Program-made: the position numbers and the translations under genes
Notes under the pieces: generated by a model
The model's database searches: none
What the model saw: the letters and a program-made list of their open reading frames with translations, nothing else
What the model was told of the DNA's origin: nothing
In this document: positions 1 through 35,057 of the stretch, piece after piece
How the letters are laid out: each line of letters starts with the position of its first letter
Position numbering within the stretch: the first letter of the stretch is position 1
Source: Hydrococcus sp. Prado102
GTDB taxonomy: Bacteria; Cyanobacteriota; Cyanobacteriia; Cyanobacteriales; Microcystaceae
Assembly (NCBI GenBank): GCA_025454425.1
Contig: JALOOL010000095.1
Location: 1-35,057, forward strand
Length of the DNA stretch: 35,057 nucleotides
Direction: 5' to 3'

Positions 1-1
1 T

Positions 2-271
2 GTTGCGGTTGTGACCTCAGATAATCCCCGTACTGAAGATCCCGAAAGGATTTTGCAAGATATCTTAGAAGGGATACCAGCATCGGTGCATCCTTTAGTA
101 ATTTGCGATCGCGCTACAGCAATTCATCAAGCAATTAAGGACGCAAACCCTGGCGATGGAGTAGTTATTGCGGGAAAAGGTCACGAAGATTATCAAATTC
201 TCGGCACTGAAAAAATTCATTTCGACGATCGCGAACAAGCAAGAGAGGCATTAGCGATAAGATTGGGTTAG
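2..271 (+). CDS. murE: MurE, C-terminal end (partial, cut by window start)
   Basis: This is the last 89 codons of UDP-N-acetylmuramoyl-L-alanyl-D-glutamate:2,6-diaminopimelate ligase, which adds meso-diaminopimelate to the peptidoglycan precursor in the cytoplasm. The frame is open from base 2, so the first GTG inside the window is internal, not a start. Seen: the motif TSDNPR near the beginning; the DNPR tetrad is the known diaminopimelate-specificity signature of MurE in Gram-negative-type walls. [15 protein letters not shown] follows, the usual C-terminal ligase-domain block, and the protein ends soon after as in family members. The convergent Rieske gene lies 123 bp downstream; the gap holds HIP1 copies and no clear terminator. 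Confidence 0.93.
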
Positions 272-394
272 CTCGAAGATGGTTGCGATCGCGCCAACTC
301 AAGATCCTGTTATCTACTGGAACGCGATCGCCTAGATACATCGATTTTACCCCAATACCTAGGCTAAACCTGTCTAAAATCAACCAATCTTTAA

Positions 395-1507
395 CTAATT
401 TTTGAGTAGATCGCTCACTCTTAATAAAAAACGACGAATCAAGCGCTGATGATGTAAAATTCGAGATTCTAAGCGATGAGCGATTCCAGGCGTATACGCA
501 CCACTTGCATAACCGCGCTGTACGCCTTCTGTAATAGCAATATCTTCGCAGGTAGTGGCATCAAAGCCGGCTTCTAATTCTGCGGGTTCTTCGGTTATTC
601 CTGGAATGCCATAAACTTCTAAATTGACTTGGCAAGTATCTACAGTAATTGGATCGATTCGCAACCATCCCAGCATCCCGTTAGGTAAGGCGACTAAATG
701 AAGATTGGGAAAAATTCCGTAAGTGAAGTTACCAATGCGTATGCGTCCCGTCAAATGTTCTAAGACTTGATTTTCTTCGCGCCATTGAGGAGTTGTTGGC
801 GTGTAGAGTAAATTAACATACTCGCTGAAATGATGTTCGTAGAGATGTACTGGCCCTTGAATTGGATGAAGGGTTTTTGGATGTACGGCCCGGAGATGAT
901 AATCGCACAGGGTATTGTCGTGGAAGTTTTTCCAGTTACAAGCTACTCGATAGTGCTTTTTAACGAATAATTTTGTCGCGTCAGTCCGATGTCTTCCCAA
1001 ACTGGCGGGAATATCGCCGAGATATTCCAACAAAGGAGGAACGTTATCGCTAAAACTCACAAAAATGAATCCTTGCCACTGTTCGCAGCGCAAAGGTTTG
1101 AGAGAATAATCTTCAAAACGAAAAATATTGGGAAGACCTTCTTGATGGGGAGTGCCAATTAACTGACCTTCTAAGTTAAAAACCCAAGCATGATAGGGAC
1201 AGACAAATTGCTTGACCTGTTGAATGCCATTGGCGCATAACAAAGAGGCACGATGAGGACAAACATTGTGAAAAGCCTTTACCTTACCGTCTTGGGAACG
1301 AACGATTAAAATGCTACTGCCAGCCGCTTCTGTTACTAATACATCTCCTGTGGATAAACTAGCACTGTCTCCGATGTAAAGCCAGGTACGTCGAAAGATA
1401 TATTCTTGTTCTAATGGTAGTAAGTCGCGATCGCAATAAAGAATGCGATCGAAAAAAATTGGCTCTTGCGCGTTGGCGAGTAACGCAGCTTTGAGATTCT
1501 CTTTCAT
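395..1507 (-). CDS. Rieske [2Fe-2S] / non-heme iron oxygenase, alpha subunit type
   Basis: A 370-residue aromatic-ring-hydroxylating-oxygenase-type protein. The N-terminal Rieske domain shows C83-P-H85 and C103-P-Y-H106, the Cys/His pairs that bind the [2Fe-2S] cluster. The catalytic domain begins with NWKNFHDN and has D202-Y-H204-x4-H209, the mononuclear iron histidines; a later EDIAITEGVQRG block supplies the expected Asp ligand and is the usual C-terminal signature. Electrons would come from a separate ferredoxin/reductase; none is encoded nearby, nor is a beta subunit. Length fits single-component alpha oxygenases such as choline-monooxygenase-like or sterol/pigment-modifying types; the substrate cannot be read from the sequence. 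The ATG start gives a full-length N-terminus. It stands alone, with its 5' side facing the efflux pair. Confidence 0.88.
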   Translation of the reverse strand: MKENLKAALLANAQEPIFFDRILYCDRDLLPLEQEYIFRRTWLYIGDSASLSTGDVLVTEAAGSSILIVRSQDGKVKAFHNVCPHRASLLCANGIQQVKQFVCPYHAWVFNLEGQLIGTPHQEGLPNIFRFEDYSLKPLRCEQWQGFIFVSFSDNVPPLLEYLGDIPASLGRHRTDATKLFVKKHYRVACNWKNFHDNTLCDYHLRAVHPKTLHPIQGPVHLYEHHFSEYVNLLYTPTTPQWREENQVLEHLTGRIRIGNFTYGIFPNLHLVALPNGMLGWLRIDPITVDTCQVNLEVYGIPGITEEPAELEAGFDATTCEDIAITEGVQRGYASGAYTPGIAHRLESRILHHQRLIRRFLLRVSDLLKN

Positions 1508-1581
1508 TCGGCTTTTGACCTTAGTCGTTAGATAAATAGTTATGACTTACGGTAGATCTACTTTTTTGTACTACATATATC

Positions 1582-1606
1582 GTAGGGTGGGCATTTCCCG
1601 CCCTAC
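1582..1606. repeat. Intergenic hairpin, GTAGGG palindrome
   Basis: Arms GTAGGGTGGG and CCCGCCCTAC flank a five-base loop, with one G-U type mismatch. It lies in the 236-bp space between two divergent genes, so it terminates neither. Similar GTAGGG palindromes are common dispersed elements in cyanobacterial genomes (family knowledge). The rest of the spacer is AT-rich, with ATATA stretches on both sides of the hairpin that extend the dyad imperfectly. Confidence 0.6.
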
Positions 1607-1743
1607 TACTCCATATATAGTAAAGTGGACATTGCCTACTCTACAATTAGGGTTCTTGCAGAAATCCCGATCGCAACTTTTGATTAGTTAAAATAAGTTT
1701 ACAAAGAGGGACATCGAAAATTATTAACTCGAATCAATATGTT

Positions 1744-3048
1744 ATGTTGCCAGTTTTTGTATCTCGATCGCACTTAACAACTGTATTTTGGGTAGCTGGA
1801 TTGCTCCTGTTTTCAACGGGTTGTAGTACGATTGGAGGTGGAAAGGCGCAAACCCCACCCTCTGGGACACAGCAGCCAGAAAAACCCATTGCCGTCGATG
1901 TTGCGATCGCCCGCCCAGCAGAATTAGAAAAAGCGCAGGAGTATACGGGGACAACCCTTCCTTACCGAGAAATATCGCTGAGATCCCAAGTAGAAGGACA
2001 AATCCTCGATCTTGCCGTCGATGTTGGCGATCCAGTAAAACAAGGACAAATCGTAGCGCGATTAGATGACGACTTGCTTACGGCAGCAGTAATCGAAGCA
2101 GAAGCAGAAGTATCGGCACGTCAGGCAGAGGTAGCTAGCTTGCAAGCCGATATAGATAATGCTCAAACTCAAGTAGAGCGATCGCGATTAGAACTTCAGC
2201 AAGCTGAGTCTGATGCGGCTAGATTAAAAAAATTATTCTCACAAGGAGCGATTTCCGAGCAAGAAGCCGAAGTTGCCCAGACCGAGGCTGGAACAGCCAG
2301 ACAAGCACTGCGCTCGGCACAACAACAAGTCCGAAACCGCCAACAAGCCGTTAATGCTGCTCAACGTCGCATTACCGCTCAAAAAGCCTTAGTCGCTCAA
2401 GCTAGACGGCGACAGTCTTATACGACCCTAAAGGCAACCGTTAACGGTTCTGTTTTAGAACGAGTATTGGAACCAGGGGATTTAGCGCAACCAGGAAGCG
2501 AAATTCTTAGATTAGGCGATCTCAACCAAGTGAAAGTAGAGGTACAAATTTCTGAATTGCAATTGGATGGCATTCGACTCGGACAAACGGCACGAGTACG
2601 ACTAGATGCCTTTCCCAATCGTTCTTTTATCGGGCGAGTCAGCCAAATTTCTCCGGCTGCCGATCCTACCGCTCGTTTGGTTCCCATCGAAGTAACGATT
2701 CCCAATCGCGATCGCCGCATCGGTAGCGGACTCTTAGCACGGGTAAGCTTTGAGTCGCCAAAAGCCCAACAAGTGGTGGTTCCCGAAACCGCTATTCAAA
2801 CCTCATCCTCTCGCAAAGAGCTATTAAATACAGAATCTAGCGATCGAACCGCAACAATTTTTGTGGTTAATGGGAATAAAGAAAGTGCAACGGTAGAGGC
2901 ACGAACGGTACAACTCGGCGATCGCTCGGACGATCGCATTGAAATCTTATCAGGATTAGAGCCTGGAGAACGATTTGTCGTCCGCAGTAGTAGAGAATTG
3001 AAAGACGGCGATCCAGTTCGTCTGAGCCTCATTTCCGAAACTTCTTAA
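1744..3048 (+). CDS. RND efflux periplasmic adaptor (HlyD/AcrA-type lipoprotein)
   Basis: A 434-residue membrane-fusion protein that would link the inner-membrane RND pump to an outer-membrane channel. The N-terminus has a hydrophobic segment ending in FSTGC (Cys27), a plausible though not ideal lipobox, followed by a Pro-rich linker. Then come a barrel-sandwich half ([30 protein letters not shown]), a long Ala/Gln/Glu-rich coiled-coil hairpin (about residues 115-225) with the typical [14 protein letters not shown] turn, the second lipoyl half ([19 protein letters not shown]), and beta-barrel and membrane-proximal domains. The pump gene follows after 89 bp on the same strand, so they probably form one operon. 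No outer-membrane TolC-type partner is in the window. The substrate is unknown. Confidence 0.92.
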
Positions 3049-3069
3049 TAGTTCAAAGTTCAAAAATTT

Positions 3070-3127
3070 ACTTTCGACTTTCGACTTTCGACTTTCAGAC
3101 GGGCTACGCCAACGACTTTCGACTTTT
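3070..3127. repeat. Tandem heptamer CTTTCGA between adaptor and pump genes
   Basis: Three consecutive copies of the heptamer CTTTCGA, then CTTTC, are interrupted by a 19-bp GC-rich insert containing GGGCTACGCC, after which the heptamer resumes (CTTTCGA, CTTTT). The tract runs to 10 bp before the chosen pump start. The same heptamer in reverse complement recurs at 30264-30296. Short tandem heptamers are a recognised class in cyanobacteria. Confidence 0.8.
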
Positions 3128-3137
3128 GTTGTTCTTC

Positions 3138-6100
3138 ATGCAAACAAACCCTTCCAGCTTCAGTATTAGTGGTATTGCCATCCGCCAACACATCGGAACT
3201 CTGATGCTAACCTTGGCGACCATTGTTGTCGGGATATTTTTTATCTTCAATCTTCAGGTAGATTTATTGCCTTCTATTACTTATCCTCGCATCGGAGTCA
3301 GGCTAGAAGCGCCAGGAATTGCCCCCGAAGTCGCGATCGATGAAGTGACTAGACCCCTCGAAGAAGCACTCTCAGCTACAGAAGGGGTGGTGCAGGTTTA
3401 TTCTCAAACTCGCGAAGGACAAGTTAACTTAGACTTGTATTTTCAACCAGGTGGCAATATCGATCGCGCTCTCAATGATGCGACGGCGGCATTTAACCGA
3501 GCTAGATCGAATTTGCCAGATACCATCGAAGAACCGCGTATATTTAAAGTCGATCCCTCTCAGTTGCCAGTATATGAATTGGCGATCGCATCTTCTTCTC
3601 TAGAATCGGTCGATTTGAGGGTTTTTGCCGATGAAGAACTCGTTCGCGAACTCAGCGTTATTGCAGGGGTAGCTTCTGTAGACGTATCGGGTGGCGTAGA
3701 AGAAGAGGTGCGCGTCCTTCTCGATCTCAACCGCCTGCAATCTCTCGGCGTTGGGTTAAATGATGTTCTAGATGAATTTGAAGAGTCAAATCAAGACGTT
3801 TCTGGGGGACGGATTTTGGGCGATCTTTCCGAACCGTTAACTCGTGCTGTAGGACGGTTTCAAGATCCTCAAGAGATTCGCGATCTTTCGTTTATCGTTG
3901 ACGATCCTGAGTCAGATGAATCGGCAAATCCTCCCAGTCGAGTGCGTCGGGTTTATCTGCGAGATTTTGGAGAAGTTATCGATGGAACCGAAGAACAGCG
4001 CATTTTTGTCGCTCTTAACGGGCAACCTGCCGTTAAAGTCAGCATTCAAAAACAACCCGATGCCAATACGATTGAGGTTGTAGAAGGAGTCAAAAAGCGT
4101 ATCGAAGAGTTGCGGCAATCTAGAGTCATTCCAGAGGACATGACATTAATCGCGACAACCGATGAATCTGTATTTATCGCGAATGCAATTTCTAATGTTA
4201 CGAGTTCTGGTTTAATGGGAACGGCATTAGCTGCGATCGCGGTTCTCCTCTTTCTCGGTTCGCTGCGTCAAACGTTGATTATTGTCGCTGCAATTCCCCT
4301 AGCTACCCTAGCAGCCATCATTTTGATGAAATTATTCGGCTTATCCCTCAACGTCTTTAGTTTGGGAGGATTGGCGTTAGGGGTTGGAATTGTCGTCGAT
4401 AATTCCATTGTCATGCTCGAAACCATCGCCGAAGATGCAGGTATGACCCCTGGGAAAGATGCTAAAACCCGTTTGAGTTCGCAACAATTAATTGCCCAAG
4501 CCGTTCGTAGCAGTCAATCGGTAGAATCTGCGTTGGTGGCTTCTACTGCAACGAATTTAGTCGCCGTTTTGCCATTTTTGCTGATTGGAGGTTTCATTGC
4601 ACTTTTATTTAACGAGTTAATTCTCACCATTAGTTTTGCCGTTGCTGCCTCGATTTTGGTTGCCGTTACCGTCGTGCCGATGCTTGCCTCCCGATTGTTG
4701 GCAATTCCTATCACCAGTCACATCGGTGAATTTTGGCTCCTGAAAGTCTTTAACCGTCAATTTGAAGCCGCAACCAGAGGATACGCATTTGTTCTCGATC
4801 GCGTCTTACGATATCAATTACTAGTCATTGTACTGACCTTTTTATTGCTAGGAGGCAGCAGTTTAATGGTAGTCGGTCAGATTCCGCAAGAAATTTTACC
4901 TCGAATCAACACCGGACAAGCTCGTTTAAATGCTCAGTTTCCCCCAGGAACTCCCTTAGCAACCAGCCGCAAAGTCATGCAAGCTGTAGATGAGATTCTG
5001 CTGGCACAACCCGAAACCGAGTATGCCTTTACAACCACAGGGGGAAGTTTATTTGGCACTAATACTAACGAAAATCCCTTGCGCGGTTCTAGCACGATTA
5101 CCCTGAAACCAGGAACGGATGTCGAAGAATATATCTCGCGCTTAGAACAAGAATTGGACGAGTTAAATTTAGTGGATATTCGCTTGCGGCTCAGTCCTGG
5201 AGAGGTGCGAGGCTTAATTTTAACTAATTCTCCCGTGCGATCGGATATTGATGTAGTTCTACAAGGAGAGAATAGCGAAATTCTAGAACAGGCAGGAGAA
5301 CAAGTATTAGAGGCTCTCGAACAACAGGCAACCTCAGCCAGATTTCGACCCGATGCCGATAGTCGCCAACCCGAATTGCAAATTCGTTTGGATCGCGAAC
5401 GAGCAGCCGATTTAGATCTGAATACTCAAGACGTTGGCGATGTTCTGACAACCGCGATCGAAGGTTCTATCCCAACGCAACTTCAGCGAGGGGAGCGATT
5501 AGTCGATGTCCGAGTCGAACTCGACCAAGATTCGATTAGTCGTCCGTCTCAATTAAGAGAACTGCCTTTATTTACCGAAGATAATCGCTTGGTGCGTTTG
5601 GGAGATGTGGCTCAAATCGAAGAAGGGCAATCCCCTGGCGAGATTCAGCGCATCAATCAGCGACAAGTCTTTCTCATTGCTGGTAGTTTGAACGAGAATG
5701 CTAGTTTAGGGACGGCTTTAGCCGAAGTCGATCGCATCATTGAAGGACTCGATCTACCAGAAGGGGTCAGTCGCCTTCCCAGCGCCGTTGCTACGAGCAA
5801 TCAAAGCATTCAATCAGCCCTGCCAATCTTGGGCGGGTTGGCTGCCTTTTTGGTGTTTGTGGTGATGGCGGTGCAGTATAACTCCTTGGTCGATCCGCTC
5901 GTTATTATGTTTACGCTGCCCTTAGCGTTAGCTGGCGGGATTTGGGGATTGTACGCAACGCAAACTGCGATCGGAGCGACTGTTATTGTAGGTGCAGTGT
6001 TATTGGTGGGGATTGTGGTGAACAACGCAATTATCATGGTAGAGCTAGCCAATCAAATTCGCGATCGCGATGGCGCGACTCGTCGATCTGCTATGTTGCA

Positions 6101-6389
6101 AGCAGCGCCCCAACGCCTTCGTCCTGTATTAATGACCACTATTACAACGGTCTTGGGAATGTTCCCGCTAGCACTTGGCTTGGGACAAGGAGGCGAATTT
6201 CTTCAACCTTTGGGAATTGTCGTGTTTTCTGGGTTGGCGCTGGCAACTTTGCTGACGTTATTTATCATTCCTTGTTTTTATACGCTGTTACACGATCTAT
6301 TTGGAAAGTTTTCTAACGAGAAGCGATCGATTGTAAAATTTATCCCAAAAAAGAAAAAATCTACTGATGTTTTTTCTCGTCGGCAATAA
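3138..6389 (+). CDS. RND multidrug-type efflux permease (AcrB/MdtB-like)
   Basis: A 1083-residue inner-membrane proton-driven pump of normal RND length. TM1 near the N-terminus is followed by VDLLPSITYPRIGVRLEAPG, the classic start of the first porter domain. Two large periplasmic loops separate TM1/TM2 and TM7/TM8, and the TM4 motif GVGIVVDNSIVMLE carries the proton-relay Asp. TM10-12 regions (LVGIVVNNAIIMVE, RLRPVLMTTITTVLG) are present. I place the start at ATG 3138 rather than the upstream TTG at 3126, because the latter lies inside the heptamer repeat and adds only LFF-type residues. It pairs with the adaptor just upstream. The sequence resembles the HAE (organic substrate) more than the heavy-metal class, but the substrate is not determined. 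Confidence 0.93.
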   Translation: MQTNPSSFSISGIAIRQHIGTLMLTLATIVVGIFFIFNLQVDLLPSITYPRIGVRLEAPGIAPEVAIDEVTRPLEEALSATEGVVQVYSQTREGQVNLDLYFQPGGNIDRALNDATAAFNRARSNLPDTIEEPRIFKVDPSQLPVYELAIASSSLESVDLRVFADEELVRELSVIAGVASVDVSGGVEEEVRVLLDLNRLQSLGVGLNDVLDEFEESNQDVSGGRILGDLSEPLTRAVGRFQDPQEIRDLSFIVDDPESDESANPPSRVRRVYLRDFGEVIDGTEEQRIFVALNGQPAVKVSIQKQPDANTIEVVEGVKKRIEELRQSRVIPEDMTLIATTDESVFIANAISNVTSSGLMGTALAAIAVLLFLGSLRQTLIIVAAIPLATLAAIILMKLFGLSLNVFSLGGLALGVGIVVDNSIVMLETIAEDAGMTPGKDAKTRLSSQQLIAQAVRSSQSVESALVASTATNLVAVLPFLLIGGFIALLFNELILTISFAVAASILVAVTVVPMLASRLLAIPITSHIGEFWLLKVFNRQFEAATRGYAFVLDRVLRYQLLVIVLTFLLLGGSSLMVVGQIPQEILPRINTGQARLNAQFPPGTPLATSRKVMQAVDEILLAQPETEYAFTTTGGSLFGTNTNENPLRGSSTITLKPGTDVEEYISRLEQELDELNLVDIRLRLSPGEVRGLILTNSPVRSDIDVVLQGENSEILEQAGEQVLEALEQQATSARFRPDADSRQPELQIRLDRERAADLDLNTQDVGDVLTTAIEGSIPTQLQRGERLVDVRVELDQDSISRPSQLRELPLFTEDNRLVRLGDVAQIEEGQSPGEIQRINQRQVFLIAGSLNENASLGTALAEVDRIIEGLDLPEGVSRLPSAVATSNQSIQSALPILGGLAAFLVFVVMAVQYNSLVDPLVIMFTLPLALAGGIWGLYATQTAIGATVIVGAVLLVGIVVNNAIIMVELANQIRDRDGATRRSAMLQAAPQRLRPVLMTTITTVLGMFPLALGLGQGGEFLQPLGIVVFSGLALATLLTLFIIPCFYTLLHDLFGKFSNEKRSIVKFIPKKKKSTDVFSRRQ

Positions 6390-6726
6390 ACGGATTCTAT
6401 TTTTAGAAATATTAACGAGTAAAATTAAGGACAAAAAACTAAAAACACGAATCTTACTATAGCAGTCCTAAATGATTCGTGAAAACTCCTCCGCGTTCTC
6501 TTTCTCAGCGTTCTGGGCGCCTGGAGTGGTTAAATAATACAAACCTTTTTTCACACATCCAATTAAGATTAGACCTATGGGCATAAATCTAAAATTCCTC
6601 AATCCAAAATCTAAAATCCAAAATCCTTTCATTCTTAAGCGTCAATTCTTAAGACTTTTGCCCATATTTTTGCGAAATATAATCGAATTATATAAGCAAC
6701 ACAATCGCCAAGGAGCAATCCTGTTT
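6390..6726. other. Intergenic region with AAAATCC heptamer repeats
   Basis: These 337 bases contain no convincing gene. The first part, at 6486-6530, is a C/T-rich stretch with CCTCCGCGTTCTC, similar to dispersed cyanobacterial repeats. At 6604-6626 alternating heptamers CCAAAAT and CTAAAAT occur in tandem. An open frame starting at ATG 6577 runs through this repeat into the downstream gene, but it translates the repeat itself and is not credible as coding. AAGGAG at 6710-6715 is the ribosome-binding site of the next gene. Confidence 0.6.
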
Positions 6727-7056
6727 ATGCAAGGTAGTTTAATTAAGGGTGGAATTGCTTTAGCTGGTCTTGCTGTTATTATGGGATTCACCAATCCCAA
6801 ACAAGAAGCTTACAATGATTATGCTTCCCAAAGATTGCTTACAAACGCACAAAAAGAAATCTGTAAAGAATTTAATTATTGCAGATCTAGCGAACCGCCA
6901 AATATTATTAAAAATACACTCATCAAGCCAGCGATTAGTGCATCTACCAAGCAGCAAAATCTGGGAATTTTTAGTATTTATACAACAGAATTACTTGGCT
7001 TAAGAACCAAAACGCTTGGTGTTTTTGGTAATTTTTTAACTTATTCTGATAATTAA
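6727..7056 (+). CDS. DUF4359-type small secreted or membrane-anchored protein
   Basis: A 109-residue protein beginning MQGSLIKGGIALAGLAVIMG, an N-terminal hydrophobic signal/anchor, followed directly by FTNPKQEAYNDYASQRL. That arrangement (single TM, then T/N-P-x-x-x-x-Y-x-x-Y-A) is what I know from the cyanobacterial DUF4359 family. Two cysteines (KEICKEFNYCRS) follow and could form a disulfide outside the cytoplasm. The start ATG at 6727 is supported by AAGGAG 11 bases upstream; an in-frame ATG at 6577 lies upstream of a repeat and is rejected. The function of the family is unknown. The gene stands alone between the pump and a remnant on the other strand. Confidence 0.7.
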   Translation: MQGSLIKGGIALAGLAVIMGFTNPKQEAYNDYASQRLLTNAQKEICKEFNYCRSSEPPNIIKNTLIKPAISASTKQQNLGIFSIYTTELLGLRTKTLGVFGNFLTYSDN

Positions 7057-7075
7057 TAAAGACAAGGCGATTTTC

Positions 7076-7306
7076 CTAACTCGGATCGAGTTGACCGACA
7101 ACTTTAAGACGTTTGCCATCGCGAACTTGTATGATAACTGCGTCGCCTTGCCGTGGCACGACACCGCTAAGGGCTGTAATATTAACTTGATGAGTGACCA
7201 TTACGATCGCGCCACTCATTTTTTGATTTTGCAAAATAAACTGGCGAACTCTTTCGGTTTGTTTTGCTTCTGTCGAGCGATCGTCAAAAAAAGAGTTTAA
7301 TGCAAG
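7076..7306 (-). pseudogene. C-terminal remnant of a histidine-phosphatase-family gene
   Basis: The minus strand reads LNSFFDDRSTEAKQTERVRQF, then GAIVMVTHQVNITALSG and a short tail ending in a stop. The VTHQVNITALTG block with the downstream PxxG segment is the C-terminal catalytic-histidine region of cyanobacterial histidine phosphatases (phosphoglycerate-mutase-like fold), normally about 170-220 residues long. The N-terminal RHG active-site half is missing: homology stops near 7306, just where the oppositely oriented GAF gene begins, and the open frame beyond that point only reads antisense to the GAF gene. No start codon lies at the break. I therefore call it a truncated pseudogene, not a 119-residue protein. 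The identity rests on motif memory, not a search. Confidence 0.68.
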
Positions 7307-7830
7307 CTTTACCTGACTTTTTAGAGGAGATTTTGACGAATTATAGCGAACCCGATGCTGTTTTTTCGGCTTTACTACCAGCTTTATGTGAAGTTCTGCA
7401 ATGCGATCGCTGTTTTCTTTATCTACGCAATCCAAACAATAATATTGGCAAGACTGCTTATTGTTGGTGTCGCAATCCTAACGTTCCTAACGTTGGACAC
7501 GACGATTTAAGAAAGGAGCCAGAATCTTTACCACAAGAAGACCCTCTTTTTGCGGCTGCATTGCAAACTAAACCTTCTGTTTATGTTGAAGATGTAGAGA
7601 CGGCTAGCCCTGATGTCGTCAATGTAGAATTCGAGCGAAAAAGCTTCGGTCACAGAGCTTTAATTCACGCTCATTTGTGTTGTGATGGCGTAATGTGGGG
7701 GATTTTGCAACCATGTATTTTTGGTAAACCGAGAGTTTGGACTGAACGCGATCGCGCGATCGTATCTCAATTAGAGCAAAGAATTACACCTCTTGCCGTT
7801 GCTTATGTAAAGCAAACTATTCCCGATTAA
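7300..7830 (+). CDS. Stand-alone GAF-domain protein
   Basis: A 176-residue protein made of one GAF-like sensor domain. Seen: an N-terminal helix (LPDFLEEILTNY), then FSALLPALCEVLQCDRCFLYLRNP, the first GAF strand pair, then PSVYVEDVETASPDVVN and GVMWGILQPCIFGKPRVWTERDRAIVSQLEQRI, the usual final GAF strands and helix. Several Cys residues are present, but no bilin-binding context (no CxH lyase-type motif) is obvious. No output domain follows, so it may act as a small-molecule or redox sensor partner in trans. An upstream in-frame start at 7264 would add 12 residues that lie inside the phosphatase remnant; ATG 7300 fits better. Confidence 0.78.
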   Translation: MQALPDFLEEILTNYSEPDAVFSALLPALCEVLQCDRCFLYLRNPNNNIGKTAYCWCRNPNVPNVGHDDLRKEPESLPQEDPLFAAALQTKPSVYVEDVETASPDVVNVEFERKSFGHRALIHAHLCCDGVMWGILQPCIFGKPRVWTERDRAIVSQLEQRITPLAVAYVKQTIPD

Positions 7831-7842
7831 TAACAGAAATAG

Positions 7843-8046
7843 TCAATTGCCATCGACATTGGCTAAAACAAATCCCATTTGACACTCGTAAAGATTGGCG
7901 CGATCGCTATTTCCCTTACCTAAAGAATGACCGCAACCCAGTTTTCCCCTATTCCAGCGAGGTAATCCGTGGCTATTTGCCAGCAAACACCCCGAACAAA
8001 CTTGTTGCGTAGAGATGATTTGTTCGTCTGTAAGAATCACTAGCAT
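7843..8046 (-). CDS. Small four-cysteine protein, conserved-hypothetical type
   Basis: A 67-residue protein with Cys17-x2-Cys20, Cys38-G-H40 and Cys55, a spacing able to bind a metal or Fe-S cluster. It has no signal peptide or membrane segment. Sequences of the pattern LTDEQ..TQQVC..C....G.PRW..G.L.CGH..G....Y.C.MGF are, as far as I remember, widespread single genes in cyanobacteria without a known role. It converges on the GAF gene with only 12 bp between stop codons. The ATG at 8046 gives a compact N-terminus. The role is unknown; zinc ribbon or 4-Cys Fe-S binding is an inference from spacing only. Confidence 0.68.
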   Translation of the reverse strand: MLVILTDEQIISTQQVCSGCLLANSHGLPRWNRGKLGCGHSLGKGNSDRANLYECQMGFVLANVDGN

Positions 8047-8277
8047 AGTGCTATTCCTCGATCCCCAGTGCTGCTAAGTCTATTTTAATCCTCGCTTTGG
8101 GTAGATGGATTAAATTGCCACATAGCTTAACTAGAAACTGAAAAATCTGAAGTATTACTTAATACCGTTGCCGCGATCTGTCAGAAGTGCGATCGCAAAA
8201 CGTAACATTTTGTAATAACATAAAAATAATAAAATTAGTAAAGTGTTTTGTAAAAAACAGAAAAGGGGGTGAAGTCT

Positions 8278-8607
8278 GTGTTAGAAAAGACCGAACATCG
8301 CAGCCCCATGTTGGTTGACTTGACGGAAAGCATCTGGCTTTGTACCGTTATGCCCCAAGAAAACCACGCAGCGCTTCGCTCTGGGTTTGCAGGATACCCA
8401 GCTAATCCTCGCTGGAACGTGACCAAGTATCAAGCGTGGAAAACGGGTCGTCAATTGAAAGAAGCCTTAAAGCAGGGAGAAATGATAGTGCGATCGAGCG
8501 ATTGCATGTTAATCCCTGTAAAAGAGCTAGACAATACTTCAGACGAGGAAGTCCGAAGTACGCGATGGATTAATTTCTTCCTACCCAAACAATTGCAACT
8601 AGCTTAA
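8278..8607 (+). CDS. Unrecognised 109-residue protein
   Basis: The product is soluble, with no signal or membrane segment: an N-terminal core LVDLTESIWLCTVMP, then GFAGYPANPRWNVTKYQAWKTGRQLKEALKQGEMIVRSSD, and a variable tail. I favour the GTG at 8278 because GGGGGTGA lies about 6 bases upstream; a GTG at 8269 inside that Shine-Dalgarno is less likely, and ATG 8308 would also keep the core. Composition (W, Y, K, basic centre) suggests a small nucleic-acid- or partner-binding protein, but I do not recognise a domain. The middle of the gene overlaps an imperfect inverted repeat (8381-8401). It is a single gene, with its promoter in the AT-rich upstream 230 bp. Confidence 0.6.
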   Translation: MLEKTEHRSPMLVDLTESIWLCTVMPQENHAALRSGFAGYPANPRWNVTKYQAWKTGRQLKEALKQGEMIVRSSDCMLIPVKELDNTSDEEVRSTRWINFFLPKQLQLA

Positions 8608-8640
8608 TAAGCTGAAATGCAATTATACATAGAGGCTAGT

Positions 8641-8664
8641 AGGGGCGAACGTCCGTTCGCCCCT
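8641..8664. repeat. Palindrome AGGGGCGAACG-TC-CGTTCGCCCCT
   Basis: A perfect 11-bp inverted repeat with two central bases, between convergent genes (the unrecognised protein and the MerR-type gene). GGGGCGAACGGCCGTTCGCCCC-like palindromes are dispersed in many cyanobacterial genomes. It could fold as an RNA hairpin at both 3' ends, but no T-run follows, so I do not call a terminator. Confidence 0.75.
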
Positions 8665-8743
8665 AGGTATCTTAATGATGATTGTAACCGAAGTCGATCT
8701 GATTATTTACTGATAACTGGTAAGGTAGGTTACTGCGATCGCC

Positions 8744-9568
8744 TCAATTCTTTTCTACAGGAACCTGAACTTCTGTCACGTACTGCGACTGGTTTCCACC
8801 TCGTTCGTATTGTAAGTAAACTTCGCGAGTAGAACCGACGATTTGATATCCATTCTTCTCTACCCACCCTAACAAAGCATTGTACGCTTGTCCTAACGTG
8901 GCAAAAGAACCGCGATGTATTGCACAAGCCATCTTCTCGATTCCAGGCAGTTCGTACACCCACACTTGTTCGTCGCTTTTAATCTTTTCGTAGATAGGGG
9001 CGGCAGCTTCAACAGGAATATCGCGATCGCGCAATCTGGTATCGTGATAGATAGCAATGCCGCACCCGACTTTTTTGATACCGTGGCGATAAACGTATTC
9101 GTAAGCGCGATCGAAAAGGCGATCGAAGATTTCACCACAGTCTTGATAATTGGGGATTACTCCTAATGCGGTCGCCACTAACTGAGATTCTACAGATTTA
9201 AGAACGATTTCATATTCTGGCATTTTTCCCTCCTGTTCGATTTCTTGTAGGCGCATCTCTATCCGCATCAAGCGAATTCGATCTTCTTCGAGTCTTTGCT
9301 GAATTTCAAACTGCTTCAGGCGCAACATCCCGCGAATCTCATCAAGGGAAATATTTTCATCTAGCAAGCGGACAATTTGTTCTAGAGAAAATCCTAGTTC
9401 TTTGAGGACGAGGATGCGGTTAAGGCGAGGCAGTTGGGCAGTTGAGTAGTAACGATAACCCGTAAAATTATCGATAGCGGCAGGTTTGAGTAAACCCATG
9501 CGATCGTATAAGCGCAGTGTTTTGGAAGAGATACGACTAAGTTGGGCAAAGTCACTGATTTTGAGCAT
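8744..9568 (-). CDS. MerR-family regulator with GyrI-like effector domain (BmrR/BltR type)
   Basis: A 274-residue transcriptional activator. Residues 1-70 form the winged-helix DNA-binding domain: LKISDFAQLSRISSKTLRLYDRMGLLKPA, then TGYRYYSTAQLPRLNRI, a signature of the MerR family. A coiled-coil dimerisation helix follows (about 80-115, LRLKQFEIQQRLEEDRIRL). The rest is a GyrI-like effector domain (residues about 120-274) known to bind hydrophobic cations or other small molecules. No Cys-based metal site is seen. The start ATG is preceded by AGGAGT about 7 bases upstream. A MerR-type 19-bp-spacer promoter lies 29-59 bp upstream, so the gene is probably autoregulated. A drug-efflux target next to it is missing; the neighbour is a peptidase. 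Confidence 0.9.
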   Translation of the reverse strand: MLKISDFAQLSRISSKTLRLYDRMGLLKPAAIDNFTGYRYYSTAQLPRLNRILVLKELGFSLEQIVRLLDENISLDEIRGMLRLKQFEIQQRLEEDRIRLMRIEMRLQEIEQEGKMPEYEIVLKSVESQLVATALGVIPNYQDCGEIFDRLFDRAYEYVYRHGIKKVGCGIAIYHDTRLRDRDIPVEAAAPIYEKIKSDEQVWVYELPGIEKMACAIHRGSFATLGQAYNALLGWVEKNGYQIVGSTREVYLQYERGGNQSQYVTEVQVPVEKN

Positions 9569-9596
9569 ATCGTGACTCCTAAGCGTTTCTTACTTC

Positions 9597-9627
9597 AGTT
9601 AACACCTTCCCTTAAGGGCAAAGTCAA
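9597..9627 (-). promoter_or_regulatory. MerR-type promoter with 19-bp spacer and operator dyad
   Basis: On the minus strand TTGACT (-35, 9622-9627) and TTAACT (-10, 9597-9602) are separated by exactly 19 bp, and the spacer contains the dyad CCCTTAAGGG with partly symmetric flanks (TTG...GAA). An overlong 19-bp spacer with a central dyad is the hallmark of promoters twisted into activity by MerR-family activators. It fires toward the MerR-type gene, whose ATG is 29 bp downstream of the -10. The divergent peptidase gene begins about 80 bp on the other side and might also be affected. Confidence 0.72.
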
Positions 9628-9705
9628 GCCTCAATCGAACTTATTTTTCGAGACGCTAAGATGAGAATCGATAGGTGACTCTTTATTTTGACTGCGGTAA
9701 CAGTT

Positions 9706-11586
9706 ATGCAATCCCATCCCACACTACCTCCATTGATTCCTCGCGAAATTCTGTTTGGCAATCCTCAACGCAGCAGTCCGCAGATATCGAGGGATGGAAA
9801 ATATTTAGCCTATATTGCTCCCGACGACAAAAATGTTTTGCAAGTTTGGCTGCGTACTTTAGGCACAGAAGACGACCGCAAGCTAACTGACGATAAAAAA
9901 CGGGGAATTCGAGCTTATTTCTGGACTTATAACCCCGAACAGCTTATTTATCTCCAAGATTCAGACGGAGACGAAAACTTTCATCTTTACTCAGTCAACA
10001 TCCATAGCAATATCGTTCGCGATTTAACTCCCTTTCAAGGCGTGAAAGCACAAGTTATCGATCTCGATCCCGATTTTCCCGATGAAATCCTCGTCGCTTT
10101 AAATTTAAATACGCCTGAAAAATTTGATGTTTACCGTATCAATTTAAAAAATGGGGCAGTTGAATTCGATACTGATAACCCAGGAAATATCGTCGATTGG
10201 ACGGCTAACGCTCAATTTCAAGTTCTAGCTGCCCTAGCAGCTTCGCCCGATGGCGGATACGATTTATTGTATCGAGAAACGCGCGATCGCCCTTGGGAAC
10301 TTCTACGACACTGGGAAGCAGACGATGAAGGTGGGGCGGTTAGTTTTTCTAGCGATGGAAAAACACTATACGTCATCGGTTCTCACGATGCCAATACCCA
10401 GCGTTTAATCGCACTCGATCTAGCCACTCGACAAGAAACTATTATCGCCGCAGACGAACAATATGATGTCGGCGGGATAGAAACGCATCCAACGCAACGA
10501 CACATTCAAGCAGTCTCTTTTTACAAAGATAAAGTACATTGGCAAATACTCGATGAAAGTATTGCAGCAGATTTCGAGGCACTAGCAAAAGTACGAAAAG
10601 GCGAATTTGCGATCGGCAGTCGCGATTTAGCAGATGAAAATTGGATTGTTGCTTATCTTACCGATGATGGCCCGGTTTATTATTACTTGTATAATAGAGC
10701 CTCAAAATCGAGTACTTTACTCTTTAGCAACCAACCAGAATTAGAAAATTTATCGCTATCGCCAATGAAACCCATTTCCTATCAAGCAAGAGATGGGTTA
10801 ACTATTCATGGATATCTAACCTTACCGATGGCAGGAGATGCTCCCTATGCAACCGTTATTCTCGTCCACGGCGGGCCTTGGGCGCGAGATACTTGGGGAT
10901 ACGATCCAGAGGTTCAATGGCTTGCCAATCGCGGTTATGCGGTCTTGCAGGTAAATTTTAGAGGGTCTACGGGTTACGGAAAGGCTTTCTTGAATGCCGG
11001 AAATCGTCAGTGGGCGGGAGCAATGCACGACGATTTAATCGATGCTGTAAATTGGTTAGCGATCGAAAAAATTGCCGATCGCAATAAAATTGCTATTATG
11101 GGCGGTTCCTATGGCGGTTATGCAACCTTAGTCGGTTTAACGTTTACGCCGGATATCTTTGCCTGTGGGGTAGATATTGTCGGGCCGAGTAGCATTCTTA
11201 CCTTGATGCAAAGTATTCCTCCGTATTGGGCCCCTCTGATGGCAATGTTTCAGCATCGGGTTGGCAATATGGAGACAGAAGAAGACTTTTTGAAGTCGCG
11301 ATCGCCGCTCTTTTTTGTCGATAAGATTGAAAAGCCTTTATTAATCGGACAGGGAGCTAACGATCCTCGCGTAAAAGAAGCAGAAAGCGAGCAAATTGTC
11401 AAGGCAATGCGTCAAGCGGGTAAACCGGTTAAATACGTTCTCTATCCCGACGAAGGACATGGCTTTGCACGTCCTGAAAATCGCCTGCATTTTTATGCGA
11501 TCGCAGAGGAATTTCTCGCACAATATTTAGGAGGACAATTTGAATCGGTTGGAGAAATTCCAGGACATTCGGGAATTGTTAATTAG
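9706..11586 (+). CDS. S9 family peptidase (prolyl oligopeptidase / acylaminoacyl-peptidase-like)
   Basis: A 626-residue cytoplasmic serine peptidase. The N-terminal half has blade-like repeats (SPQISRDGKYLAYIAP, FHLYSVNIHSNIVRDLTPF, VSFSSDGKTLYVIGS), a WD40/TolB-like propeller gating the active site. The C-terminal alpha/beta hydrolase has HGGPWARD (oxyanion region), GGSYGG with nucleophile Ser468, GANDPRV with Asp553 and DEGHGF with His585, a complete triad at the usual spacing. It would cleave short peptides or N-acyl amino acids. No signal peptide is seen. I chose ATG 9706; an in-frame TTG at 9688 would add six residues. The gene is divergent from the MerR-type regulator. Confidence 0.93.
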   Translation: MQSHPTLPPLIPREILFGNPQRSSPQISRDGKYLAYIAPDDKNVLQVWLRTLGTEDDRKLTDDKKRGIRAYFWTYNPEQLIYLQDSDGDENFHLYSVNIHSNIVRDLTPFQGVKAQVIDLDPDFPDEILVALNLNTPEKFDVYRINLKNGAVEFDTDNPGNIVDWTANAQFQVLAALAASPDGGYDLLYRETRDRPWELLRHWEADDEGGAVSFSSDGKTLYVIGSHDANTQRLIALDLATRQETIIAADEQYDVGGIETHPTQRHIQAVSFYKDKVHWQILDESIAADFEALAKVRKGEFAIGSRDLADENWIVAYLTDDGPVYYYLYNRASKSSTLLFSNQPELENLSLSPMKPISYQARDGLTIHGYLTLPMAGDAPYATVILVHGGPWARDTWGYDPEVQWLANRGYAVLQVNFRGSTGYGKAFLNAGNRQWAGAMHDDLIDAVNWLAIEKIADRNKIAIMGGSYGGYATLVGLTFTPDIFACGVDIVGPSSILTLMQSIPPYWAPLMAMFQHRVGNMETEEDFLKSRSPLFFVDKIEKPLLIGQGANDPRVKEAESEQIVKAMRQAGKPVKYVLYPDEGHGFARPENRLHFYAIAEEFLAQYLGGQFESVGEIPGHSGIVN

Positions 11587-11661
11587 ATATCGAGAAGTGA
11601 CAGATCCTAAAAAATTTTTTGTCCCTAACTCAGACAAAACAGGTTTTAGTAAGTTACTGGT

Positions 11662-11689
11662 GTAGAGACGCGATATATCGCGTCTCTAC
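11662..11689. repeat. Perfect 28-bp palindrome, half-site GTAGAGACGCGATA
   Basis: Two 14-base halves are exact reverse complements with no spacer. An identical 28-bp copy is at 34457-34484. It lies 76 bp after the S9 peptidase stop. It can fold as a hairpin but has no T-run, so termination is uncertain. It is best read as a dispersed palindromic element. Confidence 0.85.
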
Positions 11690-11741
11690 GGATAACTGTT
11701 AATTGCCCACCATTCTACGATTAATTACGCCCGCCTACTTA

Positions 11742-11840
11742 GTAGGTTGGGTTGAGGCACGTTGGCGCGATTCCTGCCTTATGGCATAACCCAACACACA
11801 CAAGTTTTGTTGGGTTTCACTATCGTTTAACCCAACCTAC
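11742..11840. repeat. MITE-like 99-bp composite inverted repeat
   Basis: Perfect 12-bp terminal inverted repeats GTAGGTTGGGTT (11742-11753) and AACCCAACCTAC (11829-11840) enclose a second nested hairpin, AACCCAACA (11788-11796) with TGTTGGGTT (11808-11816). The stretch contains no open frame. The layout fits a small non-autonomous mobile element or folded dispersed repeat. It sits between two convergent genes, 27 bp from the carotenoid oxygenase stop. Confidence 0.7.
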
Positions 11841-11867
11841 CAATGCCATTACTTTTGAAAAATGATA

Positions 11868-13973
11868 TTATTTATTCTCGAAATGAGGATAAATATCTCG
11901 CTCGAATAATTCCCGAACCGTCTCATCTGCATTATTAACTAACGCTTGATAATCTTCTTTGACGGGGATGCAATAACTCGCCTTGCGAGGAGAAATTGTA
12001 GGGAGCCAGGTAGTGTGAAGCGTATAACCAACTTTAAATAGAGGATGTGTTAGCTTGCTAAGGGGGCCTTGCGCTAATTTATCGGCATCAAAAATCCAAA
12101 TTTCATCTTGAGTTTCGCTTTCTGGGGTCAGAACGGTACACAAAATATAGCCATCGGTCGAACTTCCCGTACCATCTTTGCGCGGGACAAATTGAGGAGA
12201 CGATATCATATAACTAATGGGAAATTCGTAAGCATCGGCAAATTCCATCGTTTCGGTTTCGACTCGGAACAAATAAACGGGTTTTGGTTTTTGGTTGGGA
12301 AGATTGCGCATCACTTCTTCGCCCAACATTCGATGTTTATAATCTTTGTAAAGATCGAAAATAAACTTCGGCATTAACTCTTCCCAAAATCCCCAAGAAT
12401 GCCAATAAATATTCTCAATTTTGGTAGGGAATTCTCCTGATGGGAGCCTTTCTCGATAAGTATACAATCCTACTCCAAAGGTGATGCGATCGTCGTGAAT
12501 GACCTGAGAATCTACGATCGCGCCTGTCTCTCCATTAATCTTATACCTTCCCAGACGATTGACATCCATCTGTCCGATCGCAAGCATACCATCTAAGCGT
12601 GAAGGAAGCGATCGCCCCGGTTGATACGCCGATTCGTCGTAGGCACGCACGACTTCTGACACGTCTGTGGCGCAATTATGAGCGATGTGAAGGGTAATAT
12701 TGCTATCGGGGTTGTCGTAATCGGTTAAAAAGTGAATACTTTCTAGAGGAAGAATGACTTTTTTGGCGACGATTGTAACTTCAGTATCGCACGCTGCTGG
12801 ACGTTGACCGTTAATGAGATCGCGACGGCGCACGATATAGATATTACTATCGGGGGATTGAGGACGTGTCAGCAGCACCCTGAACGATTTTTCTAAGGGT
12901 TCGTTATCGGGAAAGGGATTGTTGAGAAGTTGTTCGACTCCTACTTTAAAAGCGGTGTCGATGAGGACGATATAATCTTTGGTTACGCCGATTTGATGGA
13001 CGCTTTGTTCGATTTTGACGGGGGAACCATCGCTAAGTACCAGTCTCCATCTTTCCATATCGCCGTTTCCATCCCAGCGCATTAAATAGACAAAATTGGG
13101 GACTTCAATCCCTACAATTGCTTCAACGCTTTTCTCAACTAAGTTAAAAATTGCTTCAAAAACTTGGCGCGTTTCTTGGAATAATGGTTGTAAGAACTCT
13201 CGACCGAACAATCGCGCGATCGCGCTAAGCAAATCTTCGATATCGTCGGGTAATTCGTTCAATTTTTCAAACGAAGGGATGGTATCTAGTAAGTTAATTA
13301 CCGACCTGCCATAATTAACGGTAAACATCTCTCCTGTAACTGCATCAAAGGTGGGATGAGCGGTACTTAGATGAGCGGGAAAGGGTTGTTTAATGGGGAT
13401 AGCACTGCGCCATTCTCGATTCGATCCTGCGGGGGTGATGACTTTAAGCGATTCGGTATCGATTTCGTAGGGACGACCCGCATCATAGGTTACTAAAAGG
13501 CGTTCTTCTCCTTTGTCGAGAAATGGCATTGGTAAAAATGCGGTGTTGAGAGAATCGCGCAATCCTAGAATTAAAGAATAACGCATTAAACCCCAATTGT
13601 AAAAACGATATCGCGATTGAGTCGGGTGTTGTTTTTGGATGGCGAAATCGGCATAAAAGCAAGGCGTGCGAGCAAGTTCGGTCTTTAAATACACTTCTCC
13701 TTGCATATCCAAATCGAGTCGGTAAATCATTCCATCTCCGTTAAAAACGGCTAGACCTTTACCATAAGTGGAATCTTCAAAGCCTACCGGACTTACAATA
13801 AAAACGTGACCTTGCAAATCTAAAGGAATTTTACCTTCTTTAACTTCTAAGCGAAGTTTTGGACAGCCATTTTTTCCAAATTCTTTTCGACTTGAGTTCA
13901 TCAAAGATTGTGGAACTTTTGCTGACTCGTATCCCACTGACATATCGGGTTGAATGTTCGTTATTTTTGTCAT
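11868..13973 (-). CDS. Carotenoid oxygenase (carotenoid cleavage dioxygenase family)
   Basis: A 701-residue seven-bladed-propeller Fe(II) enzyme that oxidatively cleaves carotenoids or apocarotenoids. Metal-ligand histidines appear in order: His206 (STAHPTFD), His326 (SVHQIGVTKDYIVL), His432 (LHIAHN) and His653 (LHTTWLP). The N-terminal FNGDGMIYRLDLD segment matches the family GDG motif. It is longer than typical bacterial members (about 460-500 residues): an extra helical stretch at residues 235-295 (LLSAIARLF..., RQVFEAIFNLVEKSV) sits between blades and may be a membrane or substrate-channel contact. The ATG lies only 20 bp from the ATG of the divergent hybrid kinase; in-frame ATGs at codons 11 and 25 are alternatives, and no clear Shine-Dalgarno is seen. 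The substrate is unknown. Confidence 0.88.
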   Translation of the reverse strand: MTKITNIQPDMSVGYESAKVPQSLMNSSRKEFGKNGCPKLRLEVKEGKIPLDLQGHVFIVSPVGFEDSTYGKGLAVFNGDGMIYRLDLDMQGEVYLKTELARTPCFYADFAIQKQHPTQSRYRFYNWGLMRYSLILGLRDSLNTAFLPMPFLDKGEERLLVTYDAGRPYEIDTESLKVITPAGSNREWRSAIPIKQPFPAHLSTAHPTFDAVTGEMFTVNYGRSVINLLDTIPSFEKLNELPDDIEDLLSAIARLFGREFLQPLFQETRQVFEAIFNLVEKSVEAIVGIEVPNFVYLMRWDGNGDMERWRLVLSDGSPVKIEQSVHQIGVTKDYIVLIDTAFKVGVEQLLNNPFPDNEPLEKSFRVLLTRPQSPDSNIYIVRRRDLINGQRPAACDTEVTIVAKKVILPLESIHFLTDYDNPDSNITLHIAHNCATDVSEVVRAYDESAYQPGRSLPSRLDGMLAIGQMDVNRLGRYKINGETGAIVDSQVIHDDRITFGVGLYTYRERLPSGEFPTKIENIYWHSWGFWEELMPKFIFDLYKDYKHRMLGEEVMRNLPNQKPKPVYLFRVETETMEFADAYEFPISYMISSPQFVPRKDGTGSSTDGYILCTVLTPESETQDEIWIFDADKLAQGPLSKLTHPLFKVGYTLHTTWLPTISPRKASYCIPVKEDYQALVNNADETVRELFERDIYPHFENK

Positions 13974-13993
13974 TTTAGGTTTAATTCATAAAA

Positions 13994-16900
13994 ATGAAAA
14001 TAATTCAAGATTATACGATATTAGAAATCGTCGATCGCGAGGGTAAAACCGTTATTTATCGAGGCGAGTATCAAAACAAAATTTTTATCCTTAAGACGTT
14101 TCAAGGTGAATATCCAACCTCTGGAGAAATAGCGCAACTTCAACACGAGTATCAGTTGGCTAAAGCGTTAAATATTTCAGGCATTATTAAACCTCATTTG
14201 CTACAAATTTGTGACGATTGTCCTATTTTAGTTTATGAAAATTTTCCAGGTAAGCCACTCAAACAGTATTTACGCGATCGCGAAATTAGCGTTGAAGAGT
14301 TTCTGAAAATCGCTATTGGGATTGTTAGAACCCTTCAGAAAATTCACGATCGCGAAATTATCCATAAAAATATGACCCCCCAATCTATTTGGATAGAGGA
14401 GGCAACTGGACGGGTTAAAATTACCGATTTTAGTTTAGCATCTTCCTTTCCTTTGGATAAAGCAGTTTATAACTCTCTTCAATTAACAAGGGAAAATCTT
14501 CTTTATATTTCTCCCGAACAAACGGGACGAATGAATCGCGCGCTCGATTATCGAAGTGATTTTTATTCTTTGGGGATAATCTTTTATGAGATGTTAGCTG
14601 GGTTTTCACCTTGTCAATCGGAAGATCCAATGAAACTAATTCACTGTCATCTTGCTAAAAGACTTACATCGCTTCATCAGTTAAATCCTAGAATTCCTCA
14701 GACAATTTCCAATCTTATCGATAAGCTTATTTGTAAGATAGCTGAAGACAGATATCAAAGCAGTTATGGCATTCAATTCGATCTAGAAATATGTTTGAGT
14801 CAATGGAAAAAACAAGGCACGATTGAATTGTTTTCACTTGGCGATCGCGACATTTCTAAAAAATTACGCATTCCACAAAAGCTTTATGAACGAGAACGAG
14901 AAATAGCTATTTTGTTAAACGCTTTTGAAAACATTAATAAAAGCAAAAATAAGTTAATTTTAATATCGGGATTAGCTGGCATTGGTAAAACGGCTTTAGT
15001 CAATAAAATTTATCAACTTATTACTCAAAGAAATGGTTATTTTGTCTCGGGTAAGTTTTCGCATCTAAAAACAGATATTCCTTATTATTTTCTGATTCAG
15101 GCTTTTCGAGAATTAATCCTTCAAATTTTAACTGAAAGCGAAGAGAAAATTCAAACTTGGAAAGAGAAATTGTTAGAAGCATTAGGTTTGAACGGACAAT
15201 TAATGATTGATGTTATTCCTGAAGTAGAATTAATTATTGGCAAACAACCAACTGTCGCACCACTATCTGCACCAGAATCTAAAAATCGATTTCAGTCTGT
15301 TATTAAAAAATTTATTAGTGTATTTAGTCAAAAAGATCGTCCTTTAATTTTATTTTTTGACGATCTTCAATGGAGCGATTTTGCCTCTTTAAAATTAATT
15401 CATTTATTAATTACTCAATCAGAGGTAAAGCATTTATTAATCATTGGAACTTATCGCAGCAATGAAGTCAATAATAGTCATCCTTTAAAAACAACTATTA
15501 ATAACTTAGAGTTGTTAGGAGTCAAAGTAGAAAATTTAGTTCTTAAACCCTTAGAACTCGATGCGATCGCACAATTAATTACTGAAACTTTTTACTGTCA
15601 GATATCTGTATCGCGTCCTTTAGCAGAATTAATTTTAGAAAAAACAAACGGAAATCCCTTTTTTATCAATCAGCTTCTTCAATCGTTATACAAAGAAAAA
15701 TCGATTGCATTCAATCTTAAAAATAAATGTTGGCAATGGAATTTAGACAAAATCAAAAAGATGAATATTGCTGACAATATAGTTGAATTTATGATTGACA
15801 AAATCAAAAAGCTTTCAATATCTACTCAAGAAACCTTAAAAATAGCAGCTTGTATAGGTCATCAGTTTAGTTTAAATAAATTATCAGTTGTTAGCGGACA
15901 GAGTTCTCTTGAAACAGCTAATAATCTTTGGGAAGCTTTGGATAAAGGGTTAATTTTACCGACTATAAATTTTCATAACTTCATAGGAATAGATAGAGAT
16001 AATGTATCTGAATCTGAATTAGAAATTAAACATGAAGAACAATTGACTTATTATTTTGTTCACGATCGCGTTCAGCAAGCCACTTATTCTCTTTTATCAA
16101 AACAACAAAAAGAAAAAATTCATTTTCAAGTCGGAAATTTAATTTTAATCAATACTCCTCAAGAAAAATTAAAAGAAAATATTTTTGATATTGTCAATCA
16201 TCTTAATCTGGGAATTCAAGCCAAAACCTCACAATTTCAAAAAGAAAAACTAGCACGATTAAACCTAATAGCTGGAAAAAAAGCTAAATCTTCTACTGCT
16301 TATGAAGCGTCTTTAAATTATCTGGAAACTGCCTTAAATCTCTTATCAAAAGATAGTTGGGAAACCCATTATCAACTTAGTTTTCAGCTACATCTTGAAT
16401 GTTCTGAATGCGAATATCTTAGCGGTCAATTTTACCGTGCAGAAAAAAGATTTGATTTAATCCTCGATCGCGTTCATACCAAAGCAGAAAAAGCTAAAGT
16501 TTATATCTTAAAAATTACGTTATATACCGACATTGGAAAGTTACAAGAAGCTATAGAAATTGGACTTGAATGTTTGAGTTTATTCAAAATTAATATCGAT
16601 CGTACAAAGCTTAAAACAGCCATAAATAAAGAAATAAAGCGCATTAATACAATCACTACTAATCGCCAGATTGAAGATCTATCTAATCTACCAAAAATGA
16701 CAAACAAAAATTCAATTGCAATTATGAATCTGTTGATGAGTTTAGCGGGTGTAACTTACTTTACTAATTTAGAATTATGGACTTTATTAATGCTGAAGAT
16801 GATTAATAAATCGCTGCGCTATGGAAACTCAGAAGTTTCTTCTTTTGCTTATAGTGCCTATGGATTAATTGTTGGTTCTGCTTTAGGTAACTATCAATGT

Positions 16901-19414
16901 GGATACGAATTTGGACAGTTAGCTATTAAAGTTAATAAAAAATTCGAGAATGTAGCATTATGGAGCAAGGTTTATTTTATGGTTGGTGCTTTTATCAATC
17001 ATTGGAAACAACCTATTCAAAACAATTATTTGATTTTAAGAAAAGCTTTTCAATATGGACTTGAAACAGGAGTTCCTAGCTTTTGCGCTTATTCTGTTAA
17101 CGTACTGGCAAGTACTATGTACTTTCAAGGATACCCTTTAGCTCAGCTATCTCAAGAGTTAGAGGAATTTTTAGAGTATGTAAAACAAGTTAAAAATATT
17201 CATGGAATTTATTTTCAAAAGCTTTTAAAACAAGTAATTCTCAGCTTACAAGATTTAACTTTTAGAACTGGTAATTTAAGCGATCGCGATTTTGATGAAG
17301 ACAATTTTTTACAAGAAATAAAAAAACTAAATCTTGGATTGCACCTGAGTTTTTACTCGATTGCAAAAATGCAGTTATTATATTTGTTTGGAGACTACAA
17401 ACGAGCAATTATCCTCGCTCAAGATTCAGAAAAAATAATTGGTTATTCTTTTGGTTTATGGCGTGTTGTAGAACATTATTTTTATTACTCATTAACCTTA
17501 ATATCTCTATTGAGACAATCCAAAAACCACTCTGGTAATTGGCAAATATTATTAGAAAACTTGAATAAATTTAAAACTTGGAGTGACAATTGTCCTGAAA
17601 ATTTTTTACATAAATACTTATTAATTTCAGCAGAAATGGCTTGCCTCTCTAACCAAGTTCTAGAAGCTATAGAACTCTACGATCGAGCGATCGCAGTGGC
17701 AAAAGTTAATAATTTTTTACTCGATGAAAGTTTAGCAAACGAACTCGCAGGAAAGTTCTATTTAACTAAAGGAAAAGACAAAGTTGCTAAAGTTTATTTA
17801 GAAGATGCTTATTATGGATATTTGAAGTGGGGAGCAATTGCTAAAGCCAGAAATCTACAACAAAATTATTCTTTATTACTCTCAAAAACCTTTACTCCAA
17901 TTGAAGTCAATTTTAGTTCCTTCGATCTTTCAACCATTTTAAAAGCTTATCAAGCAATATCGAGTGAATTTGTACTGGGTAAATTATTAGAAACTCTTAT
18001 GAAGATTGCTATCGAAAACGCAGGAGCGCAAAAAGGGTTTTTAATCTTTGAAAAAGAAGGAAAATGGGTAATTGAAGCAGAAGGTGCCATCGATTCTGAA
18101 AATGTTACAGTTTTGCGATCGCTCGATATTAATGCGATCGATTCTTCTACCCGAACAACATTTTTATCCGTTGCGATCGTCAACTATGCGATCCGAACCA
18201 AACAAGATATCGTTCTCAACAATGCTACTTGTGAAAAACAATTTATTTTAGATTCTTATATTACTACAACTCAGCCAAAATCAATTCTTTGTTTGCCCTT
18301 ACTTTATCAACGCAAACTCAGTGGCATTCTCTATTTAGAAAATAACTTAATAACAGATGCTTTTACCTTAGAGCGCGTTGAGATTCTAAAAATTATCTCA
18401 TCTCAAGCTGCTATTTCGATTGAAAATTCTCGTCTCTACGAACGATTAGAAGATTACAGTCGAACCCTAGAAATCAAAGTCGAAGAAAGAATGCGAGAAA
18501 TTCAGCGCAAAAATGAAGAACTAGCCAATACAATACATATCCTCAAAAAAACCCAAGCTCAAATTATCGCACAAGAAAAACTTGCCTCTCTCGGTACATT
18601 AACCGCAGGAATCGCTCACGAAATCAAAAATCCTCTCAACTTCGTTAATAATTTTGCCGAACTTTCAATCGAACTTGCGAAAGAACTATCAGAAGAAATC
18701 GCAAGTCAAAAAAATAAATTAGAAAGAGAAAGTCTTAACTGTATTGATGAAATTATTGACGATCTCTGTCAAAATGCCCAAAAAATTAACGAACATGGCA
18801 AAAGAGCCGATAAAATCGTTCGTGGAATGTTAATGCACTCGCGCGGCGAAAGTGCTTCTCGACAACCGACCAATCTAAATACTCTTCTCTTTGAAGCTGT
18901 CAATTTGATATATCATGGAATGCGAGCTAAAGATACTTCTTTTAACATTTCGATAGAAACCGATTTCGACGATAGTCTTGAATTAGTTGATGCGATCGCT
19001 CAAGATATCAGTCGAGTTTTTCTCAATATTATTGATAATGCGTGTTACGCTGCCTATCAAAAGAAAATCGAACTTCAAAACAATTTTAATGGTAAGAAAC
19101 CAGACTTTATTCCACTTTTGTTTGTCAGTACCAAAAATCTAAACTCATCCATTGAAATCCGCATTCGCGATAATGGAAAAGGAATTTCTCCAGAGATCGC
19201 AGACAAAATTTTTACTCCCTTTTTCACCACTAAACCAACGGGAGAAGGAACGGGTTTAGGACTATCGATCGGTCACGATATCATCGTACAAACTCATCAA
19301 GGCGACATTCGCGTTAAAACTGAAGTCGATCGCTATACCGAGTTTATAATTACATTACCAAAAACTGTTGTCCCAAACTCAGGATACCAACATGAAAGTG
19401 ATGGTTGTCGATGA
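13994..19414 (+). CDS. Hybrid Ser/Thr kinase-like, AAA ATPase, GAF, histidine kinase (HstK-type)
   Basis: An 1806-residue multidomain sensor. Order: residues 1-270, Ser/Thr-kinase fold (Lys34 in FILKTF, Glu52 in HEYQLAK, His124-Lys-Asn126, Asp145-Phe-Ser, SPEQ at 173, DFYSLG); 295-720, AAA/STAND ATPase with Walker A GLAGIGKT (326-333) and Walker B FFDDLQWSD; 720-1300, helical TPR-like repeats; about 1306-1480, GAF; a coiled coil; then histidine kinase with H-box AHEIKNP (His near 1542), N-box NIIDNACYAA, DNGKGIS and GTGLGLS. No membrane segment is seen, so it is probably cytoplasmic. The kinase HRD Asp is Asn and the DFG Gly is Ser, so the first domain is likely a pseudokinase. The 3' end overlaps the receiver gene, its probable phosphate acceptor. 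The divergent carotenoid oxygenase is 20 bp away. Confidence 0.93.
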   Translation: MKIIQDYTILEIVDREGKTVIYRGEYQNKIFILKTFQGEYPTSGEIAQLQHEYQLAKALNISGIIKPHLLQICDDCPILVYENFPGKPLKQYLRDREISVEEFLKIAIGIVRTLQKIHDREIIHKNMTPQSIWIEEATGRVKITDFSLASSFPLDKAVYNSLQLTRENLLYISPEQTGRMNRALDYRSDFYSLGIIFYEMLAGFSPCQSEDPMKLIHCHLAKRLTSLHQLNPRIPQTISNLIDKLICKIAEDRYQSSYGIQFDLEICLSQWKKQGTIELFSLGDRDISKKLRIPQKLYEREREIAILLNAFENINKSKNKLILISGLAGIGKTALVNKIYQLITQRNGYFVSGKFSHLKTDIPYYFLIQAFRELILQILTESEEKIQTWKEKLLEALGLNGQLMIDVIPEVELIIGKQPTVAPLSAPESKNRFQSVIKKFISVFSQKDRPLILFFDDLQWSDFASLKLIHLLITQSEVKHLLIIGTYRSNEVNNSHPLKTTINNLELLGVKVENLVLKPLELDAIAQLITETFYCQISVSRPLAELILEKTNGNPFFINQLLQSLYKEKSIAFNLKNKCWQWNLDKIKKMNIADNIVEFMIDKIKKLSISTQETLKIAACIGHQFSLNKLSVVSGQSSLETANNLWEALDKGLILPTINFHNFIGIDRDNVSESELEIKHEEQLTYYFVHDRVQQATYSLLSKQQKEKIHFQVGNLILINTPQEKLKENIFDIVNHLNLGIQAKTSQFQKEKLARLNLIAGKKAKSSTAYEASLNYLETALNLLSKDSWETHYQLSFQLHLECSECEYLSGQFYRAEKRFDLILDRVHTKAEKAKVYILKITLYTDIGKLQEAIEIGLECLSLFKINIDRTKLKTAINKEIKRINTITTNRQIEDLSNLPKMTNKNSIAIMNLLMSLAGVTYFTNLELWTLLMLKMINKSLRYGNSEVSSFAYSAYGLIVGSALGNYQCGYEFGQLAIKVNKKFENVALWSKVYFMVGAFINHWKQPIQNNYLILRKAFQYGLETGVPSFCAYSVNVLASTMYFQGYPLAQLSQELEEFLEYVKQVKNIHGIYFQKLLKQVILSLQDLTFRTGNLSDRDFDEDNFLQEIKKLNLGLHLSFYSIAKMQLLYLFGDYKRAIILAQDSEKIIGYSFGLWRVVEHYFYYSLTLISLLRQSKNHSGNWQILLENLNKFKTWSDNCPENFLHKYLLISAEMACLSNQVLEAIELYDRAIAVAKVNNFLLDESLANELAGKFYLTKGKDKVAKVYLEDAYYGYLKWGAIAKARNLQQNYSLLLSKTFTPIEVNFSSFDLSTILKAYQAISSEFVLGKLLETLMKIAIENAGAQKGFLIFEKEGKWVIEAEGAIDSENVTVLRSLDINAIDSSTRTTFLSVAIVNYAIRTKQDIVLNNATCEKQFILDSYITTTQPKSILCLPLLYQRKLSGILYLENNLITDAFTLERVEILKIISSQAAISIENSRLYERLEDYSRTLEIKVEERMREIQRKNEELANTIHILKKTQAQIIAQEKLASLGTLTAGIAHEIKNPLNFVNNFAELSIELAKELSEEIASQKNKLERESLNCIDEIIDDLCQNAQKINEHGKRADKIVRGMLMHSRGESASRQPTNLNTLLFEAVNLIYHGMRAKDTSFNISIETDFDDSLELVDAIAQDISRVFLNIIDNACYAAYQKKIELQNNFNGKKPDFIPLLFVSTKNLNSSIEIRIRDNGKGISPEIADKIFTPFFTTKPTGEGTGLGLSIGHDIIVQTHQGDIRVKTEVDRYTEFIITLPKTVVPNSGYQHESDGCR

Positions 19415-19766
19415 TGAAAAAGATATTCAATCTCTATTTACTCAAAAATTTAGAAAAGAAATCAAACAAGGCGCGATTGACTTCTCCTTTGCCTTTTCAG
19501 CACAAGAGGCATTAGAAGCTTTAAAAGAGAACAATTCTTATTCTCAATATATCTTTTTAATCTTGGCAGATATTAATATGCCAGGAATGAGTGGATTAGA
19601 ACTGCTAAAAATTATTAAAGAATTCCATCCTAACGTTAAAGTTTTCATGATTACCGCCTATGGAGACGAATATAACTATCAAACCGCCATGCAATATGGC
19701 GCAGACGACTACATCTATAAACCTATAGAATTTGAAAACCTCAAGAAAAAAATCTTAGAACTCTAA
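19392..19766 (+). CDS. Single-domain response regulator (CheY-like)
   Basis: A 124-residue receiver domain with no output domain. Acidic pair Asp7/Asp8 (VVDDEKD), phospho-acceptor Asp60 (LADINMPGMSG), Thr88 (MITAYGD) and Lys110 (YKPIE) are all present, so phosphorylation should be functional. I place the start at ATG 19392, which begins the canonical MKVMVVDD; it overlaps the last 23 bases of the histidine kinase gene, implying translational coupling and a cognate pair. An earlier in-frame GTG-type start is not needed. Its stop overlaps by 4 bases the stop of the convergent barrel gene. Signal output must go through protein contact. Confidence 0.92.
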   Translation: MKVMVVDDEKDIQSLFTQKFRKEIKQGAIDFSFAFSAQEALEALKENNSYSQYIFLILADINMPGMSGLELLKIIKEFHPNVKVFMITAYGDEYNYQTAMQYGADDYIYKPIEFENLKKKILEL

Positions 19767-22021
19767 AAAGAAAACGGAATTGACACGCCAACTCCCACCG
19801 ATAGACGATCTTGGTCGCGGACTCTAAACTGATGCCAAGTCGAAGAACCGACGCGATTAGTCAAATATAGCTCTAATTTTGGGCGATCGCTCTCGTTTTC
19901 TAGATCGAGTCCCAACAACTCTGACGGATCCCAGCGCACGGCAAACGTCCACGGAATTACTCTAGCTCTTTCGTCGCCCAAAAAAGCATTTCCAGGTTGG
20001 GTGAAATTAGCTCCGACTTCTCCTACCAAGCTAAACTGACTAGACAAAGGAATAGAACCGCCTACATTAAACCCAGCTATTTCTGTCCCCAATCGCTGTA
20101 CGTACCCCCAAGTCGGCGTTAACCAGATTGCAGCACCGCCATCGAATTGATAGTGTAAGGGTAAAGAAAGCGTTACAATGTTAAGCTTACCCTGCGGACC
20201 GTCGTCGCCTTGGAAAACGAACGGAACCTCTTTTGATAAACCGCGATCGTCAAATTCATCGCGATCGTTAGAGAAGAAATTAATAAAAGGTTGGTTTGTC
20301 AAGCTGTAAGTTCCCGCCAAACTTATCGTCAAAGGCGCTCCTTCTGCTTGGTTGAGCAAGCGAATCTTCCCGCTTATTCCCTGTTCCGATTCGTCTACAT
20401 CGCCAAACACATAATCGAGAAAAACGCCAGCTTCCAAATCTCTAACCAAACCATAGCGAAGCGAGGTCATAATGCCTTGATTGCCGCCTTGTAAGTTGAA
20501 TAAAAACTTACCGCTAGGTAAAGTTCCGCCGTCCAAAAATCCGATGCCATCGGTTGTAATATTACTATCTCCTTCCTCGCTCGACTCGCCAAAACTATCC
20601 CCGTAGCGACGATTGTTACCGATAAAATCGGGCATAAATACCAACGCCGCCCCAAAACCCATTAAATCCCTATCTGCCGTTAACGCGAGGGAACCGACGC
20701 TGCCCTGACTATTGGAGGCAAAAACATCGATGCCGATGCGAGGATTGACCAAGTAGCGCAGACCAACATTATAGGCGATCGCAGTATCGGGACGACCCGA
20801 TTCCCGACTGATACTGTTATTGCCTGTGACGGGGATGAAGGCATCGCCCCAGAGAACGATCCTTTCGCTGAGGCGATAGGAAATTGCACTGCTAAAACCA
20901 AATGTCGTCCCAAAAGACCCCCGATTTTCGATAGGCAAGTTGGCATAAAAGAGAGCGCTATCTTCGGGGAAAAAAGCCACCGTTGGAGAAACAGTAAAGC
21001 GCAAGCGCTCGTCAACCGTAGCAGTAAAAGGAAACTGGAGAGCGACGACTAAGCCATCGGTTTCTCGGTTTTCAACGCGATCGCCATCTTCTCTATCTCT
21101 AAAATCAAAGGTGCGATCGCCATAAGAAAGCGATAGAACCCCGCTTAAAGCCAGCGTATCCGAGTCATTTTGCCAAAATTGTTGTTTGACTTCTAAAGTG
21201 TACTCTTGGTCTGCATCGCGGGTAACGATAAAATCTCCCTGAACCGACGGAGAAGCGCTATCTACCCTTTGCCATTCAAAAGTAACTTCTAAATTATCGG
21301 TAATTCCCCAAGTTACGCCGAGATTGGGATAAGAGGCAGTATCTGCATCTAATAAATTGCTATCGACATAATTTGGCAAAAAGAATTGACGATTGCGAAC
21401 GTTAAAGACTACCTCACCTTGACCTAAATGCTCTGCTGTAGGCTGCATAGGCGAGATGCGAGTTAGCGGACTTTCCGGTATTTCCTCAGTCTCTGTCGGT
21501 TCTGTTGTCTCGGATGGGTTGGGCGGTTCTTCTTCAGTAGGATCGTCAGAAGCTATCGGCTGTTGTGTTGTAGGGGATGAATCGGGCTGACTGGGTTCTT
21601 GGTAAGAATTCCCCGCAAAGAAGCCTTGTCCGAGCGGATAAACTTCAAAAACATCATCAGCTTGAGGAATAGCAGGGAATAGTCCCCAAGACGAGGCTGA
21701 CGCATTCGACCATTGAAAACTATTTGAAGGGCGATCGCGGCGCGTCTGGGAGGGCTGAGGATTAGATTCTGGCTGGAACCATTGAGGAGATTCAGTTGCG
21801 TCTGGTGAGGCTGGTTGGCTCCATTGCGGCGATCTTTGAGTGTCAGTTTCTGTCTCATTCAACCATTGAGGAGTCGGTCGCCCAGTGCTATCTGGCTCGT
21901 CCGACCAATTTTGAGCCGTCAACGGATTCGCTAACGTTGGAGTGGAGCTAGCAACATCCCAGCCCATCCCGCCAACGGTTAGAATTGCCAAATTCGACAG
22001 AATAAATGTTTTAGTTGACAT
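19763..22021 (-). CDS. Putative outer-membrane beta-barrel protein, paralog A
   Basis: A 752-residue exported protein. N-terminus MSTKTFILSNLAILTVGG is followed by ASSTPTLANP, a signal-peptide-like start. Residues 39-81 hold Trp at 39, 53, 67 and 81, each 14 apart, mostly in a P-Q-W context; a Pro/Glu/Thr-rich linker to about residue 190 follows. From about 195 there are alternating amphipathic strands (FNVRNRQFFLPNY, LGVTWGITDNLEVTFEWQ, AISYRLSERIVLWGDAF, NVGLRYLVNPRIGIDVFAS) and the C-terminus is VGVGVSIPFSF, ending in Phe as outer-membrane proteins recognised by BamA do. No precise family is recognised. A paralog lies 160 bp upstream on the same strand. The ligand or channel role is unknown. 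Confidence 0.72.
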   Translation of the reverse strand: MSTKTFILSNLAILTVGGMGWDVASSTPTLANPLTAQNWSDEPDSTGRPTPQWLNETETDTQRSPQWSQPASPDATESPQWFQPESNPQPSQTRRDRPSNSFQWSNASASSWGLFPAIPQADDVFEVYPLGQGFFAGNSYQEPSQPDSSPTTQQPIASDDPTEEEPPNPSETTEPTETEEIPESPLTRISPMQPTAEHLGQGEVVFNVRNRQFFLPNYVDSNLLDADTASYPNLGVTWGITDNLEVTFEWQRVDSASPSVQGDFIVTRDADQEYTLEVKQQFWQNDSDTLALSGVLSLSYGDRTFDFRDREDGDRVENRETDGLVVALQFPFTATVDERLRFTVSPTVAFFPEDSALFYANLPIENRGSFGTTFGFSSAISYRLSERIVLWGDAFIPVTGNNSISRESGRPDTAIAYNVGLRYLVNPRIGIDVFASNSQGSVGSLALTADRDLMGFGAALVFMPDFIGNNRRYGDSFGESSEEGDSNITTDGIGFLDGGTLPSGKFLFNLQGGNQGIMTSLRYGLVRDLEAGVFLDYVFGDVDESEQGISGKIRLLNQAEGAPLTISLAGTYSLTNQPFINFFSNDRDEFDDRGLSKEVPFVFQGDDGPQGKLNIVTLSLPLHYQFDGGAAIWLTPTWGYVQRLGTEIAGFNVGGSIPLSSQFSLVGEVGANFTQPGNAFLGDERARVIPWTFAVRWDPSELLGLDLENESDRPKLELYLTNRVGSSTWHQFRVRDQDRLSVGVGVSIPFSF

Positions 22022-22103
22022 TATCGAGTCAAGCCCTATTTTGGTTCAATTTCGCCGCCTTGCGGTCTGTGGTTCCGTTACACGACAGCAACGAGAGAAA
22101 TTA

Positions 22104-22143
22104 GCAGTTATCTTAGAACAAAAAGCTTCAAAAAAACTACTCC
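22104..22143 (-). promoter_or_regulatory. Duplicated upstream block of barrel paralog A
   Basis: About 40 bp lying 83 bp upstream of the ATG is nearly identical to a block 79 bp upstream of paralog B (24493-24532). The core on the plus strand is ATCTTAGAACAAAAAGC, with a shared ACTCC end; sequence between block and ATG differs. Conservation at the same distance suggests a promoter or regulator site; TAAGAT on the minus strand is a possible -10. No confident -35 is seen. Confidence 0.5.
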
Positions 22144-22181
22144 TTGTGCTGCTAAGTTAAATTCAAAGCAGCAACAGCAAA

Positions 22182-24414
22182 CTAAAAAGGAATCGATAGT
22201 CCGACTCCAATTGACAATCTATCTTGCTCTCTGACGCGCATTTGCTGCCAAGGAGAAAAACCAAGTCGATTAGTGAGGAAAAGATCGACAGAAGGGCGAT
22301 CGCCAGTATTATCGGGATCGAATCCCAAAAACGAAGATGGGTCCCAGCGCACGGCAAACGTCCAAGGAATGACATTCGCTCGACTGTCGCCCAAAAAGGC
22401 ATTGCCATCTCCGACAAAATTAGCGCCAATTTCGCCAATTAATCTAAAATCGCGAGAGATCGGCACAGATCCCCCCGCATTAATGCCTGCAATTTCCGTG
22501 CCCATACGCTGTACGTAGCCCAAAGTCGGCGTTAACCAAAAAGCTAAACCGCTATCAAATTGATAATTTAAGGGAATAGAAACGGTAACGATATTAAGCT
22601 GTCCGGTTTCTATCCTGTCTTGATTTAAAAGAAAAGGGGCACTTTTTTCTAAACCGCGATCGCGAAATTCATCGCGATTATCTTCAAAAAAATTAATAAA
22701 AGGTTGATTGGTTTGACTGAGTGTTACTGCTAAACTCGCTGTCAGCGGAGCGCCTTCTGCTTGATTGAGAAAACGAATTTTCCCGCTTATCCCCTGTTCT
22801 GACTCGTCTACATTGCCAAAAGCATAATTGAAGTAAACGCCCCCCTCAAAATCTTTGAGAAACCCATAGCGCAATGCTGTAGATACTCCAGGCGTACCAG
22901 CTTGTAATTGGAATTGAAACTGTCCGCCGTTGAGAGTTCCCCCATCGAGAAAGCCCAATCCGTCAATTGTGGGAGGACTGTCTTGTTCGCCGTTACGATC
23001 TGCCGAACGACGGTTAGATCCGATGAAGTCAGGCATAAAGATAACTCCTGCCCCAAATGATAGCAAGTCTCTATCTGCGGTTAGCGCCAGCGGCCCTTTA
23101 TTGCCTTGAGTATTGGAAGCAAAGATATCGACGGCTAAACCGGGGTTGACTAAATAACGCAAACCTGCATTAAAACCGATCGCGGTATCGGGACGACCCG
23201 ATTCTCGACTGATGCTGTTGTTGCCAGTGACGGGAAGGAAAGCATCGCCCCAAAGCACTATGCGAGAATTGACTTGAAAAGAAATCGCTCCAGCAAATCC
23301 AAACGTCGTGCCAAAAGAACCTGGATTATCGATAGGAGGTCGATGATAAAATACTGCACTGTCATCGTTAAAAAATGCCAGGGTAGGAGAGAGGGTAAAG
23401 CGCCAGCGATCGCCTACATCAGCCGTAAATGGCAACTGGATGGCGGGTACGATACTTGAGTTACTCCTCTCTACAACCGCTCCTTGTCCCGTTCGTCTAA
23501 AGCGAAAATCGCGATTTCCCCACGAAAGCCCCAATACGCCGCTCAGATTTAGGGTTTCTGCCTCATTTTCCCAAATTTTTTGTTTGATTTCCAGGGCAAT
23601 CTCGTCATCTCCCGGACGGCGCAGCGACTCGAAATCGCCTTGACGACCAGGAGAACCGCTATCGACTTGCTGAAATTCCAAACCGATTTGAAGATCGTCA
23701 GTAATTCCCCAGCTAAAGCCAAAATTGGGATAAGCTCCCGTATCGCTATCAAATGACGAATTTTCGATGTAGTTAGGCGGAAAATATAAACGATTGTAAA
23801 CATTGAAGCTGACTTCGCCTTGACGTAAATATTCTCCGGTTGGTTGAGTCGAAGAAAAATGCGTTAAAGAACTTTCAGCTTGAGTTGTGTTTTTCTTTTC
23901 TGTAGGTTTTGATTCGCGATCGGGTGGAGATTCGGTTTCTTCTAACTCACTATTTTCACTAATTTGAGGAGAATTTTCCGCTCGATCCGAAGAAGCAAGC
24001 GGTGCAAGCGATTCGCGGCGAACCGACCCAGAATCGCTTTGAAGACTCGCTAAACTCGTTATGGCTTGCGGGTAAATCTCAAACGCGATATCGGCTTGAG
24101 GCGTAGTAGGAAAAACTCCCCAAGACGAAGCCGTCATTACCCAGCGGAGAATCGCTAGAACGTTCTGTCCATCGAGAAAGCTCGTTAACTTTTCTCGTCT
24201 CCCGTTCGCTCCATTGTGGTAATTGTCCGGTATCGTTTTCGGGATTCTCGAACCATCGAGGAGTCGAAGACGGTCGGCTATTTTGGTCGTTCGTCCATCT
24301 AGGAACGCTTAAAGGTTTTACGGGTAACGGTTGGGGACTTGCAACTGCTTTACAGCTAAGACTCCCAACGGTCAGGATTGCCAAATTATAGAGAATAAAA
24401 GTTTTAGTTGACAT
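22182..24414 (-). pseudogene. Putative outer-membrane beta-barrel protein, paralog B (frameshifted)
   Basis: The N-terminal part begins at ATG 24414 with MSTKTFILYNLAILTVGS, nearly identical to paralog A, and has Trp at 40, 54, 68 and 82, the same 14-residue spacing. Within about 24137-24170 the frame changes: the first frame goes on to nonsense and stops near 24079, while the C-terminal frame carries TASSWGVFPTTPQAD and the whole barrel to SIGVGLSIPF. The span is 2233 bases, one more than a multiple of three, so a +1 insertion (or loss of two) would explain it. Paralog A shows SNASASSWGLFPAIPQAD at the join. Sequencing error, phase variation or true decay cannot be separated here. Expression of the barrel part alone from ATG 24137 would lack a signal peptide. 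The barrel half is strongly similar to paralog A. Confidence 0.75.
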
Positions 24415-24492
24415 TATTGACGAGCATAGCGCTGTTTTTTTGAATGTCACGGCGTTAGAGTAGGTTGTGTGCCGACACAACGATGCAAATTG

Positions 24493-24532
24493 GCAGCTAT
24501 CTTAGAACAAAAAGCCTAAAAAAAGCGACTCC
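24493..24532 (-). promoter_or_regulatory. Duplicated upstream block of barrel paralog B
   Basis: Copy of the block found before paralog A: ATCTTAGAACAAAAAGC then an A-run and ACTCC, about 79 bp upstream of ATG 24414. Differences are few and lie mostly around the A-run. The block probably contains the promoter of each gene; duplication of the gene evidently included it. Confidence 0.5.
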
Positions 24533-24684
24533 CGTTTTTTGAGTACTGGTGTGTGAAGAGCTTCGGGAGACTCGATCGGTGACCAGCGAGCAGTGACCAG
24601 TTATCAGTTTGCCGATCGCCGATGTTGAAAAGATTAGTGGAGTAGAACAATAAAATTATAATACAGAGCTAGCTTAACTCAAGA

Positions 24685-24713
24685 TAGGAGCGAATAGCTA
24701 CTATTCGCTCCTA
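24685..24713 (-). repeat. 13-bp inverted repeat downstream of rpsF
   Basis: Perfect arms TAGGAGCGAATAG and CTATTCGCTCCTA with a 3-base loop, starting 9 bp after the rpsF stop on the minus strand. It is a dispersed cyanobacterial palindrome type; it may protect or terminate the rpsF transcript, but no U-run follows, so it is not called a terminator. Confidence 0.7.
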
Positions 24714-24722
24714 CACAAACAG

Positions 24723-25067
24723 TTATGCTTCGATCGCGACGGGTTCTGCGACCTCGGAAGTTTTAGCAGGAGCTTTTTCTTTTGCGAGTTTGATGGTTAG
24801 ATAGCGGATGACCTCATCGCTCAAGCGCATCGCTCTTTCGAGAGGGGCTACTTGGGTTCCATCTCCTTTATAGTTAACTTGGACGTAATATCCATCTTGA
24901 TGTTTCGCGATGGGATATGCTAGTCGTCGTTTACCCCAGGTTTTGATCTGAAGATCTTCTGCCTTATTGTCGAGCAAAAAATCTCTATATTTATTAACTT
25001 CCTGTTGTACCTGCTCTTCCATCAAATCTGGACGCAGGATATAAATCATTTCATAATTGTGACTCAT
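24723..25067 (-). CDS. rpsF: 30S ribosomal protein S6
   Basis: A 114-residue S6 protein, which binds the central domain of 16S rRNA with S18. Seen: [15 protein letters not shown] at the N-terminus, [11 protein letters not shown] in the middle, and [12 protein letters not shown] and [14 protein letters not shown], the family's strand and helix signatures. The tail after residue 98 is Ala/Lys/Glu-rich, a common variable extension. No rpsR or ssb follows, as often in cyanobacteria where rpsF stands alone. The 173-bp divergent region to the hydrolase gene must hold both promoters; AGGGAAA lies upstream as a weak ribosome-binding site. Confidence 0.96.
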
Positions 25068-25240
25068 TCGATTTATTTCCCTATGGTCAATGTGGCTTCT
25101 TTGTCAATAGCTAGACAAAACCAGAGACTGTTTGCTATCTAGCATTAGATAAAGAAACAAGGCTTTACGATCGTACTATTTATTTGCATCGGATCGCCAG
25201 TCAATATTTTTTTGGTTCGCCTACCCCTATTTTCACAATC

Positions 25241-26014
25241 ATGGCACAACGCTACGTTCGAGTTAAAACACAGCAAGGACAAACTTACTACGGCATACTC
25301 AATCTCAACCGAAGCGTTGAGATTCTCGACGCACCTCCCTGGTTGGGAGGACAGTCTAGCGATCTGACCGTAGAACCCGATAGTTACGAACTGCTTGCAC
25401 CTTGCGCGCCTTCTAAAATCGTAGCGGTTGGCAAAAATTATCGAAATCATGCCGCCGAGATGGGAACGGAAGTTCCCGCAGAACCACTTTTGTTTCTCAA
25501 ACCACCGACCACTATCATCGCAAACGGTCAATCGATTTATTATCCCAAGCAATCGCAGCGAGTCGATTATGAGGGAGAATTGGCTTTAATAATAGGCGAT
25601 CGCACCAAAGATTGTACGATCGAACAAGCTGCTAGTAAAATTTGGGGGTATACCATCGCCAACGATGTTACCGCTCGCGACTTGCAAAAAAAAGACGGTC
25701 AGTGGACGAGAGCAAAAGGGTTCGATAGCTTCTGTCCGCTAGGGCCTTGGATCGTTCGCGAGTTAAGTTCGGGAGCGCAATTGCAAACTTTTTTAAACGA
25801 CGCGATCGAACCGCAACAATCTGCTTCAATTAGCGATATGGTATTCTCCCCAGAGTTTTTAGTTTCTTATATTTCTCAAGTGATGACTTTACTTCCAGGC
25901 GATGTTATCCTCACCGGAACCCCAGCAGGAATCGGGCCGATGAAAGTAGGCGATCGCATTCGCATAGAAATTGAAGGAATCGGTTGCTTGGAAAATTTCG
26001 TAGCTGCTAAATAA
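25241..26014 (+). CDS. Fumarylacetoacetate hydrolase (FAH) family protein
   Basis: A 257-residue metal-dependent hydrolase or decarboxylase of the FAH superfamily (acylpyruvase/YcgM-like). Seen: KIVAVGKNYRNHAAEMG (substrate loop), PLLFLKPPTTII, then VDYEGELALIIG with the metal-binding Glu residues, GYTIANDVTARDLQ with the metal Asp, KGFDSFCPLGPW and LTGTPAGIGPMKVGD near the end. Together these cover the complete catalytic core. Metal is expected to be Mg or Mn. I set the start at ATG 25241; a TTG 57 bases upstream would add an unconserved leader. Likely physiological roles in the family include acylpyruvate or oxaloacetate handling; which applies is unknown. Confidence 0.92.
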   Translation: MAQRYVRVKTQQGQTYYGILNLNRSVEILDAPPWLGGQSSDLTVEPDSYELLAPCAPSKIVAVGKNYRNHAAEMGTEVPAEPLLFLKPPTTIIANGQSIYYPKQSQRVDYEGELALIIGDRTKDCTIEQAASKIWGYTIANDVTARDLQKKDGQWTRAKGFDSFCPLGPWIVRELSSGAQLQTFLNDAIEPQQSASISDMVFSPEFLVSYISQVMTLLPGDVILTGTPAGIGPMKVGDRIRIEIEGIGCLENFVAAK

Positions 26015-26030
26015 TTAGTCTGTTTGCTAA

Positions 26031-26558
26031 TTAACGCACCTGCGAATAAGCTGCCTCAGAAATGACGGGAATTTCTGCATAAAGTCCCCTAATACACTGA
26101 ACGATGGAAAAAACAGAAGAACATACCACAAATAGAAAAATGACGCTATTAAGCGTATTTATGAGATAAGCAGTAGCTCCGGTTAAATTTCCAGAAAATC
26201 CACCCAAAACAGCTTCTTGCGATAGCCCTAAGAGCGATAAAACTAAACTGCACAACCAGGCAAAAACTGCTAGCAATAGTGCCTGCATCGCATTGTAGCG
26301 AAGAAAATGTATCAATCGCGTATTTTGCGCGACTCCAGCAAATAACCCAATAAAAACTGCTAAAGCAACTATAGAAAATCCGCCACCAGGCCAATAGTAA
26401 ATAGGTTGTAAAACTATCAAAGGCAGAAATGGCAAAGCTAGCGGTGAATATAAATCAAATAAATACGCTCCAAAAGGAAGAACTTCAAGTAAAGGCACCA
26501 GATAGGTTAAACAAGCGAATAATTTATCTTTACCTTTAGGCGAACCGCGCCAAACCAT
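26031..26558 (-). CDS. Tic20-like membrane protein
   Basis: A 175-residue integral membrane protein with about four hydrophobic segments and a central NTRLIHFLRYNAMQALLLAVF, the region that I recognise from cyanobacterial relatives of chloroplast translocon subunit Tic20 (Ycf60). The N-terminal motif DKLFACLTYLVPLLEVLPFG also fits. Chloroplast Tic20 helps protein import through the inner envelope; the role of the cyanobacterial protein is not settled. It ends 16 bp from the convergent FAH gene stop. The start ATG is followed by a basic stretch before TM1; an upstream AAGGAGA is visible on the minus strand just before it, supporting the start. Confidence 0.85.
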   Translation of the reverse strand: MVWRGSPKGKDKLFACLTYLVPLLEVLPFGAYLFDLYSPLALPFLPLIVLQPIYYWPGGGFSIVALAVFIGLFAGVAQNTRLIHFLRYNAMQALLLAVFAWLCSLVLSLLGLSQEAVLGGFSGNLTGATAYLINTLNSVIFLFVVCSSVFSIVQCIRGLYAEIPVISEAAYSQVR

Positions 26559-26644
26559 TATTTGCTCTCCTTGTGTTAGTGCTGCAAATTTAGAAGCTGA
26601 CTAGAGCGCTAGTCAGAATTATCTATCATTATCTTAATGCAAGC

Positions 26645-26690
26645 AGAAAACCCACTGTGCGAACGAAGCCAGTAGCGCGGCGCAGCTTGC
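26645..26690. repeat. GC-rich dispersed repeat candidate
   Basis: A GC-rich island (GCGAACGAAGCCAGTAGCG, GGCGCAGCTTGCC, TTGGCGTAG) in otherwise AT-rich spacer upstream of the Tic20-like gene. Pieces echo the GGGCTACGCC insert at 3099-3110 and a GCGCAAAGCGCAGTGGC stretch near 32668. It does not code. The 280-bp spacer otherwise shows one HIP1 site and no clear signals. Confidence 0.45.
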
Positions 26691-26838
26691 CATTGGCGTA
26701 GAGTAGTAATTTGCGAATACGCGATCGCATGAAAAGTTCCACCCCTACAAAAATTTTAGCTTTATTTTTGCTTAGCTACTTAAAGATCGCAATGATATTA
26801 GAAGCAGTCATTTTGAACATCAAATCTACCAGATTAAA

Positions 26839-27321
26839 TTATTGCTTCTCAAAATCTTTCCATTGTTGATAGGGATATTTAGCTAAGTTGGAATTATAAT
26901 ATTTGCGATCGCCACTCACTTCTTTATCAATCCAATCTGGCAATTCAATCGTTCGATTGGCATCATCTAATTCTACTTCTGCCATAATTAATCCTTCATT
27001 CTCGCCTAAAAACTCATCGACTTCCCAAACTAAATCGTCTAATTGAATTTTGTGTCTAATTTTTTCAATTAAAGGACGATCGCACAGAGTATCTAACATA
27101 ATTTGGGCATCTTCTATAGGAATTGGATACTCAAATTCACTTCTGGCAATCCCATCAGTTTTTCCTTTAATGGTTAAATAACCGCGATCGCCTGCGATTC
27201 TGACGCGAACTGTCGTGTTATTAACTGTAGTAATATATCCTTGACGATACACTTGACCGCTACCAAGCGATCGCCATTCATTACCTTTAACTAAAAATTT
27301 TCGTTCTATTTCAATTGCCAT
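26839..27321 (-). CDS. CYTH-domain protein (triphosphate tunnel metalloenzyme)
   Basis: A 160-residue protein opening with MAIEIERKFLV, the E-x-E-x-K signature (Glu4, Glu6, Lys8) of CYTH/TTM enzymes that bind triphosphates in a beta-tunnel. Further charged strands alternate as expected: TTVRVRIAGDRGYLTIKGK, RSEFEYPI, KIRHKI, WEVDEFLGENEGLIMAEVELD. Bacterial stand-alone members of this length are mostly inorganic triphosphatases, with adenylate cyclase as a rarer activity; I infer the first. The start codon lies 4 bp after the stop of a small upstream ORF, suggesting cotranscription. Confidence 0.92.
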   Translation of the reverse strand: MAIEIERKFLVKGNEWRSLGSGQVYRQGYITTVNNTTVRVRIAGDRGYLTIKGKTDGIARSEFEYPIPIEDAQIMLDTLCDRPLIEKIRHKIQLDDLVWEVDEFLGENEGLIMAEVELDDANRTIELPDWIDKEVSGDRKYYNSNLAKYPYQQWKDFEKQ

Positions 27322-27325
27322 TTAA

Positions 27326-27469
27326 TTATCTAAATAAAGATGAATGACTGAGATTAATTTGTGTAGCGCGATCGCAAATTAAAGCTCTAATTGGTATTGT
27401 TTTTCCATATAAATCGCCTTTGATACGAAGTTCTTCTTCTGAAAGTTCCACCTGATACCATTTCTCCAT
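27326..27469 (-). CDS. Small unrecognised protein upstream of CYTH gene
   Basis: A 47-residue frame from ATG 27469 (MEKWYQVELSEEELRIKGDLYGKTIPIRALICDRA...). It ends 4 bp before the CYTH start, so it is probably the first gene of the same transcript, or a leader peptide. An ATG at 27514 would extend it by 15 residues that lack character. The composition is soluble, with an acidic N-terminal helix. I do not know a family. Coding status is supported only by the tight junction and plausible sequence. Confidence 0.45.
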   Translation of the reverse strand: MEKWYQVELSEEELRIKGDLYGKTIPIRALICDRATQINLSHSSLFR

Positions 27470-27498
27470 AACTATGCACTTTACGATCCTCCCAACCC

Positions 27499-27639
27499 TT
27501 AATGAGGGAGGCAAGGGGGGAGCGAATTTAGTGCAACTTCATAGAGATTTTGACGAGAAGAGTAACCAATATAACTAAAAAGACCAACAACAATAAGTAG
27601 AGCAACTATAGCGATCGCTTTGGCTAAATTTAAGATTTT
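27499..27639 (-). other. Membrane-segment-like open frame without start codon
   Basis: The minus strand after pth reads KILNLAKAIAIVALLIVVGL then FSYIGYSSRQNLYEVALNS to a stop at 27499: one clean transmembrane helix of about 18 residues and a short polar tail, 46 codons. No ATG, GTG or TTG is in frame; upstream the frame overlaps the end of pth until a TGA. It could be a decayed small thylakoid or membrane protein gene, one using a rare start, or chance. Confidence 0.25.
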
Positions 27640-28267
27640 ATTCCTTAACTTGCGATGCTGGGGCGGCGGAACGATTGTTATAAAGACTCATCGTTTTAGC
27701 AATGCCTTCCTTGAGACTCATCTCTACAACCTTGAGACTAAGATCGAGTACTTCGCTGACGACTGCTGCTTCATCGGGCGCAAACTTTCCCAAAACGTGA
27801 GAAATCGTCTCTTTTTTGCCATCGGATTTCCCAATACCAAGGCGCAATCGGGGAAACTTTTCGGTTCCAAGGTGAGAAATTATCGATTTCATGCCGTTAT
27901 GTCCTCCCGCAGAACCCGATAAACGCATCCGCAATTTTCCTAGTGACAAATCCATATCGTCATAGATAATTAATACGGATTCTGGAGAGAGTTTATACCA
28001 ATCCGTAACAGCCCGAACTGCTTGTCCAGAACGATTCATGTATGTGAGGGGTTTAAGCAAGCGAACTTTATTGCCACTTCCCACAATTCCTTCTGTAAAT
28101 AGCCCGTGAAAGCGACCGTTCGGGTTCCAGGACAACTGCCAAGTTCGTGCGAGGAGATCGACAACTTCAAAGCCGATATTGTGTCGCGTTTTGTCGTATT
28201 TTGCTTCTGGGTTGCCCAAACCAACAATTAATTCGGGAATGACGAGATTGGTAGTTTCTGATGACAT
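27638..28267 (-). CDS. pth: Peptidyl-tRNA hydrolase
   Basis: A 209-residue esterase that recycles peptidyl-tRNA dropped from ribosomes. The full active-site set is visible: LIVGLGNP, His29 in KTRHNIGF (catalytic base), Asn78 in TYMNRSG (tRNA binding), Asp103 in IYDDMDL and GSAGGHNGMKSI. The length is slightly above the usual 190-200 because of a short N-terminal extension. The stop codon of the DUF2811 gene is 16 bp upstream on the same strand, so the two are likely cotranscribed. Confidence 0.96.
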   Translation of the reverse strand: MSSETTNLVIPELIVGLGNPEAKYDKTRHNIGFEVVDLLARTWQLSWNPNGRFHGLFTEGIVGSGNKVRLLKPLTYMNRSGQAVRAVTDWYKLSPESVLIIYDDMDLSLGKLRMRLSGSAGGHNGMKSIISHLGTEKFPRLRLGIGKSDGKKETISHVLGKFAPDEAAVVSEVLDLSLKVVEMSLKEGIAKTMSLYNNRSAAPASQVKE

Positions 28268-28283
28268 AACAAATAGCTATTGG

Positions 28284-28508
28284 CTAATTAACTTGCCCGA
28301 ATAGCGTTTCTAGATAGACGCGGGCGCAAGTAAAATAGCTTTGGGAATAAGGATCGCTTTGACTCTTTTCATTTTCTAACAAAAATAGCGAAAGTGCCGT
28401 GGCTAATACGCGATCGTGATCCCAATTTGGATGCTTCTCCAGATAGGTTTGTAGAGATTCGTGCAATTCTTCAGGAATTTCTGCAACAATGCTGACGGAT
28501 ATACTCAT
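28284..28508 (-). CDS. DUF2811 family small protein
   Basis: A 74-residue protein: MSISVSIVAEIPEELHESL, then LEKHPNWDHDRVLATALSLFLLEN and a C-terminal ARVYLETLF. This is the layout of the cyanobacterial DUF2811 family as I know it: a short strand followed by helices like a ribbon-helix-helix fold. Function is not established; a DNA-binding antitoxin-like role is inference from the fold pattern alone. It precedes pth by 16 bp. Its 5' side borders the DnaA-box-like cluster region. Confidence 0.75.
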   Translation of the reverse strand: MSISVSIVAEIPEELHESLQTYLEKHPNWDHDRVLATALSLFLLENEKSQSDPYSQSYFTCARVYLETLFGQVN

Positions 28509-28953
28509 AGCTACCTCAGAAGATAAATCATAAAAACACTAGCCAACTTTTTTTGTTTTCCCAAAGTTAAGCCAGCCTCAAGTAAATTTATGGGTGTAGG
28601 CACTATTTTTTACTCAGATAGGGTGGGGTTGTCAATGCTACAAAACATTACGAAACTTTTTATAAAAGATCGAGCTTTACGAAGAATCAAAGGTTTTACT
28701 CGATTTTTTTTTACATTTCTTTACAGTAACTCAGTATTTCAAATTTAGCCAAATGACGATCGCGAATTCCCCACTGACTCGCTAACCCTTGATTTTGTCA
28801 TCAAAGCCTGTGGAAAACTTGGGGTAAACTGTGGAAAAAGCCAAACTCCCTGTGGAAAAAGTGGGGAATTTCTTGGGGAAAAGACTCAAGAAAAATAAGA
28901 ATTGCAAATTTTTAACAAGCTACACAAATTCGGCGATTTTATTACAATTCTTC
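28509..28953. other. Intergenic region with DnaA-box cluster; candidate origin or DnaA site
   Basis: A 445-bp gene-free region. TGTGGAAAA occurs at 28809-28817, 28830-28838 and 28851-28859, all in one orientation with starts exactly 21 bp (two helical turns) apart. Degenerate relatives follow or intervene (TTGGGGTAAA at 28819, TTGGGGAAAA at 28873). The complement TTTTCCACA is the DnaA-box form reported for cyanobacteria, one base from the E. coli TTATCCACA. To the left, 28650-28750 is strongly AT-rich with long T runs (CGATTTTTTTTTACATTTC), as expected of a duplex-unwinding element. No dnaA or dnaN gene is in the window. An origin, a DnaA-titration site or a DnaA-controlled promoter are all possible. 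Confidence 0.55.
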
Positions 28954-29976
28954 TTAAAGAGATTCAATACATTGCTTCACCTTGTCGGTAAGAGACGGAT
29001 TTTCTACGTGTGCGACTAATTTTTGAGCGTCCCAGTAGCACAGTAGTGCCAATCTTCTTCGTCGGGTTGTCGTATACAAATTGCCCATGTTGAGTAAAGT
29101 AGTGACTTCTCCAATGCGATCGCCCAGATCTCGATAAAGTGCGATCGCGTTTTTGTAAAACTGTATGGCTTTTCTGGAGTTAGTCAAAAGACTGTAGGCA
29201 AACCCGATATTATGAAGCGTTATAGCTTCCCCAGCGCGATCGCCAAGTTTCTGACGGGTTAATAACACTTGATGATAAAGCAACAGTGCTTGTTTCGGCT
29301 GTCCGAGATCGTTATAGGTAGAGGCAATATTGTTTAAGGTAGTCGCTTCTGCTAGCACGTTTTTGATGGCTCGTTGGATGCTCAAAGCTTCTTGGAAATA
29401 CTCTAGCGCTTGCTCGAACTTTTTCAGGTTACTATAAGCAAATCCTATACCATTGAGTGTCGTTGCCTCGCCCGAATAATCTCCTAGTAAGCGACGCATC
29501 GCCAAAATTTGATGTTGCAGAATAAGCGCTCGTTTCGGTTCTCCCAATTTAGTGTAAATCAATGCCACATCATTGAGAGCAGATACTTCCCCTTGAGGAT
29601 TCTGCAATTGTTGAAAAAGCAATACGGCTTCGTTAAGATACTCAAGAGCTTGCGAAAACTGTCCCAAACGGCTGTGAGTGGAACCTAAATTACTCAGCGC
29701 GATCGCTTGTGCCTGACGATTGCCAAGTTCTCTAGCGGCGGCTAGTGCCTCAACAAAAGAAGTTAGCGCTTCCTGAAGTTGCCAACAACTCAGATAAGCT
29801 AAACCCATATCATTGAGCGTGTAGCCTTCTAAAGCGCGATCGCAAATGGCTCTAGCTAAATGCAAATTTTCGGCAGTCAGATTGAGGTATTCTTGGAATA
29901 AGCCTTGCTTGTAGTAGCGATTGGCTTCATTACGACGATATTCCCATTCTTGGACTTGATTTAGAGATTGCGTCAT
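28954..29976 (-). CDS. Tetratricopeptide-repeat protein
   Basis: A 340-residue soluble protein built almost wholly of TPR units about 40 residues apart, of the kinesin-light-chain/Rapsyn-like type: LSNLGSTHSRLGQFSQALEYLNEAVLLFQQL, ALNDVALIYTKLGEPKRAL, TLNGIGFAYSNLKKFEQALEYFQEAL, TLNNIASTYNDLGQPKQALLLY, TLHNIGFAYSLLTNSRKAIQFY and TLLNMGNLYTTTRRRRLAL. Inter-repeat helices carry (L)GDR.GEA-type linkers. No signal peptide or catalytic domain is present, so it is probably a protein-protein scaffold; partners are unknown. The 3' end faces the DnaA-box region. Confidence 0.9.
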   Translation of the reverse strand: MTQSLNQVQEWEYRRNEANRYYKQGLFQEYLNLTAENLHLARAICDRALEGYTLNDMGLAYLSCWQLQEALTSFVEALAAARELGNRQAQAIALSNLGSTHSRLGQFSQALEYLNEAVLLFQQLQNPQGEVSALNDVALIYTKLGEPKRALILQHQILAMRRLLGDYSGEATTLNGIGFAYSNLKKFEQALEYFQEALSIQRAIKNVLAEATTLNNIASTYNDLGQPKQALLLYHQVLLTRQKLGDRAGEAITLHNIGFAYSLLTNSRKAIQFYKNAIALYRDLGDRIGEVTTLLNMGNLYTTTRRRRLALLCYWDAQKLVAHVENPSLTDKVKQCIESL

Positions 29977-30480
29977 CGGTTTTTGGTTAAACTAAAACGA
30001 ATTGTTTCTGGTAACGCAGACTGTCAAAAGAAGGCAGAGGGACTGGGCATACAAGGTAGCGAGGTTTCCTCGCCACACAGCCCCTTCAGAGGGCTTTTAT
30101 TGTTGTTTTTGGAAGAAGCTTGAACTCCTCCCTAAAACTCTTCCCCCTATTTGAAGGAGAGCTTAAATTATGATTAATTTTATTATTGTCTACCTTTAGG
30201 TACAGGACGTAAATACTAAGTTGTGCTTTACTGACAAAACAAGTTGGGGAATGGGGAATGGGGAAAGTCGAAAGTCGAAAGTCGAAAGTCGAAAGTATTG
30301 ATGAAACTGGTCACTGATAACTGAAAAAGTGTCCTAGTATCCCGATCGCAAATGAGATGTCCTTAGAAATCAGCCTTTGAGTTGAGTGGCGATCGCTTAA
30401 TCATATTGCTTAGGGACGACGATTTGCACTGGAGATCTTCATAAAATACCTGGACATCCTTGTTTAAGAGCTATAAATTT
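29977..30480. other. Intergenic region upstream of psaL
   Basis: These 504 bases hold no gene. Items seen: hairpin GCGAGG-TTT-CCTCGC at 30059-30073; hairpin AGCCC-CTTCAGA-GGGCT at 30079-30095 followed by a T-rich run; GGGGAAT heptamers and AAAGTCG heptamers at 30246-30296; and a GGTCACTGATAACTG copy at about 30309. The psaL promoter must lie in the last 150 bases, but I cannot pick -35/-10 boxes with confidence. Confidence 0.6.
30246..30296. repeat. Tandem heptamers GGGGAAT and AAAGTCG
   Basis: GGGGAAT is repeated twice and partly a third time (30246-30263), followed directly by four exact copies of AAAGTCG (30264-30291) and a partial fifth. AAAGTCG is the reverse complement register of the CTTTCGA tract at 3070-3127, so the same repeat unit occurs in two distant intergenic sites. 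Confidence 0.85.
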
Positions 30481-31017
30481 ATGACTACGTTTGTTGACAA
30501 AATCGAGCAATCGAACAATAACCCCAGAGATCCTAGAAATCGCGAGGTAGTTTTCACCGCAGACAGTCCCTACAATGGAAATTTAGCAACGCCAATTAAT
30601 TCTTCGCCTCTAGTAAAAACATTTATCAACAACTTGCCTGCCTATCGTCCCGGTTTAACCCCCCTTCGTCGAGGCTTGGAAGTAGGATTAGCACATGGTT
30701 ACTGGTTAGTCGGGCCATTCTTCAAATTTAATCCGATGCGCTTTAGTGAATATGGTTCTCTAATCGCATTGCTGTCTACTGTCAGCCTTATTTTAATTTC
30801 CACCCTGGCTATTTCGCTTTATGCTGGAAGCAATCCTCCCGCACCGACAGCAACAATTACAACTCCTAATCCTCCTAAAGCTTTAGCCGATTCTGAAGGC
30901 TGGAACGAGTATGCAAGCGGCTTTTTCATTGGTGGTGTTGGAGGCGCGATCGTTGCTTATGCAATTTTGGCAAATGTTGATGTATTTGGAAATTTCTTGA
31001 ATTTAGTCGGTCTTTAA
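30481..31017 (+). CDS. psaL: Photosystem I reaction centre subunit XI
   Basis: A 178-residue thylakoid membrane protein that sits at the centre of the photosystem I trimer (or tetramer) and binds chlorophyll and carotenoid. Seen: an N-terminal stromal segment with NNLPAYRPGLTPLRRGLEVGLAHGYWLVGPF, the diagnostic block; KFNPMRFSEYGSLIALLSTVSLI leading into the next membrane helix; and a C-terminal helix EYASGFFIGGVGGAIVAYAIL. I chose ATG 30481 (MTTFVDKIEQ) over an in-frame start at 30460. It has no psaI partner within the window on either side, and a strong terminator follows 19 bp downstream. Confidence 0.97.
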   Translation: MTTFVDKIEQSNNNPRDPRNREVVFTADSPYNGNLATPINSSPLVKTFINNLPAYRPGLTPLRRGLEVGLAHGYWLVGPFFKFNPMRFSEYGSLIALLSTVSLILISTLAISLYAGSNPPAPTATITTPNPPKALADSEGWNEYASGFFIGGVGGAIVAYAILANVDVFGNFLNLVGL

Positions 31018-31036
31018 TAGTTAATAATTAAAAACA

Positions 31037-31064
31037 AAAAAGGTGCGCCATGGCGCACCTTTTT
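31037..31064. terminator. Bidirectional intrinsic terminator between psaL and chaB
   Basis: A perfect 28-bp palindrome: AAAAAGGTGCGCC followed by its complement, with A-run on the left and T-run on the right. In RNA from either strand it forms a GC-rich hairpin followed by U residues. It lies 19 bp after the psaL stop and 23 bp after the convergent ChaB gene stop, so it serves both. Confidence 0.92.
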
Positions 31065-31087
31065 GATTAATGAATTTTATTTATATT

Positions 31088-31330
31088 TTAGTTTCCACCC
31101 ATAGTTCCCGTCGTACTTCCAGAACGTGCATCTGGCTTATGTTGCCATTTGCCATCTTTTCCTTCTTCGTAGCTATTTTTAACAGAATTCCAAGCAACTT
31201 TAATAGCACCTTCTTCGCTTAGTCCATCTGAAGAAGCGCTATTAAAAGCCGCCATAAAGATTTGTTGAGCGCCTTGAGGAAGTTTTTCTTTTACTTCGTT
31301 TGGTAATTGTTCGAGAGTATCGTAAGGCAT
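31088..31330 (-). CDS. ChaB family protein
   Basis: An 80-residue protein of the ChaB fold: YDTLEQLPNEVKEKLPQGAQQIFMAAFNSA, then GAIKVAWNSVKNSYEEGKDGKW. The LP..V...LP..AQ.I...A.N.A ... A...AW..VK..Y motif is the family signature. ChaB was named for a supposed cation-transport role in E. coli but its function is unclear. The last 14 residues are Gly/Ser/Thr-rich and unstructured. It is a single gene convergent with psaL. Confidence 0.92.
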   Translation of the reverse strand: MPYDTLEQLPNEVKEKLPQGAQQIFMAAFNSASSDGLSEEGAIKVAWNSVKNSYEEGKDGKWQHKPDARSGSTTGTMGGN

Positions 31331-31561
31331 GATAGTTTTTTATCCAATTGCTAATAAATGTATTTAATAATCAGCTAATCAAAAGTTGTCTTAAAAAACA
31401 TCATTCTTGAGTCATATCTCTTTGGTTGAGAGTCATTAAAAAAACAGTTTTGAAAAAAAATTGGCGAAGCTTAAACACTTGCTTAGAATATCCGCCTCCT
31501 CTCTAGTAATTAGATACAGATACCTGTTAAGCTGATGAGTTAGGCAATTATCAAAAATATT

Positions 31562-32518
31562 ATGACCGAGGTGCAACCCAAACTCATCATTCATGGCGGT
31601 GCAGGTAGTTCTCTGAAAGGAAAAGGAGGACTAGAAGTAGTACGCCAGTCTCTTCATTCTGTTGTTAAAGAAATTTATGACTCGCTCTTGCAAGGAACGA
31701 GTGCAACTGATGCAGTCATACAAGGTTGCCAGTTACTCGAAGATGACCCCCGTTTTAATGCAGGAACGGGATCGGTTTTGCAATCGGACGGACAAATCCG
31801 CATGAGTGCATCTCTGATGGATGGGGCAGCACAGCGTTTTAGCGGCGTAATTAATGTTTCTCGCGTCAAAAATCCGATTCAACTCGCTCAAGCGCTGCAA
31901 AAAGAGTTCGATCGCATTCTCTCCGATTATGGTTCGACAGAACTATTGCGAGAACTTAAGTTTCCTATCTACGATCCGCTCACCGATTTGCGCTTGCAAG
32001 AATGGATTAAAGAACGAGAAGATAATTTTAGGAAAAAGATGGCAGGAGTCGTCGCCGAACAAGAGTTAGTTACCTCCACAGAAGCGCGACGGGGAACGAT
32101 TGGGGTAGTCGTCCTCGATCGCCAAGGACGATTAGCCGTTGGAACTTCTACAGGCGGTAAGGGATTGGAAAGAATTGGGCGCGTTAGCGATTCTGCCATG
32201 CCTGCGGGGAATTATGCCAGCCAATATGCCGCAGTAAGCTGTACGGGAATTGGCGAAGATATTATCGATGAATGTTTGGCAGCGCGAATTGTAGTACGAG
32301 TAACCGATGGATTACCGCTCGGCGAAGCAATGGAACGATCGATGAAAGAATCGCGCGATCGCCATCGTGACTTGGGCGCGATCGCTTTGGATGCAACCGG
32401 CGCGATCGCCTGGGGAAAAACGAGCGAAGTGCTTTTAGCTGCCTATCACGATGGCAAAGCGATCGGCGATACGCTCGAATGGGAAGACAATGAGTTAATG
32501 GGGCATTTAAAATCCTGA
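31562..32518 (+). CDS. Isoaspartyl peptidase / L-asparaginase (Ntn-hydrolase, plant type)
   Basis: A 318-residue T2-family threonine hydrolase that self-cleaves into alpha and beta chains. Seen: LIIHGGAGS at the N-terminus, NAGTGSVLQSDG, MDGAAQRFSGVINVSRVKNP, then RRGTIGVVVLD with Thr179 as nucleophile and cleavage site, STGGKGLERIGRVSDSAMPAGNYAS and CTGIGEDII. All are characteristic of the family. It removes beta-aspartyl residues from damaged-protein peptides and hydrolyses asparagine. The linker before Thr179 (residues about 115-178) is rich in charged helix, expected of the region trimmed after cleavage. The ATG start immediately precedes the conserved beginning. Confidence 0.94.
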   Translation: MTEVQPKLIIHGGAGSSLKGKGGLEVVRQSLHSVVKEIYDSLLQGTSATDAVIQGCQLLEDDPRFNAGTGSVLQSDGQIRMSASLMDGAAQRFSGVINVSRVKNPIQLAQALQKEFDRILSDYGSTELLRELKFPIYDPLTDLRLQEWIKEREDNFRKKMAGVVAEQELVTSTEARRGTIGVVVLDRQGRLAVGTSTGGKGLERIGRVSDSAMPAGNYASQYAAVSCTGIGEDIIDECLAARIVVRVTDGLPLGEAMERSMKESRDRHRDLGAIALDATGAIAWGKTSEVLLAAYHDGKAIGDTLEWEDNELMGHLKS

Positions 32519-32733
32519 TTTCTAATAACTTTTCGATCTCTGCGCGGCGAGTGTCGGGGACGGCGCGAATGTTCGACCTGCGTCCCATTCGCTCATCTCA
32601 CTAGTCCCTAAAACAGCCAGGAAACATTCTTTGGTAGACTAAATCAAATTAATGTGGGCGCGATTGCGCAAAGCGCAGTGGCAAAGCCGATCGCCAAATT
32701 ATCCGGTCTTAACTTAGCGATTGTAGAATAGCG

Positions 32734-34218
32734 ATGTTAAAAAGCTTGCAACCGATCGATAGAATTTCGTTGACTTTGATACTGATTTTTAGCCTCGCGA
32801 TCGGCGGATTGGTTTGGGGAGGAACAGCTTGCGGGACGGATTGCTTTTTGAGAATGGGGCCTCGCGTCAGAGAATTTAGCTGGCAAAATAAAAAAGTTGG
32901 GGCGGAAGATAAAGCTTTTATTATGACCTTCGATCGCCCGATGGATCGAAAAGAAGTCGAAAAAAATATCGCGATCGCTCCTCCATTATCTGGAAAAATA
33001 AGCTGGGCGGGACGGCGGCTTGCTTATACTTTAGATACCCCCGCTCCCTATGGAGAAAGCTATGAAGTGACGCTAAAAGATGCTAGAGAGCATTTTCGGG
33101 GTAAAGCAGAAGCAGGACAAGTAATGCAACCGTTTAGCGGACAATTTCGCAGTCGCGATCGCGCTTTTGCTTACATAGGAACGCTAGGACACGAACAGGG
33201 GAGATTGATTATTAACAACTTGACCCAAAACAAAAAAGCGATCCTTACCCCTAGCGATTTGGTAGTCATGGACTTCAAATTTTATCCCGAAGGCGATCGC
33301 ATTTTGTTTTCAGCCGCCCCAAAAAGTTTGGGCGATCGCGGATTGAGAGAACTGCAACTTTATCAAATTTCGACCCAATTGCCCGAAAATGCTTCAGATT
33401 CCCAAAAAGCCGAACTCGTTTTAGACAGCAAAGATTATCAAAATAACCAATTCGACCTCTCATCCGATGGAGAAACTATCGTCGTTCAACGAATCAATCG
33501 CAAAAATCCAGCAGACTTTGATTTGTGGATGGTTAGATCGGGAACCGAACCAAAACGGCTCAATACATCGGGAGGAGAATTTTTAATTGCACCTGACGGT
33601 CAAACCATTGCAGTCGCGCAAGGACAAGGAATCGGCATTCTTCCCTTAAAACCAGGCGCTGAAGCGATCGATTTTCTGCCCAAGTTTGGAAAAGTTCTAA
33701 GTTTTTCGCGGGATGGTTCGGCAGCGGCGATGGTCAATTTTAATATGGATAATGCTAAGCTGCGCTACACGCGATCGCTCTTTTACGTCAACAATCAAGG
33801 CGTACAAAAAGAACTTCTCGGCATTCAAGGTTCCATTCTCGATTGTCAGTTTAATGCTACAGATACTCATCTCTACTGTTTGTTAACGCAATTATTAGAC
33901 GCAGAAGAGTATCAAGAAAAACCCTACTTTGCCAGCATCAACATCAAAACAGCTAAAGTTACCCCGCTTCTAGCTTTACCCGATTTTCGCGATGTTAAAG
34001 TGAGTTTAGCGCCCGATGACTTAGGAATTCTTTTCGATCAGATCGTGACGGACAATACTGTTAATTCAGCCGATCCTCTCACTACTAGTTCGGGAGAACC
34101 AATTCGCGAAAGTCGTCTTTGGTTACTCATTCCTCCCCCTGACGATTCGCCTAGCGGAACGAAACCGCAATTAGAAGAATTACCTTTACAGGGATTTCGT
34201 CCTCAATGGCAACCCTAA
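32734..34218 (+). CDS. Putative secreted or membrane-anchored Ig-like plus propeller protein
   Basis: A 494-residue protein. Residues 11-29 form one hydrophobic segment (LTLILIFSLAIGGLVWGG) as signal anchor, followed by TACGTDCF with two Cys. Residues 50-130 resemble a bacterial Ig-like (SbsA-type) fold: AFIMTFDRPMDRKEVEKNI, SWAGRRLAYTLDTPAPYG, YEVTLKDA. The rest repeats a Tol-B/WD-like blade pattern (FYPEGDRILFSAAP, LSSDGETIVVQR, IAPDGQTIAVAQG, SFSRDGSAAAMVNF, LAPDDLGILFDQI). It has no catalytic motif. I would place it in the periplasm as a binding or assembly protein; the family name is unknown. It follows the peptidase gene by 215 bp. Confidence 0.6.
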   Translation: MLKSLQPIDRISLTLILIFSLAIGGLVWGGTACGTDCFLRMGPRVREFSWQNKKVGAEDKAFIMTFDRPMDRKEVEKNIAIAPPLSGKISWAGRRLAYTLDTPAPYGESYEVTLKDAREHFRGKAEAGQVMQPFSGQFRSRDRAFAYIGTLGHEQGRLIINNLTQNKKAILTPSDLVVMDFKFYPEGDRILFSAAPKSLGDRGLRELQLYQISTQLPENASDSQKAELVLDSKDYQNNQFDLSSDGETIVVQRINRKNPADFDLWMVRSGTEPKRLNTSGGEFLIAPDGQTIAVAQGQGIGILPLKPGAEAIDFLPKFGKVLSFSRDGSAAAMVNFNMDNAKLRYTRSLFYVNNQGVQKELLGIQGSILDCQFNATDTHLYCLLTQLLDAEEYQEKPYFASINIKTAKVTPLLALPDFRDVKVSLAPDDLGILFDQIVTDNTVNSADPLTTSSGEPIRESRLWLLIPPPDDSPSGTKPQLEELPLQGFRPQWQP

Positions 34219-34456
34219 ATCAGTTATCAGTGATTAGAGTTCAAAGTTCAACCGAGATCCAAAATTTAGGATTCAATATTCCTCAAAAGTCTCCCTTGTC
34301 CCCCTCGTCTCCAAGAGTCTCCCTGGTAACTGGTAACTGGTCACTCTCTAAAGTCTCCCTTGTCTTCCCTTCGGACTCTTGCCCTCTTCCCATCTGTAGC
34401 AGTATTTAAGAGAAACTCAGGTTAAAATTCATGTTTCAAGCCTCTCCATAACGAGA

Positions 34457-34484
34457 GTAGAGACGCGATATATCGCGTCTCTAC
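34457..34484. repeat. Second copy of 28-bp palindrome (half-site GTAGAGACGCGATA)
   Basis: Identical over all 28 bases to the copy at 11662-11689, although the flanking sequences are unrelated. It supports mobile or gene-conversion spread of the palindrome. Confidence 0.85.
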
Positions 34485-34514
34485 TAATTTTTTCCTTGAA
34501 CGATAGTGCGTCAG

Positions 34515-34584
34515 TCCCCACGCTCAGCGGCAGCGGCGTGGGGAACGTCCTTCAAGGGGGCGAGGCAACCTCGCCCCCCAGGAC
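34515..34584. repeat. Paired hairpins, GC-rich
   Basis: Hairpin 1: TCCCCACGC (34515-34523) and GCGTGGGGA (34536-34544). Hairpin 2: GGGGGCGAGG (34556-34565), loop CAA, CCTCGCCCCC (34569-34578), itself enclosed by GTCC (34547-34550) and GGAC (34581-34584). GCGAGG-CCTCGC also occurs at 30059-30073. It could be an element end, a folded RNA or a dispersed repeat. Confidence 0.6.
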
Positions 34585-34596
34585 TCAGGAAAGCAC

Positions 34597-34621
34597 GGTG
34601 ATGTAACGAAGTGAAATCACC
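34597..34621. repeat. Hairpin beside tnpA remnant, possible IS end
   Basis: GGTGAT (34597-34602) and ATCACC (34616-34621) flank a 13-base loop, 2 bp from the tnpA remnant stop. IS200/IS605 elements have subterminal hairpins recognised by TnpA; this one is at the right place, but the element boundary is not proven. Confidence 0.45.
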
Positions 34622-34623
34622 AA

Positions 34624-34794
34624 CTAGAAGAATGGTTTTTCTTGAGACTTAATATACTCTTTAAGTTTATCAATTGGTGCGCCTCCAGTTGAGGCGACAT
34701 AATAGGAATTCGACCAAAAAGCAACGCCGTCGTAAAATTTAGATACCTCAGTAGGAAAGTCTTTTTTCATAGTTCTTGCAGTCGCGCTTTTCAG
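34624..34794 (-). pseudogene. tnpA: C-terminal remnant of IS200/IS605 transposase TnpA
   Basis: The minus strand reads LKSATARTMKKDFPTEVSKF, then YDGVAFWSNSYYVASTGGAP and IDKLKEYIKSQEKPFF, then a stop. FWSxSYYVASxGGxPIxxLxxYIxxQ is the C-terminal block of the Y1 (HUH) transposase TnpA, which includes the catalytic tyrosine helix region upstream of it. The N-terminal half with the HUH histidines is absent: upstream the frame meets stop codons inside ACTGATAACTG repeats. It is therefore a dead fragment of about 57 codons. It is divergent from tnpB, the usual IS605 layout. Confidence 0.75.
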
Positions 34795-34866
34795 TTATCA
34801 GTTAACAGTAATCAGTTATCAGTGCTACATTTAACTGATTACTGATAACTGACGACTGATAACTGA
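34791..34866. repeat. ACTGATAACTG / CAGTTATCAGT repeat cluster
   Basis: At least four copies of CAGTTATCAGT or its complement are packed here, interleaved with AACAGTAATCAGT, forming a large imperfect inverted repeat around GCTACATTTA. Related copies occur at about 8711, 24598, 30309 and 34222. The cluster replaces the missing 5' half of tnpA. Confidence 0.75.
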
Positions 34867-34923
34867 AATCGACATCTTACATCCGCTCCGATACATTAAT
34901 AATAATATTTGGTCGATCAACAT

Positions 34924-35057
34924 ATGGCAACTAGGCGAGTAACGTTTAGACTTTATCCAACTAAAAAACAAGAAGAAAAACTCCACTATTGGAGGAAGCT
35001 TCACAAGCTTTTGTATAACGCTTGCCTCTATCAAAGAAAGGTAGAATACGAGCGTTA
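34924..35057 (+). CDS. tnpB: IS200/IS605-family TnpB (OrfB), N-terminus only (cut by window end)
   Basis: The open frame from ATG 34924 reads MATRRVTFRLYPTKKQEEKL, then HYWRKLHKLLYNACLYQRKV and on to the window end (44 full codons). This is the N-terminal OrfB helix-turn-helix region (RLYPTxxQ..L......LYN..L..R). TnpB proteins are RNA-guided nucleases, the relatives from which Cas12 evolved; the RuvC part and the omega-RNA encoded at the 3' end lie beyond the window. With tnpA destroyed, the copy could move only in trans. Confidence 0.82.
   Translation, partial: MATRRVTFRLYPTKKQEEKLHYWRKLHKLLYNACLYQRKVEYER

Follow-up and report, generated by a model that had tools for sequence, protein, structure and literature searches.

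A conserved ladder of DnaA boxes upstream of DUF2811 points to a DnaA control circuit away from the origin in cyanobacteria

In the genome of Hydrococcus sp. Prado102, three exact DnaA boxes upstream of a DUF2811 gene belong to a ladder of boxes that is widely conserved across Cyanobacteriia. Species that lose DnaA tend to lose the boxes and the gene as well, a pattern that suggests a hitherto undescribed regulatory circuit of DnaA and not an origin. Probably the DUF2811 regulatory region contains a DnaA-binding ladder of which these three boxes are the strong sites, and through which DnaA would set DUF2811 transcription. All evidence for this reading is comparative sequence, from which we infer DnaA binding and the direction of regulation. 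Free-living cyanobacteria are a group with repeated DnaA loss, and what DnaA does where it is kept yet unneeded for replication has been described as unclear (PMC7198777). For this question, the conserved box array and the co-occurring DUF2811 gene provide a named target, testable in existing deletion strains. Neither an account of the DUF2811 box ladder nor a DnaA ChIP-seq paper for S. elongatus was found in the literature searched, with most subscription journals outside its reach.

The window, the whole stretch of 35,057 bases that was analysed, is contig C341 of a 6.52-Mb host genome in 533 contigs. It holds only three exact copies of the 9-mer TGTGGAAAA, all on the + strand at 28809-28817, 28830-28838 and 28851-28859, in the single orientation and with the 21-bp steps that the initial annotation had described; a further copy, TGGGGAAAA at 28874-28882, has one mismatch. 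The degenerate TTGGGGAAAA-type copies claimed around the triplet are genuine and lie in register (28820, 28862 and 28874), the left flank is AT-rich as claimed (67% A+T at 28540-28720 versus 58% in the whole window), and the neighbours are indeed DUF2811, pth and a TPR gene. The complement had been called the cyanobacterial form of the DnaA box, in agreement with the same 9-mer reported for three cyanobacteria (PMC4674748). Matches to TGTGGAAAA with one mismatch show no excess in the window (18 versus a shuffle mean of 13.4, with at least 18 in 14 of 100 shuffles), so what stands out is the exact triplet with its phasing. The features are listed in Table 1.

Table 1 Features of the DUF2811 upstream region and its downstream gene, in window coordinates
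Feature	Position	Strand	Remarks
pth, peptidyl-tRNA hydrolase	27638..28267	-	16 bp downstream of DUF2811
DUF2811 gene	28284..28508	-	PF10929, E 1.1e-25; 74 aa; conserved partner of the array
-10-like TAAAAA, weak	28607-28612	-	17-bp spacer from the -35-like TTGACA
Conserved promoter-like block	28629..28650	-	TTGACA (-35 like) at 28630-28635; putative promoter activity
GGGGAATTC, copy of a conserved GGGGAwTTT-like motif	28764..28772	-	downstream of the ladder
DnaA box 3, TTTTCCACA	28809..28817	-	nearest DUF2811; 8 of 9 positions at least 99% identical, ninth 93% (103 distinct arrays)
Weak in-register box, TTTACCCCA	28820..28828	-	between boxes 2 and 3
DnaA box 2, TTTTCCACA	28830..28838	-	
DnaA box 1, TTTTCCACA	28851..28859	-	
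Weak in-register box, AATTCCCCA	28862..28870	-	
Outer box, TTTTCCCCA	28874..28882	-	
Conserved motif, TTTGCAATTCTTATTTTT	28891..28908	-	upstream of the ladder; 18/18 in the window

A small ORF at 28831-29019 (+) overlaps the ladder, is without a Pfam match and was taken as spurious. An Rfam search of 28200-29100 for structured RNA gave one chance-level match (E 4.7) and none near a gathering score, and the ORFs listed at 26-32 kb include no recognisable replication gene (the Pfam scan covered seven window proteins). Elsewhere in the window, heptamer tandem repeats (TGGGGAA x3 and GAAAGTC x4.9) occupy 30245-30296 upstream of psaL (30460-31017), further heptamer arrays lie at 3070-3096 and 34791-34866, and G+C falls to 29-30% within 15001-18000 (42% window-wide).

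Across the 6.52 Mb of the host genome TGTGGAAAA occurs 65 times, compared with 38 for the reversed control. Pairs of the 9-mer 8-16 bp apart are found at four places, all inside two triplets, one in the window and one on contig C155. A simple estimate gives about 4e-8 triplets with these gaps, so the triplets are far above chance. Among 118 related genomes, an exact triplet (gaps 10-14) is present in 48 and the reversed pattern in none. By dnaA status, an exact triplet is present anywhere in the genome in 46 of 98 dnaA-positive relatives versus 2 of 20 dnaA-less ones (G070 and G088), dnaA-less meaning an assembly without a Bac_DnaA match; these absences rest on assemblies, two of the 20 being only 71-75% complete, and some may be assembly gaps (G070 is 95% and G075 75% complete). 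The G088 triplet is a tandem repeat. It lies on a 26.7-kb contig (C2, locus L015) and, like an array on the Pantoea plasmid pSOE2 (L068), consists of tandem repeats of the same 9-mer with identical spacers that resemble plasmid iterons. Unlike these iteron-like arrays, the window array has spacers that differ and is tied to one gene, and plasmid iterons were rejected as an explanation for it.

Contigs of named genomes contain at least 117 triplet stretches. Among those listed, 18 are near DUF2811, 31 near guaA and/or a CDF transporter gene, 14 near a cyanobacterial-type dnaN and 12 near a distant dnaN, and 42 are near none of DUF2811, guaA, CDF and dnaN. The 18 DUF2811 stretches among the matches listed are cyanobacterial and include Pseudanabaena, Phormidium, Spirulina, Limnothrix, Stenomitos and Thermosynechococcaceae. 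Seven exact triplets in the related genomes (L010, L022, L023, L024, L029, L030 and L033) are likewise near neither DUF2811, guaA, CDF nor dnaN.

Conservation in relatives, a check that the initial annotation had named, was confirmed: the array is kept widely across Cyanobacteriia upstream of DUF2811. For 89 of the 91 genomes with a DUF2811 match, giving 90 regions, as much as 1,100 bp in front of the gene was scored for the best TTTTCCACA triplet with steps of 19-24 bp (maximum 27); G028 and G039, along with the weak second matches of G062 and G067, were left out. A score of at least 23 is reached by 76 of 83 dnaA-positive regions versus 1 of 7 dnaA-less regions (Fisher p 1.8e-5, a p-value that overstates independence because the genomes are related). 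The reversed-sequence control has a maximum of 21, with 0 of 90 reaching 23, and the opposite orientation never scores above 20. The seven dnaA-positive regions below 23 comprise five genomes of genus g12, one region of only 461 bp at a contig end (G007), and G096, which scores 22 and is congeneric with the dnaA-less G070, also at 22. The dnaA-less genome still at 23 is G027.

The pattern extends to further loci. Among the 30 best HMM matches of a phylum sample, 28 score at least 23 (four of those genomes had been scored earlier), and the two failures, at 19 and 22, belong to f41, probably marine picocyanobacteria, whose genomes have 2-5 DUF2811 matches apiece among the matches listed. In a second set of 15 loci, six of them scored earlier, 14 pass, the exception being the dnaA-less G006. 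In nine g14 genomes the protein search gave either no DUF2811 match (eight) or a weak one (the ninth); all nine have a divergent HMM match with a 25-26/27 array upstream, and two of these matches exceed the Pfam cut-off. One genome, G012, carries a second divergent DUF2811 gene (L264, C1:1902716-1904009) with a perfect array upstream, its main copy scoring 26/27. Only 3 of 23 other DUF2811 triplet loci have pth nearby, two of the three being from one genome.

The array is a ladder of same-direction strong and weak boxes at a pitch of about 11 bp, followed by a promoter-like block with TTGACA. When 103 distinct arrays are aligned on box 3, peaks in register appear at -65, -54, -43, -21, -10 and 0, no box-like peaks appear on the opposite strand, and the box steps are 21-22/21-22 bp in 101 of the 103. 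Conservation spans about -95 to +140 relative to box 3 and includes A/T tracts downstream of the ladder; the upstream TTTGCAATTCTTATTTTT motif persists in several genomes with decayed boxes. Extending the alignment to the start codon revealed the conserved block TAACATTTCGCAGCATTGACAA with an exact TTGACA, which we read as a -35 region, about 160 bp from box 3 in the window; a consensus promoter scan does not call the block at 28629-28650. A possible RpaB HLR1 site was discarded as too weak (median 12/14 in dnaA-positive regions versus 10 in the reversed control).

DnaA would most likely assemble head to tail on the same-direction strong and weak boxes, which lie about one helical turn apart, and the bound DnaA would set DUF2811 transcription from the promoter-like block about 160 bp further downstream. 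Head-to-tail assembly on same-direction boxes has been proposed for datA, as reported in PMC5742627. E. coli DnaA is reported to prefer box pairs 2-3 bp apart (PMC11317965), and a 2-bp gap between boxes gives the 11-bp pitch of the ladder, matching this preference. As expected of a DnaA-regulated promoter, the boxes lie upstream of a conserved gene and a promoter-like block, whose activity is putative. A counterpoint is the distance from the array to the DUF2811 ATG, which varies from 215 to 572 bp and is loose for promoter control.

Both the gene and the boxes tend to follow dnaA. An even phylum sample of 386 genomes includes 186 of class Cyanobacteriia (presences plus listed absences, in both searches), and among these DUF2811 is present in 167 of 167 dnaA-positive genomes versus 6 of 19 dnaA-less ones. 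The 13 double absences span at least five groups (f13, f7, g67, g66 and g76), of which g66 and g76 also include members with both genes, so the joint losses look independent, judged from family and genus labels without a tree. No such link to dnaA is seen for control genes in the set of 118 relatives, with CDF in 73 of 98 dnaA-positive versus 12 of 20 dnaA-less genomes and guaA in 95 of 98 versus 20 of 20. After an HMM search, six dnaA-positive genomes of that set are without DUF2811: four are 61-87% complete assemblies (G004, G041, G078 and G116) and two have partial or weak DnaA matches (G066 and G079). Conversely, six dnaA-less Cyanobacteriia genomes have a DUF2811 match (G022, G380, G027, G031, G060 and G444). 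The gene is broken by stops in G022 and the match is weaker in G380, and four apparently keep it intact: G027, G031 and G060 with intact reading frames, the TAG of G060 being its normal end, and G444 by HMM match. DUF2811 is thus not strictly tied to DnaA. Taken together with the ladder and the promoter-like block, the co-occurrence makes DnaA control of DUF2811 the most economical reading.

Within genera, it is the boxes that decay. In g25 the dnaA-positive G087 scores 27/27 versus 19/27 in the dnaA-less G060, and in g13 the dnaA-positive G015 and G038 score 26 versus 21, 22 and 23 in the dnaA-less G022, G031 and G027. In G060 the boxes have decayed, but the upstream motif still matches at 17/18 and the promoter-like block at 20/22. 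Box retention therefore depends on dnaA in evolution, as would be expected of a DnaA-regulated promoter, with the exception of genus g12, in which dnaA is present, the upstream motif is kept at 17/18 in all five genomes and the boxes score only 18-20. With the two marine picocyanobacterial loci that have no clear array, g12 indicates that DUF2811 can do without the array. This decay also bears on the notion that the 9-mers serve another DNA-binding protein and merely resemble DnaA boxes, a notion that has room because DnaA binding is here deduced from sequence. The boxes decay where dnaA is lost, and in three cyanobacteria this 9-mer is the reported DnaA box (PMC4674748); we regard this notion as the least probable of the readings considered.

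The initial annotation had called the triplet a candidate origin or DnaA site. Its second half is well supported as a sequence-based reading, by the conservation of the array, the layout of its boxes and their decay where dnaA is missing; its first half is not. A genome scan for box clusters, which the annotation had also suggested, revealed a tighter cluster on contig C425, where three exact boxes lie within 38 bp just upstream of dnaN, two of them 11 bp apart and one inverted. The usual setting of a cyanobacterial oriC adjoins dnaN (PMC4674748), and the C425 cluster is expected to be oriC. On the same contig, near dnaN, an ORF (L008:930-2285) resembles by eye the C-terminal half of DnaE and the C part of a split intein. 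Like an oriC, the window array is a cluster of DnaA boxes, and its several boxes, A+T-rich flank and conserved downstream A/T tracts would suit the chromosome's replication origin or a second origin, but it is next to neither dnaN (on C425) nor dnaA (on C158, with one exact box within the gene and no cluster alongside). Within-window cumulative GC skew is lowest near 28 kb, with small swings.

Mapped origins and gene distances argue the same way. Mapping in Synechococcus sp. PCC 7002 is reported to place the origin, or replication peak, near dnaA at position 1 (PMC7198777). The PCC 7117 chromosome (NZ_CP016477, 3,087,720 bp) has dnaA at 331, dnaN at 1.33 Mb and DUF2811, with a 25/27 array, at 2,347,052. 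If the two strains are collinear, the DUF2811 array (site 1) is about 0.74 Mb from the mapped origin in Picosynechococcus (PCC 7002 map, PCC 7117 position), and is therefore not the origin there. Of 24 genomes searched for dnaN, 23 have it on one contig with DUF2811, at distances from 0.8% to 50% of the contig (median 28%, the contig taken as circular). Nearness does occur, with DUF2811 within 2.1% of dnaN in 4 of the 23 (G008, G037, G105 and G103), but the distance is not fixed: it is DUF2811, not dnaN, with which the array stays. The array is very probably not the origin, and we give its being the chromosome's origin or a second one only a very small chance.

The main rival to DnaA control of DUF2811 is that the array is a datA- or DBC-like off-origin site of DnaA titration or inactivation, beside DUF2811 by chance, which together with the guaA/CDF triplet buffers free DnaA. 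E. coli datA is reported to require its same-direction cluster, and similar clusters repress initiation in B. subtilis and Streptomyces (PMC5742627). The host genome has a second triplet, on C155, and this second site (site 2) is usually found where guaA and a CDF cation transporter gene converge. Lying between their 3' ends, it would be the promoter of neither. Site 2 is patchy, with conservation confined to its boxes (47 distinct arrays). It is present at the CDF 3' end in 21 of 60 dnaA-positive versus 0 of 10 dnaA-less regions (70 of 85 genomes), and at guaA in 14 of 70 versus 0 of 20 (90 of 115 genomes, the 70 including G051 with no sequence beyond the gene and G096 with only 220 bases). 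In the host genome guaA is on a different contig from the C155 triplet, and between that triplet and the CDF gene, which is often adjacent elsewhere, lie two overlapping ORFs (L006:10393-11041 on C155) that resemble transposase pieces by eye. Against titration at site 1 stand its large footprint, which includes the promoter-like block, and its tie to one gene, and pure titration gives no reason for the co-occurrence of DUF2811 and dnaA. As the account of site 1 we find it unlikely, and a titration or datA-like role may hold as well, notably at site 2.

If DnaA controls DUF2811, this control is not essential in the strains in which dnaA has been deleted: deletions in PCC 7002, PCC 6803 and Nostoc 7120 are reported to grow normally under optimal conditions, and Synechocystis can reportedly dispense with DnaA, whose level there is below detection (PMC7198777). 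DUF2811 itself encodes a protein of about 60-90 aa across genomes. A PDB sequence search found no solved relative, and two AlphaFold models are of low confidence (pLDDT 61 and 62). A ribbon-helix-helix fold suggested by a by-eye pattern was dropped, with no support from Pfam, PDB sequences, these models or a Foldseek search with the first of them. The literature search, which most subscription journals lay beyond, found no paper that names DUF2811. Because it is nearly always found with dnaA within the class, DUF2811 probably works in the DnaA pathway. DnaA-regulating factors such as Hda, YabA and SirA are known. We tentatively propose, as a possibility that falls short of an even chance, that cyanobacteria have in DUF2811 a dedicated partner or regulator of DnaA, like these in role and not in ancestry, and that DnaA controls DUF2811 via the ladder, closing a feedback loop. 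If so, the DUF2811-ladder module would be one reason why species that do not need DnaA for replication still keep dnaA.

Known systems each share part of this arrangement. The cyanobacterial oriC by dnaN has the same TTTTCCACA boxes, but the array adjoins neither dnaN nor dnaA, and the cluster at dnaN in the host includes an inverted box and a pair 11 bp apart. DARS1 and DARS2 of E. coli have a three-box core with box I pointing opposite to boxes II and III (PMC5742627), whereas all three boxes of the array point in one direction. The array shares with datA of E. coli and with the B. subtilis and Streptomyces clusters an off-origin, non-coding location and same-direction boxes (PMC5742627), the essential boxes of datA likewise being in one direction; it differs from datA in its promoter-like block, its one constant gene neighbour and a position that is not fixed relative to dnaN. 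DnaA-regulated promoters among the E. coli ChIP-seq targets have boxes upstream of a gene and in-register strong and weak sites (PMC11317965), and the intergenic DnaA clusters of B. subtilis also lie upstream of a gene (as cited in PMC7198777). Compared with these E. coli and B. subtilis promoters, the cyanobacterial array precedes another gene, its ladder is longer than a pair, it is conserved widely across Cyanobacteriia, and its gene co-occurs with dnaA.
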